A stretch of DNA of 50,379 nucleotides from a virus. Position 1 is the first letter of the stretch. Every line of letters begins with the position of its first letter. Where the stretch lies: positions 1 to 50,379 of IMG/VR virus record IMGVR_UViG_3300050020_000163; one strand, 5' to 3'. The translations under genes were made by a program, and so were the position numbers. The notes under the pieces were generated by a model. The model did no database searches. It saw only the letters and a program-made list of their open reading frames with translations, and was not told the DNA's origin. Shown here piece after piece: positions 1-50,379 of this stretch.

Positions 1-127
1 GTGCCTGCATCGCCCGCAGTGGCAGTGCCTGCATAGCCCGCAGTGGCAGTGCCTGCATAGCCCGCAGTGGCAGTCAATCCCACTATTGCGCGTCCGGCTC
101 CCCCATTGTCGTGGATGTATTGAGCAG
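1..127. repeat. Terminal redundancy, left copy
   Basis: Bases 1-127 are identical to 50253-50379. A repeat of exactly 127 bases at contig ends is the size of a common assembler k-mer, so it most likely marks a closed circle and not a biological terminal repeat. The reading frame of the octapeptide gene continues correctly across the join, which supports circularity. Confidence 0.9.
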
Positions 128-251
128 CGTCACAACGGCCACCGACGAATACGACCACGCCACGTGGGAACTTGCATTTGCCTGTCAGGTCTTTTCCGTG
201 GGCCTCTGTCAGCACACAGGCTTCGTCTACCTCGACCACAAGCCATTTCGC
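1..251. repeat. Long direct repeat, left copy (partner 4141-4391)
   Basis: Bases 1-251 match 4141-4391 without a difference; base 252 (g) differs from 4392 (a). The repeat covers the last three octapeptide units and part of the unique domain of the two paralogous genes. Both copies have the same orientation and lie 4140 bp apart, with sbcC between them. Confidence 0.95.
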
Positions 252-455
252 GGTTTCGGAGAGGTCGCACAAGTTGGCGTCACCTTCACCCCAGGGCAGT
301 CCGTGCAGACCACCACCGCATACTGGCCTGCCGTTCCAGTCCGGCGCTTTGATCGGTCCCGATTCCGGCCACTGGAACCCGTTGTAACTCGTCAGGTCGG
401 CATTGCAGGTTCGGAGTACGAGCATTGTTGATGATTGCTTCCTCTTGGTCCTCAT
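1..455 (-). CDS. Octapeptide-repeat protein, copy 2 (N-terminal part)
   Basis: This is the 5' part of a gene cut by the linearisation. Reading leftward from ATG 455 it passes base 1 and continues at 50252 down to the stop at 49925, giving 783 nt and 260 aa. The N-terminal half is a non-repetitive domain of about 130 residues with conserved Cys, Trp and Gly, including CGGGLHGLPWGEG and the segment KCKFPRGVVVFVGG. It then enters 8-residue repeats of the form TATAG(Y/D/N)(A/R)G. The start overlaps the TGA of the upstream gene (ATGA); a second start, MLVLRTC, lies 10 codons in. The domain resembles uncharacterised phage proteins, and I know of no proven function. Copy 1 (3810-4592) has exactly the same length. 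The domain is certain as coding sequence; the role is unknown. Confidence 0.85.
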   Translation of the reverse strand, partial: MRTKRKQSSTMLVLRTCNADLTSYNGFQWPESGPIKAPDWNGRPVCGGGLHGLPWGEGDANLCDLSETAKWLVVEVDEACVLTEAHGKDLTGKCKFPRGVVVFVGGRCDAAQYIHDNGGAGRAIVGLTATAGYAGTATAGYAGTATAGDAG

Positions 456-1126
456 TCCGACACCTCTTTCGGCTCTGAGTCCTTATAGACAATCGCCACA
501 ATCTCCTCTTCGTCAGGACCAGCAACGGGCTCTCCCGGCAACTCTCCGCTCCCGTGACAGGTGTCGCAAATATCGTCTGGATGGATGGCGTTCATTCCGG
601 TCCCCTTGCACGTCGGGCACTCTCGGAAGGGCGAGGATTCCTCGACTTCTTCCTCAGCCCCGACGTCCTCCTGTGCTGTCCATCCGTGATCGGCCGCATA
701 GGCGTCGAGTAGCCGCTGCGTGGTCTGTCGTTCGATGGTGGATTCGATCTCTTCAAAGCGCGTCACACTCGCAAGCTCGCCGTGCGGTTCGGTCTTCTCC
801 ACTATGTAGAAGATTTCAGGGTCAGTGTTCTCCGCGCCCTCGACGGTCATCTGGGCGACCGCATAAGTATTGCCCTCGTCGTCACGGTATATGATGGCCG
901 GGACCGCCTCTGGAAACGGTAAGCCCTGATTCCCGTCCTTGTCTTGCGCGGGAAACGCGGGAGCAAGGTGCATCAACAGCATTGTGTCTCCCAGCTCTTG
1001 CAGGGTATCCATCCAACTGAACCCCTGACCACCGCGCGGGATTAGAACGATCTTGGTAGGACCTCCCGATTTCGCGCTCATTCCCTCGTATTTTACTAAC
1101 AGGTCGATAGGCATAAACTCAGACAT
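452..1126 (-). CDS. Early protein with DnaJ-type zinc ribbon
   Basis: A 224-residue protein starting at ATG 1126 behind a strong AAGGAGG site. The N-terminal 150 residues match no family I recognise. Near the C-terminus (about residues 170-200) sit two CxxCxGxG motifs, CPTCKGTG and CDTCHGSG, the signature of a DnaJ-type zinc-binding domain but without a J domain. An acidic stretch (EEEVEES) precedes it. The stop TGA overlaps the ATG of octapeptide gene copy 2 at 455. It is probably an early accessory protein with a zinc-stabilised tail for protein or nucleic acid binding; that role is inferred. Confidence 0.8.
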   Translation of the reverse strand: MSEFMPIDLLVKYEGMSAKSGGPTKIVLIPRGGQGFSWMDTLQELGDTMLLMHLAPAFPAQDKDGNQGLPFPEAVPAIIYRDDEGNTYAVAQMTVEGAENTDPEIFYIVEKTEPHGELASVTRFEEIESTIERQTTQRLLDAYAADHGWTAQEDVGAEEEVEESSPFRECPTCKGTGMNAIHPDDICDTCHGSGELPGEPVAGPDEEEIVAIVYKDSEPKEVSE

Positions 1127-1323
1127 TGTTTCCTCCTTGGTATAGTCACATTCCAACAAGTGTGTAGGATAAACAGTTCTTCGCCACTGCTCTCTGATCT
1201 CATCAGATACGTCATTGGCTTGCCATTGGCGTCATTGCATAATTCGTATTCGAGGTTTTTACGCTCGGGGCAATCCGTTTCAAACAGATCGTCACTAGTT
1301 CCGTAGAAAGATACTTTAGGCAT
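1096..1323 (-). CDS. Small protein, paralogue of 48648-48983
   Basis: A 75-residue product with an AAAAGGAGC site before ATG 1323. Its first 60 residues align with the protein at 48648-48983: both have a FYG start, an F-E-x-DCP segment and then a basic stretch followed by VYKVR or TYLMR. The C-terminus here diverges abruptly to RRKQCLSLCLSTC and overlaps the next start by 31 nt. The 111-residue paralogue is longer, so this may be a truncated or frameshifted copy. Function unknown. Confidence 0.6.
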   Translation of the reverse strand: MPKVSFYGTSDDLFETDCPERKNLEYELCNDANGKPMTYLMRSESSGEELFILHTCWNVTIPRRKQCLSLCLSTC

Positions 1324-1344
1324 TTCCTTGCTCCTTTTCTAAGT

Positions 1345-1486
1345 GGGGGCCGGTTCCGTGGGCCTTGTTTGTTATGCCTGCCCGGCCCCCGTGCGTTCCC
1401 GCCCCCGCGTGGAGCGGCGGGAAGAGTTATAACTGCCGGGGCGGATCACGGCGCGTCTGGTATAGGCATCAGCGCTACCGCCCCGG
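1345..1486 (-). other. Three tandem hairpins in the sbcC-downstream gap
   Basis: The 192-nt gap 1324-1515 holds three perfect inverted repeats: 1345-1353 with 1382-1390 (GGGGGCCGG arm), 1396-1403 with 1416-1423 (TTCCCGCC arm), and 1436-1444 with 1478-1486 (CCGGGGCGG arm). None is followed by a clear T-run on the minus strand. They lie between the sbcC stop and the 1323 start, so they could be a Rho-independent-like end of the sbcDC message, a structured 5' leader, or both. No protein-like frame was seen in the gap. Confidence 0.55.
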
Positions 1487-1515
1487 AACCTAGCCCCGGA
1501 ACCTACCCGGAGACT

Positions 1516-3813
1516 TTATGCCATCACCTCAATTTGTGTGCCATGCCCGTTCTTTGACACTTCGATTCGCTGAGGTAGACGATCCTTAATGGTGTCGCGG
1601 TGGGAAATGACCAAAATGCAACCGAATACGCTTCGCAGTTTGTTGATACAGTCAATGAGCGCATCTTCCCCTGCCTCGTCTAGGGGACTACAACACTCGT
1701 CTAAAACGAGCGTCTCTATCTTCGTGCCCGTCCTCTGGGCCAACACCCTGCCGAGCGCAATCCTCACGGAGAGGTCAATCCTGAGCTTTTCTCCACCCGA
1801 GAACTCCTCATAGAACCGCTCACCAGTCGAGACCGACACCACAATGTCGAGGGTTTCGGCAATACCACCGCTGGTCTGCCTCTGCGTGACCAACTTCAGG
1901 GACATCTTGCCATCGGACAACTGAGACAGCACTTCGTTGGCGTGATCCTGTATGTCGGGAATCGCCGCATCTATCACAAGCGCCGGTATCCCATTGCGGC
2001 TGAAAGCGTCTTGCAGCGTGACGTATATCATTCGCTTGTGGCCCAACTCCCCGAGCCCCGCAGTGACCCGCAGCAGTTCGGCCTCAGCCTCCGCAATCTG
2101 CTTGAGCCGTTCATCGTATACCGCGATCTGCCCGGCGGTAGTCTCGATTTGCTTGCTGAAACCGCCGCATACCAAATCCCAGTCAAGCCCGAATGGATCA
2201 TCGACCGCGCTAACTTTGGCCTTGAGCGCATCCCGATCTTGATCTAGCCCCATCCCCTGCAGCTTTTTGCCGCGAAGCGTCTTGTCAAGATCGTTCTTCG
2301 ATTTCCGGGCAGCGTCCACGCGGGATTCAGCCGCGGTGATCTCCAGCAGGAGTTCCCGTGCCTGACGATCCGAGTCATACTGCCGCTGGATAGTCTCGTG
2401 CTGGCTCTTGTCGTAGCCGATGGCCTGTCCCTGCATATGGGAGATAGTTGTCGAGAATACGGTGAACTCCTTTTTCCATCGCGCATCAATCTCGGCAATC
2501 TGAGATTCCCCGCGTTCGAGCAGATTCGCGATCAGAGGCTTAACCTCGTCTATTGCCGCCTGATGCTCTTTCGCCTCCGTCTCTAAGTCGAGACTCTTCA
2601 GCCCGGCGTCGCGGGCATCAGCCAGTAGTTTGCACTCCCCGGCCATTGCCGTGCCGTTGCAGGGAACTTCACCCAGCAGGGCAGACCGCCTCCTAGCGTT
2701 CTCTAGGTGAACCTCAACATTCCGAAGCGCCGCCTCGGCGAACCCAAGCTTCTTATCGAGGTCGGCGGTCTCTGACTCCAGCTTCCGCTTCGCCTGTGCA
2801 CTTTCAAGATCGATTGCAGCTTTTGCGGCATCCCTCTCCGACTCCTTATCCCTGTAGGCCTGCGTGAGTTCCACGTATTTGTCTCGGGCGGTGGACAATG
2901 CCACCAGTTCAGCCTCCAACCTGTCAGCCTCCGCGCACTTCTCGCGGATAATTGGAGCCTGGGAGATCAGTCTTTGAGCGCCGTCTACGATGCCCTGCTG
3001 CTCGTTGATCTGGCTGAGTAGCCCGCTCATTTCACGGCTGAGGTCTGCAATCTGCCGTTCCAGTTCCGCAAGCCTAGCCATGTCGGCTTTGGCTGTAGCC
3101 TGCGCCTGCCGCAACTTGTCGCGCTCAGACTCAGCTTCCGTCAGTTGTTTCTTGAGATTATGGAGATCACTCGTCAGCCGCGCCCGGTCCTCCGTCACGT
3201 CGGCCTTGACCGCTATCCGCGTTTCCAGATCATCGCGCTTCGTTCGAGCCACGACCAGGGCCTCGTCAACGCCCTTGACGGTCTGCTTCGCCGCCTCGTG
3301 GAGTGGCCCGAACTTGCCGAGCCTGTCTTCCAGCAGTTGCATCAGGAGTTCCTTGCGCTCCCTCGGCTGCGCAGTGCAGATGCCCGCACTCTCGCCCTGC
3401 AAGACGAAGCTCGACGCCAAGAATAGGTCTTTGTCCATTGCCAGGTCACGAACGATCTTAGCCTGAGTTTCGGCCATAGTCGCGCCTGTCAGCGGTTGCC
3501 AGTCGTCATAGTCACCGACCATGTATTGTAGGTCAGACCGTTTCCCGCGACTCCGCTTACGAATCACGCGGTAGACCTGACCATTGTGCAGATAATCGAA
3601 TTGCACGCTGGCTTCGTCAGAGCCATCCCGAACAAGCCCGTCTATGCGAGAACTACGCGACTCGCCGAAAATGCTCCACAGCATTCCCTCCACAATCGTA
3701 CTCTTGCCCGCCCCGTTGGGTCCGGTGATTGCCGCCGCGTCGATAACCGACAGGTCGATGTCGGCAGATTCGATAGCACGGTAATTCGAGAGTGTGAGGT
3801 TAACGGGTTTCAT
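1516..3813 (-). CDS. sbcC: SbcC/Rad50-like SMC-family ATPase
   Basis: A 765-residue ATPase subunit of a Mre11-Rad50-type nuclease complex, partner of SbcD at 4589-5740. Walker A GPNGAGKST is at residues 31-39. Two long coiled-coil arms follow, with an apex CNGTAMAGEC near residue 395 where Rad50 has its CxxC zinc hook. The ABC signature FSGGEK and a Walker B segment LVLDECC come near the C-terminus, then a VISHR switch. Two features are odd: the hook cysteines are spaced C-x8-C instead of CxxC, and the Walker B Pro is replaced (DECC for DEP). ATG 3813 overlaps the stop of the octapeptide gene (ATGA). It is shorter than the roughly 1050 aa of E. coli SbcC, as is usual in phages. It probably processes DNA ends or hairpins during replication. 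Confidence 0.93.
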   Translation of the reverse strand: MKPVNLTLSNYRAIESADIDLSVIDAAAITGPNGAGKSTIVEGMLWSIFGESRSSRIDGLVRDGSDEASVQFDYLHNGQVYRVIRKRSRGKRSDLQYMVGDYDDWQPLTGATMAETQAKIVRDLAMDKDLFLASSFVLQGESAGICTAQPRERKELLMQLLEDRLGKFGPLHEAAKQTVKGVDEALVVARTKRDDLETRIAVKADVTEDRARLTSDLHNLKKQLTEAESERDKLRQAQATAKADMARLAELERQIADLSREMSGLLSQINEQQGIVDGAQRLISQAPIIREKCAEADRLEAELVALSTARDKYVELTQAYRDKESERDAAKAAIDLESAQAKRKLESETADLDKKLGFAEAALRNVEVHLENARRRSALLGEVPCNGTAMAGECKLLADARDAGLKSLDLETEAKEHQAAIDEVKPLIANLLERGESQIAEIDARWKKEFTVFSTTISHMQGQAIGYDKSQHETIQRQYDSDRQARELLLEITAAESRVDAARKSKNDLDKTLRGKKLQGMGLDQDRDALKAKVSAVDDPFGLDWDLVCGGFSKQIETTAGQIAVYDERLKQIAEAEAELLRVTAGLGELGHKRMIYVTLQDAFSRNGIPALVIDAAIPDIQDHANEVLSQLSDGKMSLKLVTQRQTSGGIAETLDIVVSVSTGERFYEEFSGGEKLRIDLSVRIALGRVLAQRTGTKIETLVLDECCSPLDEAGEDALIDCINKLRSVFGCILVISHRDTIKDRLPQRIEVSKNGHGTQIEVMA

Positions 3814-4592
3814 GGCGCCACCTTTGCCTTTTCGACAAAACAACCGTGCTCATCGAGCACATAAGCTTTGTCGGCAACCAGACCATCCTCACCGATGTAG
3901 CCGGTAACTATGCGATATCTTGCGCCGTCCCAACGCCGAATCTGAATCGTGCCTGCATAGCCCGCAGTGGCAGTGCCTCGATTGCCCGCAGTGGCAGTGC
4001 CTGCATAGCCCGCAGTGGCAGTGCCTGCATCGCCCGCAGTGGCAGTGCCTCGATTGCCCGCAGTGGCAGTGCCTGCATAGCCCGCAGTGGCAGTGCCTCG
4101 ATTGCCCGCAGTGGCAGTGCCTGCATAGCCCGCAGTGGCAGTGCCTGCATCGCCCGCAGTGGCAGTGCCTGCATAGCCCGCAGTGGCAGTGCCTGCATAG
4201 CCCGCAGTGGCAGTCAATCCCACTATTGCGCGTCCGGCTCCCCCATTGTCGTGGATGTATTGAGCAGCGTCACAACGGCCACCGACGAATACGACCACGC
4301 CACGTGGGAACTTGCATTTGCCTGTCAGGTCTTTTCCGTGGGCCTCTGTCAGCACACAGGCTTCGTCTACCTCGACCACAAGCCATTTCGCAGTGTTGGA
4401 GAGGTCACACAACCAGGCATTGCCCTCACCCCAGGGCAGACCGTGAAGACCTCCACCACATACAGGCTTTCCATTCCAGTCTGGAGCTTCGACCGGTCCT
4501 TTTACCGGCCATTGGAAGCCGTTGTGACTCGTCAGGTCGGCCTTGCACGTTCGCAGCACAAGCATTTTTGATGATCCCTTTCCCTTTCTCAT
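3810..4592 (-). CDS. Octapeptide-repeat protein, copy 1
   Basis: A 260-residue protein with two parts. Residues 1 to about 140 form a unique domain (RTCKADLTSHNGFQWP start, CGGGLHGLPWGEG, VVEVDEA). Eleven perfect-phase octapeptides TATAG(Y/D/N)(A/R)G follow, then a C-terminal cap of about 45 residues (IQIRRWDGARYRIVTGYIGEDG). Written as AGYAGTAT, the unit matches 6 of 8 positions of the ice-nucleation-protein consensus AGYGSTxT, including the TxT strand and the tyrosine. Such repeats fold as a beta-solenoid in INP. It lies between sbcD and sbcC with ATGA overlaps on both sides (4592/4589 and 3813/3810), so it is co-translated with them. Starts 4592 and 4566 are both possible. Function unknown. 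Confidence 0.88.
   Translation of the reverse strand: MRKGKGSSKMLVLRTCKADLTSHNGFQWPVKGPVEAPDWNGKPVCGGGLHGLPWGEGNAWLCDLSNTAKWLVVEVDEACVLTEAHGKDLTGKCKFPRGVVVFVGGRCDAAQYIHDNGGAGRAIVGLTATAGYAGTATAGYAGTATAGDAGTATAGYAGTATAGNRGTATAGYAGTATAGNRGTATAGDAGTATAGYAGTATAGNRGTATAGYAGTIQIRRWDGARYRIVTGYIGEDGLVADKAYVLDEHGCFVEKAKVAP
3949..4214 (-). repeat. 24-bp tandem repeat array in octapeptide gene 1
   Basis: Eleven 24-bp units, each close to CCCGCAGTGGCAGTGCCTGC followed by a variable four bases (ATAG, ATCG) or the CTCGATTG form. They encode Tyr-Ala, Asp-Ala or Asn-Arg at the two variable positions. Units are nearly identical even at silent sites, which points to recent expansion or gene conversion. Confidence 0.95.
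4141..4391. repeat. Long direct repeat, right copy (partner 1-251)
   Basis: Identical over 251 bp to the start of the window. Outside it the two octapeptide genes differ at many positions, so this block looks homogenised. Together with 1-251 it brackets a 4.14-kb segment holding sbcC and the zinc-ribbon genes. Confidence 0.95.
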
Positions 4593-5740
4593 ACCGCACA
4601 CGTCCTTTCTAACTCTTCCCCCGCCGCCACAAGCTCGTCTAATGGCGCGTCGGATGACTTGCTCGAATGCCAGACCCGTATCAACTCCCCGACCGATACA
4701 GCGTGGACTATCTCTTCCGACCGAATGGAGGCCACGCGCTGGACGTCCTCGGAGTAGCCTCGGTAATCCCATGCGCCTGCATTCCATACCATTTGCTCGA
4801 ACCACGGATAGTCGGGCTTTTCGTTATCTGGTCGCTGATACGTGAGCCTGCAGATGGAGTCCTTGACGTTCTCCAAGTCGCTTCCCACGCGGAACTCGCC
4901 CTCCTCAAACACGACGGGCACGGTCACATACTCCCTGCACGGAATCGCCACCCGATCCCACGTCCCCGCCTCGGTGTCCATGATCACGTACGACTTAAAT
5001 TGGTTTTCCTCCCCAAAGTCAATTCTATCGGTGCTCCCGCAGTAGAACACGTTGGGCCTCCCAAAACTGCCGAAGTCCTGCGCGTAGTGTACATGACCGA
5101 GCGCCGTAAACGTGAACTCCTCCGGTATTGCGCTCAGCGGAATCACGATGTCGCGCCCTGCCATAATCCCCCGCTCCGCCCCCGGCTCCGCCACATCAAG
5201 CGAGATATGACTGAGCAGGACGGACGGCAACTTCGGGTCAAGCTGGGCGGCGAGCCCCCGAAGTATTTGCTGCATGTGAGCAGATATGAGATCATCCGCG
5301 TCCTGCGGGGAGAGCTTGTCGTAGCCGTCGAGAGTGGCGGCCAGCTGAGCCCGGTTGGGATAGGGCAGAGTGGCGATTTGGACATCAAAATACCTCAGTA
5401 GCTGAGGCGTGTTGAATGCGTTCTGCCCGAAGATTGGCTCCAGCGCGTTATGCTCATTTGCGGCCCTCGGCAGGTCGTGATTGCCCGGTATGGCATAGAT
5501 TGGCGCATCGGCCTCCCGAAGCGCGTTGCTCACCAATACCAACTCAGTCGGAGTCGGTTTGTGATTGCGGAATAAGTCGCCACCCATCAGAATTAGATCG
5601 ACATTCCTCTTGTTGGCGTCCATTATTACAAACTCCAGCGACTGCACGGTATCCAGCAGACGGCTATTTAGCGCACTGGATTCATCCGTTCGTTTCGCGT
5701 AACTCCCAATATGGCAATCAGAGAAAGCGGCGATCCTCAC
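4589..5740 (-). CDS. sbcD: SbcD/Mre11-like nuclease
   Basis: A 383-residue metallophosphoesterase-fold nuclease, catalytic partner of SbcC. All phosphodiesterase motifs are visible in order: DCHIGS (Asp8, His10), GGDLFRN, PGNHDLP, LSHISLD and ALGHVHYAQ, which supply the two-metal site of Mre11 nucleases. The C-terminal part resembles the capping and SbcC-contact region. GTG 5740 overlaps the stop of the previous gene (GTGA), and the protein motif begins directly after this start (VRIAAFSDCH), so the longer upstream frame is not needed. The downstream neighbour is the octapeptide gene, an unusual interruption of the sbcDC pair. It likely opens hairpins or processes ends in phage replication and recombination. 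Confidence 0.95.
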   Translation of the reverse strand: MRIAAFSDCHIGSYAKRTDESSALNSRLLDTVQSLEFVIMDANKRNVDLILMGGDLFRNHKPTPTELVLVSNALREADAPIYAIPGNHDLPRAANEHNALEPIFGQNAFNTPQLLRYFDVQIATLPYPNRAQLAATLDGYDKLSPQDADDLISAHMQQILRGLAAQLDPKLPSVLLSHISLDVAEPGAERGIMAGRDIVIPLSAIPEEFTFTALGHVHYAQDFGSFGRPNVFYCGSTDRIDFGEENQFKSYVIMDTEAGTWDRVAIPCREYVTVPVVFEEGEFRVGSDLENVKDSICRLTYQRPDNEKPDYPWFEQMVWNAGAWDYRGYSEDVQRVASIRSEEIVHAVSVGELIRVWHSSKSSDAPLDELVAAGEELERTCAV

Positions 5741-6066
5741 GATTGCACCTCTGCTTTCGCTCTCACGGCCTTGGTCCTCAGCTCGATTGCAAAGTCGAAG
5801 TCCACGCATCCAGCGCACTTCGGGCAGTACCCGTTAAACAGGGTGTCGCTCGGCTCCTCACAGCAGCCACAGATGGCGGCGGTCCGGTCAAATATCCCGA
5901 GCGGTCCAGCGGTGTTGATGAGGTCAACCATATCCGCATGCTTCATGTCGATCTCCAGATCATCACCCAGGACCAAAGTTACGAACCCTGGCCGCAATTT
6001 GTCAGTGAACTCGCAAATGTCGTCCACATCCTCGTGACTGAGTATCCGCCTTTCTATCTTTTTCAT
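5737..6066 (-). CDS. Small zinc-ribbon protein
   Basis: A 109-residue protein starting MKKIERRIL at ATG 6066, overlapping the preceding TGA (ATGA). An N-terminal alpha/beta segment is followed by a four-cysteine cluster, CGCCEEP then CPKCAGC (about residues 66-88), typical of a structural zinc ribbon. It sits between the RDF-like gene and sbcD in a chain of overlapping early genes. No family recognised. Confidence 0.75.
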   Translation of the reverse strand: MKKIERRILSHEDVDDICEFTDKLRPGFVTLVLGDDLEIDMKHADMVDLINTAGPLGIFDRTAAICGCCEEPSDTLFNGYCPKCAGCVDFDFAIELRTKAVRAKAEVQS

Positions 6067-7202
6067 GCCGCCGCCTGCCCTTTCTTCGCATTGGCGAAGC
6101 ACTTAAAGCACTTCGGCGCACCCGTCCGCTTAGTAGTGATCTCTACCACCTGCTCGACGGTGTAGTTGGTCCTGCCGCTAATCGCAGGGGTGATGGGCTG
6201 GTGGCACTCGGCGCACACGGACTCAGACTGCACGGGATCCTCCGCTTCTTCCGCGAGCGGGTCGTAGTCGGCATCGTCGGAGGACTCGATTGGCCCAATT
6301 ATCTCCCCGGTTTTAGGATCAACGTTAACCGGCGCCTGCTCACCGAGGACGAAGTCCTCTTCAGCATCTGGCGCATCGTCCTGCTCATAGTCCTGCTCAA
6401 TGATCTCCGCGTCGTAGGTCTCACCTACCTGTTGGGCATTCAGCACGTCAAGCCAACTGGACTCAATATGCAGGAGATAGGGGCTTGTTGTGCCCAAGAT
6501 TATCTTCCCGTTTTGCTTCATTGGCACGTGGAATTCGCGCTCATTGGTGAGTGACAGAAGCAGTTCCACTCCTGCGACTCTGCCTCTTCGTGCGTTTCGG
6601 AGGGTTGCAATCTCCATCAGCAGGGCAGCGTGGTTGTTGTCGCTCTTAGTGACGATCTGCCAGTAGCCAAGCCCGCCAGCGTAGATGATGGCAAAGCGGA
6701 ATCGATGGTACCAGGCACACCCCTTGCAAGCATCAGTCTGCACACACTCCGCAGGCTCATATTCAAAGCTGGTTTCGTTAAGCCGGACGCATCCATTACC
6801 CTCAGTCTTTCGGCACTTGAGTTTGCCGTTCTGGCCGTAAAGATCACAGGATGTGACCATAGCCGCTTTGAGGTCGTTCGACAGCAGCATTATGGGTAGT
6901 TGCTTCGGCTTGTCCGGGTCTTCGCCCATCTCGTCGAGTTTGGCGCGGAAGCGTTTGTCTTCCCGTAGCTTGTCAGGCATTACGAAATATTCGGTCGCCA
7001 CGGGTCGGTCGTACTCGTAATTCTGACCGTTTGCTCTCGCTCCCGTGCCGTGGACTTTGACGCCCAGGTGGATGTTGCCGAGCTTCCGAAGCTGAAACCG
7101 ATACTCTTCATCGCCCGTCTCGCGCAGGGCAATCTCAGCGCCAATCTGCTGGCGAGGGGATATTGCCCCGACCTCTCGTTTCGCTAACTTGCTTTCCGAC
7201 AT
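6063..7202 (-). CDS. Putative recombination directionality factor (Gp3-like)
   Basis: A 379-residue protein. The central part (about 60-260) has cysteine-rich segments (LKCRKTEGNGC, ECVQTDACKGC) followed by an alpha/beta stretch, FAIIYAGGLGYWQI, and a late SPYLLHIESS motif. This order resembles the Gp3-like RDF family that lets large serine integrases excise. The C-terminal 120 residues are acidic and end in a CxxC...CxxC zinc ribbon (CAECHQP, CFKCFA). The start is MSESK at 7202; the longer frame would run over the SWIM gene. A serine integrase at 11348 makes an RDF expected. The family call rests on pattern memory only; an unrelated DNA-binding early protein is the alternative. Confidence 0.5.
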   Translation of the reverse strand: MSESKLAKREVGAISPRQQIGAEIALRETGDEEYRFQLRKLGNIHLGVKVHGTGARANGQNYEYDRPVATEYFVMPDKLREDKRFRAKLDEMGEDPDKPKQLPIMLLSNDLKAAMVTSCDLYGQNGKLKCRKTEGNGCVRLNETSFEYEPAECVQTDACKGCAWYHRFRFAIIYAGGLGYWQIVTKSDNNHAALLMEIATLRNARRGRVAGVELLLSLTNEREFHVPMKQNGKIILGTTSPYLLHIESSWLDVLNAQQVGETYDAEIIEQDYEQDDAPDAEEDFVLGEQAPVNVDPKTGEIIGPIESSDDADYDPLAEEAEDPVQSESVCAECHQPITPAISGRTNYTVEQVVEITTKRTGAPKCFKCFANAKKGQAAA

Positions 7203-7555
7203 TGGATTGCCTCCTCTCCCGGATAAAGACTTTTGATGGAGTTGGCGAAATCGCCAGTTGGCAGCGGCGGGCAATCTATCTCTCCCTCATCTATGCCGAG
7301 AATCATTCGCGCCGCAATCAAGTGCTTGCACAACACCACTTCGGTTCTGCGCTGGAAGTCGGGGCATGTGCAGTCGTTCTTGCCCGTCTGAATGACGTAG
7401 CAGCGGTCGGGCTCCTCCGGGTGCTGCATGATGAAAGTTCCGCTTCCGCAATCTTCGATCAGATAGGTCTCTTTGACCTCAATTGCCCGCTCATGCCTAT
7501 CATCAATTGTGTTCAGCGGCTCGATTCTCTGTGCTAGGGTTGTTGTTTCTGACAT
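7184..7555 (-). CDS. SWIM zinc-finger protein
   Basis: A 123-residue protein with a SWIM signature, C-T-C-P-D-F...C-K-H-L (about residues 62-80, CxCx12CxH), a zinc-binding fold used for DNA or protein contact and often found beside recombination proteins. The N-terminus has a short beta-rich part (TYLIEDCGSGTFIMQHP). The stop overlaps the RDF-like start by 19 nt. It is in the early operon next to recombination genes; the exact role is inferred. Confidence 0.8.
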   Translation of the reverse strand: MSETTTLAQRIEPLNTIDDRHERAIEVKETYLIEDCGSGTFIMQHPEEPDRCYVIQTGKNDCTCPDFQRRTEVVLCKHLIAARMILGIDEGEIDCPPLPTGDFANSIKSLYPGEEAIQCRKAS

Positions 7556-7602
7556 TTCAGTTTTTCCTTTCCTGTAATTGAAGCGGCACCTATGCTACCG
7601 TT

Positions 7603-7851
7603 TCAGCTACCGGCAATTTGGTATCGATCTTCACGCTGGTTGGTGGGGTCCGCGGCAAACGCTTCGAGGGCCAGAGCACGGACCTTGGCAGTGCTCTCAG
7701 TCACAGCAGTCTTTGCGCTCAACTCTTCTTCGAGAGAATTGGCATTCTCCACGCGGAAGTCGCTCAGCAACTTCATTACGTGCTGTGATCTTAATTCCTG
7801 ATTGAATCGAGCTTCAGCAAGCTCTCGTATTGCGGTTTCAAGTGGAGTCAT
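7603..7851 (-). CDS. Small helical early protein
   Basis: An 82-residue, mostly helical protein (MTPLETAIRELAEARF start), rich in Ala, Glu and Leu, with no cysteines or membrane segment. It is separated by about 47 and 60 nt from its neighbours. No family recognised. Confidence 0.6.
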   Translation of the reverse strand: MTPLETAIRELAEARFNQELRSQHVMKLLSDFRVENANSLEEELSAKTAVTESTAKVRALALEAFAADPTNQREDRYQIAGS

Positions 7852-7911
7852 GATAAAATACCTTTGGCTAAAATCAGTGATGGCGGTGTAGGATTCGGTG
7901 TAACCCCGAAG

Positions 7912-8118
7912 CTATGCCGCCTTTTCTTTTGTGTCCTCGGCATCGAGCAATGCTCGTGCATCGTTGATAACTGTCTCAAGGATCGCTCGCGGCATTTCCA
8001 GGCTCAAGACACAGCCAAACGGATTCGACTCGCGAACGCTGATGCAGAATCGGCCCGGCTTAGCGGGTGTGACTTCTGCTTTGCCGTCATCTTCCGCGAT
8101 AAAGAGTGTATACATCAT
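7912..8118 (-). CDS. Small early protein
   Basis: A 68-residue protein with two beta-rich stretches (MMYTLFIAEDDG, GRFCISVRESNP) and a C-terminal helix with an acidic-basic tail. Its ATG 8118 overlaps the upstream TGA at 8115, so it is translationally coupled to the coiled-coil protein. Function unknown. Confidence 0.65.
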   Translation of the reverse strand: MMYTLFIAEDDGKAEVTPAKPGRFCISVRESNPFGCVLSLEMPRAILETVINDARALLDAEDTKEKAA

Positions 8119-8354
8119 TGGGAGTTCTCCTTTCTTCGCGCTTCCATCCGCGCCATTACCGCGGCCACTCTCTCGGCCTCTTCGGCCTCCTCTTTCTCAG
8201 CCTGAGCAACCATGTGCTCCAGGGCCGCTTTCTCCTCAATTAACATGTCAACGAGCGCTTTCTCGCGCTCCAACCGTGCCTCGTGAGTGATGATCTTCTC
8301 CTCGGTGGCGTTCAGCCGGTTGCGTAGCCACCTCGATCTCTGGTTTGCAATCAT
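8115..8354 (-). CDS. Coiled-coil early protein
   Basis: A 79-residue protein that is almost entirely charged heptad-like helix (EARLEREKALVDMLIEEKAA, then AQAEKEEAEEAERVA). It starts at ATG 8354, overlapping the previous stop. It probably dimerises; no enzymatic motif is present. Confidence 0.65.
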   Translation of the reverse strand: MIANQRSRWLRNRLNATEEKIITHEARLEREKALVDMLIEEKAALEHMVAQAEKEEAEEAERVAAVMARMEARRKENSQ

Positions 8355-8536
8355 TTCCCCCCTCCGTTAGCTTTTGTTCTTCGCCATTCGAGCCGCAACT
8401 TTGTAATCTCCTCGGCTACCCCATCGGCTTCTTTTCCGGTAAGCGTTACGCTACCGACCGAAGCGCCGTTTATGAGCGTATAGATGCTCACCGCGCCAGT
8501 GCGTTGGTTCAAATAGGTGGCGATGTCGGCAGTCAT
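8351..8536 (-). CDS. Small early protein
   Basis: A 61-residue protein starting MTADIATYLNQRTG at ATG 8536, overlapping the stop of the membrane protein upstream (ATGA). The sequence alternates beta-like strands (AVSIYTLINGASVGSVTL) and ends in a basic helix. Function unknown. Confidence 0.65.
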   Translation of the reverse strand: MTADIATYLNQRTGAVSIYTLINGASVGSVTLTGKEADGVAEEITKLRLEWRRTKANGGGK

Positions 8537-8718
8537 CTTGGGCCTGCCGCCGCGATCACCAACACGGCCAGCGCCAGCGCGATAATCACCACAGTCGACA
8601 GCGTAGCACGCAGCCGCTGAAAGCTCGTTGCGCGGTCCCACGCCGCGCGGAACTCCTCACGCATCGTCGGGATTCGGCGCATCGGATAGATTCGATTCAG
8701 CATTCGTGCTGGTGTCAT
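8533..8718 (-). CDS. Small single-pass membrane protein
   Basis: A 61-residue protein with a basic N-terminal half and one strong C-terminal hydrophobic segment, STVVIIALALAVLVIAAAG (about residues 41-59), so a tail-anchored inner membrane protein is likely. It belongs to the early operon and not to the lysis cassette, which suggests a host-takeover or exclusion role instead of a holin; this is inference. Confidence 0.65.
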   Translation of the reverse strand: MTPARMLNRIYPMRRIPTMREEFRAAWDRATSFQRLRATLSTVVIIALALAVLVIAAAGPR

Positions 8719-8724
8719 TTTGTT

Positions 8725-8898
8725 TCATCCTCTCTGATTTGGATTCAGAATCCACTTTCTATTCTTACGGACTATCACCCCGCGCTCGATAAGCGCCCTG
8801 CCCACCTGCGTAGCGTCGATTGCCAACTGCCGGGCCGGGTCGTAAGGCTCGGGTTCGGGTGGGATTAAGCAGTCGGCTATGTCTATAAGGTCGATCAT
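8725..8898 (-). CDS. Small DNA-binding-like early protein
   Basis: A 57-residue protein, MIDLIDIADCLIPP start, with a C-terminal segment (TQVGRALIERGVIVRKNRKW) that could be a short recognition helix plus wing. The ATG at 8898 is preceded by an AGAGGCAACC stretch. It is the second gene of the early operon. Function unknown. Confidence 0.6.
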   Translation of the reverse strand: MIDLIDIADCLIPPEPEPYDPARQLAIDATQVGRALIERGVIVRKNRKWILNPNQRG

Positions 8899-8987
8899 TT
8901 GGTTGCCTCTGTTTGAATTCAGTTTTCAAAAAACTGGTATTCTTGACAGTTACCGGATTCATAATTCAGTGATACAATGGAATTAGG

Positions 8988-9021
8988 AGCAAGCTCGGCA
9001 CGACGCCGCGGCTTGCTTTTT
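8988..9021 (+). terminator. Rho-independent terminator-like hairpin (plus strand)
   Basis: AGCAAGC (8988-8994) pairs with GCTTGCT (9011-9017), with an inner CGGC/GCCG pair and a TTTTT run at 9017-9021. The T-run exists only for plus-strand transcripts. No plus-strand gene lies to the left, so it may end a short antisense RNA. Confidence 0.55.
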
Positions 9022-9024
9022 GCG

Positions 9025-9237
9025 TTAAGCTACTTGCTGGTCGCCGCGTCCGCGTCCAAGCGCGGGAGCGTTGATGGGCTCAAGCCGTTTTGTGACCCGG
9101 TAGCCGAGCGTCCTGACGCGCGTGTAGACGGTACCGAGAGGCAGTCCGGCATTGTCGGCTATCTGCTGCCAGGTGAAGCCCTCGCGCAGCTTGCGGTCTA
9201 TGTCTTCAATGAATGCCTGGTCTATGTCTGAGATCAT
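9025..9237 (-). CDS. HTH protein, first early gene (Cro- or excisionase-like position)
   Basis: A 70-residue protein starting MISDIDQAFIED at ATG 9237 behind GGAGG. Its core (LREGFTWQQIADNAGLPLGTVYTRVRTLGY) is a helix-turn-helix of the resolvase or sigma region 4 type: a helix, a tight AG turn and a recognition helix GTVYTRVR. It is transcribed divergently from the repressor and is the first gene after the early promoter, the place of a Cro-like regulator. DNA binding is well supported; its exact role is inferred. Confidence 0.75.
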   Translation of the reverse strand: MISDIDQAFIEDIDRKLREGFTWQQIADNAGLPLGTVYTRVRTLGYRVTKRLEPINAPALGRGRGDQQVA

Positions 9238-9250
9238 GGGTTCCTCCAAG

Positions 9251-9303
9251 ACACCAACTGTAAGTTGTTGGCATGTGTAATATACCACACCAACTCGGAG
9301 TTT
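9251..9303. promoter_or_regulatory. Two putative repressor operators
   Basis: Two similar sites, ACACCAACTGTAAGTTG at 9251-9267 and ACACCAACTCGGAGTTT at 9287-9303, share an AACT-N3-AGTT dyad and are 36 bp apart. The second fills the spacer of the minus-strand promoter and the first lies just past its start, so a bound repressor would block early transcription. Confidence 0.65.
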
Positions 9304-9307
9304 GCAA
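9279..9307 (-). promoter_or_regulatory. Early promoter (PR-like)
   Basis: On the minus strand TTGCAA (9307-9302), a 17-bp spacer and TATATT (9284-9279) fit a sigma-70 promoter. Transcription would begin near 9272 and read the HTH gene and the early operon leftward. It overlaps an operator. Confidence 0.65.
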
Positions 9308-9324
9308 GGGGTATTTCAAAATAA

Positions 9325-9355
9325 TTGGAAATAGTTGAGGAGGGTGCTGTATAAT
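9325..9355 (+). promoter_or_regulatory. Possible repressor promoter
   Basis: TTGGAA (9325-9330) and TATAAT (9350-9355) are 19 bp apart, a little long. The TATAAT overlaps the first ATG of the repressor. If it is used, the protein would start at the next ATG, 9387. A GGAGGG at 9339-9344 supports the 9354 start from some other promoter. Confidence 0.35.
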
Positions 9356-9785
9356 GCAAACGTCAACTCAAGAGGTGTTGTCATTTATGTCAAGTCCGCC
9401 AAGAAGGCCAACCGTGGGAGCCATACTGAGAGAATGTAAGGGAGAGCTGTCCTATGAGCATATAGCGCGGAATGCGCGGCTCTGGCTTGAAGATCAGGAA
9501 GCCAAGGGGAGAAAGCTACCATCCTCTCACATCACGTCAGAATACGTGCGTAGAATATGCAATGGCGAGGTTCAACGGGTCTCTGAGCATTACTTGGAAG
9601 CTCTAGCGGTGGCAATGGGAGCAAACCTGGATGAACTCCGAGACGCCGCAGGTTACGCTTTGCCTACCGATCCCGTGCGCCGTGTTGACGTCTTCTTGAA
9701 TGGGATGGACACCCTGTCCGACTTTACCAAGGAGGAGATTCGCAGGATTGTGCAAGAAGAGTTAGAGAGATCAAAAGGAGACTGA
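9354..9785 (+). CDS. XRE-type phage repressor
   Basis: A 143-residue DNA-binding protein with an N-terminal Cro/CI-like HTH: GAILRECKGELSYEHIARNA, then an extra basic loop of about 20 residues, then ITSEYVRRICNGEV and a final helix YLEALAVAMGANLDELRDAAG. The insert between helices 2 and 3 is longer than in standard XRE domains. The C-terminal part is short and acidic with a helix (DFTKEEIRRIVQEELER), and lacks a LexA-type Ser-Lys protease, so induction would depend on another route such as the ImmA peptidase at 10827. It is the first gene of the plus-strand lysogeny block, divergent from the early operon. The start could be 9354 or 9387. Confidence 0.85.
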   Translation: MQTSTQEVLSFMSSPPRRPTVGAILRECKGELSYEHIARNARLWLEDQEAKGRKLPSSHITSEYVRRICNGEVQRVSEHYLEALAVAMGANLDELRDAAGYALPTDPVRRVDVFLNGMDTLSDFTKEEIRRIVQEELERSKGD

Positions 9786-9789
9786 ACCC

Positions 9790-10425
9790 GTGGGATTCTT
9801 TCGCTTCCAAAGACGCCTCAAGATTTGCAAAGGCCTCAATGTCAATCTCAGTAAGCGCGGCATAGGTATCAGTGCGGGTCCGCGCGGAGCGAAGATCGGC
9901 ATAAACTCAAGGGGTCAAAGATATTCATCTTTCGGAATACCCGGAACCGGATTGTCGTACCGAAGCGTTCAGAGGAAAGGTGGCACGTCGTTTGTCGATG
10001 GACTGATGGTGATCGCGGAGATAATAGGGTGGCTCAAAGGAAAAACTGCGAGACCCGAACCAACGCAGCAGGTCGATGTCGACGCGCTATCTAAGACCCT
10101 ATTTACAGACGAGTTCGTCCGCGCTAATACAGATTTTCCGAGTTCTGCAAGCATGCTCTCTGCTTTGGAAGCTATTGGATCAGTCGATTCAGAAACAGTG
10201 TTCGACAACTTAGTGGTTCAGCACAGTCACTTTTCGACATTTGAGGAATTGATTCGGACCGCCAAATTGACCAGAGCAAGCAGTGCGAATGGCAATAACC
10301 GGCCCTCAGCTCCTAGCCAGGCGAATCTTTCTGAAGAGGAGCAGTCCAGAAGATTCACTGTAAACCTGATTGTCGGATGCAGTATAGGACTTGTAGTTAT
10401 GATACTGATCTTCAGCAGATTCTAG
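9790..10425 (+). CDS. DUF4236-domain protein with C-terminal membrane anchor
   Basis: A 211-residue protein. Residues 1-60 carry the DUF4236 pattern: FRFQRRLKICKGLNVNLSKR, then GIGISAGPRGAKIGINSRG and GTGLSYR. A helical middle follows, and one C-terminal hydrophobic segment, VNLIVGCSIGLVVMILIF. It begins 4 nt after the repressor stop, so it is co-transcribed and expressed in the lysogen. DUF4236 has no established function. Its place in the lysogeny operon suggests superinfection exclusion or host modification. Confidence 0.8.
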   Translation: MGFFRFQRRLKICKGLNVNLSKRGIGISAGPRGAKIGINSRGQRYSSFGIPGTGLSYRSVQRKGGTSFVDGLMVIAEIIGWLKGKTARPEPTQQVDVDALSKTLFTDEFVRANTDFPSSASMLSALEAIGSVDSETVFDNLVVQHSHFSTFEELIRTAKLTRASSANGNNRPSAPSQANLSEEEQSRRFTVNLIVGCSIGLVVMILIFSRF

Positions 10426-10486
10426 GTCGCAAGAGGAATTGGAAAGATCAGAAAGGGACAATTAGTCTCAGTAATGGAGGGTTGCG

Positions 10487-10786
10487 ATGAAACAGTGCTC
10501 TACATGCGGAAAAGAATTTCAAGCTGACTGGAATGTATGCCCAAAATGCGGGATGAAAGCAGGCATCCGACATGACGAGCGGCCTTCCAGCGTTACGGTC
10601 GCGCGTGGGATAGCTCTCGCAGTCGTAATAGCGATCATTATTGCATTTATCTTTTTCGACCCCTATATGGTATGTGCGGTTCTCTTTATTGCATTCGCCG
10701 TATCGCTCATCATATATGGTGCCTTTTTGAAGCAGAATGAACTCCGCTTTTATGAACGCTATGGCGGCAAGCATCCAAAAAAGTAG
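10487..10786 (+). CDS. Zinc-ribbon membrane protein
   Basis: A 99-residue protein with an N-terminal zinc ribbon (CSTCGK, CPKCGM, residues 4-25), then two adjacent hydrophobic segments (ARGIALAVVIAIIIAFIFF and VCAVLFIAFAVSLIIYG) and a basic tail. A GGAGGG site lies before ATG 10487. It is the second membrane protein of the lysogeny operon. Function unknown. Confidence 0.75.
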   Translation: MKQCSTCGKEFQADWNVCPKCGMKAGIRHDERPSSVTVARGIALAVVIAIIIAFIFFDPYMVCAVLFIAFAVSLIIYGAFLKQNELRFYERYGGKHPKK

Positions 10787-10826
10787 TATGCAACATGACC
10801 GGTAACTGGCGGGATTATAGCACTGA

Positions 10827-11351
10827 ATGAATCAAATGACAACCATCTACCACAGCACCCAACTTGAAACCTGGGCGCATTCCGCTTGGAAGCGCCTGGA
10901 TCTGACTCCGCCCTGCGATCTGCAAGCGGTCTGTGACTTCCTCCGGGTAAGGGTTGAGCGCCGCGTCCTCCCAAATGACCTCCAGGGCGTCTATATGAGG
11001 CTTGTGGACGGATCGCAGGCAATTGTGGTGAACCGAGGGCTGAGTCTCGCCAGGATGCGCTTCGTGTGGGCTCACGAGATTGGACACGCTCTCTTGTCCC
11101 GCAAGATGCCGGGTGAGATCGTGGTGGAGTTCCGAGTCGGCAGGCATAACGCCCACGAGCGCGAGTGTGATCTATTCGCCGCCCACCTGCTGATGCCCGA
11201 GATTCGAGTAAGGCAGTTAGCCGCCGATCTCGGGCACCCCGAATCTGTGGACAAGACCCGAACCCTCGCGGCTCACTTCGGAGTGAGCACCCAGGCGATC
11301 AGGATTCGACTTCGAGACCTCGGACTCGTCCACGTGCCGGCATCAAGATGA
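10827..11351 (+). CDS. ImmA/IrrE-family metallopeptidase
   Basis: A 174-residue zinc peptidase. The HExxH motif HEIGH lies at residues 83-87, followed by the helix ECDLFAAHLLMPE that supplies the third ligand in this family. The C-terminal QLAADLG...LAAHFGVSTQAIRIRL segment is the usual helical end. ImmA in ICEBs1 cleaves its ImmR repressor on a damage or quorum signal; here the XRE repressor at 9354 is the likely target. The end overlaps the integrase start by 4 nt (ATGA). Confidence 0.92.
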   Translation: MNQMTTIYHSTQLETWAHSAWKRLDLTPPCDLQAVCDFLRVRVERRVLPNDLQGVYMRLVDGSQAIVVNRGLSLARMRFVWAHEIGHALLSRKMPGEIVVEFRVGRHNAHERECDLFAAHLLMPEIRVRQLAADLGHPESVDKTRTLAAHFGVSTQAIRIRLRDLGLVHVPASR

Positions 11352-12754
11352 ACGTAGTAGCCTACTGCCGATGTTCCTCCGACCGCCAGGAGGACAGCCC
11401 ACACGTCCAACTCGCCGCGATCCGCGACCACTGCACCCGCCAGAGCTGGAACATTATCGGGGAGTATTCCGACGAAGACATATCGGGCGGCATCCGGCTG
11501 GAATCGAGGCCGGGATTCTCGCGCTTGCTTAGGGAGTATACTCTTCTCGGTGCCGAGGCTATCATCTGTCTGCGGCTGGACCGGCTCACCCGTGATCTGG
11601 CCGATCAGATAGCTTTCTTCGCCTCGATTGAGAAGCGGCATCTCAAAGTCTTCTTCGTCTCCGAGCACTTCGGCCAGGACGCCCAGGGTCAGCTTATGCA
11701 GCAGATCGTGGGTGCATTCAATCAATACTACCGAGCCGACATCGGGCAGAAGATCAAGGAGCATAACCTCTGGCTCGTGAGGCAGGGAAAGTGGCCTGGT
11801 GGCCGTGTCCCATTCGGCTACTACTATGATCTCGCGGCAAAGCGCATTCTTCCTCACCCGATTCATCAGCATGAGGCTCGCGTAGTGTTTGACACGTTCA
11901 TTGCCACTGGCGGCTCACGAAACGGAACAGCAGTCAGACTGAACGGGATGGGGATGCGGACATCGCTTGGAAAACGGTGGACTAACCAGATTGTCTTGAA
12001 CACCATCGGTGCTTCTCTCTATGTGGGCGAGATTGACTACGCGGACCAGTTGTTTCCCATCGACCTGCCGGCGATTGTGCCGCCCGCCACGGTGAATAAA
12101 GCACGCGAACTTCTTGCCCGAACGCGCGGGTGTCCGCAACGGGCTATTGAAGATAGCCCGTATATTTACACCCAACTCCTTTACTGCTTGCGGTGCGGCG
12201 GCAAAGTTTCGGGGTTCAAGATCGCAGGAAGCAAGCCGCGCACCCATTCGAATACCTATAAGTGCAACGGAAAGCGGTATGGTCGCTGTGACGCCCCTAT
12301 TATCATGGAAAAGAGCATCGACGCCGTGGTTGTGCCTCAACTTGTCAAGATCGTGCGTGGCAGTGTGCGCCCCGCGAAGCACAGACCGGAGCGCCCCTAT
12401 AGGGTGCCGCAGATAGACCTCGAAGCGCTTGAACAGAAGAGAGTTCGCTTTGTGGAAGCGTGGAGTGACGGACTGATAGACAAGGCGATGATGCAAAAGA
12501 GGATATCGGACCTAGACCAACAACTTCTTCAGGTTCGACGCGCGCAACCACAGGAAGTGTTTAAGCCAGATCCGGAACTGGCGACTTTTGTGCTGGAGAA
12601 TCTCGAAAGGCTATGGGGATCAATGATGCCACTCGAAAAGCGGCCCATTCTTGAGGAACTGATAACGTCGGTGTCAGTGGACAATTTGCGGCCTGGAACG
12701 CGTGCGAGGATTGTTTCGAGACTTGATGGCGCGGTGCTCAATGTTAAAACATAG
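11348..12754 (+). CDS. int: Large serine integrase
   Basis: A 468-residue site-specific recombinase that would integrate the phage at attB. The catalytic domain (1-150) has YCRCSS with Ser10 as the likely nucleophile and the RLDRLTRD motif. A recombinase domain (about 155-265, VFDTFIATGGSRNGTAVRLN) comes next, then a zinc-ribbon domain with CLRCGG and YKCNGKRYGRCDAP cysteines (about 280-320). A C-terminal helical part (LEQKRVRFVEAWSDGL) ends in the coiled-coil-like tail. All catalytic motifs are intact. Serine integrases need an RDF for excision; the gene at 6063 is the candidate. attP normally lies close to int and could be within 12755-13070. Confidence 0.95.
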   Translation: MNVVAYCRCSSDRQEDSPHVQLAAIRDHCTRQSWNIIGEYSDEDISGGIRLESRPGFSRLLREYTLLGAEAIICLRLDRLTRDLADQIAFFASIEKRHLKVFFVSEHFGQDAQGQLMQQIVGAFNQYYRADIGQKIKEHNLWLVRQGKWPGGRVPFGYYYDLAAKRILPHPIHQHEARVVFDTFIATGGSRNGTAVRLNGMGMRTSLGKRWTNQIVLNTIGASLYVGEIDYADQLFPIDLPAIVPPATVNKARELLARTRGCPQRAIEDSPYIYTQLLYCLRCGGKVSGFKIAGSKPRTHSNTYKCNGKRYGRCDAPIIMEKSIDAVVVPQLVKIVRGSVRPAKHRPERPYRVPQIDLEALEQKRVRFVEAWSDGLIDKAMMQKRISDLDQQLLQVRRAQPQEVFKPDPELATFVLENLERLWGSMMPLEKRPILEELITSVSVDNLRPGTRARIVSRLDGAVLNVKT

Positions 12755-12825
12755 TCTGGCAGTTATCGGTACGAGGACTCCGCTCACTTAGTTGCATATC
12801 TATCGTGCTTGAAAAGGCCCATTAA
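12755..12825. other. Region after integrase, possible attP location
   Basis: No gene, promoter or terminator is evident in these 71 bases. Serine-integrase attP sites are about 50 bp and usually lie next to int, but I cannot recognise the crossover core without the host attB. Confidence 0.25.
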
Positions 12826-13077
12826 ACGGCAAAACAGTCCCCGCCGGAGCCGTCTTACTGTTACGCCGTCCCAACCGAGTACGCGGACGGCGCATCTTTG
12901 GGCGATTGCTGGATAACAGACAAAAATGGAAACATCCATCCCGGTTATAACGTGTCTCCGGTGCCGGTTTCGATAGAGAGCGTTGGGAAGAGAGAGCACA
13001 TTCCCGCTTATCCGTTCAACGCGGCCAAGCGCACAGTCGAGAAATTCTTCCGGGAAGTTTCCAGAGGTGCCAAATGA
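12826..13077 (+). pseudogene. Startless reading frame, probable gene remnant
   Basis: The frame is open for 83 codons from the TAA at 12823-12825 to TGA 13075, with protein-like composition (AVPTEYADGASLGDCWITD, SIESVGKREHIPAYPFNAAK). It has no ATG or GTG; the only candidate start is TTG 12898, with no good ribosome site. Its stop overlaps the next ATG (ATGA), as in real operons. This suggests a gene whose 5' end was lost, perhaps where the integrase region was joined to it. Confidence 0.45.
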
Positions 13078-13253
13078 CCACCACGCCGCGCAAGCGAGGC
13101 CGCCCGCCAGTGGCGGCCTCCGAGCAACGAACCGTTGACCGGCACGTGAAACTCACGCCAGCAGAGGACGCCGCTTTTTCCGCCGTTGCCGCTGCCGAGT
13201 CCGCCACGTTCAGCGACTGGGCGCGCCGCGGGCTCCGCAAGTTACTCAAATGA
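13074..13253 (+). CDS. Small RHH-like DNA-binding protein
   Basis: A 59-residue basic protein (MTTTPRKRGRPPVAASEQRT). The N-terminus has an AT-hook-like KRGRPP. The body VDRHVKLTPAEDAAF...ATFSDWARRGLRKLL has the strand-helix-helix layout of ribbon-helix-helix (CopG/Arc, mobilisation-type) proteins. It is coupled to the preceding remnant by an ATGA overlap and convergent with the late operon. Confidence 0.65.
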   Translation: MTTTPRKRGRPPVAASEQRTVDRHVKLTPAEDAAFSAVAAAESATFSDWARRGLRKLLK

Positions 13254-13258
13254 TCCAC

Positions 13259-13295
13259 AAAAAGGGGCCGATCTAGATCACTCCTGACCGGCCCC
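13259..13295 (-). terminator. Late-operon terminator
   Basis: GGGGCCG (13264-13270) pairs with CGGCCCC (13289-13295). Read on the minus strand the hairpin is followed by TTTTT (13263-13259), a good Rho-independent terminator just after the endolysin. It separates the late operon from the convergent plus-strand gene. Confidence 0.75.
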
Positions 13296-13300
13296 GCATG

Positions 13301-13735
13301 TTACACGAGCGTTCCGATTTCGAAACAAGCGATGCATCGATCTTTGTAAACCGTCCATAGTTGCCGGCAGCAGCCCTTGTTTCCGCAACTCTCGAAAGTA
13401 TCGCCGGACACGAGGCCCCACACGTGCCCCGGTTTGCCGCCTTTGGGTGCTATAAAGCAGAGTCGAAAGATGTTGTCGGCCAGCGGCCCGACGTTGGAAT
13501 ACTTGACCTCTTTCAGCGCCTTGTGGTCACACCAGGTGTGGATATCCACCGAGCCGCCGACAACTCTGATACCCCATGCCCGTTCGAGTGTGTAGGTCAT
13601 CAGGCCCGAGCAGTCGGCGAGGGTCCATGTATCCGGCGCATCGTCGGGATCGGGTTTCGCGCCCCATTCGTAATGATGTTTGCCGTCACACGTCCCCTTG
13701 ATAATCTCAATCAGTTTCGCTCTTTCCAACTGCAT
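13301..13735 (-). CDS. NlpC/P60-family endolysin
   Basis: A 144-residue cell-wall hydrolase. Its layout fits an NlpC/P60 cysteine peptidase: a YEWGAKP motif, catalytic Cys42 in ADCSGL, and His104 in KPGHVWGLVS. NlpC/P60 enzymes cut peptide links in peptidoglycan. No signal peptide or cell-wall-binding repeat is present, so export relies on the holins upstream. It is the last gene of the late operon, directly before the terminator. Extra cysteines at the C-terminus (CGNKGCC) may bind metal or form disulfides. Confidence 0.85.
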   Translation of the reverse strand: MQLERAKLIEIIKGTCDGKHHYEWGAKPDPDDAPDTWTLADCSGLMTYTLERAWGIRVVGGSVDIHTWCDHKALKEVKYSNVGPLADNIFRLCFIAPKGGKPGHVWGLVSGDTFESCGNKGCCRQLWTVYKDRCIACFEIGTLV

Positions 13736-13868
13736 CTTTCACCCCCAGCCATCTTCGGATCTTCTGCATAACGAGGCGGTCCCGGCGCTCTTGATCGGCA
13801 ATATCCGAGAATTGCGCTAGGACCACCTCTACCAGATTTGCGAATCGTCTCAAATCTGAGTCGGTCAC
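13707..13868 (-). CDS. Small protein in lysis cassette
   Basis: A 53-residue helical protein starting at GTG 13868 behind GGAGG (VTDSDLRRFANLVEVVLAQF), ending at TGA 13707 and overlapping the endolysin start by 29 nt. It is charged and has no membrane segment. Function unknown. Confidence 0.65.
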   Translation of the reverse strand: MTDSDLRRFANLVEVVLAQFSDIADQERRDRLVMQKIRRWLGVKDAVGKSETD

Positions 13869-13886
13869 GGCGGGCCTCCTAAGAGA

Positions 13887-14294
13887 TTAGGAGAAGTTAG
13901 CCGGCTCGCCAAGTCCCGCGTTCGGTCCTGCAGTAGCAGGCGCCTGCTCAAGGGCGCCGGCTGCCTTGGTGACTGGAGCCGCTATAGATGCCCCTAAAAG
14001 TGCCGGCAGGGCGTTCGGGTCTGCCGCCAGGAGGCCCTCAAGCTCGGTGATGATCGCGTCGACGGTAATAAGTGCCGGATCGCTAGGCACCGCCGTCCTT
14101 ACGATCTCCACGACGTGCTTCAATGCGTCAATGTCGGCAACACCCTGAGCCTTCTCCGTTGCGGTGAGGGATGCCAGAACTGCCTTGACCAGGTCCGTCT
14201 CAGCAGCCTTAGCTGTCAGTTGACCGCCCTCTATCCAACCCACGAAAATATCTCTCAAGAAGTTGAGAGGTTGAAGCTTAGAAATCCAGCTCAT
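13887..14294 (-). CDS. Lysis-cassette or tail-associated protein
   Basis: A 135-residue, mostly helical, Ala- and Leu-rich protein (MSWISKLQPLNFLRDIFVGW start) with a low-complexity C-terminus. It is coupled to the upstream holin by ATGA (14294/14291). No catalytic motif or clear membrane segment. Function unknown; the position suggests a role in lysis. Confidence 0.6.
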   Translation of the reverse strand: MSWISKLQPLNFLRDIFVGWIEGGQLTAKAAETDLVKAVLASLTATEKAQGVADIDALKHVVEIVRTAVPSDPALITVDAIITELEGLLAADPNALPALLGASIAAPVTKAAGALEQAPATAGPNAGLGEPANFS

Positions 14295-14740
14295 GATTGT
14301 ATTTCCTCCGTTGTGATTCTTGCCTTGAGAGGGTCGAATGTGACGATTCCGGGTGCCGCTTTGTCGACGGCATTCTCTACCACTTGAACGACCTCCGCTT
14401 CCGCCGCGCTGGGGTTCGCGAGTAGAGTTTGCCCCTCGTGATACTCCTTAAGAATCCAGTCGAGCGCGGCATTAGCCTGCCCGGTGCTGAGCGCAAGTTG
14501 ACTGCCCCTGGTCTCCTGGACGAGATAGTTGACCGCGGCGAGCCTTCGGGCGTCGGGGCTGGAAACAAGCTCAGTGGCCTTGTCGAACGCGACCTGGGCC
14601 TGATTGCCCGAAAGAAAAGTGAGCGCCGCCGTTGTGCGCTTGTCCAGTTTTGACCCGAGTGGGCTGTGGAGCAGGTATGCCGCTACGACGGCCACCAGGC
14701 CGATTATGACCTGGGAGATCTGTCCGATATCCGAATGCAT
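14291..14740 (-). CDS. Holin, LL-H-like
   Basis: A 149-residue protein with one N-terminal membrane helix (QVIIGLVAVVAAYLLH, about residues 10-25), a cytoplasmic or periplasmic helical body and an acidic end. This topology matches the LL-H family of phage holins, which form membrane lesions to release the endolysin. It lies between another membrane protein and the endolysin. Family assignment is tentative. Confidence 0.6.
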   Translation of the reverse strand: MHSDIGQISQVIIGLVAVVAAYLLHSPLGSKLDKRTTAALTFLSGNQAQVAFDKATELVSSPDARRLAAVNYLVQETRGSQLALSTGQANAALDWILKEYHEGQTLLANPSAAEAEVVQVVENAVDKAAPGIVTFDPLKARITTEEIQS

Positions 14741-14749
14741 GATTGCCTC

Positions 14750-15193
14750 CTAATGAATGTGATTGAGCGCATAGGTAATGATCGCTGTTAGCGCGCCTCC
14801 CGCGAATGCAGCCCCCGCCAGTAGTTTGAAACTCTGGTAGGCGTTCAGCGGTTCCTTGACGTGCTCCGATACCTGAGTTTTGAGATCGTTCATCGCACCT
14901 AATTGAGCTTTTTCTGCCCACAGTCGCTTGACTTCATCCTCAACATCGCTGACTCGCCTGACAGCATTCTTCATGTCCTCATTGTGCGTGATACAAGCCG
15001 TCGGAACGTAGTCGCCGATTTTATCCTTAATCGCCTTGACTTCCCCCTTGAGGCCTTCTAGCGAAAGCGCGAGTTTATTGTTACTATCGGCAGTGAGCGA
15101 TGCAAGCTGAGCTGCCGTATTTGTTGTAACGCTCGCCAATCGCGCCGCAATTGCTGCCGCGATCCGCTCTTCATCTATGGGTTCTTTGAGCAA
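14750..15193 (-). CDS. Coiled-coil protein with C-terminal membrane anchor (XhlA-like)
   Basis: A protein of about 147 residues with a long coiled coil (AAAIAARLASVTTNTAAQLA onward) and a C-terminal hydrophobic segment, FKLLAGAAFAGGALTAIITYAL. This layout resembles XhlA-type lysis accessory proteins. I chose TTG 15193 with AGGA upstream, because the longer frame would overlap the fibre gene without a good site. It pairs with the adjacent holin. Confidence 0.6.
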   Translation of the reverse strand: MLKEPIDEERIAAAIAARLASVTTNTAAQLASLTADSNNKLALSLEGLKGEVKAIKDKIGDYVPTACITHNEDMKNAVRRVSDVEDEVKRLWAEKAQLGAMNDLKTQVSEHVKEPLNAYQSFKLLAGAAFAGGALTAIITYALNHIH

Positions 15194-15237
15194 GTCGTTC
15201 CTGCTTTCTCGGCTAAAGAGCCGGGTTTGTTGAGAGG

Positions 15238-16587
15238 CTAAACGCCGAATGATGAGACTACCTGGGGATTTGGAGAATATGCCGACAACACCATGGGGCT
15301 CGACCAATGGTTTGCAGGAGAATATATTTTCAAACCTAAACCTGTCCGTGTGCCACCTGAGTAGCTATCCTGTGAGGCAAACAACCAAGGTAAACCTTTT
15401 GAGTCGAAAGCAAGGTTTAGTTGTCCCGTGATGATCTGAGGCTCTGAGGCAAAACGGGCTGGGTGATTGCCTGGGTCAAAGCTCGCCAACCCGGTAGGCA
15501 CTGGACACGAATCTATGGAAGTCACGGTTGACCACACTCCACCTGATAGTCTCATTAAAGACCATGGGAGCAAAAAGCGCGGATTGTCGTTAGGATCTTG
15601 GTAATAACTGATAGTGTACACCCAACGATACATGCTACCATCTGGTGCTGCCCACATATAGCGCGATAGCACACGGCCTCCTTCGAGGTCAAACGGGTAT
15701 GTAATAGGAGTGGCCTGAGAGTTGAAAGGCGATCCTTTTGACCATACTCCTCCTATCCTGTCTGCCTGCAACTCAGCAGATCCCGTGCCCATAACCGTTC
15801 CGAGTAACCCATGCAGATCACCGTTGGAGTCCAGGCCAAATCCTTCCGCGCCTGGGTATCCTACGTTTCCGTCTCCTGGCGTTGCCTGGGCTTTGAGCAC
15901 CGGAGTAGAAGTAATGTCTATTTCGCCAGCGTCATCAACTCTTAGAATGCTGGAAGCGGAAGACCCTATAGCAAGAAAGTTAAGCTCGCTCTCTCGAAGA
16001 GTAGGAGCGTATCCAAACGTTGAACCATAAAAAGGAAATGACGCAGAAAGCGTCACAGACTGCCAACCAGCGGAAGGATTCAAGGTATCCAGCGAGTGCA
16101 GGACTAGGTTTCCGCTAACGTTGGACATTAAATACAGCTTATGACCTGAACATCTGAGGGTTGCGTCCGTGGCAGATGGAATTGATTCCTGTTGAACAAA
16201 TGCGTAGCTAGGAGTTCCAAACGTGGACGCATCCAAAAGCCACCTGTGCCCGTTATAAACGCAGTGGAAGCAACCGGAACCGTCCGCAACAAAGAACGAT
16301 AGGTACTGATTGGGAATAGTAGGATAATAGACAGCCCCTTTGTAGAGGTGAGCCACCGCGTTGATGCTAGACCATCCGGTTAATAGTATGCTCTCGCCCG
16401 TGCCTTCTACCTGTCGATAGATCGTTTGTTTCGGAAACGCTGAGATCGCGGTCCCAGACGAGTTCCTGCTCAGGCTCATCCCCGGACCGACCCGTATATT
16501 CGACAGCATCCTAGCCCCGTCGATCAGGTCGTTGATCGTCTGAGCCGATATCGCTTCGCCTGGAGCCACTTTACGAATGTGCTTCAT
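15238..16587 (-). CDS. Tail fibre / receptor-binding protein
   Basis: A 449-residue protein. The first 60 residues (MKHIRKVAPGEAISAQTIND, LSNIRVGPGMSL) form a short attachment domain that is repeated in the neighbouring 62-residue protein at 16584. The rest is beta-rich with repeated W and G blocks (WSSINAVAHLYKGAVYY, HRWLLDAS, GGVWSTVTS) that look like beta-propeller blades. It lies after the distal tail gene and before the holins, the place of receptor-binding proteins. ATG 16587 overlaps the previous stop. The propeller fold is inferred from spacing only. Confidence 0.65.
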   Translation of the reverse strand: MKHIRKVAPGEAISAQTINDLIDGARMLSNIRVGPGMSLSRNSSGTAISAFPKQTIYRQVEGTGESILLTGWSSINAVAHLYKGAVYYPTIPNQYLSFFVADGSGCFHCVYNGHRWLLDASTFGTPSYAFVQQESIPSATDATLRCSGHKLYLMSNVSGNLVLHSLDTLNPSAGWQSVTLSASFPFYGSTFGYAPTLRESELNFLAIGSSASSILRVDDAGEIDITSTPVLKAQATPGDGNVGYPGAEGFGLDSNGDLHGLLGTVMGTGSAELQADRIGGVWSKGSPFNSQATPITYPFDLEGGRVLSRYMWAAPDGSMYRWVYTISYYQDPNDNPRFLLPWSLMRLSGGVWSTVTSIDSCPVPTGLASFDPGNHPARFASEPQIITGQLNLAFDSKGLPWLFASQDSYSGGTRTGLGLKIYSPANHWSSPMVLSAYSPNPQVVSSFGV

Positions 16588-16772
16588 GTCGAACTCTGCT
16601 GCACGGTGGGCTTCAGTGGCACGAGGGATATGGTGATGCCGGACGTTGTCCGTGTGAGAATCAGCCCCGGCCCAACCGTGATCTTCGACAGCTCGTTATA
16701 GGCGTCTATCAGCGCGTTGATCGTATCAGCTGAAGGCTTCTCGCCTGGGGACACTTTGGGTATGTGTTTCAC
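16584..16772 (-). CDS. Free-standing copy of the fibre attachment domain
   Basis: A 62-residue protein from GTG 16772 (GTGA overlap with the upstream stop). VKHIPKVSPGEKPSADTINA...LSKITVGPGLIL aligns along its whole length with the N-terminus of the next gene. It is either a functional small connector or a fibre gene reduced to its attachment domain by a tandem duplication. Confidence 0.75.
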   Translation of the reverse strand: MKHIPKVSPGEKPSADTINALIDAYNELSKITVGPGLILTRTTSGITISLVPLKPTVQQSST

Positions 16773-17740
16773 GGTGAATCGTCTCCATCGGCAATCGGCA
16801 GACCGAGAACGCTGGCGAGATTCACGTAGGCATACCCGAAGCTGCCGTCTGGATTCTGCGCGGAATCCCATCCCGGCCACGTATATATAACGCTGCCTAT
16901 AGTTTCCGTCACTACATCAGTTGGGAGTGTTTGACCGACATAGACCGGGGTCGAATCGTAACCGTTGAGTTGAGCGGCGGTGAATGTTCCAATGTCGGGT
17001 AAATTATAGCTCTGCCCGTTCGCCGGGTCCAAATTGCCCGGATAGTCCTTTGACCAAAGCTGCGGAATGCCCTTGGCTACTCGCTGTGTGCGCGGTCTCC
17101 AGTTCAGGTTCCAGTCTTGGTTCTTCCGACTGAATTTATACGAACATAGGCAATTCATCAGGACGCCGTTCACATCCCAGTTTTCGCGCACGGAGGCCCC
17201 AAGGAAAAGCAGCGTTCCGACCGGCGAGCCTTGGAATATGCGGTCATTCAGACAGCCGGTAGCTGTGAAGATCGCATCGAAAGGCGAGGTAGCCATACGG
17301 ATTGTGATGACAAGCTCGCAGTGCGGGATCATCATAGCCACCGGAATGTCCACAGGAGCCCCGTCACTCGCCCAATGGCATGTCACGCCCTTGTTTTGCA
17401 CTTCGCAGGCGAACTCCAGGCTTTTCTCGTAGAAGTTCTCCCCGAACTGCCCTTGGGTGCTATATGAAACCGTGACTTTGCAGTCAAATGCGTCAAGCCT
17501 ATCGCGCGCGATATCGTCTACCCGTAGGAAGAGACCATTGCCACCAGGGAACGGGTCCCACACGTCGCCAAAGTCGGGAAGGAAGCGATTCTGCCCCTGG
17601 ATGTCCTGAAAACCTTCGACAAAGATCGGGTTTCCGAACGCGTCGACCCCGAAGCGCTCAGTCCACAGGCAGAAGAATTCCCGCGTTCCGGTGACTCCTC
17701 GGTGGCCTTCTTTCGTTCTCTCGTTCATAAGACCGATCAT
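16769..17740 (-). CDS. Distal tail / baseplate protein
   Basis: A 323-residue protein directly after the tape measure, where siphophages encode Dit or tip proteins. It is rich in aromatic residues and Gly (FQDIQGQNRFLPDFGDVWDP). It contains several Cys and a C-terminal region (IYTWPGWDSAQNPDG...). No named domain is visible. ATG 17740 overlaps the tape measure stop (ATGA). Confidence 0.6.
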   Translation of the reverse strand: MIGLMNERTKEGHRGVTGTREFFCLWTERFGVDAFGNPIFVEGFQDIQGQNRFLPDFGDVWDPFPGGNGLFLRVDDIARDRLDAFDCKVTVSYSTQGQFGENFYEKSLEFACEVQNKGVTCHWASDGAPVDIPVAMMIPHCELVITIRMATSPFDAIFTATGCLNDRIFQGSPVGTLLFLGASVRENWDVNGVLMNCLCSYKFSRKNQDWNLNWRPRTQRVAKGIPQLWSKDYPGNLDPANGQSYNLPDIGTFTAAQLNGYDSTPVYVGQTLPTDVVTETIGSVIYTWPGWDSAQNPDGSFGYAYVNLASVLGLPIADGDDSP

Positions 17741-20700
17741 CTGTAACCCCCGCTAGTTTCGGTCGCTGTAATGTGCCTTTCCTGGCCTGTAACGAGCTGA
17801 TTCAGTAGTCGCACCAGTTCATTCGACGCATCAGCGCCGCCAATCAGAGAATTGGGTGACGGGCCGCTGCTCACGTTAACCCCCGCCATGACAAGCTCTT
17901 TCATCCTGCCGGGATAGTCTCTAAACTCCTCTTTCGCAGCGGTTATCTCTCTCTGCTGCCACATGCCCTCGGGAGTGGTAAAGCCCATCATGGCTTCCTT
18001 GCGCTGGCGCATGGCCTCGACTTGGCTCAGGATAACTTCCTTTTCTTGGATCATGTGGCCCTGCAGAGCGTTCGACTTTTCGGCCTCTGCCGCTGCAAGC
18101 TGATTTGTGATGGGGATGCCTTTGAGTCTTAGCTCGTTAAGATCAGCGACCGTGGAGTTGTATGCGACATTGGTTGCCAAGTCCGCTGCCTTGCGATCGA
18201 GAGCCGCCGCCTCTACTGTGTATAGCGACTTTGCCACCGGGCTCCCTGCTTGATCGGCGGCGAACTTGAGTATTGCAGACTGCCCCGTGTCTTTCGACGC
18301 CTCGGCTGACATGCCGGCGTTATGCTCGGCAAGTGCCTGGTGAGCGGCTTTGGCTCGAGCGTCATCCCAGGCCTTCCAGAGATTCAGTTGTAGCTTCGCC
18401 GCTGCCGCGTCAAGCATTGCTTGGGCGTGGGGATTGCCAGCGGCTTTCGCATCTACAGCCTGCTGCCATCCTTGTGCGCCCTGCTCATAAGCGGCGTCCA
18501 CGGCGGCTGCATAGTCGCCTGCTGGGTTGTGCTGCATGGATGCTGCTGAGGCCGCGGTCTGGTACTGCAGAGCGACGCCCTCGGCCTGCTGGTCATAGAA
18601 CATCTTCTGCATTTCTTTGGTTGCCTGAGTGCGCTCACTCTGGGCTGCGGCGATCATTCCCTCGCGGGCTTTCTTGGTGTATTTATACTGCCCGGTGTTT
18701 GGGTCAATCTCCGTGACCGCGTGCATCGCGTCCTGATAGGCCTTCTGAAGCTTCAATTGAGCAGCACCTATCAAATTCCCGGCGGCTACCTCGTGAGCAA
18801 TTCCGGCGTTTGCGATTGCCAGAGACTCCTCATGGCTGCGGTCCCGGATATACTGCGTCTGCTTGATATTGGCTTTTCGCGTTTCGGCTTGAGTGGTAGC
18901 CGCGTCCAGATCGTCCGCTTGCTGCTTGCGATCTCTGACTTCATCAGCGGTGAGGCCGTTGTGGATGTCTTCCTGCTGCTTCTTGATCGCTTCTGCCTGG
19001 CGGGTAGCGTGTTCTTGCCCGACTTTGCTGATCGCCGCGCCATAAGGGTCGCCGGCAGCTTCTGCTTGAGCGGCTTTGACCTCGGCGTCTTTCGCCTGCT
19101 TTTCGAGGTCCCAGATTTTGCCTTGAGGGGAGTTCTTAAACTCGTCGGAACCGGGAGTTGCGGCGGCGTTCATGCCCCTGGCAGCGTCTGTGAGGAGCTG
19201 TTTCTGCTTGGCTTTGTCGCCTGCGATGCGTTTTCGCTGGGCATCATAAAAATCCGCTGTATCGTTTTGAGGATCTAGGTTGTGTCCTACCCAATCGTTA
19301 GCCGCATTCCACCAGTTGCGAATCGTGCTATCGCTGCCAGCTAAGTACTTCTGAGCCTGATGGATATCCTCGCTAATCGCATCGGCCTGATCGCGGGCTT
19401 TCTTTCCAGCGTCAAGTTGAGGGGCGGCTGGGTTCACGCCAGCGAGCTTCTGCTGGGATGCCGTAAAGGCGTCGTTCGCCGCCGCGAGGGTGGCAGTCGG
19501 CTTTCCTCTGGAGTCATTCAGATCGTTCTGAGCTTTCGTTGCCTCTTTTGCGGCTATAGCCTCTTTGTAAAGCTGGTTTTCGACATCCTTGTCGGAGTCG
19601 GAAAGGCCTGACATACTGTGAGCCGCGTTATCGAGAGCAACGCCCAAGCCGATAATTGCCGCCGTGGCAAGAGCGATGGGAAGGACGGTAGCGCCTATGG
19701 CAAGCGCCGTGGCTCCAATGCCTCCAGCAGCGACCGCGCCCTCTGTACCGACTGCCGCCTCAGCGGCCCCGACTTCCTCGTAGGCCGCGTTCTGGTATGC
19801 GCCTGTGCGTCTAAACTTGCGACTCCCAACCGTGAGCAATCCGCCCTCAGCATTCTCTCCGCCGCTCGCGGCAGCGGCAACGGCAACGGCGTTCTCCTCA
19901 AGGGCCTTCGTATTGAGCTTGATCGCCGCCGTGTCTACGCCGACTGCTTCCGCATCACGAATGGACGCGGTAGCTTTTACAGCTTCGGCCTCGGTGTCGA
20001 GCTGCACAGCAGCCCTATGAATACCAAGGGAGGATGTAACTGCTACAATGCCTTTGCCAATCAGGCCGAAGCCCGTCAGCAGCGGCCCCAGGACGTAGGC
20101 GAGCCCAACCGTGCCGGCGATAGCAATCTGCAAAGGCGCGGGCAGTATACTGAACGCCCTGGCGACGTCAATAATGATCTTTGCCCCATCTTCCATTGCG
20201 GGGATAAGATCGTTTTTGATGAGCGGAATGACTTGATCCTGCAGAAGCGGAATCATTTCGATTCCCACGGAGCGGAACGCTGCCTCCATGGTCTGCTTGA
20301 TTCCAATGATCTCCTGCTCGAATCCGGCAGCGGCTTGGATTTGGGAATCGGACAGGACTATAGCATTCTTTGCAAGCGCGGCATATTGGCCGGAAGAAAG
20401 CGCCAGGAGGGGAGCCATCGCCGCCATGTTCCTGCCGAATAGTTGTGAGGCTACGGCGTTCCGCTCGGTTATGCTCGTCATTCCCTGGAGCTTGGACATC
20501 ACTTCGGGAAAGAGCTGATCCATTCCCTTGAGGCCACCGCCAACAGCGTCAACATTGATGCGTAGCCGGTGCATGGACATCGCAGCCGTGCCGCCGTCAG
20601 CCTCGATCCCCAGCAACCGCCGCTGCAGCATCCGTATCTGCTCGCTAACTCCATCGAAGTCACCGCCGACTGCCGTTGTGACCCATCGAAGACGCTGTAG

Positions 20701-20991
20701 CTGATCGGCAGTCATGCCCGTGCTCTGCGTAAGATGCTCTATCTGCAGGCCGAACTCTGCCGTCTTGTAAGCCGCGCCCATCAGAAGCCCACTGATCGCT
20801 GTCAGCGGCCCTGTGACGGCGATGTCCAACGTCTTGCCGAGCGTGGTCATCTTCGACGCAAGTCCCTCAATGCTGGAGCCAATCTGCTTGTTGGCTGAAT
20901 CGACGTTGGAGTTGAGCTTGCCTACGCCTTGGAGGGCCTCGCTGATGTCCGCGCCGTATTTGATTATCAACTGCCGATATTCAACTGACAT
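17737..20991 (-). CDS. Tape measure protein
   Basis: A 1084-residue protein, the longest in the window, which sets tail length; at about 1.5 Angstrom per residue this predicts a tail near 160 nm. The N-terminus (YGADISEALQGVGKLNSNVD) is the usual TMP start. Hydrophobic stretches (LQIAIAGTVGLAYVLGPLL; ALAIGATVLPIALATAAIIG) and long Ala/Gln/Lys coiled coils fill the rest. It starts 11 nt inside the end of the sigma-like gene. The size and long tail fit a siphovirus. Confidence 0.92.
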   Translation of the reverse strand: MSVEYRQLIIKYGADISEALQGVGKLNSNVDSANKQIGSSIEGLASKMTTLGKTLDIAVTGPLTAISGLLMGAAYKTAEFGLQIEHLTQSTGMTADQLQRLRWVTTAVGGDFDGVSEQIRMLQRRLLGIEADGGTAAMSMHRLRINVDAVGGGLKGMDQLFPEVMSKLQGMTSITERNAVASQLFGRNMAAMAPLLALSSGQYAALAKNAIVLSDSQIQAAAGFEQEIIGIKQTMEAAFRSVGIEMIPLLQDQVIPLIKNDLIPAMEDGAKIIIDVARAFSILPAPLQIAIAGTVGLAYVLGPLLTGFGLIGKGIVAVTSSLGIHRAAVQLDTEAEAVKATASIRDAEAVGVDTAAIKLNTKALEENAVAVAAAASGGENAEGGLLTVGSRKFRRTGAYQNAAYEEVGAAEAAVGTEGAVAAGGIGATALAIGATVLPIALATAAIIGLGVALDNAAHSMSGLSDSDKDVENQLYKEAIAAKEATKAQNDLNDSRGKPTATLAAANDAFTASQQKLAGVNPAAPQLDAGKKARDQADAISEDIHQAQKYLAGSDSTIRNWWNAANDWVGHNLDPQNDTADFYDAQRKRIAGDKAKQKQLLTDAARGMNAAATPGSDEFKNSPQGKIWDLEKQAKDAEVKAAQAEAAGDPYGAAISKVGQEHATRQAEAIKKQQEDIHNGLTADEVRDRKQQADDLDAATTQAETRKANIKQTQYIRDRSHEESLAIANAGIAHEVAAGNLIGAAQLKLQKAYQDAMHAVTEIDPNTGQYKYTKKAREGMIAAAQSERTQATKEMQKMFYDQQAEGVALQYQTAASAASMQHNPAGDYAAAVDAAYEQGAQGWQQAVDAKAAGNPHAQAMLDAAAAKLQLNLWKAWDDARAKAAHQALAEHNAGMSAEASKDTGQSAILKFAADQAGSPVAKSLYTVEAAALDRKAADLATNVAYNSTVADLNELRLKGIPITNQLAAAEAEKSNALQGHMIQEKEVILSQVEAMRQRKEAMMGFTTPEGMWQQREITAAKEEFRDYPGRMKELVMAGVNVSSGPSPNSLIGGADASNELVRLLNQLVTGQERHITATETSGGYR

Positions 20992-21526
20992 CGAAGGCTC
21001 CTCCTAAGATTGTTCGTAGTTTCGAGAGTGCTCGGAGTCGCTTGCTGTAGATGTTATTCGGTGTGCAGTGAAGCATCCGTGCTACCGAGACTTGGCTACA
21101 TTGCTGGAGGTAAATGAGTCGAATGATTGCCCGGTAGTCGGGCTTTAGCTTCCCTATTGCGAGCTTGAGAACAAGATGGTCAAGGTTGAGGTCGTGGACA
21201 CCCAGCCTCGCCCACCCCTCCCAGTCCGTCTCGGAAGCGTCCAGGCTGGCTGTGACGTGTGGAAGGTCCGCGTGATCAACGCGGCGGTTGTCTGGAAGAC
21301 GTATCAACCGGGACTTGTCCCGGAAGTATTGGATGACGCGTCCGCGCATTCGGGTTACAGCATAAGTTTGGAACTTCACTGACAGGAGGGGGTTGAAGTC
21401 CCGTTCGGCAAGTGCTAGCCCGAGCCGAGCCTCCTGCAGAAGATCATCGTAGTCGGAGTGCCGATGCCATTTTCTGACAACCCAGTAGACCAGATGCTCG
21501 TATTGTGTCTGGTAATCGACAGTCAC
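20981..21526 (-). CDS. Sigma-70-family factor inside the tail operon
   Basis: A 181-residue protein with both functional regions of a small sigma factor. Region 2: residues 25-75, DYDDLLQEARLGLALAERDF, then FQTYAVTRMRGRVIQYFRDK, matching the DLxQEGxxGLxxAxxxFD and FxTYAxxxIRG pattern. Region 4 HTH: about 125-172, KLKPDYRAIIRLIYLQQCSQ then VSVARMLHCTPNNIYSKRL. The middle is short, so it is like SigF/SigB or ECF factors. GTG 21526 overlaps the stop of the frameshifted tail chaperone and its end overlaps the tape measure start by 11 nt, so it is fixed within the tail operon. Phage sigma factors usually sit before the late genes. It could redirect host RNA polymerase, or could have been co-opted as an HTH regulator. 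Confidence 0.85.
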   Translation of the reverse strand: MTVDYQTQYEHLVYWVVRKWHRHSDYDDLLQEARLGLALAERDFNPLLSVKFQTYAVTRMRGRVIQYFRDKSRLIRLPDNRRVDHADLPHVTASLDASETDWEGWARLGVHDLNLDHLVLKLAIGKLKPDYRAIIRLIYLQQCSQVSVARMLHCTPNNIYSKRLRALSKLRTILGGAFDVS

Positions 21527-22022
21527 TTCGTCTCCGTGGACCTGACAGCGCTTCGATGCATAAGCGCCCAGTCAATCCAGTATTGTTCGCGCTCCATCAG
21601 TTCCCAAGGCGCAACTCCGAGCCATTTAGCGGCCTCAAGCACGGGATACCAGTCGGGCATTTCTCCTATCTGGCCGCCGTGCTTGAGCCAGCGCGTTAGG
21701 AGTTGGCCTTCTCGGGGTTTGGGCGGACAGCCGCCATCATTGCAGAATAGATGGAATTGATGACGGATATGCTGAGCTGCGAGAGGTTCTCGGAAGTTAT
21801 GGGAACCGGAGAGCCGTCGTCCCCGAGCACGTCCCAGTCGACTATGCCTCCAACAACCAGGTCGATCTCGGCACCCATTGGGTCTGCTGAACTCTGCAGC
21901 GTAGCCGAAACGGCTGGAGTGTAGAAGTTCCTACGGATGGTGAGGTTGATCGTATCCTCCGCGTCAAGAACGACCTGGCATGGCACGGTTTTATTCACGA
22001 TGTCTGCTAACTTGATTGGCAT
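21523..22022 (-). CDS. Tail assembly chaperone, frameshift product (gpGT-like)
   Basis: A -1 frameshift at 21717-21723 would join the first 102 residues of the 21696-22022 protein to a 64-residue extension ending at TGA 21523, 166 aa in all. The extension (GQLLTRWLKHGGQIGEMPDW, YPVLEAAKWLGVAPWEL) has the conserved APWEL-type motif of the T domain in lambda gpGT-like chaperones, which recruits the tape measure. It has no start of its own. Position between tube and tape measure, motif and slippery site agree. Confidence 0.85.
21696..22022 (-). CDS. Tail assembly chaperone (gpG-like)
   Basis: A 108-residue protein (MPIKLADIVNKTVPCQVVLD) made when no frameshift occurs. It is beta-rich at the N-terminus and helical at the end (SQLSISVINSIYSAMMAA). 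In siphophages, G and GT are produced in a fixed ratio and coat the tape measure during tail assembly; neither is in the virion. An AAAGGAAT site precedes ATG 22022. Confidence 0.82.
   Translation of the reverse strand: MPIKLADIVNKTVPCQVVLDAEDTINLTIRRNFYTPAVSATLQSSADPMGAEIDLVVGGIVDWDVLGDDGSPVPITSENLSQLSISVINSIYSAMMAAVRPNPEKANS
21717..21723 (-). promoter_or_regulatory. Programmed -1 frameshift site CCCAAAC
   Basis: On the minus strand the heptamer C CCA AAC sits in the chaperone frame (CGC CCA AAC CCC GAG), a canonical X XXY YYZ slippery sequence, six codons plus the stop before the zero-frame end. The -1 frame after it encodes the T domain. Confidence 0.88.
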
Positions 22023-22228
22023 GTTGGATTCCTTTCAGATTGTAGATTTAGATTGCAGGACCCGCAGCCGCCACAACCCCAGAACGTGACGGCCGTCGCG
22101 GCTCCCTCGATGTGGCCGCAGTCGAGGTGAAAGGAGGCGCCTATCGGCTAGAGATGAAGAAAAGGCCGATCCTGGGTTAGCACGGAGCGGGTCCTGCTGG
22201 GCCACGTGGGCTCTGTGGACCGAGCGAA
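22023..22228 (-). other. Structured 206-nt gap in the tail operon
   Basis: The gap between tail tube and chaperone has an 11-bp perfect inverted repeat, GCAGGACCCGC at 22055-22065 with GCGGGTCCTGC at 22187-22197. It encloses weaker 6-bp stems (22066-22071/22098-22103, 22105-22110/22122-22127, 22143-22148/22165-22170). It could fold as a multi-branched RNA. On the minus strand it also has an open frame after a TAG that reads FHLDCGHIEG...FWGCGGCGSC and lacks a start, so a decayed small zinc gene is the other explanation. Confidence 0.45.
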
Positions 22229-23089
22229 TTAGACGTTAGTGACGTGGATTCCGTGAGTCGCAGTGTTCATGATCGTGCCATTCAGCTCTATGGCGTAGAT
22301 TCCCTCTTCGTCGGAGAAGCTACCAGGCTCCCCAAAGACTGCGTTGAACGTGAGGGTGATGATTTTGGCTCCGTTGGTGATGGTGATAACGACTGCTTTC
22401 TGGACTCCCGATCCGTATCCCAAGATGGTGGCAGCCTGCGATGCGTTTTCCATCTTGCATGAGAACTTGGCGTCGATTGCCTTCTGAAGGATGTTAGCGA
22501 GCCCGGAGTTGCCGACGAAGAACGCGCCGCCCCACATGTTGGCGACCGAAACCGTCCATTCAAACATCTTAGTGATCGGCACTGAGTCGATTGTGATTCC
22601 CACTCCGGGACCCAGACAGGGAACCTGCGTTGCCGGAGATAGCCCGGACGTTGGGGCGGCTATGGTGGCCTTCTTGCCGACCATCTTCCCGGATAGCGTA
22701 ACCTCGTCACGATTGCCCTTGAGTGTCCAGTCGGTTACGATTCCTCCCGAAATCTGGAGTCCGCCGGCCTCTACCGTGTAGACGTTGGTTGCTGTCACAG
22801 GGTCTACCTGAGCGTCCGACACGACATCGGCGACCAGCAGGCCGAAGTCGGTGTGGGTGGCTTTTCCGTCGAATGCTACTTCGGTCCATTCTCGCCCGGT
22901 AATCACGACTGTGGGCAGTAGGACGCCCCTGGGGGTGAATGCAGTTGTACGACGCTTGATAGAGGGGTTCATCGTTACGGCGCCGACAGCTATAGTTGCG
23001 GCGACTGGACTTCCCCAAACGATTTCTATCCCGAGCTGTCCTTTTTGAAAGGCAGACTCAACGTCATGGACTAATGGAGTTGCAGCCAT
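22229..23089 (-). CDS. Major tail tube protein
   Basis: A 286-residue beta-rich protein (MAATPLVHDVESAFQKGQLG; TLKGNRDEVTLSGKMVGKKA) with the composition and length of siphophage tail tube proteins. It sits just upstream of the chaperone pair and the tape measure, the standard place. Hydrophobic beta strands alternate with Gly/Thr turns. No cysteines cluster. Family not identified beyond this. Confidence 0.75.
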   Translation of the reverse strand: MAATPLVHDVESAFQKGQLGIEIVWGSPVAATIAVGAVTMNPSIKRRTTAFTPRGVLLPTVVITGREWTEVAFDGKATHTDFGLLVADVVSDAQVDPVTATNVYTVEAGGLQISGGIVTDWTLKGNRDEVTLSGKMVGKKATIAAPTSGLSPATQVPCLGPGVGITIDSVPITKMFEWTVSVANMWGGAFFVGNSGLANILQKAIDAKFSCKMENASQAATILGYGSGVQKAVVITITNGAKIITLTFNAVFGEPGSFSDEEGIYAIELNGTIMNTATHGIHVTNV

Positions 23090-23113
23090 TTAAGATTCCT
23101 CCTGAAGTGCGGA

Positions 23114-23623
23114 TTATACGCTCGTGCCGATAATCCAGATATTGAATGTCTGAGTGGAGCCCGCGGCGTTTGCCACAAGCAAGTTCATCCCCGTTGACGG
23201 GGTAACTACGTAACCCACATTGGGGTCTATGATCTGAAGCAGACCCCCGGCCTTGACCGCGTGCGAGTTTGCCAGTTCAGGCAGTGGATTGGAGCCGCCG
23301 CCGACCGTGAGATCGTTGGTTCCGTCCGTGGCAAGCGGCGCCGACTGAATGATGATAGCCTTGATATGGAGAGTCGCCTGGGGGCTGCCGGAATCTCCGA
23401 GCGTAGCCTCCACGAGTGAGCTAAGGTTGTAGGTGTGATTCCCCGATATCGCCAGCGTCCGCGTCTCCGAGAAGAAGATATCGGCTTGATTAGCAGCAGT
23501 TCCTTCTGAGATCGGAATGCTGATCGTCTCGTTGATCGGAACGGTCGCAGTCTCGACTCCCGCTCCTTTGGTGAGCGAGCCCGACAGCCTGGTCCACAGG
23601 CTGAGTGCAAGAGAATAGCTCAT
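23114..23623 (-). CDS. Tail-associated beta-rich structural protein
   Basis: A 169-residue protein, Thr-, Ser- and Gly-rich and all-beta in character (ETISIPISEGTAANQADIFF, LLQIIDPNVGYVVTPSTGMN). It lies between the tail terminator and the tail tube. Its strand pattern resembles small virion proteins that decorate or complete the tail. No domain recognised. Confidence 0.65.
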   Translation of the reverse strand: MSYSLALSLWTRLSGSLTKGAGVETATVPINETISIPISEGTAANQADIFFSETRTLAISGNHTYNLSSLVEATLGDSGSPQATLHIKAIIIQSAPLATDGTNDLTVGGGSNPLPELANSHAVKAGGLLQIIDPNVGYVVTPSTGMNLLVANAAGSTQTFNIWIIGTSV

Positions 23624-23632
23624 AAGTGCCTC

Positions 23633-24052
23633 CTAATCGTTCGGTCGGACAAGGACTTTATACATCCCGCCGGCGTGGTAGAAAAGTACTCCGCTGTCGA
23701 ACTCACGGCGCCTATACGGTGACTCCCGGAGGCAGGACATGACCTGCCCGGAAGGCAGGGCAAGGTGTTGCCCTTGCAAGACCGCGTCTATCCTGTCGGC
23801 AAGGGGGTCGATAGCCTCGAATCCACAGTCATAACCAATGGCCTCTACCAGGTAGAGGTCGCGCACTGCCATTCGACAGTATCCGACTCCATAAACGTCG
23901 TTCGGAGCCATAGACATGAACTGAATTAGCGGATAGCCAGGATTGTTGACCGATCCGGCGTTGTAGATTCGTATGCCGACCGCCACGGAGATCGCGGGGT
24001 CTGCCTGGAGCTTCTGAAAGATGAATTGTTCGACGGTTGCCAGTTCTGTCAT
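23633..24052 (-). CDS. Tail completion (terminator) protein
   Basis: A 139-residue protein (MTELATVEQFIFQKLQADPA) with an opening helix, then SVAVGIRIYNAGSVNNPGYP and a beta core, like DUF3168/gpU-type tail terminators that cap the tube and join it to the head. It overlaps the neck protein by 4 nt (ATGA). Confidence 0.7.
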   Translation of the reverse strand: MTELATVEQFIFQKLQADPAISVAVGIRIYNAGSVNNPGYPLIQFMSMAPNDVYGVGYCRMAVRDLYLVEAIGYDCGFEAIDPLADRIDAVLQGQHLALPSGQVMSCLRESPYRRREFDSGVLFYHAGGMYKVLVRPND

Positions 24053-24552
24053 TTCAACTCTGCTTTCAGGAGGTCAAGGCACCATTTTTCAAACTGAGGT
24101 CCGACTTTTGCGGCGGCGGGTGTCATAAACGGTCTGGGTGGGATGCTCACATGGACTCCAGTGGTTCCGAACTCGATAAAAAATCCATAGCACACGCCGC
24201 AAGTGACGATCCCCTCTGGGGTATGCTCGTTATGGGTAATTTGCACCTCGGGAAAAACCTCGATACTCTTTCCTCTGCTGCTAGCCTTCGCTTGGGCTTC
24301 GGAGATACCTTTCGAGTATCCATCTTTGCCCGGAGCAACAAAATAGATTGAAGCGCGTGCCGCTCCAGTTGGACCGCTCTTTCCCCGTGCTTTAGTGTCG
24401 GTGCCGCTGTAGACCTGACGCGTGATCTCCTGTTTAGCTTCCGCTTCCGTTTCTGCGCAAGCCCTCACGATGGCCTTTCTAGCCGATTCTCCGATGCCTT
24501 TTTCCACCTGGACGGTCTTATTGTAGACTTCGAACACTCCGCTATTGCCCAT
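24049..24552 (-). CDS. Neck protein, HK97 gp10-like
   Basis: A 167-residue protein starting MGNSGVFEVYNKTV. The pattern fits the HK97 gp10 family of neck proteins: a long helix (GESARKAIVRACAETEAEAK), then GRARASIYF-like strands, the FIEFGTTGVHVSIPPRPFMT motif and a C-terminal helix. FGT..H..PRPFM is the strongest signature. It joins connector to tail. Confidence 0.85.
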   Translation of the reverse strand: MGNSGVFEVYNKTVQVEKGIGESARKAIVRACAETEAEAKQEITRQVYSGTDTKARGKSGPTGAARASIYFVAPGKDGYSKGISEAQAKASSRGKSIEVFPEVQITHNEHTPEGIVTCGVCYGFFIEFGTTGVHVSIPPRPFMTPAAAKVGPQFEKWCLDLLKAELK

Positions 24553-24560
24553 CGTAACCC

Positions 24561-24923
24561 CTATTCGTGAAGCCGGCAGACGAGCCGCTGGAGCACCGAG
24601 GTGGACGCTTCGAGAATCCCAAGGATCTCGTGAAGCTTGCCCTTGATTCTGAGCCAATCAGCACTGGTGACCTGGGTGGTCTGGCTTACGCACACGCAGT
24701 AGAGCTGCTCGCCGACGACCGCGCCCTGAGTCAGCAGTTCTGCCGGGGTGTCAATGGGGTAGTAGAGGCAGGCCACTCCTGACGTAGTAGTCTCAACCAG
24801 CGTATGGCTGCCGAGATCGTCGGGCACGAATATTCGGTGGATGACATCGCACGAGCCCACCAGGGACTGCTCTGCGTTAGCTCTGAGAAGACTCAGTTGT
24901 TTCGGACTGATCGGCGGCGGCAT
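24561..24923 (-). CDS. Head closure protein
   Basis: A 120-residue protein starting MPPPISPKQLSLLRAN at ATG 24923 with a GAGG site. It has a beta-barrel-like body (GVACLYYPIDTPAELLTQGA, LYCVCVSQTTQVTSADWLRI) similar to SPP1 gp16-type stoppers. It is placed between adaptor genes and the neck protein. Assignment rests on order and fold pattern. Confidence 0.65.
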   Translation of the reverse strand: MPPPISPKQLSLLRANAEQSLVGSCDVIHRIFVPDDLGSHTLVETTTSGVACLYYPIDTPAELLTQGAVVGEQLYCVCVSQTTQVTSADWLRIKGKLHEILGILEASTSVLQRLVCRLHE

Positions 24924-25092
24924 TCTGGGCCTCCTCAAATGTCTTGGTTTCCTCTGCCTGCTGGGCGCTGTCTGCAAGCTCGTATCCGTTGGCTAGGAAT
25001 GACGGGAGATCAGCCTCCGAGCAGGTGAGTGGCACAATAGCGCCGTCTGAGAGTCTTTTGACTTGATAGATGCTTCCTGTTTGTTCTGACAT
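24877..25092 (-). CDS. Small acidic protein in connector region
   Basis: A 71-residue protein with a beta-like head (GSIYQVKRLSDGAIVPLTCS) and a Glu/Ala/Ser-rich tail (EETKTFEEAQNAAADQSETT). It overlaps the head closure gene by 47 nt. Function unknown. Confidence 0.6.
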   Translation of the reverse strand: MSEQTGSIYQVKRLSDGAIVPLTCSEADLPSFLANGYELADSAQQAEETKTFEEAQNAAADQSETTESSQS

Positions 25093-25104
25093 TGTAATAA
25101 CCTT

Positions 25105-25365
25105 TCAGTATCGTTCGTTGGGATATCCGGGACCGTGCCCGTCGTGAATCGGGAACTCTGGACCGCCTCCCGGCTGGACCGGGGTATAGTTGGGGCCTGG
25201 AGAGTCGACGCACATGTCCCCGGCTGTCTGGATTGTGCCCATTCCGTGGATGCTGGCTACGTCGCGAGCCGCGTCCATCATGAGCTGCTTCTCTTCCTGG
25301 TGTCTCTCGACAGCCGCTTGCTGCCTTCCGAGCAGAGTAGATTCCGGGTCGAAGACGATAGGCAT
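25105..25365 (-). CDS. Small connector-region protein
   Basis: An 86-residue protein with a helical N-terminus (GRQQAAVERHQEEKQLMMDA) and a Gly/Pro-rich C-terminus. Its ATG overlaps the previous TAA (TAATG). Function unknown. Confidence 0.6.
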   Translation of the reverse strand: MPIVFDPESTLLGRQQAAVERHQEEKQLMMDAARDVASIHGMGTIQTAGDMCVDSPGPNYTPVQPGGGPEFPIHDGHGPGYPNERY

Positions 25366-25832
25366 TAGTCGCTCCTAAATCCGGGGACTCCAATCAACCC
25401 CGGAGGCTTGTTGAGAGGCCTCGATTGGGACATCGTGCGCCCGAGCCCGATATTCCTGCGCATCGGCTTCTGGAGAGCCGGCACGCGAGTCTTGCCGGTC
25501 CTGGCGTGATCAGCAATCGTCTTCCAAGCGTTGATTCTCTCCGACCATTTGAGCCTGATTCCGCCGCGCTCGTCGTATTCGTCGGGCTGCTGTCCGTATT
25601 GAGCGATCAGCGATTCCGCGAGTTGCGCAAGGGCCTCTAGGTAGCCGCATTGCGCTAGCTTCGTCTGGATGCTGGCGTCCTGGAGCAAAGCGCCTGTTAC
25701 CGATCCGGTAGCCGCTGCCGCGTCTCCCAGGGCGAGCCTGATATGGTCTTTGAGAGTGGGAAGAGTTATGTCGAATGTGGCTGTGATCGAATCGCCATCG
25801 GCAGGGGTTATGTTGACATTAATTGTGCTCAC
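25365..25832 (-). CDS. Head-tail adaptor
   Basis: A 155-residue protein starting at GTG 25832 (GTGA overlap). Its core (LKDHIRLALGDAAAATGSVT, then TKLAQCGYLEALAQLAESLI) has the helical bundle pattern of gp6/gp15-type adaptors (LRxLLGD, then repeated helices). The C-terminus is basic. It sits next to the closure and neck genes. Confidence 0.65.
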   Translation of the reverse strand: MSTINVNITPADGDSITATFDITLPTLKDHIRLALGDAAAATGSVTGALLQDASIQTKLAQCGYLEALAQLAESLIAQYGQQPDEYDERGGIRLKWSERINAWKTIADHARTGKTRVPALQKPMRRNIGLGRTMSQSRPLNKPPGLIGVPGFRSD

Positions 25833-27241
25833 GACAGGGCCTCCGACGTAAAGTCTCCCGACTGAAGTTCATCTCCGCTAACCATGGCCTGCCACCAATA
25901 GTGCGTGGTTGGCTCGACGGGCAGTGAGACGTTGCCACTGATGTCCGTGTAACCTGCCGCAAACGGGGTTCCAGTTCGTCCGGAACCGGTCCAGACCGCT
26001 ACCCAGGCGCCACTAACTGGGGTGTCCGAGACGGTTACATGAAAATCCTGGACGACGTATCCTGGGGGCACATCACCACCGCCCCCACCACCGCCGCCGC
26101 TTCCGCCCGTTAGCGCGTTGGCGTCGACCTGGTTGGTAATCGTAAACCGGAACTTGTCAGTAACCACCTTGATCGCGGCAAGGTCGGTGTTGTCGGGCGC
26201 GGCAGGCAATGCGGCCAGGATCGCTGCCGTGTCAGCAGTCGCCTCAGTCCGCGTCGGCGGGTCGAATGCCTCCAACCTCGCATCTATATCGGATGTAGAC
26301 AGGTTATTGAGGCCCGTGATATCGCTATGCTTCGCAACTGTGGAATCGAGCGCTGTAAGATCGGTTTTCGCTTTGATCGCGGCAAGCTGAGTGCTATTAG
26401 AGTCGATTTCCTGGCGGATAGAAACGGCAGTTGGCACACTCGGCGCATTGGTGAGAGTGGTAACGGTCGGAATCGTAACCCCCGCCTGCGAGTCGGTAGA
26501 GAGGAGCGCCTTGCTGTCAGAGCCCAAAACCCAGTTCTTCAGCTTCACGCCGAACGTGTTTGCGAGAATGCCAGCATCAGCCGTCAACTGGTTCCAAATC
26601 GCCAGTATTCCGGCGGTCGAAAGACTGAATCCCGTCTTGTCTGAAACAGCTATGGACTGCCCCGCTGTGAGGTCTGCTGTCTGGTTGACCTTAGTTCCGT
26701 TCGTGGTAGGCAGTCCGCCACTTGCCCCAGGTGCCGCGTTCGGTAAAGCCGTCTTGAGGTAAAGCCCGATTCCCGCCGTAATCGTCGTGGCATAATTCCA
26801 GATAGCCGCAAGTGCATCAGCAGCAATGGACGCCGCCGTGATGCAGTTGGCTCCTATCGAGACGACAGCCGCGTTGACGTTGGCTGTAACTGACCCCACT
26901 GCCCCGCTCACGCTCGCCACGCACCGATTCTGGATGCTGAAGTCAAATAACTCCTGCCCAACCACACTCACGCTGTCCACCGTGCCCGCACTGATGATCG
27001 CAGCGAAATCGTTGCCGGCTGCATAGAATGCATCCGTGGTGGTAATCGCCACATGGTTCAGCCCCGTTATGCCGCCGTAGTCAACATCAAGAGTAACCCC
27101 TGTCGTGACGGGAGTGGAATTGCCCATCTTGAACACTTTAACCGCGGGAGATCCGCTGAGCGTTATTGGAGCACCGCCCACATCCACGGTGTTGAACCAA
27201 TGGTGGATGGTCTGATTCGCCAGGAGATCACCCTTATACAT
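25829..27241 (-). CDS. Large virion protein with helical repeats and Ig-like end
   Basis: A 470-residue protein. The N-terminal domain (YKGDLLANQTIHHWFNTVDV, GSPAVKVFKMG, AGNDFAAIISAGTVDS) resembles a domain common in phage neck or fibre proteins. The middle has helical T-x-A repeats (TQLAAIKAKTDL, NTDLAAIKVVTD). A poly-Gly linker leads to a C-terminal Ig/Big-like domain (VQDFHVTVSDTPVSGAWVAV). It overlaps the previous stop (TAATG). It may be a surface-exposed fibre or collar protein. Confidence 0.65.
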   Translation of the reverse strand: MYKGDLLANQTIHHWFNTVDVGGAPITLSGSPAVKVFKMGNSTPVTTGVTLDVDYGGITGLNHVAITTTDAFYAAGNDFAAIISAGTVDSVSVVGQELFDFSIQNRCVASVSGAVGSVTANVNAAVVSIGANCITAASIAADALAAIWNYATTITAGIGLYLKTALPNAAPGASGGLPTTNGTKVNQTADLTAGQSIAVSDKTGFSLSTAGILAIWNQLTADAGILANTFGVKLKNWVLGSDSKALLSTDSQAGVTIPTVTTLTNAPSVPTAVSIRQEIDSNSTQLAAIKAKTDLTALDSTVAKHSDITGLNNLSTSDIDARLEAFDPPTRTEATADTAAILAALPAAPDNTDLAAIKVVTDKFRFTITNQVDANALTGGSGGGGGGGGDVPPGYVVQDFHVTVSDTPVSGAWVAVWTGSGRTGTPFAAGYTDISGNVSLPVEPTTHYWWQAMVSGDELQSGDFTSEALS

Positions 27242-28500
27242 TAGTGGACTCTCCCGCCGCCAGCGAACGTGCCGTGGCTGCCCGTGTTACTCACGCCAAA
27301 CAGAACGCCGCGCTTTACCACAGTGGCAAGCGGAGGGTAGTAGTTGCCATAACCACTCGTGCCATAGAGCGCCGTGCTGAGCACGTTGTTTACGCCGGGG
27401 TCATGGAATTGCCCATGCAGCGTATTTCCGCCCCAACCGTAATTAGCGATACTACTCAGCACAGCATTACCAGTGCTATCTGGGAAAGTCGCCGTGCCCG
27501 TGGTGGCTCCCACCAACACCGACGCGCCGCTTGAATCAGTGCTCAGCACGTTTGCCGGGTCTGGCCCGTAATAGGTGCCCGAAACGGTAGTACCGGTATA
27601 ATCCGTGTAGGATGCTGTAGTAAGAACTTTCATTTGAGGAGGCGCAACCAGGGAACCGACCTGAGCCGCACCGGTCGAATCCACACCGTCAGCGTAGCCA
27701 TTGAGCACAACGGAAGGCGCAGGCGTCAATGCCATACGAATCGTGCCGGTGCCGGTGGAGTCGGGGTAGCTGATGTAGGAGGAGGCGGTGGGCTGCCATT
27801 TGAACGACGGTTGTACCGCAGACCCACCCAGGTTAATGATATTGCACGATACCAATCTCAAACAACGGGCTGCTGAACTCTGAGCGATGCCGTAATTATA
27901 ACCGTTCGTGGTGGGACCAAAAATAACCACGTTGGTAAACGTAGATTCCAGGTACGAGCCTCCCATACTAATGCCGTGGGCAAAGGTGTAAGTGCCTGGA
28001 TGTATACTGCCATTTGTGTGGTTGAATGTTGTGTTGTTAGCAACGGTGACTGCGCTCGCCCCAGCTATTGCGCTACCATAAAGATTACCTGTGTAGGCAA
28101 TTATTGTCGAAGCACCGCCAGACAACGACAGGCATGTCGTGGATCCGGCATAAACGTCTGTCGCTATTGTCCTACTCGCACTAGCTGCAAAACCTCCCCC
28201 CGCCGAATCTGTTGTACTCCCAGTTCCATCCGCAAGCGTGCCCGTGCCCGTGCCCGTCATTATAGCATCGCAGGTAATATTCTGGTTAACCGTGATCGTC
28301 TTGCCGTTTGCGTCAAGTTTGTTCCCAGCCTGATTGACAGTAGCCCAGGCGACACCGCCGCCGGTGCTGTCAACCGTCGTCATCCACTGCCCGGCAGTAT
28401 CTATATTGCCTGTGATGTGGGCGTAGTAAATTGTGGCATGTGCCGCGCCCATCGCCAGCGCGAGCACGAGCAAGATTGTGAGTAGGATTATGAGTCTCAT
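27241..28500 (-). CDS. Exported Gly/Thr/Ser-rich beta protein
   Basis: A 419-residue protein with a clear Sec signal peptide, MRLIILLTILLVLALAMGAA then HAT, cleaved after AHA. The mature part is Gly/Ser/Thr/Asn-rich with short beta repeats (NVVIFGPTTNGYNYGIAQ, VSGTYYGPDPANVLSTD), suggestive of a beta-helix. ATG 28500 has GAGGGG upstream. Exported proteins are uncommon among siphophage structural genes. Role unknown: cell-surface change, or adsorption. Confidence 0.75.
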   Translation of the reverse strand: MRLIILLTILLVLALAMGAAHATIYYAHITGNIDTAGQWMTTVDSTGGGVAWATVNQAGNKLDANGKTITVNQNITCDAIMTGTGTGTLADGTGSTTDSAGGGFAASASRTIATDVYAGSTTCLSLSGGASTIIAYTGNLYGSAIAGASAVTVANNTTFNHTNGSIHPGTYTFAHGISMGGSYLESTFTNVVIFGPTTNGYNYGIAQSSAARCLRLVSCNIINLGGSAVQPSFKWQPTASSYISYPDSTGTGTIRMALTPAPSVVLNGYADGVDSTGAAQVGSLVAPPQMKVLTTASYTDYTGTTVSGTYYGPDPANVLSTDSSGASVLVGATTGTATFPDSTGNAVLSSIANYGWGGNTLHGQFHDPGVNNVLSTALYGTSGYGNYYPPLATVVKRGVLFGVSNTGSHGTFAGGGRVH

Positions 28501-28594
28501 CCGAATACCCCTCGACATTGCAGGCAAAACCAAAATAGGGCTGTTAGGCAGGCCGTTGCCGGTAGAATGTATCGCCAAACGAATAGTAGGATTC

Positions 28595-29035
28595 TCATTT
28601 TGCCACGACCTTAAACTGTATCGCCACGCTTTGCCCCTCAGTGAGAACTGCGCCGCCGCCGCCCAGCGAGAGCGTGAGCACACCTGCGCTAGTTGTTCCG
28701 AGCACTGGCACGGTCGATGTCGCGGAGCCGAGAACATACGACAGCGATGATGGTAGCGTCATCGTCAACGCGCTAAACGTCTCCGGCTGGACTATCGTGA
28801 GACTCAGCGGAGTAGCGTTCGCCGTCTGCTGGTTGCCGAGGCTGTCCTGGTAGGTCGCTGATGCGGTCAACACAATCGGTGGCCTGGCTACCAGCGTATT
28901 GGTAATCGTGGCCGTCAATTCCGCGATGGTCCCCGGAGTTATTGCCGAAGGCCCCGTGATCGTTACCGACTGCGCGTAGCTGGCGCACGGCAGCAGGAGC
29001 AGGAGCAGTGATATGCGTAGTATACGGAGTAACAT
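28595..29035 (-). CDS. Exported Ig-like protein
   Basis: A 146-residue protein with a signal peptide (MLLRILRISLLLLLLPCASY, then AQS) and one Ig-like beta domain (ITGPSAITPGTIAELTATIT; LSSSLSYVLGS-like strands). An AAAGGGGAA site precedes ATG 29035. Most of a second frame (28773-29174) overlaps it. It probably acts outside the cytoplasm, with the exported gene downstream. Confidence 0.75.
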   Translation of the reverse strand: MLLRILRISLLLLLLPCASYAQSVTITGPSAITPGTIAELTATITNTLVARPPIVLTASATYQDSLGNQQTANATPLSLTIVQPETFSALTMTLPSSLSYVLGSATSTVPVLGTTSAGVLTLSLGGGGAVLTEGQSVAIQFKVVAK

Positions 29036-29174
29036 AGTGTTGTTCCCCTTTGTAGTATGTGACGTAGCCGACGATTTTCTGCCCGATCAAAACAATGACG
29101 ATCAGCGATAGCCAGCAGAGGACCGCGCAGGAACCCTGCCGCAAGCAGCCAGGTTTATTGCTCATAACGCTCAT
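28773..29174 (-). CDS. Membrane protein overlapping the exported Ig gene
   Basis: ATG 29174 overlaps the TGA of the previous gene (ATGA). The first 45 residues give a credible single-pass membrane protein (CAVLCWLSLIVIVLIGQKIV GYV). From base 29035 on the frame runs within the exported gene in another frame and becomes Gly/Asp/His-rich, typical of a shadow. The real gene may be mostly its first third, or an overlapping pair in the manner of Rz/Rz1. Confidence 0.4.
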   Translation of the reverse strand: MSVMSNKPGCLRQGSCAVLCWLSLIVIVLIGQKIVGYVTYYKGEQHYVTPYTTHITAPAPAAVRQLRAVGNDHGAFGNNSGDHRGIDGHDYQYAGSQATDCVDRISDLPGQPRQPADGERYSAESHDSPAGDV

Positions 29175-29341
29175 AATGTCACCGTAACGCCCTCCGGCCA
29201 CTTGACGTTTGTGACTGTCACGCCCCTTTGCCGAGGATGAACAATCTTTCGAGGTTCTAATTCCCTCGAATTCGAGGGTTTTAGATCGCGCATGAAGCGA
29301 GCTTCGCGCTTGCTCATGGTCTCAATGTGTTTCTCGCTCAT
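29171..29341 (-). CDS. Small basic protein
   Basis: A 56-residue, Arg- and Lys-rich protein (MSEKHIETMSKREARFMRDL). It starts at 29341 inside the TGA of the peptidase gene and ends in the start of the next. Probably nucleic-acid binding by charge; no motif. Confidence 0.6.
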   Translation of the reverse strand: MSEKHIETMSKREARFMRDLKPSNSRELEPRKIVHPRQRGVTVTNVKWPEGVTVTL

Positions 29342-29658
29342 AGCAAACTGCTCCACCACTCGAACGCTTCAGGATTGTCGCGCCAGAACATCACGAGCCC
29401 GTCTCCGGCGATATGTGATGCCTGCTCAATATCGATCTCCCCCTTGGGGCCCATGAAGTGCTCCTGAAGCGCATGAAAGACCTCGTGAACGAATGTGCCC
29501 GCAATTCGGTGCGGCGTTGCGTGTTCGGCAATCTTGATACTGCATGTGTCTCGGTGGCAAGCACCGAACGCGTTTTCCTGATCGCTCCAATTGCGGTCCA
29601 TCCATTCGACTGTGTAATCGAATGAGCCGATCTTCAGTTTTGTCGGTCTCTCGCTCAT
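29338..29658 (-). CDS. Putative HExxH metallopeptidase
   Basis: A 106-residue protein starting MSERPTKLKIGSFDYTVEWM. It has HEVFH in FVHEVFHALQEHF (about residue 60), a zinc-peptidase motif, followed by an acidic helix that may carry a third ligand, and a conserved C-terminus (WRDNPEAFEWW). It resembles small ImmA- or SprT-like peptidases. It follows an HTH gene with an ATGA overlap, an arrangement like repressor plus protease switches. Confidence 0.75.
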   Translation of the reverse strand: MSERPTKLKIGSFDYTVEWMDRNWSDQENAFGACHRDTCSIKIAEHATPHRIAGTFVHEVFHALQEHFMGPKGEIDIEQASHIAGDGLVMFWRDNPEAFEWWSSLL

Positions 29659-29891
29659 AACTTCAGCCCCATCTTCCTGGCCAGCCAGACCATTTTGAAC
29701 CGTTTGACGTTGCTGTGGCCGAGAGACTTTAGGCCAAACACGGCATACATATTGCACAGGTGCGAGTGGACCGTCCGCGCCGATATCCCTAACTGCTCGG
29801 CTATTTCCGCGTTGGACGCGGCTCGATAGACGAGCTTCAAAATGGCGAGTTGTGGTTTGGTGAGCTGCACAGGCTGATTGTTGTCGCTCAT
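29655..29891 (-). CDS. LuxR/GerE-type HTH regulator
   Basis: A 78-residue protein that is little more than a GerE HTH: LTKPQLAILKLVYRAASNAE, then IAEQLGISARTVHSHLCNMY and AVFGLKSL. This matches the LT..E..vL.l...G.sn.eIA..L..S..TV..H pattern. It sits in the accessory block within the late operon and may regulate it or the host. Confidence 0.85.
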   Translation of the reverse strand: MSDNNQPVQLTKPQLAILKLVYRAASNAEIAEQLGISARTVHSHLCNMYAVFGLKSLGHSNVKRFKMVWLARKMGLKL

Positions 29892-29983
29892 AATCCACGC
29901 TTCTCACGCCGCCAACGCTTCCGAACTACACGGTTCACGCTTCTCGCCAGGGCGCGTTTCTTATGCTCGCGAAGTTTGCTCAT
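29888..29983 (-). CDS. Tiny highly basic peptide
   Basis: A 31-residue peptide starting MSKLREHKKRALARS at ATG 29983 with a GGGAGC site, with Arg/Lys at nearly half its positions. Its TGA overlaps the HTH start. It is in phase with a chain of five overlapping ATGAG starts, which supports translation. Function unknown. Confidence 0.55.
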   Translation of the reverse strand: MSKLREHKKRALARSVNRVVRKRWRREKRGL

Positions 29984-30017
29984 AATAAAGCTCCCGTGAA
30001 TAGCGAAATCCATATGC

Positions 30018-30045
30018 AAGCAAATCGCGATTTGCTTAATTAAGC
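30018..30045. promoter_or_regulatory. Overlapping palindromes upstream of the accessory cassette
   Basis: A perfect 20-bp palindrome with half-site AAGCAAATCG (30018-30037) overlaps a 12-bp palindrome GCTTAATTAAGC (30034-30045). It lies 35 bp before the first start of the 29983 cassette, in a 225-nt gap (29984-30208). It could be an operator for the HTH at 29655. Another dyad, TGGTGAC/GTCACCA, is at 30154-30172. Confidence 0.5.
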
Positions 30046-30188
30046 AGCGATGAGATTCTGTTTGTCAGAACCGCAGGCCGGAGCCAACCGGGTAGGGTTC
30101 ATGACTTCCAACCCCCGGCGTGGACGTTGCTACCCTGCCTGGACCATCGCAGTTGGTGACAATTCGTCACCAGCTTAACTCCCGCCCC

Positions 30189-30205
30189 CGCGATTGCCGG
30201 GGTTA
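30189..30205. repeat. 17-bp direct repeat, left of CBM segment
   Basis: CGCGATTGCCGGGGTTA here matches CGCGATTGCCGAGGTTA at 30600-30616 with one mismatch. The two copies bracket the carbohydrate-binding segment at the ends of its frame. Confidence 0.75.
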
Positions 30206-30208
30206 GAG

Positions 30209-30577
30209 TTACTCAGCAGTCAGTGATACATCGTCCAGAAATAGGGAGAAGTCACCCGAGCCGGACAACGGATTATCCTCGATTTGCAGGAAAATATACG
30301 GCCTGTCAACCGGCGGAATGTCCATGGTGAATTGCTGCCAAGAAGTGCTTACGCCAGTGAACTCGCGTTGGCCGTATAAAATACCAGTGCCATCGTTGCC
30401 GGAAGAAATCCACACCAACGCATCACCTAACCGACCCGAACCGCCGGCCACTGTTTTTGCCCAGAAAGTGAGCTTATATCGACGCCCTGGCAAAACATCA
30501 ATCGCTCCCCACTGCACCATAGGTCTATTACCACTACCAAACAGTTGGCAGTTATCCGGTATTCCCGGATAACTCAA
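30209..30577 (-). CDS. Carbohydrate-binding module fragment (CBM4/9-like)
   Basis: 122 residues from a TTG at 30577. The body shows the C-terminal two thirds of a jelly-roll CBM_4_9: VLPGRRYKLTFWAKTVAG, WISSGNDGTG, STSWQQFTMDIPPVDRP, IDNPLSG-type and FLDDVSLT at the end. The first strands are missing. The frame is the same as the GH172-like gene upstream, separated only by two TAA codons in 12 codons. So it is either a detached C-terminal binding domain, expressed by reinitiation, or a recent decay of one long gene. Confidence 0.7.
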   Translation of the reverse strand: MSYPGIPDNCQLFGSGNRPMVQWGAIDVLPGRRYKLTFWAKTVAGGSGRLGDALVWISSGNDGTGILYGQREFTGVSTSWQQFTMDIPPVDRPYIFLQIEDNPLSGSGDFSLFLDDVSLTAE

Positions 30578-30599
30578 CTTGCTTCCACTTGCTTCTTAC

Positions 30600-30616
30600 C
30601 GCGATTGCCGAGGTTA
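30600..30616. repeat. 17-bp direct repeat, right of CBM segment
   Basis: Second copy of the repeat (partner 30189-30205). It includes the stop codon of the GH172-like gene, so its position suggests that the CBM segment was joined or duplicated at this point. Confidence 0.75.
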
Positions 30617-32335
30617 CTGCTCGGCATAGTAAACTGTTGTCCACTTCTGCGTCTCCGGGTTAGTTGAGTCAGCAGGGCTATTTGTGTTAGCCTCGTATCC
30701 GGTGGCACTCGTCGTATACCGAAGCGGCATTTCTCCAAAGAATCTATAACCCGCCGCCTCGCTTATATTGGTCTGGTCGGCGTCAAGAAATCCCCAATCT
30801 TGATGCTGCATGAATGTAGCAAAATTCCAAGCAGAACCAAAGAAATCTTCCGTCCCGGACGCCTGGTAGGAAGATGATGTCGCGCCGTCCACATAAAACC
30901 GGGTCAACGCCTCTTGCATGTCACCAGGATCGCCGAGAACACCTCCGTATACGGCGACTATCCACCCGGTTCCCGTAACATTCAGGAATTGGTTATAGTT
31001 GCCTATGTAGAAATTCTCGCCTGCGGTTGAACTCATAGCGTCTGCCGTCTCGGTTGTCATGTGAGTCGTATTTGTGACACTTACGATTCTCTGGTCTTTA
31101 GTAACAGTGTCAGTTCCGACGAACTTTCCGATCCAGGCAGAGGTAAACGATGTTCCGGCCCCTACTACTGCTGTCCCTGTTTTCGTCACCGTGCCAGTTT
31201 GCGTCGTGGACGCTGCAACGCTGGCGCTATTGTGCGCTATCAGCAATCGCAGATTTGAATTCCAGCACTGAGGCAAAATATCCTGATACTGAATGCCGGA
31301 GAAGAACATCGTTCCCGTTGCAGAAAGGATTCCGGCGGTTACTCCCGAATCCCCGACTAGCTCGATTTTGATGCCGTTGGTATAGGGGATGGGGTATTTT
31401 AGAGTAAAGTTGAGACCCGTGCTTGTGTCAATGGTAAAGAACCGAGTTTCGCAGCAAGGTAGCGTAGCCTCTACAAAGCCGTGCATCTCAAGACCAACCA
31501 ACGAAGCCAGTGGGATATTTACCTGTGGACTTCCGGCTCCGTCGTAGGTGATCTGGAGTGTGTAGTGATCGGCTCTTGCCCAGGGGATACTAACGCCCTG
31601 AATGTCCGTGATGATATGAATGGAGCGCACGATTCCCGTGTTGCCAGTCGCGATATTCAGCAATGTCAGCCTAGAACTCGCACCCAACGGCACACCTATG
31701 ATCGAGGCCATATTCAGTTTCCCACCGATAGGAAACACCAACGGATTCTGCGGGGGCGATACGGTTGTTACGATAACACCCGGCTTGCTGGTATAGGTCA
31801 TCGCCACGCCGGGAGAAACTAGCACTGTCTGCCCACTAACCGCCGCCGTGACCGCCGCCTGGACGGTGGAATACTGCGCGCCGGGGCCCACGGTTAGGAC
31901 GGAGGTGCCGAGTCCGCTAGAACCACCAGTTCCGCTCGTGGCTGGCCTAATGTCAAACTCGACATTGGACGCGCTTGTGGAAAACCCCACGACCTGAGAG
32001 CCAGAAGTCGCGACTGCGCCCGAAGTGCCCGTGTAGACAGATGCACCCGGCGTGAGCCCCGAGAATCCGCTGACAACCGCCTTAGAGCACACTTCCGGGC
32101 TTGCCCAGACGGAGGCGGCGACCGTTACAACACCAATAGCCGAGTTGGAGCTACCCGCGAGCTGCCAGGAGTTGCTTGAGTCCAGGTAGACGAGCTGGCC
32201 AATCGAAACGGAAACGCCTGCCGCGTGACGCTCCATGACCTGCCGCTGCCCAGAGACGATGTAGTCGGCGCTGCAGGAGCAGGCTAGGATAAGGACAGCC
32301 GCCAGGATGATCGTAAACCGTGTCAAGAACTTCAT
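30614..32335 (-). CDS. Exported GH172 (DUF2961)-like protein with fibre-type insert
   Basis: A 573-residue chimera starting MKFLTRFTII at ATG 32335. A signal peptide (1-23; ILACSCS may be a lipobox) leads to a beta domain like phage decoration proteins (residues 30-135). DUF2961/GH172-like core: HYTLQITYDGAGSPQVNIPL, FTLKYPIPYTNGIKIEL, then near residue 492 ASGTEDFFGSAWNF, matching the family GTEDYF signature. Between the halves lies an insert of about 70 residues (GAGTSFTSAWIGKFVGTD) of a type seen in tail fibres. Characterised GH172 enzymes act on fructofuranosides and D-arabinans. It may be a surface glycan depolymerase or a lysogeny-expressed enzyme; activity is inferred. Confidence 0.75.
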   Translation of the reverse strand: MKFLTRFTIILAAVLILACSCSADYIVSGQRQVMERHAAGVSVSIGQLVYLDSSNSWQLAGSSNSAIGVVTVAASVWASPEVCSKAVVSGFSGLTPGASVYTGTSGAVATSGSQVVGFSTSASNVEFDIRPATSGTGGSSGLGTSVLTVGPGAQYSTVQAAVTAAVSGQTVLVSPGVAMTYTSKPGVIVTTVSPPQNPLVFPIGGKLNMASIIGVPLGASSRLTLLNIATGNTGIVRSIHIITDIQGVSIPWARADHYTLQITYDGAGSPQVNIPLASLVGLEMHGFVEATLPCCETRFFTIDTSTGLNFTLKYPIPYTNGIKIELVGDSGVTAGILSATGTMFFSGIQYQDILPQCWNSNLRLLIAHNSASVAASTTQTGTVTKTGTAVVGAGTSFTSAWIGKFVGTDTVTKDQRIVSVTNTTHMTTETADAMSSTAGENFYIGNYNQFLNVTGTGWIVAVYGGVLGDPGDMQEALTRFYVDGATSSSYQASGTEDFFGSAWNFATFMQHQDWGFLDADQTNISEAAGYRFFGEMPLRYTTSATGYEANTNSPADSTNPETQKWTTVYYAEQ

Positions 32336-32382
32336 AACGCACCTCTGATGCATGGAATGGGGAATGGGTTGGAATAAGTGCA

Positions 32383-32413
32383 AAGGCCGGGGGACTCTAA
32401 AGCCACCGACCTT
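32383..32413 (-). terminator. Intergenic hairpin
   Basis: On the minus strand AAGGTCGGTGG (32413-32403) pairs with CCCCCGGCCTT (32393-32383), 10 of 11 positions including a U-G pair, which favours function in the minus transcript. It lies between the 32421 gene and the GH172-like gene. No long T-run, so it is an attenuator or an mRNA end. Confidence 0.5.
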
Positions 32414-32420
32414 GTTGAGT

Positions 32421-33158
32421 CTATTTGTCGGTCGCCGCCGCCTGGGCTTTCGCTTCGAGCTCGGCCCCGTAGATCGCCCCGATAATCTCCTTACGAGGCA
32501 GACCGTCGGGGTCTATGCCGTTAGCTTTCGCTCGCTCCGCTAGAGCATCGTCTGCGAATGCCTGCAGTTCGGACATCGCAGCCTGCTCTTCTTCGCTTGC
32601 CTCTGTGGTCTGGACTGTCTGGGTGGCTGTTTGCGCTTTCGGCTGGCGTGGCTGCGACTGGGCGGTGTCGGCTTGTGCCTGTGCTGCCGCCGCCTGGGCC
32701 TGCTCTTCTGCAATGGAGTCCGCTTTGGCCTGGGCAGCATCGTCGGCTTCCGTCTTGAGCCTGGCCAGCTCAGTAGTGATCATGCCGATCAGGGAATCGC
32801 GCTCTATTCCGCTAGGGTCGATTCCCAGAGCCATTGCCTGCTGTCTGAGCTGATCGTCTGTCGGGCCGGGGGACAGAATAACGGTCTGGGGAACCCTGGC
32901 CTGCTGGATAGCCGTTATGATGTCGTCCTTCTTGGACCTCGCCCCCGTCACGATTCCGAGCGTCGCCGCGTAGTCCCGAATGTCTGCAAGACTCAATCCA
33001 ACCAGCTCGGCGTCGGTGAACGCAAACGGCTCGATGCACTTGCGCATTAGCAGACCGTTGATCGCGTCTGGATGGATTTCGGACCCGTCGATGATGGACC
33101 CATTGTGATGGGCTCCCGTTCCTGTCGAGAGCACTGAGCACAAGACCATATACTTCAT
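32421..33158 (-). CDS. Virion-region protein with HeH/SAP-like modules
   Basis: A 245-residue protein. A short N-terminal beta part (HHNGSIIDGSEI) precedes two similar helical modules, LSLADIRDYAATLGIVTGAR and, later, LGIDPSGIERDSLIGMI and GIDPDGLPRKEIIGAI, reminiscent of HeH/LEM or SAP helices. An Ala/Gln-rich coiled linker (about 140-200) connects them. It follows the capsid gene. It may be a head-tail or DNA-contact accessory protein. Confidence 0.65.
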   Translation of the reverse strand: MKYMVLCSVLSTGTGAHHNGSIIDGSEIHPDAINGLLMRKCIEPFAFTDAELVGLSLADIRDYAATLGIVTGARSKKDDIITAIQQARVPQTVILSPGPTDDQLRQQAMALGIDPSGIERDSLIGMITTELARLKTEADDAAQAKADSIAEEQAQAAAAQAQADTAQSQPRQPKAQTATQTVQTTEASEEEQAAMSELQAFADDALAERAKANGIDPDGLPRKEIIGAIYGAELEAKAQAAATDK

Positions 33159-33179
33159 AACTATGTCCCCTTTCTGTAA

Positions 33180-33207
33180 AGGCCGGCCCTACGAAGAAGG
33201 CCGGCCT
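33180..33207 (-). terminator. Hairpin after capsid gene
   Basis: AGGCCGGCC (33180-33188) and GGCCGGCCT (33199-33207) form a perfect 9-bp stem with a 10-nt loop between the capsid stop and the next gene. There is a short TTTAC after it on the minus strand. It may attenuate read-through and so raise capsid mRNA relative to later genes. Confidence 0.55.
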
Positions 33208-33227
33208 AATTGCTCTATTGGTTCTCT

Positions 33228-34331
33228 CTAGAACGGAGTGTTCGTCGGAGCTACCGGCTGGTTGAGCGGGTCAACCGCGTTGGTTGCCGGAACGAAGTAG
33301 GTAGCGTCGACCGTCATCACGACAACTGCGTTAGGGTAGAACATGACCGGTCCGCCGTTGTGGCCGCGGTGGACTTCGATATTCCGAGGCACCGGATGTC
33401 CGGTAGTCTCAGAATCGATGACCTTGACATAGGATCCCGGCTCCATATTGGGATTGTTGGCGTTGCGAGTCATTCTATACTCGCCCAGTCTTGCCCCGTT
33501 CGTCCTTCGTCCAACAAGCACCGTGACGCCCGTGGGGATGAACAGATGGAATATGCCGGCATCGTCAACGTATCCGTCGTCCATGATCTTGATTTGAGGC
33601 AGGTTTTCCCCGAGCAATATCTTGTTGATTTCATCCATGTTCAACGGGGAAAGCAGGGCGCTTACACGCCTGCCGGCCAAGTCGTTCTGGTTGGTGTTTG
33701 TCACCATCAAGTTGAACGTGGTCTGATTCATGTAGGCTATAGCTCCAACGTCGAACGCTACGGAATGGCCTCTTGCCAGGAGCTTAACCTGTCTGAAGTC
33801 GTTCAGTGGTGTCGCAGTTGCCGAGGTATGCCAGGGCACCGTGTTCGCCGCCGTCTGCATCCGATACCTGTCCGTGTGAACGATGGTCCCGGCCTCTGTG
33901 ATGACGCTGAACATCCCGTAGGACAGCAGCGTCCAGATGACGGTTCTGATTCGGTCAATCTCGCGAGTGAGCAGCTGATCCTGTCGATGTCTCACCAGGT
34001 CGGTAATATCGACGGTGCCGCTCCATTCTCCGATCGGCCTGCGGGTTGTCAGTTCCATCTCGTCGATGGGCTCGAACTCGCCATAGACGCCGGGCTCCAT
34101 GACCCAGCGCTTCGCGCCGATCTGCTTGACGCGGGAAGCTTCGCCGTTGAGTCCCCTGACCGCCTGCAGACCGGTGAAGCGGTCGTAGGCTATCCAGGTG
34201 AGCAGATTCTCATTCACGGCGGTGATCGGGAAAGCGTCGAAGATCGGATCGTTCTGCACGAGAACCGGCAGAAGGTCTTGCTCGATTTCCCTCAGTTCTG
34301 AACTGGTTGGATATATGAATCCGAATGGCAT
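33228..34331 (-). CDS. Major capsid protein, lambda gpE-like
   Basis: A 367-residue protein starting MPFGFIYPTSSELREIE at ATG 34331 behind AAGGAG. Its sequence has the Phage_cap_E pattern: ITAVNENLLTWIAYDRFTG, VMEPGVYGEFEPIDEMELT, the RREIDRIRTVIWTLL-like helix and the late SYVKVIDSETTGHPVPRNIE strand segment. It forms the icosahedral shell. Hairpins flank it on both sides (34354-34409 and 33180-33207), unlike most genes in the operon. Confidence 0.9.
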   Translation of the reverse strand: MPFGFIYPTSSELREIEQDLLPVLVQNDPIFDAFPITAVNENLLTWIAYDRFTGLQAVRGLNGEASRVKQIGAKRWVMEPGVYGEFEPIDEMELTTRRPIGEWSGTVDITDLVRHRQDQLLTREIDRIRTVIWTLLSYGMFSVITEAGTIVHTDRYRMQTAANTVPWHTSATATPLNDFRQVKLLARGHSVAFDVGAIAYMNQTTFNLMVTNTNQNDLAGRRVSALLSPLNMDEINKILLGENLPQIKIMDDGYVDDAGIFHLFIPTGVTVLVGRRTNGARLGEYRMTRNANNPNMEPGSYVKVIDSETTGHPVPRNIEVHRGHNGGPVMFYPNAVVVMTVDATYFVPATNAVDPLNQPVAPTNTPF

Positions 34332-34353
34332 TTTGTTTCTCCTTGGGTTCCGT

Positions 34354-34409
34354 AAACGCAAGGGCACGAAGCGACCGGGTTACGCCGAATCGTCCATGCC
34401 CTTGCGTTT
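34354..34409 (-). other. Long hairpin before the capsid gene
   Basis: A 13-bp perfect stem, AAACGCAAGGGCA (34354-34366) with TGCCCTTGCGTTT (34397-34409), and a 30-nt loop lie 22 nt upstream of the capsid start. No T-run. It may stabilise a processed 5' end of the capsid mRNA. Confidence 0.6.
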
Positions 34410-34448
34410 GCGTGATGTTGGACCGCGACAAAGGCCGCGGCGTAGTTC

Positions 34449-35435
34449 CTAGTACATCGTGAGGATTGCGTTGGTGTTAGCGCCGTCCGCCGTGACACCG
34501 GATTCGAGCCTACCCACGTCTGCGATTCCGTTTGCATCCAGTCCTGCCGTGGGACTGCCAGTGGTTCCGTTGACGCCGCCGACTCCGCTCACCAGGTAGC
34601 TCAGGTCCATGAGTTTGAAGCGGCCCTTGAAGAACGCCGGGGCTGTTGGGGTGTAGTTGCCGAACTCAGGCGGTGCGCTGGGTCCGCCGCCTGCGGTGAC
34701 TCCCGGAGTGCCTCCCACGTTCGTCTCCGGCTGAGCAAAGATGACTCTGCCGACTTCGTCGGTCTGGAACGCATACTGAGCGAATGCCCTACATACCTGA
34801 CGGCCATCAGAGGCTCCATTGTCGTAAGGTCCCCAGAGTCCGATTGCGACTCCTGCAGTGCCTGTGGCGAGGGTGAGGCTAGGGGTTGTTCCTGTGAGCG
34901 AGCTGGTTCCCGTGATCTGCGGCATGTTGAATCCAGCCGCTAGACCCGTGAATGTGACCGTCCAGGCGCCGAGTCGACCGCTGCCGGCGGCATATGTGAC
35001 CGTGACGTCCATTCCGTTGGGATCGGTGCTAGTGCTCATGCTGCCGTCAGACGCGAACCTGATGACAGTGTCGTAGCCTGCCGCAAAGAGCAGTGCCCGG
35101 ATAGCTGTCTGAAGGTCGTCTCCAACAGTGAGGTCCGCATACTGCTCGGCAAGAGTGTCATTGGCGCCTATGTTGTAGGCGAGAGCGCCTGTCGTGTAGG
35201 TGTTACCGTCCTCTCCGACAATGGACAGGGTGAATGTGCCCCCAAGGTCTGCGGCGGCGCCGCCTCCGAGGGTGATGGTCTGAACCTCGGTAGCGCTAGC
35301 CGCCGAGACCTGACCGAGCGCCTGCCCAGCCGCGATAGAGAGGTTGGGCATGCAGTTGATCGGAGAAACGGAGCCTTTGCCATAGATAGGCATTAGCCCC
35401 TGAAACGTATAGTCCATGTAGTGATCGATAGGCAT
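34449..35435 (-). CDS. Head decoration or fibre-like protein
   Basis: A 328-residue protein starting MPIDHYMDYTFQGLMPIYGK. It contains a Gly/Thr-rich beta domain in the middle (TITLGGGAAADLGGTFTLSI, DTVIRFASDGS) and an N- and C-terminal part like lambda gpD-type decoration proteins (NLSIAAGQALGQVS, AIGLWGPYDNGASDGRQVC). Its place between protease/scaffold and capsid is where decoration proteins are encoded. The inner beta domain looks inserted. Confidence 0.7.
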   Translation of the reverse strand: MPIDHYMDYTFQGLMPIYGKGSVSPINCMPNLSIAAGQALGQVSAASATEVQTITLGGGAAADLGGTFTLSIVGEDGNTYTTGALAYNIGANDTLAEQYADLTVGDDLQTAIRALLFAAGYDTVIRFASDGSMSTSTDPNGMDVTVTYAAGSGRLGAWTVTFTGLAAGFNMPQITGTSSLTGTTPSLTLATGTAGVAIGLWGPYDNGASDGRQVCRAFAQYAFQTDEVGRVIFAQPETNVGGTPGVTAGGGPSAPPEFGNYTPTAPAFFKGRFKLMDLSYLVSGVGGVNGTTGSPTAGLDANGIADVGRLESGVTADGANTNAILTMY

Positions 35436-35436
35436 C

Positions 35437-36024
35437 TTAGCTCTTAGCCTCCTTGACCTTGATCTCGCCCGCCGCAAGCAGCTTTGCCCTGCGAGCCGCG
35501 GATACTTTCTTGCCCTCTTTGGTGGGCGTGTCTTCGTCGGACGCGGTTGCCGTGGTGTCTGCCGACAGTCCCACTAGGTTGGCGTCCGCAAGTTGCTCCT
35601 CCGTGAGGTTATAGCTCACTCTGGCGGCGATGCCGTCCCTGAGCGACTTGACACGGCTGCCCTCGTTGAGGCTGCCGTCCGTGCTGAAGCAGACTACTCC
35701 GGCGTTGTCATCCAGGCAGGCTTGCCGGAACTGCGCTTCGAGCGAAGCCTTCTCAGCCGGGAAGACTTTGTGAGCCACCAGGGCGTCACTGAAGAATGCC
35801 TGAGCCTGAGTGGTGAGCTGTGCGGCCCTAAGACCCTGAAGCTCCGCGAACTCCGCAGTGTGGGTTTCGGGAGCGGCCGACTTAGGTTCCGGGTCCTTAG
35901 CCGGGGGATCGTCATTGAACGAGACTTTGGAGAGGTCGATGTCCTTCAATTCCTCCGGCAGCTCGTTCTTCGAGAAGTGAGCTTTGAACCTCTCGAACCA
36001 ACTTGGTGTTTTGGTTTCTGGCAT
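35437..36024 (-). CDS. Internal scaffold protein (nested start)
   Basis: A second start, ATG 36024 with GGAGGG eight bases upstream, lies within the protease gene. The product, 195 residues (MPETKTPSWFERFKAHFSKN), is helical and charged, as scaffold proteins are. This mirrors lambda C/Nu3. The product from this start is inferred. Confidence 0.6.
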   Translation of the reverse strand: MPETKTPSWFERFKAHFSKNELPEELKDIDLSKVSFNDDPPAKDPEPKSAAPETHTAEFAELQGLRAAQLTTQAQAFFSDALVAHKVFPAEKASLEAQFRQACLDDNAGVVCFSTDGSLNEGSRVKSLRDGIAARVSYNLTEEQLADANLVGLSADTTATASDEDTPTKEGKKVSAARRAKLLAAGEIKVKEAKS

Positions 36025-36693
36025 ATTATTGCCCTCCGTTGATGTGTTGGCCGCGGTGAATGCCGCGACGAGCTGCGCGTCTGCAATTCTAGGGTTGAGC
36101 ACAAGGCCGTTTCCGACAATGCGCTTGGTCTTTCGATGCCACGCCAGCGATGTTTTGATGGGCTGATCGCCCGTCAAATCGTTTAGCCACTTGGGTATTG
36201 CTACAGTGGCGAAGAGTTCTTTGCCTCGCGCTACCACGGATCGGATGCCTCCGAGCTTTCCATCCAGGATGGTGCGCTTGTGTTCGAGGTCGTTGTCCAC
36301 CGGCGTGAAGTCCGCTGCCGCATCGGCAAGTTCAGACTCATTGATTGAGATTTCGTGAGAAGGATAGTCGCCTGCTTCAAACACTTTGCCGGTCCTCAAA
36401 ACCATCTCTCCGTCGAAGTGCACGATCTCTCCATCAAACGGGTCAAGATCGAATGCTGCCATTTCCGCACACTCGTCATATTCCGTGTGAGCAACAACCG
36501 GCGTAGCGTCCCCGAGGGTGATTTTGTCGTCCAGGAATGCGTAGTCGCGCTTGATTAGCTTCGAGGGGTCCTTGGGGTCTCGGTAGACAACCTCGTCGTC
36601 GTCGGTATCGACTATCTGATAGGTTTCGATACCCGCCGCGGTTGCGATCGCGGCCTCTCGCTCCCTGAAGCTCATATCTTTCCAATCAGCCAT
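35437..36693 (-). CDS. Head maturation protease-scaffold fusion
   Basis: A 418-residue protein. The N-terminal 220 residues (FDLDPFDGEIVHFDGEMVLR, KVFEAGDYPSHEISI, TILDGKLGGIRSVV, SLAWHRKTKRIVGNGLVLNP) resemble Mu I-like prohead proteases, with a Ser in KTSLAW and a conserved His as candidate active residues. The C-terminal part is an acidic, coiled, scaffold-like domain with its own nested start. It precedes the decoration and capsid genes. Confidence 0.75.
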   Translation of the reverse strand: MADWKDMSFREREAAIATAAGIETYQIVDTDDDEVVYRDPKDPSKLIKRDYAFLDDKITLGDATPVVAHTEYDECAEMAAFDLDPFDGEIVHFDGEMVLRTGKVFEAGDYPSHEISINESELADAAADFTPVDNDLEHKRTILDGKLGGIRSVVARGKELFATVAIPKWLNDLTGDQPIKTSLAWHRKTKRIVGNGLVLNPRIADAQLVAAFTAANTSTEGNNMPETKTPSWFERFKAHFSKNELPEELKDIDLSKVSFNDDPPAKDPEPKSAAPETHTAEFAELQGLRAAQLTTQAQAFFSDALVAHKVFPAEKASLEAQFRQACLDDNAGVVCFSTDGSLNEGSRVKSLRDGIAARVSYNLTEEQLADANLVGLSADTTATASDEDTPTKEGKKVSAARRAKLLAAGEIKVKEAKS

Positions 36694-36883
36694 TGCGGTT
36701 ATCCTCCTTGGGTTCGGTTATCCAGTTGTCGCAGTCGCGCTTGGGGCAGTAGAACATTTGCTTTACGGTGCCGTCTCTGAGCATCACACTCGCAAGTCGG
36801 ACACTGCTGCACCAGGTGCACGCCAGGGGGTTCAGCAGTCGGACGGTGCGGAGGTGCTTAGGATTGTCTCGCCGAATCGACAT
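36686..36883 (-). CDS. Small zinc-finger protein
   Basis: A 65-residue protein starting MSIRRDNPKHLRTVRL, with CTWC and CPKRDC cysteine pairs, suitable for one zinc ribbon. It overlaps the MuF end and the protease start. It may be a small head-assembly cofactor; function unknown. Confidence 0.65.
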   Translation of the reverse strand: MSIRRDNPKHLRTVRLLNPLACTWCSSVRLASVMLRDGTVKQMFYCPKRDCDNWITEPKEDNRNG

Positions 36884-37958
36884 CTTCCCGAGTGACCTTT
36901 CCCGACTCCACAAGCTCCGTAACCGTCCTGGGCACGTAGCAGTCGCCCCAAATCTTGCTCTCACGCTTCGAAGCCAGGTCCGTCAGCTTGATCTTGTCCG
37001 CCTTGTAGAGAGCGTATCGGGTCGGGCCCATCACCTTTAGCTGCTGCTCGTCTGAAAGCTTATCGAAGTGCTCTTCCGGGTTCCAGGGCTGTGCGCTCAT
37101 ATCTTTGGCGGTTCCGTGGTAGCCGGGAAAGATTTCTTTCAATGGCTTTGTAGTCGGAATGCTGGTGCATCTTCCACACGGATGATCCGAGAATGATTCG
37201 CTCAGCTTATGCCAACTACCATTCATAGCAAGGCAAGCCATGCAGGTCCTATCGCTCACCGAAGCCAACCAAATCCATCCACTACAAACGTCACTATTCG
37301 CCTTGTAAGTCGCGTGGGTGGCAGTCCTGTAAGCCCGCAACGCCTCGGTGCGGCAGACAGTGAGTGAGTTGGTAAGCTGATCTCCGTAGGCTTTGCGTAT
37401 GCGTCCTCTGATGGTCCTGGGGTTCTCTCCAGCGGCCATTCCCGCCGTGATCGCGTCCTTGATGCCCTGCTTGATGTCTGCCGCCATTCCTGCGAACTTG
37501 TAGTCGAGTGGGCTTCCGTCTGCCAGGAACCCGGCCAGATGCTGAACGGCCTCCGTGGGCATTCGATTCCAGGTCATTCCGAGCCGCATCAACTGCTTCT
37601 CTGCGTCCTTGCCGACCGATATCCCCATCAGATCACGTGAGTCCGACTCACCGGCGCCCAATGCCCAATTCTGCTGTCCCGTGACGGTGGACGCTGCGTA
37701 AGTGCCGTATCGCTGCAGCTCGATCTCGCATTGAAGCATCAGAGCCTTGAATCGTTCCTGCTGAAAGAGCCACGCGGGGGATATGAACTCGCCATGCTCT
37801 TTGGCCTCGGAGATAAGGGCCGTCACTCTGTCGAGCTGGAGCTTGAGCCGAGTCCAGGTTTGCGCGTAGGTATCGGACATCTGCTTCAGGGCCGCGTCGT
37901 TATGTTGGAGCAGGCGCCTCTTGAACGCCTGAGAGGCTTTGATGATCTCGGAGGGCAT
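36858..37958 (-). CDS. Mu F-like minor head protein
   Basis: A 366-residue protein with the Phage_Mu_F pattern in its C-terminal half: NPRTIRGRIRKAYGDQLTNS, the TEALRAYRTATHATY helix, then WLASVSDRTCMACLAMNG and HPCGRCTSIP with four cysteines. MuF proteins sit inside or at the portal vertex and help head assembly. The N-terminal helical part (about 1-170) contacts the portal in relatives. It overlaps the preceding zinc gene by 59 nt. Confidence 0.88.
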   Translation of the reverse strand: MPSEIIKASQAFKRRLLQHNDAALKQMSDTYAQTWTRLKLQLDRVTALISEAKEHGEFISPAWLFQQERFKALMLQCEIELQRYGTYAASTVTGQQNWALGAGESDSRDLMGISVGKDAEKQLMRLGMTWNRMPTEAVQHLAGFLADGSPLDYKFAGMAADIKQGIKDAITAGMAAGENPRTIRGRIRKAYGDQLTNSLTVCRTEALRAYRTATHATYKANSDVCSGWIWLASVSDRTCMACLAMNGSWHKLSESFSDHPCGRCTSIPTTKPLKEIFPGYHGTAKDMSAQPWNPEEHFDKLSDEQQLKVMGPTRYALYKADKIKLTDLASKRESKIWGDCYVPRTVTELVESGKVTREDVDSARQS

Positions 37959-38163
37959 TTATTTCCTCTGTAGGAAGCTTCGCGTGGCCTATGTGATATC
38001 TCTGGCAGAACGGACACTCGTACGCGTTAAACTGCTGCCCTGTTCTCTTCGAAGCACGTTCGCGGGCCCGGAGAGCCTTGAACGTGCTGGTGAATGCCAC
38101 CTTGTCCCTGCACATCGCGTTGTATTCCTTGATCAGGGTTCTTCTTGAGCACGGAAAGAGCAT
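37900..38163 (-). CDS. Small Cys/His zinc protein between portal and MuF
   Basis: An 87-residue basic protein with CPFCQRYHIGH (C-x2-C-x3-H-x2-H, about residues 51-61), a compact zinc-binding motif. The N-terminal half is a charged helix (FKALRARERASKRT). Function unknown; it may bind nucleic acid at packaging. Confidence 0.65.
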   Translation of the reverse strand: MLFPCSRRTLIKEYNAMCRDKVAFTSTFKALRARERASKRTGQQFNAYECPFCQRYHIGHAKLPTEEINALRDHQSLSGVQEAPAPT

Positions 38164-39636
38164 TTATCCCTCCGTGTTCCCCTTGTCACCCTGGACCGGA
38201 AGCAGACCTCCGAGCATCGACGCCTGATCTGCCGCGTTCTGCCTCTCCTCTGCCTTGCGCTCCAAAAGTGCTTCCATGTCCGTCTCGGGCAGTCCAATCA
38301 TCTGGTAGATGCCGTTAACTTGGTCATCCTGAATCAGTCCGCCCCGCGCGAGGTTAGCGATCATATTGCCGATGTCGGATACATCCTGACTGGCGACTTT
38401 CGTAAGGGACATATACGGACACATCGACTCGGCAATCTCATCGCCGAAGTTGTAGCGAACAAGGGGGATAATGCAATCCCGATAGACGGCCACTTCGATT
38501 CGCCTTCGCACACTGCTTATTACCGAACCGAGCAGGTCCTGGCTGGTTCCGCTATCGGCCTTGGAGCCGTGCTCTGCCTCCATTGTGGCGCGGGTGGAGA
38601 GCAGGATTGCCCTCACCATCTGCCGGTCCAGGAGGTCGATAGCGTTGACATAAGCCGACCCATCACCCTTGGATTCAAGGAAGTCCAGTCTCGATTCGTT
38701 GGGCAATACAATCGCGGTACCGTTCGCGAACCCGATAATCTTCTGAAGCATGGCCTCTTCAGGCGTGATGTATATGGGATTGCCGTTGCCGTCTAGCCTG
38801 GAATTGCCCTGTATGTCTCGGACCTCTACCTCGCCAGCGTCGGGAGGGAGGTAGGCGGCAATCGAGGGTGTTCCGAACTGAGCCAGGAACTTCAGGTATT
38901 GTGGCCAAATCTGCTGTTTGAGATACCACGAGTTGTAAGCCGCCCGAATGAGCGAGGTTCCGCGTGGGTCGCCCTCCGGGGGCATGTGCGTCAAGATTAG
39001 GCACTTCTCGCGTGGTATGACTTCTTTGACGTCTACTGGCGCGAAGATGAGCGGAAGGATCCCGATATTGCACATCTTGCGAGCCACGAAGCCGTAGCAG
39101 TTCATAAACTGATCGACCACGAATGCATAGCTCGACCTCGGCTTGGGTCTGAGCTTGGTCAATGCCAGATCGTTACCCTTGATCTCGTAGGTCTGCTCAG
39201 CAACGCAGTGGCCGTAGATGAACGCGTCCATCAGTTCTTCTAGCACGTAGGGCAGCGGGTGAGCAAGGTTGTCGAAGCACCGCTCCACGAAGTCGCGGAC
39301 CTCGATGCCCTTGTTATAGAGAGACTGCTGCTTGGGGTCGGGCTTGGAGACGGATGGGGCATGGATGGGAGAGGTGAAACGTGCGCCCTCTGCAAGGGCC
39401 TGAATACGGATAGTGGACATCGCGCCGAAGAGGGTAGGGTCCTTCATCATGCGCTCATAGATGTCGAGCCCAAAGTCCCTCTCTGCATCGTCGCAGTACC
39501 GGGGCAAAGAGCGCAGGAACTGGCCGGCAAACGTCTGGTAGGACGCGGTCACGAGCCATCCAAGCATCATCTCCTGCTGGAGGTCGGTCTTTACCCTGCC
39601 GGGGTTCGAGATTATCTTGCTGACCTGGTCCGCCAT
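38164..39636 (-). CDS. Portal protein (DUF935/Mu gp29-like)
   Basis: A 490-residue protein that forms the DNA-entry ring. Features of DUF935-type portals: DIYERMMKDPTLFGAMSTIR near the N-terminus, DAFIYGHCVAEQTYEIKGND, GDPRGTSLIRAAYNSWYLKQ in the middle, and a late RRRIEVAVYRDCIIPLVRYN helix. It follows the large terminase and precedes the MuF gene, the standard order. Confidence 0.88.
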   Translation of the reverse strand: MADQVSKIISNPGRVKTDLQQEMMLGWLVTASYQTFAGQFLRSLPRYCDDAERDFGLDIYERMMKDPTLFGAMSTIRIQALAEGARFTSPIHAPSVSKPDPKQQSLYNKGIEVRDFVERCFDNLAHPLPYVLEELMDAFIYGHCVAEQTYEIKGNDLALTKLRPKPRSSYAFVVDQFMNCYGFVARKMCNIGILPLIFAPVDVKEVIPREKCLILTHMPPEGDPRGTSLIRAAYNSWYLKQQIWPQYLKFLAQFGTPSIAAYLPPDAGEVEVRDIQGNSRLDGNGNPIYITPEEAMLQKIIGFANGTAIVLPNESRLDFLESKGDGSAYVNAIDLLDRQMVRAILLSTRATMEAEHGSKADSGTSQDLLGSVISSVRRRIEVAVYRDCIIPLVRYNFGDEIAESMCPYMSLTKVASQDVSDIGNMIANLARGGLIQDDQVNGIYQMIGLPETDMEALLERKAEERQNAADQASMLGGLLPVQGDKGNTEG

Positions 39637-39842
39637 TAGGATGCTGTCTCCAATGCTGCCTGGAGGAGCCGCGCGGCTCTGCCGAAGCCCGTCTTGAATA
39701 GGTTGTCCTTGTATTCCTCGATGTGCGCTCGGAACTGCGAGTCGTCCTTGAAAGCGAAAAGAATGGCGTCCAGGCTACCGGCGAAGGGCTTGTAGACGCG
39801 TCGCTCGCTTCGAATCTTCTGGATTGCTTCTCTGAGGGTCAT
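39636..39842 (-). CDS. Small protein between terminase and portal
   Basis: A 68-residue helical protein (MTLREAIQKIRSERRVYKPF), starting 3 nt after the terminase stop and ending at the portal start (TAATG). No motif recognised. Confidence 0.65.
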   Translation of the reverse strand: MTLREAIQKIRSERRVYKPFAGSLDAILFAFKDDSQFRAHIEEYKDNLFKTGFGRAARLLQAALETAS

Positions 39843-39845
39843 GGT

Positions 39846-41513
39846 CTACCTCGGTATGTATTGCGTGACTGCGGTCCGTTCGCCTCCGACTGCGGTTCGA
39901 ACTGTTACACGTTTGGCCGGCGCAAATGCGAGCATCAGCGCGTCCGCATAGTCGGGGCTGGCCACTCCGCGCTTCTGGAGCAGCTTTTTGCTCTCGATCT
40001 GCGTCTTCCCCGCCTCGGTCTGATCGTAACGCACATTGGACAATTGTCTAGTGAGTGTTACGTGATCTGGAATGGAGATCAGCTCATCAAGCGGGTGCGT
40101 GATACCGAGCTCGACCATTTCGTAAGTCTTCTCAAAGCGCGTTCGAACGATCCACCAGAGTTCTGCTTTGAGGTTGGCAAAGCGTTCTTTTGAGGTGCGC
40201 CCGTCTGGCCACTTGGCGTCCGTGGGAGAGGCACCTGCGTTGATCCCCGCAGTCACTATGCCGAGCGTCCCCATTTGGGCTCGCGCCTTGAATGTTCCTG
40301 ATATGCCGGCTCCGACGCCGGTCGCATCATAGTTGAGTGTGCGGACCCGCGCGGCCTTTGAAAGATCAAGCGCCCAGTTGGCTGTATCGGTTGTGCCGCT
40401 CTCGGTTCGTGCGTATACGTGCTCGACGGTTATACCCCGCCGGGTAACAAGTACGGTCTCGCAGTTGCCGCCGTCCGCCACATCCAGCCCTGCGACTCGA
40501 TAGTCTGATTCTGGGAGCTGAAGCCTCTGATGGAGATTGATCGCTGCTTGCACCCATAGCGCGGGGATTGTGATGCCCTCAACACTGGCTGTGTGGTCAA
40601 TGTCGAGTTCCTGAGCAACCGCTACGGGATCGCGAAGCCGAGCCTTTTCGCGCTCATACCAGGGATATATCACGCAGCAACCAGGAGGGATGAGTTCGGG
40701 TGCTGATGAGCCGCCCAAACCATAATCCACAGTCGCGCCGAGCTTGTCTACCAATTCCCAAGCGTTCTTCCGGGGGTCGTCTTTCCAGTGTAGCCGAAAG
40801 ACCGGCATTTGGCCGGAGGTACACTTCTGCGAGAACAACCCGCCGCCGTGCGGAGTGGAGACATAGAAGCGGCAATTGGTGTTCTGCGAAAGCGCGGCGT
40901 CGGCAAGTTGGGGGTGGTCAATGAATGCCGCTTCGTCGACGATGTAGACGGCGTTGCGGCCGCCGCGGCCAATATTATCTCCCGCCTCTCCGGTGATAGA
41001 AGCCTGGGTGTCGGGGTTCAATAGTTTGAGCTCGGAATCGTGCTTCTTCCAGTTGAATCCCGCTGGCAGCATCCACTTCGGCAGATTGCGCAGGAGTATC
41101 CTCATTTTCTCGAAGATAGAGTCGGGGTCTCCGAGTCTATCAACAAGGATTTCCTTACGGCTACCGATGCCGCCCTTAAATCCTGGATGGAAGAGCCAGT
41201 GATGTATCAGGAATCCGGCACACAGCCACGTAACGCCCATGTCTCGCGACTTCTCAACAGCGGCGTCCTCTTTCAGCCGCTCGCGCTCCTCAAGCCAACG
41301 TAGAAATTCTTCTTGTCTGGGAAAGAGGTTCATCGGCAGAAACGCGATGTCGGGAAGAAGACGCGGGTCGTAGGTCCATACCCAATCGTTGAACCAATAA
41401 ACGATGTCCTTACTCGAGCGGGCTATCGCCAGACGTTGGAGCTCCCGACTCCGATTGTGGCGTATCAAATTGAGATAGCGCTTGGCTATGCAGTGCTGCA
41501 AGTTCTTTTGCAT
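39846..41513 (-). CDS. terL: Terminase large subunit
   Basis: A 555-residue packaging motor. The ATPase domain has a P-loop variant, EKSRDMGVTW, near residue 90 and Walker B AVYIVDEAAF near residue 190. The nuclease domain has its acidic residues in VAGLDVADGG, NYDATGVG and DYADALMLAF. The variant P-loop is normal for this TerL type. It overlaps the small subunit by 104 nt. Family membership does not fix whether packaging is by cos or pac. Confidence 0.93.
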   Translation of the reverse strand: MQKNLQHCIAKRYLNLIRHNRSRELQRLAIARSSKDIVYWFNDWVWTYDPRLLPDIAFLPMNLFPRQEEFLRWLEERERLKEDAAVEKSRDMGVTWLCAGFLIHHWLFHPGFKGGIGSRKEILVDRLGDPDSIFEKMRILLRNLPKWMLPAGFNWKKHDSELKLLNPDTQASITGEAGDNIGRGGRNAVYIVDEAAFIDHPQLADAALSQNTNCRFYVSTPHGGGLFSQKCTSGQMPVFRLHWKDDPRKNAWELVDKLGATVDYGLGGSSAPELIPPGCCVIYPWYEREKARLRDPVAVAQELDIDHTASVEGITIPALWVQAAINLHQRLQLPESDYRVAGLDVADGGNCETVLVTRRGITVEHVYARTESGTTDTANWALDLSKAARVRTLNYDATGVGAGISGTFKARAQMGTLGIVTAGINAGASPTDAKWPDGRTSKERFANLKAELWWIVRTRFEKTYEMVELGITHPLDELISIPDHVTLTRQLSNVRYDQTEAGKTQIESKKLLQKRGVASPDYADALMLAFAPAKRVTVRTAVGGERTAVTQYIPR

Positions 41514-42015
41514 CGAGTTTCAACAGTTCATCAATCCCCAAGTCAACTTCGATTTTGCCACCCTGGGGGCCTGAGTGCTCTATCCTGTCGACAAACATCC
41601 CGAGGTGCTTGCCCATCTTTTCCAGTGCGCTGACTTTATCGTGCAGTTTGAACTTGATCGAGCCACCATTCTCTGTGACCGTCTGCGAGACTTCCGCTAC
41701 GCAGGCGGCGTCGTCTTTGTCGAGTGCTTCCGAGTCCTTGAGTTGAACGCCCGAGGGTCCCCAGCATGTGAACTTCCGCATGTCGCTGAAGCCGATCTTC
41801 GCAAGTTCTCGGAGAACATCGTCGGTGGTGATTTCCAGCCGTTTTGCCCGGTCTGCTAAGGCTGTCTGGATGGCCGTCTGAATATAAAGTTTTCCTAAGT
41901 TTTGATTGGCTATCACATCCGCAGTTTTGGGGCTATAGCCAGCCCTTATCGCGGCCTGCGTTGCGTTCAAGTCGACAAGGTATTCTTGACAAAACCTCTG
42001 CTGTTTGGGTGTCAT
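41410..42015 (-). CDS. terS: Terminase small subunit
   Basis: A 201-residue DNA-recognition subunit with the Terminase_2 start, MTPKQQRFCQEYLVDLNATQ, AAIRAGYSPKTADVI, which is the N-terminal HTH of this family. A helical oligomerisation part and an acidic C-terminal tail (QSESGAPTSGD) follow. It would bind the packaging site; the iterons just upstream (42112-42193) are one candidate. Confidence 0.9.
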   Translation of the reverse strand: MTPKQQRFCQEYLVDLNATQAAIRAGYSPKTADVIANQNLGKLYIQTAIQTALADRAKRLEITTDDVLRELAKIGFSDMRKFTCWGPSGVQLKDSEALDKDDAACVAEVSQTVTENGGSIKFKLHDKVSALEKMGKHLGMFVDRIEHSGPQGGKIEVDLGIDELLKLDAKELAALHSQALSQFDTPQSESGAPTSGDSPLE

Positions 42016-42111
42016 CAGGACGGACCCCCAGTTCTACGATGATATGCCCTAACGAGTCACAACCGAACCGTTAGTTATGATGCTGTAGATAGTTAAGATA
42101 GTGGAGATACT

Positions 42112-42193
42112 TAGTAGGCAATATTTGCCTTCGGAATTGAGGCTGTCCGTAGGCAGTATTTGCACACGGACCGAAGGCAATAGTTGCACACGG
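42112..42193. repeat. Three 23-bp iterons (origin or packaging site)
   Basis: Copies at 42112-42134, 42147-42169 and 42171-42193 follow the pattern CCGWAGGCARTAKTTGCACACGG, the first the most diverged. They fill most of the gap between the replication HTH gene and terS. Direct repeats next to an initiator gene suggest an origin; next to terS they could be a pac site. Confidence 0.65.
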
Positions 42194-42194
42194 C

Positions 42195-42497
42195 TCAGGC
42201 TGACTTGTGAACGCGATAGCGGGTAGACTGAAAGCGTTCGAGTTTGCTTCGCGCCTGGGGAGTCCGCTCAATGAGTTGCACTGCTTCGAGCTCAGTTAAT
42301 GCATCGGCTAGACTACGAACGCTGATACCCATCTGCTTTGCGAGCGTTTCTCGGCTGGGATAGCAGGTGCCATTTGGGTCGCCGTTGCAGTAGCTCAGCA
42401 ACCAGAAATAGGCGAGTTGAGCGTTGTGGCCGCGTTGGCATAGCTCCTCTCGCATAAATACACACCCAACACGGATGTGACTCTTTTGCTTCGGCAT
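42195..42497 (-). CDS. Replication initiator-like winged-helix protein
   Basis: A 100-residue protein (MPKQKSHIRVGCVFMREELC) with an HTH_36-like core: QLAYFWLLSYCNGDPNGTCY, then PSRETLAKQMGISVRSLADA and LTELEAVQLIERT. This winged helix is typical of phage replication proteins. Iterons start two bases after its stop. After the TGA the same frame stays open for 27 codons with CNYC and CKYC motifs. Confidence 0.8.
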   Translation of the reverse strand: MPKQKSHIRVGCVFMREELCQRGHNAQLAYFWLLSYCNGDPNGTCYPSRETLAKQMGISVRSLADALTELEAVQLIERTPQARSKLERFQSTRYRVHKSA

Positions 42498-42532
42498 GAA
42501 ATCACCCCCTGCGGTGGACCCTGAAAAGAAGC

Positions 42533-42599
42533 AGCGCGGCCAGGTCCCTCAGGGATGGACTTTTCGACACAGAGGATCAATCCGCGTCTAGGCCGCGCT
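42533..42599. terminator. Long-loop hairpin, possible bidirectional terminator
   Basis: AGCGCGGCC (42533-42541) and GGCCGCGCT (42591-42599) pair perfectly around a 49-nt loop, with TCTTTTGTT after it on the plus strand and GCTTCTTTTC on the minus strand. It is in the 218-nt gap 42498-42715, so the HTH/terS transcript probably starts or is separated here. Nothing else was seen in the gap. Confidence 0.5.
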
Positions 42600-42715
42600 C
42601 TTTTGTTGGTTGTTAGCTTTGAGGCAAGGCCCCCGGTGTGGTCAAGCAATGCGTCTGTCTCTAATTACATACTACCACCCCGTTTTCGACAGTTGAGCGT
42701 GAAGTCATACAAAAG

Positions 42716-43036
42716 TCATAATAAATAATCTCCACTTTTTTCACGCAGGGAATATTTTCCTATGGTTCGGGTTCTGAGGGATAGTCTTTCTACGTGATGC
42801 CAGTCTGACAATATGCCCCCACTTATGGGCAGTTCTCTCCCTAAGGCTAGTCTTGCGGCCTCTTTTTGTGAACGGATGGGAATGCCTAATTCTTTCAGCC
42901 ACTTATAGACCGTCCATGTTCCGCAGACCACCCCTATGTCGGCGAATGACGTGACTATTTCGATCGCGGTTTGGTGCTCCTTGGTGTAGAACTCCCGTAA
43001 CCTTTCCGGGAGGGGGCACTGCCTCTTCTTGGGCAT
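42716..43036 (-). CDS. HTH protein upstream of the packaging genes
   Basis: A 106-residue protein (MPKKRQCPLPERLREFYTKE) behind AGGAGG. An HTH is likely in HQTAIEIVTSFADIGVVCGT, WTVYKWLKELGIPIRS, followed by a C-terminal beta part. It may regulate late genes or relate to the HTH of homing endonucleases. No nuclease motif is present. Confidence 0.65.
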   Translation of the reverse strand: MPKKRQCPLPERLREFYTKEHQTAIEIVTSFADIGVVCGTWTVYKWLKELGIPIRSQKEAARLALGRELPISGGILSDWHHVERLSLRTRTIGKYSLREKSGDYLL

Positions 43037-43058
43037 AATATTCCTCCTGTCCTGATTT

Positions 43059-43487
43059 TCACGGCAGCACCGGCCACGGATTCTCTCCCTGATACATCGG
43101 CTCTTTGATTGGGTAAAGAGGTGGCCTTACCCAATCGCCAGAGCCCATGCTGCCGTCCCGCAGGATCCACGTGACGCCGGCTACCAAACGTCTCCATCGG
43201 CTCTGAGCCGTCGAGTTATCGATCCCTAGTTCCAGGCCAGCCTCGTGGAATGTCTTCTGCTCTGGACCGATAAGCAAGAAGATATCCTGCAGGTAGTCAG
43301 GCTGCTGCTCAACTGCCTGAAGAACATCGGCCCTGACCTCCGCCCACCTAAGTATCCTCTCGCATTGCGTCGTATCGAAGAACTGGGGCCAATTCAGCAG
43401 CCACGCCTCAATATTGAGCCGCGTGTATCGCGTGGTGCTATCGTCCCACGGTTCGCTTTCGTAAACTCGTCCATCATCCCTGGACAT
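43059..43487 (-). CDS. Late-gene regulator, ArpU/sigma-like
   Basis: A 142-residue protein starting MSRDDGRVYESEPWDD with AAGGAG seven bases upstream. The C-terminal half has a sigma region 4-like HTH (LIGPEQKTFHEAGLELGIDN, STAQSRWRRLVAGV). Proteins of this size and place, just before terS, are late activators (ArpU/RinA/Xpf type) in many temperate phages. A second sigma-like gene is at 20981. Confidence 0.65.
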   Translation of the reverse strand: MSRDDGRVYESEPWDDSTTRYTRLNIEAWLLNWPQFFDTTQCERILRWAEVRADVLQAVEQQPDYLQDIFLLIGPEQKTFHEAGLELGIDNSTAQSRWRRLVAGVTWILRDGSMGSGDWVRPPLYPIKEPMYQGENPWPVLP

Positions 43488-43560
43488 ATCCACACTCCTT
43501 TACAAGCGCGCCAAATCTGATTTAGACTGTGCTTGCTTGGGAAATGTAGACAACTGTGCG

Positions 43561-43827
43561 CTAGACGTTTGTTAGGGCCCTCTCTGCGGAGGGCCTCTCT
43601 TTTACCTCAACTCGCCTGAACCCCGGCTGCGTCGCGGCGAATTGGTCAAGACGGTCTTGGGCCTGCTCTCTGGTGAATAGACAGGGGTGATTCATGACCG
43701 CGTGGCACTGGCAGACCCCGTGCGGAGAGGTCTTCCAGATCGTGAAACCGTTTTCGTGACCCCTATGTTTGCCTTTGAAGTTGTGGTCCACAAACCAGCA
43801 GTCTCCATAGATATCTAGGTAGATCAT
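43561..43827 (-). CDS. Small Cys/His protein
   Basis: An 88-residue protein starting MIYLDIYGDCWFVDHNF, with several Cys and His (HGVCQCHAVMNHPC) that may bind a metal. An AGGGCC hairpin overlaps its 3' end. ATG 43827 overlaps the previous TGA. Confidence 0.65.
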   Translation of the reverse strand: MIYLDIYGDCWFVDHNFKGKHRGHENGFTIWKTSPHGVCQCHAVMNHPCLFTREQAQDRLDQFAATQPGFRRVEVKERPSAERALTNV

Positions 43828-44054
43828 AGCTTCCCCTCCTTGTAGTCCCTGCGGGCGCAGCAGGTTGTTTCCACGCCGCACACAGAGCACTTGCCCACCC
43901 AGTGGCCGAAACAGCCGTCACGGGGCAGCAGGCCCGCTTTCTGGGCACATGGTGGGCAAATGGCGTCGTTGCCGGTATAGCACTTGTCATCGTTTTTCTT
44001 CATTCGTGCCGCCGCGCGTTCCCATTCCACGCGCCCGATCTCGTATTTACTCAT
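43824..44054 (-). CDS. Zinc-ribbon protein
   Basis: A 76-residue protein with three cysteine pairs (CPPC, CSVC, CC) across residues 33-66 and a basic start (MSKYEIGRVEWERAAARMKK). Its ATG overlaps the stop of the TubC-like gene. Role unknown. Confidence 0.7.
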   Translation of the reverse strand: MSKYEIGRVEWERAAARMKKNDDKCYTGNDAICPPCAQKAGLLPRDGCFGHWVGKCSVCGVETTCCARRDYKEGKL

Positions 44055-44335
44055 CTATATCCCCTCCGTCTCCGGCCCGCGCGGGGGTTCAGTGTTGCTT
44101 GCGTCGAACTAATTATTGATAATAGATCATCAAAGCCAATGGCACAGTTGGTAGCCATTTTGTACATCAATTCAGGTTCGCCGTCGTCCAGCAGAATCGC
44201 GTCGCGGCTGGCTCGGATCAGATCCCGCAGTGTTGGTGTGATCTTCTCCACCGGCCCGACCCGGAACTTTGCCCTGTCCGGCAGGAGAGTTACCGTCAAA
44301 CCAGCGGATTCTAACCTGTCTAAGTATTTGCCCAT
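44051..44335 (-). CDS. TubC N-terminal-like docking domain protein
   Basis: A 94-residue protein. Residues 4-50 (LDRLESAGLTVTLLPDRAKF, VGPVEKITPTLRDLIRASRD) match the TubC docking-domain pattern, common in small phage and plasmid replication-region proteins. The end is basic (AGRRRRGYR). It may bring partners together; function unknown. Confidence 0.75.
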   Translation of the reverse strand: MGKYLDRLESAGLTVTLLPDRAKFRVGPVEKITPTLRDLIRASRDAILLDDGEPELMYKMATNCAIGFDDLLSIISSTQATLNPRAGRRRRGYR

Positions 44336-44371
44336 AAGTTATACCTCTCGCTTGTCGACCGCCGGTTATGG

Positions 44372-44686
44372 TTACTCTTCTTTGCCCGCCACGGTGTCTG
44401 CCGCGTACCTGATGGCATCGGCCAATTCTGATGACCCCTCTGAGATCGCATTGGCGACTATCTCTAAACTCTCCCTGACCGCAAGGCTGTGGGCCTCTAT
44501 TGCCCCCATTGGAGTTGCTGCCCCGGCGTTGCCGAGCTGCTTCAGTTGATAACCTATCTCCTCCAGTGCGTCAGTGATGTTATCCGGTTCCCCGCCTGGG
44601 TTCTGCCTAGAGACAAAGGCTCCTGTGATTGCGCCACCTATCCCCCCCATGCTTTTGCTGATTTTTTCAACATCTCGATTTTCCAT
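44372..44686 (-). CDS. Small helical protein near the primase
   Basis: A 104-residue helical protein (MENRDVEKISKSMGGIGGAI) with a Gly-rich N-terminus and long amphipathic helices. It follows the repeat region downstream of the primase. An AAAGGAG site lies before the ATG. No family recognised. Confidence 0.6.
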   Translation of the reverse strand: MENRDVEKISKSMGGIGGAITGAFVSRQNPGGEPDNITDALEEIGYQLKQLGNAGAATPMGAIEAHSLAVRESLEIVANAISEGSSELADAIRYAADTVAGKEE

Positions 44687-44711
44687 TTCTACTCCTTTGC
44701 TTTTTTGTCTT

Positions 44712-44862
44712 GGGTTATCGTGGTTAACGTGGGTTATCCATTTTCTTGTTAATGCTACGCGAGAGAACGATTAGGAAAGTCAACCATGTAAACACGTTAA
44801 AACTCGTTAACCCGATAACCATTTGCCCCTAAACCGGGTTATCGTGGTTAACGTGGGTTATC
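44712..44862. repeat. Repeat cluster after the primase (candidate origin)
   Basis: A perfect 27-bp direct repeat begins GGGTTATCGTGGTTAACG and occurs at 44712-44738 and 44836-44862. An inverted related site, GTTAACCCGATAACC, is at 44806-44820. GTTAAC motifs continue into the primase 3' end (44918-44937). The 200-nt gap has no credible gene. Such clusters beside a D5 primase-helicase are typical of origins. Confidence 0.65.
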
Positions 44863-44886
44863 GTAAAACCGCACATGATTTCCAAT

Positions 44887-47580
44887 TTAGTAAATCTCGC
44901 CGTCTATGCCGCAATTCTCGTTAACCTCGTTAACCCTGTTTTCGCTGTCGTCAAACAGATTTTCAGACACTTCGTTTTTCAATCCGATGCCCCGCCAGAT
45001 CGCTACATTGGCGTGTCCGTGGTCACTTTTGATTCGCGGATGACGGCCGACTTCCTTGTTGAAATCTCGCTGGTTTTTATATCCCTCCTCGCCAGACTCC
45101 TCCGCGAATCTCTTGTGCGCCTCATACAAATCCCGCTTCAATACTGTGGCTCCAGCACCCCATACAGTGCAACCGCTTTGCCAGAAGTCGCCGAGAGCGT
45201 CTTCCTCATTTCTGTACTCATTCACCGCCGCCTGTAGCGACTGAGGCACGGCGAGGCGACCTTCTTTTTGCCATTTGAGGCAGCCCTCGACTGCCCACCG
45301 CAGAATACCCGATAACTCGCCTCTGAGCTTTTCGGGCAAATGCTTATCGCACTTTTCGTCGGGTATTTGCACCAGGAACGGGATCAGCCTTATACGATTC
45401 CAAATACCATCGTCCTTGCCTTTTACAGCAGGCTTATGGTTGCCGTAAAGCCAGAGCGTGAAGCCCACGTCGAAGTCAAAGAACTCGCTTCTCATAAATC
45501 TCGCGCTCATTGTGTCCCCGCCTGTTATATCTTTTACCAGCCCCTCGTCAAGTCGCTGGCCCTCGGAAATCTCAGAGACAGACACCATTCGAGCGCCATA
45601 CAAAGCAGCCACATCATTGGGAATGCCGCCGCCGTTGAACTTCAGCATAAGTGTTTGGGCTTTGGTTTTGCGGAAGTAATCGCCCATTATCGCTTCTAGT
45701 GTCTTTGTAAGCACCGTCTTGCCGTTGTTCCCGCCGCCGTAGAGGAAGAACAGGCACTTCTCGGTGACTTCGCCCACAAGCGTGTAGCCTGCGGCCTTTT
45801 GGATATACTCGCGGATGTCAGGATCGGGTAGCATTTGTTCAAGGAATGCCATCCACATCGGGGACTCAGCCTCTGGTTCATAATCAATAGGCACCTGCTT
45901 CGTTATCAGGTTCCCCCGCAGCGGGGCCAACAGTTCCCCGGTCACCAGATCGAGCACGCCGTTTGTACAGCAGAGTAGGTAAGGATTGCGGTCCAGCGTT
46001 CCCGAGGTAATTGCCACATCAGACCGCGCGATCTTGACCATAGAGTCAAGCTCTTTCGCGGTCTCCGACTTGATGGCCCAAGTTGCCAAGCGTTTCCGTC
46101 TTGCCTCATCATCACAGTCTCGGGCCTCGTTGTAAATGCTGCGCACCGTCTCTTTTGCGAGTCGCTCAATAGTGAGATCGCTGTCTATCTGCCAGCGCGT
46201 ACCATCCCATATAATCCACTTCTTCCAGTCGGTCACATAGCGCAGATTTCCGCCTAGCCTCCAAACAAGACGCTCAGCGTTCCCCATCGGCGTGCAGGGA
46301 AACTTGGGCATATCCATCGGCGCGCCCGTTTCAGGGTCCCTATGTGGCTCATCTGGGCCGCCCGGCAGTTTGTAGCCGGCGGCAGTCTTGTAAATCTCAT
46401 GGCCCATCTCCATCACGGTGAGAGCCGACAGGACTTGGGCGATGGTAATATCTGGGAATGACTCCTCAAGGGCGAGGAGTATGTGCTCCGGCGTGCCGTG
46501 CCCGTGGGAGATGCAACCAAACACTGCGTCCTCAATGGGTGACTTGACACGCTTTTTACCTGTCATTGGCGGCTCTGGGATTACCTCGACGGGAGCATCA
46601 TCGTCAGTGCGCTCGGGCTCCGGCGCAGCCGTCTTTTTGCGCTCAGGACTCCCATACCCGTCTCGCGCCAACGCCTTACCTGCGGCTTGGAAATCGCCTG
46701 AGTGCTCGACAGTGGCGTAAATCCCAAACGGATCATAACTGCGCTCAGTCTCGAACGGGGCCGCGTTGGAGCTGAAGACATAGAATAGCTGGCTATCCCG
46801 ATGGTTCCACGTTGCGCTTACACCCTCGGCCTTGCCTGGCCGCCGCCAGTGGTCCGTGTCACCCCGGCTGTAGACGTGTTTCCACCCGAGACCCGTGAGT
46901 AACCCTCGCCAGTCACCCCGCGCGTTGTAGTCGTCACCAGGACGGCCCTCCACGCGCTCTGTCGGGACCGTGTAGGTCCGCTTCTCCGGCTCGATATACT
47001 CGTTCAGCACGCGGGCGCATCCAATCAATCGGTCGCGCTCGTCTTTTGTGACTGTGGGAATTGCGCAGAGGTCGCCAATAAGGACTTCATAGGGCTTGCC
47101 GGAGGCGTGGACTGCAAGCGGCGAGCCCGGTGCCACGGTATAGCCACCTTCGCCGCGCGTCTCGATCAGGGTGTCCCAACCCGTCTCGGTCGGTCGACGC
47201 GCGAGTTTGAGGTTCCCCGGCACAGGCTCGTCACAGCGGTAATAGAGGTGGTAGCCGTTCGGTGTGGCGACCAGCGGAAGTGTGCCTACAAAGTCCAGCA
47301 ATCCCTCCTGGTCAATAATCTCTACCCAATCGCCGTAGATGTCTTTGTCATCAAAGTCTATCCGTTCAAGGTTGCCACTGATCGCCCCCCCGATGATTCC
47401 TATGCCAAACTCCCTGCCATTACCCCACCACTTCGACACCTGGGCTTCAGTGGGTAGTTTGGACTGAAACGCTTTCCACGTTTCCCCGGTCGGACCCTTC
47501 GAGCCGTCACAACGTAGCGGGATAATAGATAATCCTGCGTTGATATATGATATCGCGACATCCCTGGTTTCCATGCTCAC
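44887..47580 (-). CDS. Prim-pol and D5-type helicase fusion
   Basis: An 897-residue replication enzyme. The N-terminal prim-pol domain (about 20-230) has IDFDDKDIYGDW acidic residues and a GYHLYYRCDEP strand with TLIETRGEGGYTVAPGS. The C-terminal third is a D5_N domain plus superfamily 3 helicase with Walker A YGGGNNGKTVL and a downstream MVSVSEISEGQRLDE segment. It would prime and unwind DNA, with host polymerase for elongation. GTG 47580 overlaps the previous stop; ATG 47574 is the alternative. Confidence 0.92.
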   Translation of the reverse strand: MSMETRDVAISYINAGLSIIPLRCDGSKGPTGETWKAFQSKLPTEAQVSKWWGNGREFGIGIIGGAISGNLERIDFDDKDIYGDWVEIIDQEGLLDFVGTLPLVATPNGYHLYYRCDEPVPGNLKLARRPTETGWDTLIETRGEGGYTVAPGSPLAVHASGKPYEVLIGDLCAIPTVTKDERDRLIGCARVLNEYIEPEKRTYTVPTERVEGRPGDDYNARGDWRGLLTGLGWKHVYSRGDTDHWRRPGKAEGVSATWNHRDSQLFYVFSSNAAPFETERSYDPFGIYATVEHSGDFQAAGKALARDGYGSPERKKTAAPEPERTDDDAPVEVIPEPPMTGKKRVKSPIEDAVFGCISHGHGTPEHILLALEESFPDITIAQVLSALTVMEMGHEIYKTAAGYKLPGGPDEPHRDPETGAPMDMPKFPCTPMGNAERLVWRLGGNLRYVTDWKKWIIWDGTRWQIDSDLTIERLAKETVRSIYNEARDCDDEARRKRLATWAIKSETAKELDSMVKIARSDVAITSGTLDRNPYLLCCTNGVLDLVTGELLAPLRGNLITKQVPIDYEPEAESPMWMAFLEQMLPDPDIREYIQKAAGYTLVGEVTEKCLFFLYGGGNNGKTVLTKTLEAIMGDYFRKTKAQTLMLKFNGGGIPNDVAALYGARMVSVSEISEGQRLDEGLVKDITGGDTMSARFMRSEFFDFDVGFTLWLYGNHKPAVKGKDDGIWNRIRLIPFLVQIPDEKCDKHLPEKLRGELSGILRWAVEGCLKWQKEGRLAVPQSLQAAVNEYRNEEDALGDFWQSGCTVWGAGATVLKRDLYEAHKRFAEESGEEGYKNQRDFNKEVGRHPRIKSDHGHANVAIWRGIGLKNEVSENLFDDSENRVNEVNENCGIDGEIY

Positions 47581-47759
47581 AATCCACTCTCCCACTCCTG
47601 GGCGATAACCTCTAGCTTTGAGACTGCCTCTAATAACTTCCAATACACTTCAATAGCTTCGTCAACGTCGGGTATTCCTCGGTTGTCCAGGGAGTCGGAT
47701 AAGCGATTGAGCTTACGGATTATGAGAGATTGTTCTAAGTTCGGCAGGTAGACCCACAC
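47577..47759 (-). CDS. Small protein upstream of the primase
   Basis: A 60-residue helical protein from GTG 47759 behind AGGAGG (VWVYLPNLEQSLIIRKLNRL). Coupled to the primase by a GTGA overlap. Function unknown. Confidence 0.65.
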   Translation of the reverse strand: MWVYLPNLEQSLIIRKLNRLSDSLDNRGIPDVDEAIEVYWKLLEAVSKLEVIAQEWESGL

Positions 47760-47800
47760 TATCTCTCCTCCTCAATCATTCCTCGTGCAGTCGGCGGTCG

Positions 47801-48409
47801 TCATTGTCGCCCTACCTTGATCTTCCCTGCCTTGAGTGCGTCACCCAATTCCGTTGCACTCATCTTCGCTACTTCCTCAACCGTTTGCGGCGACTTCGTC
47901 TGCTTACCACCGAGTTTACGGGTGAGGCTGAAGTCAGGCTGATTAAGCCCTGTCGGATACCACAAGCCGAGTTTTATAGCGTGACACATCGCAATCGACA
48001 GCGCATCTGGCACGTGGTCTTTGCCGCGAACCTTGAAGCCGAGAGTATCCTCTACCCATTTGCGAATAGCGACCTTGTTCTTGCACCCAGTTTGAGCGCG
48101 AACAGTCGCCGGATAGTAGGCTACGCCAATCTGGTTTATCGTTGCCCACAATCGTATAATTGCCCGAACCTCTGTGGACTCTTTCGTGGTTCTCATCTTC
48201 GGCGCGATAATAAACTCCTCGAAGCACGCTGCATCAAGCCACTTCGGCGCGGAGTTGTTCAGCCAGGCCCATGTATTCTGCAGCAACCCTTCCAGTCCCG
48301 GTTTAGTGATGGGTATGACGCCATACTCCACGACGGTTAGCACTTTGTCGGCCACATCAATGCAGCCGTATCCTGTTTCTTCGCCTGGGTCTAAGCCAAG
48401 TATTCTCAC
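47801..48409 (-). CDS. RuvC-like Holliday junction resolvase
   Basis: A 202-residue nuclease with the RuvC fold signature: GLDPGEETGYG with Asp7 at the N-terminus, a catalytic Glu in CFEEFII and DHVPDALSIA near residue 140. RuvC-like enzymes cut four-way junctions formed in recombination and replication, consistent with the SbcCD proteins here. GTG 48409 overlaps the previous stop. Confidence 0.88.
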   Translation of the reverse strand: MRILGLDPGEETGYGCIDVADKVLTVVEYGVIPITKPGLEGLLQNTWAWLNNSAPKWLDAACFEEFIIAPKMRTTKESTEVRAIIRLWATINQIGVAYYPATVRAQTGCKNKVAIRKWVEDTLGFKVRGKDHVPDALSIAMCHAIKLGLWYPTGLNQPDFSLTRKLGGKQTKSPQTVEEVAKMSATELGDALKAGKIKVGRQ

Positions 48410-48651
48410 AATGTCAACCCCGCTCCGTAAAGCTCGTCAATCACCCGCATCTTTCGGCAGCCCGTGACACAGACGCTGCCCGTGCTGGTGTTGTAGCGGG
48501 CCTCCAGCACGCCCGCGCGGTCCAAATACTCCAGGTGGTCAATCACCTGCGGAAACTGGCGAATGAACGCAGCACCGAAAGTCGCGCTGCCGGTTTTCGA
48601 GCAGATGCGCCAGGTGTCCGATACGCCTATTGACTCGTGGGTGCAGTTCAT
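48406..48651 (-). CDS. Small winged-helix-like protein
   Basis: An 81-residue protein (MNCTHESIGVSDTWRICSKT). A part FIRQFPQVIDHLEYLDRAGV resembles the HTH of marR-like folds. Several cysteines occur without a regular ribbon. It is coupled to both neighbours by overlapping codons. Function unknown. Confidence 0.55.
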   Translation of the reverse strand: MNCTHESIGVSDTWRICSKTGSATFGAAFIRQFPQVIDHLEYLDRAGVLEARYNTSTGSVCVTGCRKMRVIDELYGAGLTL

Positions 48652-48983
48652 CGCCTGCTAACCCTCACATCCACCGGCACGTCCAGGGTCAGCATCATAC
48701 CGTAATCGCTCGCCTCCCACGCCATAGGCCAGTCGGGCAATTTGTCGTGCGCTTCGTAGCATCGCGTCCCGTAAGGCGCTATTCCCACTGACCAACGAAA
48801 CTCGGGAACCGGTCCCGGCGCATAGTTTCCGACAACGTAGAGAGTATCGCCACTAGTTGCTCGCACCTTGTAGACCAGAGGCTTGCGCGTTTTACCCATA
48901 ACAATCTGCCGCTCGAGCGATTTGTTTGCCGGGCAATCACACTCGAAGATTTCGTCGCCCATGCCGTAAAAGTGGAGTTTCAT
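48648..48983 (-). CDS. Small protein, paralogue of 1096-1323
   Basis: A 111-residue protein starting MKLHFYGMGDEIFECDCPAN. Its first 60 residues match the product at 1096-1323. A second half is present here (SVGIAPYGTRCYEAHDK, LPDWPMAWEASDY) and is missing in that copy. ATG 48983 overlaps the preceding TGA. Function unknown. Confidence 0.7.
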   Translation of the reverse strand: MKLHFYGMGDEIFECDCPANKSLERQIVMGKTRKPLVYKVRATSGDTLYVVGNYAPGPVPEFRWSVGIAPYGTRCYEAHDKLPDWPMAWEASDYGMMLTLDVPVDVRVSRR

Positions 48984-49552
48984 TGCTCCGCCTCGATCTC
49001 GCGAATCAAGCGATAACGCATAGGCCAGTCTTCTTCGGGGGAATAAATCTTCAGCTTCTCCCACATAGCCTTGTAGTTCGGTCCGCTCGCCTGCGCGTGG
49101 AGGGTGTCGAACATGGAGATAACCGCGTCCAATTCGCGGCCTGCCTTCGTGCCATGAAACATCTTGCGCACGCGGAACATTTCTGCCCTAATCGCCTCGA
49201 CCGCCGACCCGCTATCATCTAAACACCCTGCAAACTCCGTGATCTTCTCGCCGCGCAGTTGCGCAATCTTCTCCTCAACAGTGGCGAGCCGGTCCGCCTG
49301 CTTCGCCAGCACCGCTTCGAGGGTTTCTAAGCGCTGTTTCTGGGTCATCGCTATCGCGCCCTCTAAGCAGCTCGGCGGCGCTGTCGCGCTCAACTGGAAG
49401 CCGGTAGCTGCGTTTTCGGGTAGCTTAAAATACTGGTCTCCAAAATGACCATCCGTAACCATAGCCACTGGAATGTCGTTTTTATAATCGCCTTGTTCGC
49501 AGGACTCAAATACGTATCCATTGATAATCACGCTAGTCACTTTCAAAATCAT
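48980..49552 (-). CDS. Coiled-coil early protein
   Basis: A 190-residue protein starting MILKVTSVIINGYVFES. A long coiled coil (QKQRLETLEAVLAKQADRLA, TVEEKIAQLRGEKI) fills the middle. The spacing GGAG-GAT-ATG is short, so the start is a little uncertain. No catalytic motif. Confidence 0.65.
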   Translation of the reverse strand: MILKVTSVIINGYVFESCEQGDYKNDIPVAMVTDGHFGDQYFKLPENAATGFQLSATAPPSCLEGAIAMTQKQRLETLEAVLAKQADRLATVEEKIAQLRGEKITEFAGCLDDSGSAVEAIRAEMFRVRKMFHGTKAGRELDAVISMFDTLHAQASGPNYKAMWEKLKIYSPEEDWPMRYRLIREIEAEQ

Positions 49553-49568
49553 ATCCTCCAATTATGTC

Positions 49569-49928
49569 TTATAGCCACTGAAACACCAATTCCCGGCATT
49601 TCGAGCAGTAACGCGGCCCGTGGCCGGCGTGTCTGCCCTCCTTGACCACGTGAGACTCATCAATCGGAGCCTCGCAGCAGAATGAGAGCCCCCGGTTTCT
49701 AAGATCAGTCCGCCGTTTGGCCTGCGCCTCCGACTCGGCAATCTCCTCCGCCGTTCGCGGCTCATACCGGTTGCAGGTGTCGGCACCTATGCCGAAGCAC
49801 GGATACCGCTGCAGGCCCTGGAAGATGTCGTCCTCGCTGCGCACGTCCTTGTATGACACGCCCGCCTCACATCTACCACGAGACAGAGCGGTGCCGTGTC
49901 TGCACACCTTGGATTGATCGACGCTCAT
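49569..49928 (-). CDS. Small zinc-binding protein
   Basis: A 119-residue protein starting MSVDQSKVCRHGTALSRG at ATG 49928, which overlaps the stop of octapeptide gene 2. Many Cys and His (CRHG, CFGIGADTCNRY, FCCEAP, YCSKCRE) suggest two zinc sites. Function unknown. Confidence 0.7.
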   Translation of the reverse strand: MSVDQSKVCRHGTALSRGRCEAGVSYKDVRSEDDIFQGLQRYPCFGIGADTCNRYEPRTAEEIAESEAQAKRRTDLRNRGLSFCCEAPIDESHVVKEGRHAGHGPRYCSKCRELVFQWL

Positions 49929-50379
49929 TCCGACACCGCCTTTTCGACAAAACAACCCTGCTCATCGAGCACATAAGCCTTGTCTGCGAGCAATCCGTCC
50001 TCGCCGATGTATCCAGTGACCACTCGGTATCGAATGCCATCCCAACGACGGATTTGAATCGTGCCTGCATAACCCGCAGTGGCCGTGCCTGCATCGCCCG
50101 CAGTGGCAGTGCCTGCATAGCCCGCAGTGGCAGTGCCTCGATTGCCCGCAGTGGCAGTGCCTGCATAGCCCGCAGTGGCAGTGCCTGCATCGCCCGCAGT
50201 GGCAGTGCCTGCATAGCCCGCAGTGGCAGTGCCTGCATAGCCCGCAGTGGCCGTGCCTGCATCGCCCGCAGTGGCAGTGCCTGCATAGCCCGCAGTGGCA
50301 GTGCCTGCATAGCCCGCAGTGGCAGTCAATCCCACTATTGCGCGTCCGGCTCCCCCATTGTCGTGGATGTATTGAGCAG
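49925..50379 (-). CDS. Octapeptide-repeat protein, copy 2 (C-terminal part)
   Basis: The 3' part of the gene that starts at 455 and crosses the junction (50252 joins base 1). It holds most of the 11 octapeptides and the C-terminal cap TIQIRRWDGIRYRVVTGYIG, which differs at a few positions from copy 1 (ARYRIVTG). The end FVEKAVSE is longer by the different stop. Bases 50253-50379 duplicate 1-127. Confidence 0.85.
   Translation of the reverse strand, partial: AQYIHDNGGAGRAIVGLTATAGYAGTATAGYAGTATAGDAGTATAGYAGTATAGYAGTATAGDAGTATAGYAGTATAGNRGTATAGYAGTATAGDAGTATAGYAGTIQIRRWDGIRYRVVTGYIGEDGLLADKAYVLDEQGCFVEKAVSE
50061..50326 (-). repeat. 24-bp tandem repeat array in octapeptide gene 2
   Basis: Eleven units as in copy 1 but in another order: by residues 6-7 of the unit, from the N-terminus, YA YA DA YA YA DA YA NR YA DA YA, against YA YA DA YA NR YA NR DA YA NR YA in copy 1. 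Confidence 0.93.
50253..50379. repeat. Terminal redundancy, right copy
   Basis: Identical to bases 1-127; the join makes a circle of 50,252 bp. Confidence 0.9.

Follow-up and report, generated by a model that had tools for sequence, protein, structure and literature searches.

A sigma-70-family gene between the frameshifted tail chaperone and tape measure genes of a probable Armatimonadota phage

In tail operons of the lambda type, the major tail protein gene is followed by that of the tail assembly chaperone G, a programmed −1 frameshift extends G to GT, and the tape measure gene comes next (PMC5009743). GT is the minor product, made in lambda at a G to GT ratio of 30:1 (PMC5009743). Phages are also known to encode sigma factors: gp28 and gp34 of SPO1 and gp55 of T4, which belong to the same superfamily as the protein described here, switch middle or late transcription (PMC9429907). 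In the phages compared and the literature consulted here, phage sigma genes are found with early, replication or terminase genes, and the open-access papers yielded no report of one between chaperone and tape measure. Here we describe such a gene in the window, i.e. the whole 50,379-nt viral record, with the following features.

17737–20991, minus strand: tail tape measure protein, 1084 aa (PHROG 8125, 2276 and 1272, E ~2e-10)
20981–20991, minus strand: 11-nt overlap of the sigma gene's 3′ end with the tape measure start (ATG at 20991), from the sequence
20981–21526, minus strand: sigma-70-family factor of 181 aa with a GTG start codon (scores over the cut-offs in Pfam, PHROGs and NCBIfam)
21000–21005, minus strand: AGGAGG, tape measure ribosome-binding site within the sigma coding sequence, from the sequence
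21017–21169, minus strand: sigma region 4, residues 120–170, helix-turn-helix (PF08281)
21308–21505, minus strand: sigma region 2, residues 8–73, core-binding and −10 region (PF04542 and six-frame search)
21523–21526, minus strand: GTGA, GT stop overlapping sigma start, from the sequence
21523–22022, minus strand: predicted GT fusion via −1 frameshift, 166 aa, TGA at 21523 (sequence and relatives)
21532–21535, minus strand: GGAG, possible sigma ribosome-binding site 5 nt before the GTG, from the sequence
21696–22022, minus strand: tail assembly chaperone G, 108 aa (position, −1 frameshift, homology to Armatimonadota G/GT)
21717–21723, minus strand: slippery heptamer CCCAAAC in the 0 frame (X_XXY_YYZ; sequence, and equivalent place in six relatives)
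22023–22228, minus strand: apparently non-coding 206 nt separating the major tail protein and chaperone genes, which abut in several relatives
22229–23089, minus strand: major tail protein (homology and synteny with Armatimonadota prophages)

Three independent libraries place the ORF at 20981–21526 in the sigma-70 family, with domain scores far beyond chance. Pfam identifies Sigma70_r2 (PF04542, 46.1 bits against a cut-off of 24, E 4.1e-12) and Sigma70_r4_2 (PF08281, 39.1 bits against 25.7, E 5.7e-10); the NCBIfam superfamily model TIGR02937 matches nearly the full length (residues 6–173, 88 bits against 42.9); and PHROG 351 (5e-23) and PHROG 1740 (7e-14), both RNA polymerase sigma factors, match as well. 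The first-pass annotation had read regions 2 and 4 in this gene and suggested an HMM search that could have overturned the reading; both Pfam domains lie above their cut-offs and none of the three libraries fails to match. Solved sigma structures are also matched by sequence, FliA and SigA best, mainly via region 2, and a six-frame search of the whole phage genome found this ORF as its sole sigma-2 match. Region 3, expected of Group 3 sigma factors (SigB/F/G, FliA), has no Pfam match up to an E value of 1, the linker between the two domains being ~46 residues long, and the Group 3 subfamily cut-offs are missed (SigBFG, 67.6 versus 234.35 bits; FliA_WhiG, 44.3 versus 189.6 bits). The codon-position GC of the gene (0.64/0.38/0.62) resembles that of its neighbours. 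An AlphaFold model built from the single sequence without an alignment was too poor for use (mean pLDDT 37).

The chaperone itself behaves as expected of a lambda-type operon. That it is frameshifted, as annotated earlier, agrees with the in-frame CCCAAAC and the −1 frame running to 21523. All six Armatimonadota tail modules compared (6/6) have an in-frame heptamer at the equivalent place (CCCAAAA, CCCAAAC, CCCAAAG, AAACCCT or CCCTTTA) followed by a −1 frame, and most of the six chaperones share a motif like WYxxxRAxRYLGVxPWEL; since heptamer and −1 frame are kept in the relatives, the predicted frameshift has comparative support. RNA structure at the slippery site and at the GT/sigma junction is not above that of shuffled sequences, and for the 206-nt gap an Rfam search returned no family and folding was not stronger than in shuffles. 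In prophage G159 (L147 1501–2659) a DUF2460-like tail gene comes immediately after a chaperone with a −1 frame, with no tape measure between.

The departure from the lambda plan lies just downstream, where the 546-nt sigma gene separates GT from the tape measure. The GTGA coupling to the chaperone and the overlap with the tape measure, both claimed in the first-pass annotation, can be read directly from the sequence. Note that the GTGA involves the GT stop only: the 0-frame stop of G lies ~170 nt upstream of the sigma start. A promoter scan listed no minus-strand promoter-like site immediately upstream of the sigma gene, and neither a promoter nor a terminator of its own is apparent. In five Armatimonadota relatives the tape measure starts 4, 27, 4, 37 and −3 nt from the GT stop. 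Given these short distances and the overlaps on both sides, the sigma gene is a seamless insertion, without scar, precisely at the GT/tape measure junction.

Is this placement shared? None of the six Armatimonadota tail modules (0/6) has a sigma gene at the junction, and none was found between chaperone and tape measure in any genome or viral locus examined, including 101 viral loci with a related TerL or MCP, few of which reach the tail genes. In those 101 loci a sigma match occurs in three, one of them weak (L196). Searches of viral contigs, phage records and genome contigs, and of 291 Armatimonadota genomes, turned up no close relative of the protein; the matches in phage records lie below 60% identity and, where near full length, mostly at 23–30%. 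A search of the same 291 genomes with the tape measure, run without a positive control, returned no match. Two phage-record matches, in unannotated ‘Bacteriophage sp.’ entries, were rejected as phage context because their DNA looks bacterial, with an RND-type transporter beside one match and a flagellar operon around the other. A match in Microcystis phage MaAM05 is also surrounded by ribosomal-protein and tRNA-synthetase genes. The sigma gene had been called ‘fixed’ in the tail operon. With no sigma at the relatives' junctions and no close protein relative, this wording is unsupported, and the insertion is lineage-specific rather than a conserved feature.

The related claim that a near-universal gene order is broken holds in part. 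A sigma gene does intervene here, but the junction holds other genes in other phages: in the sixth relative, prophage G188 (L093 12154–13700), ~1.5 kb of other genes including one for a DUF6941 protein lies between GT and tape measure, and Microcystis phage Mae-JY28 apparently has two antisense ORFs at the comparable place. Microbacterium cluster EI phages are reported to carry insertions that separate the major tail protein gene from the tape measure (PMC7302621). The chaperone/tape measure junction accepts other genes elsewhere and tolerates coupled insertions.

The record has identical 127-nt ends, as expected if the genome is complete and closes into a circle, although the ends fall in a repeat-rich region and are therefore not proof of closure. 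Tandem 24-nt repeats and a paralogous segment occupy 1–300, 3826–4440 and 49938–50379 and continue across the record ends (1–300 is 96% identical to 4141–4440, and 49938–50237 is 87% identical to 3826–4125); these segments would encode a repetitive protein, and they support closure. Genes for SbcC-like and SbcD-like nuclease subunits (1516–3843 and 4589–5818, minus strand) stand on either side of the repetitive protein gene. Its serine integrase gene, together with one for an IrrE-type metalloprotease, marks the virus as temperate. A DUF4236 protein (9790–10425, plus strand) is encoded beside the integrase, and viral contig L234 has a relative of it close to its tail genes (11842). Adjoining the primase gene, a 27-nt direct repeat GGGTTATCGTGGTTAACGTGGGTTATC occurs twice at 44712–44862 together with GATAACCC/GTTAAC motifs, making this region a candidate replication origin. 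The minus strand carries the terminase, portal, capsid, neck, tail chaperone, sigma and tape measure genes, and only sigma departs from the customary order. The best head-module relatives among the searched genomes are Armatimonadota prophages (TerL 50%, MCP 53% and portal 37% identical to those of prophage G106), and one viral contig fragment has a 63% identical TerL. Armatimonadota, the only phylum searched broadly, is probably the host phylum.

Taking the sigma identity, its genomic position, the overlaps, the conserved frameshift signal and the absence from relatives as established, we favour a functional sigma factor made late with the tail genes and redirecting host RNA polymerase to phage promoters, a reading whose chances we rate as even. 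On this view, a lambda-type tail operon has taken up a sigma-70-family gene without region 3 just after GT and ahead of the tape measure, and the gene would be co-transcribed with the tail genes; such late expression is suggested by its position, strand and overlaps and by the lack of a nearby minus-strand promoter-like site. The protein would be translated by re-initiation after GT, in a yield that may track frameshift frequency, and would bind the host core polymerase and steer it to phage rather than host promoters, i.e. those of late or very late genes and possibly of its own operon. In support of this reading, both the core-binding/−10 region and the −35-binding region are intact, and the gene lies on the same strand as its neighbours, is coupled upstream through GTGA, overlaps the tape measure downstream and has native codon composition. 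No other sigma-2 match occurs in the genome. Against it, the 19 intergenic gaps of the phage contain no recurrent promoter-like, sigma-specific motif beyond shuffles. Three palindrome-like iterons, (G/T)GCAA(A/C)TA(T/C)TGCC, also stand within 72 nt (42117–42188, minus strand) before the small-terminase-like gene and are a candidate late-operon operator or terminase-binding (pac) site. Their position suggests that another late regulator or a packaging site may stand at the head of the late operon. A sigma factor made only once late transcription is running cannot initiate that transcription, and as the relatives lack the gene, the group does not share a core late function of this kind.

The main rival is that the gene is host-directed cargo, a moron acquired at a tolerated site, which would act mainly on host stress or development promoters, late in infection or in the lysogen, and have no role in the phage programme. 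We consider this possible but distinctly less probable. It draws on the absence of the gene from relatives, on the unrelated genes taken up at the same junction of prophage G188 and on the host-directed sigma factors of Bacillus phages (PMC9429907). The native codon composition, the lack of an apparent promoter or terminator of its own and the overlap of both ends with tail genes speak against it, and coupling to the tail genes would keep the sigma off in a lysogen unless an internal promoter exists.

Alternatively, the sigma gene may have taken the coupled slot of the tape measure, so that it is translated mainly from ribosomes that have made GT; its dose would then be tied to frameshifting and tail assembly and serve as a timer for the last genes. 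This we regard as unlikely, and we are still more doubtful of its further consequence, that transcription of a final gene set waits until tail assembly has begun. It is plausible that GT frameshifting governs the sigma dose: the overlap is with the GT stop alone, well downstream of the 0-frame stop, and the relatives' tape measures start −3 to 37 nt from theirs. Since frameshifting yields GT only as the minority product (30:1 in lambda; PMC5009743), the coupling could keep the sigma low and tied to recoding. The GGAG 5 nt before the GTG would, however, allow independent initiation, and folding at the junction is no stronger than in shuffles.

Two further readings are very improbable. A structural or virion-borne protein, its sigma fold serving in the tail or leaving the virion with the DNA, would suit a gene adjoining the tape measure and recalls phage P23-45, in which a virion RNA polymerase is fused to the tape measure (PMC10770324), but here DNA- and core-binding regions are both retained, there is no fusion to the tape measure, and relatives build tails without a sigma. 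A decayed insertion, for which one may note that no relatives are available to show selection, fits poorly with the intact frame, domain scores well over the cut-offs, native codons and tight overlaps.

Returning to the favoured late phage sigma, its placement in the part of the tail operon where order is most conserved raises the question of whether polymerase specificity is tied to tail assembly or frameshifting. If the coupling is regulatory, it would link a switch in polymerase specificity to GT production, and only then would the finding be of high interest. The likely Armatimonadota temperate phage also offers a view into a little-studied host phylum.

Compared with known systems, the best full-length phage matches (27–30% identity) are the sigma factors of SPO1-like Herelleviridae (PHROG 351/1740; e.g. 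Bacillus phage 043JT007 gp108 and Grass_166). They share sigma-70 regions 2 and 4 with the protein described here, but are 330–428 aa long, come from large lytic phages and, in the stretches read, lie among unnamed genes away from the tail genes. T4 gp55 and SPO1 gp28/gp34 are likewise phage sigmas that redirect the host polymerase (PMC9429907). Their role has been tested functionally, whereas the present sigma is known from its sequence. To our knowledge, their genes are not located in a frameshifted chaperone/tape measure operon. Among bacterial families, the SigB/SigF/SigG subfamily (TIGR02980) is the second-best NCBIfam match and shares regions 2 and 4, but the phage protein stays far under its 234-bit cut-off and lacks region 3. 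Closer to this phage, Armatimonadota prophage G138 has its own sigma-2 gene beside dnaB, outside the tail operon (L100 7784–8650), and Microcystis phage Mwe-Yong1318-1, whose portal, MCP and small-terminase genes are related to those of the present phage, has a weak, sub-threshold sigma-like ORF that immediately precedes the small terminase gene rather than lying in the tail operon. The sigma is thus of a known kind, and it is its placement between chaperone and tape measure that is unusual.
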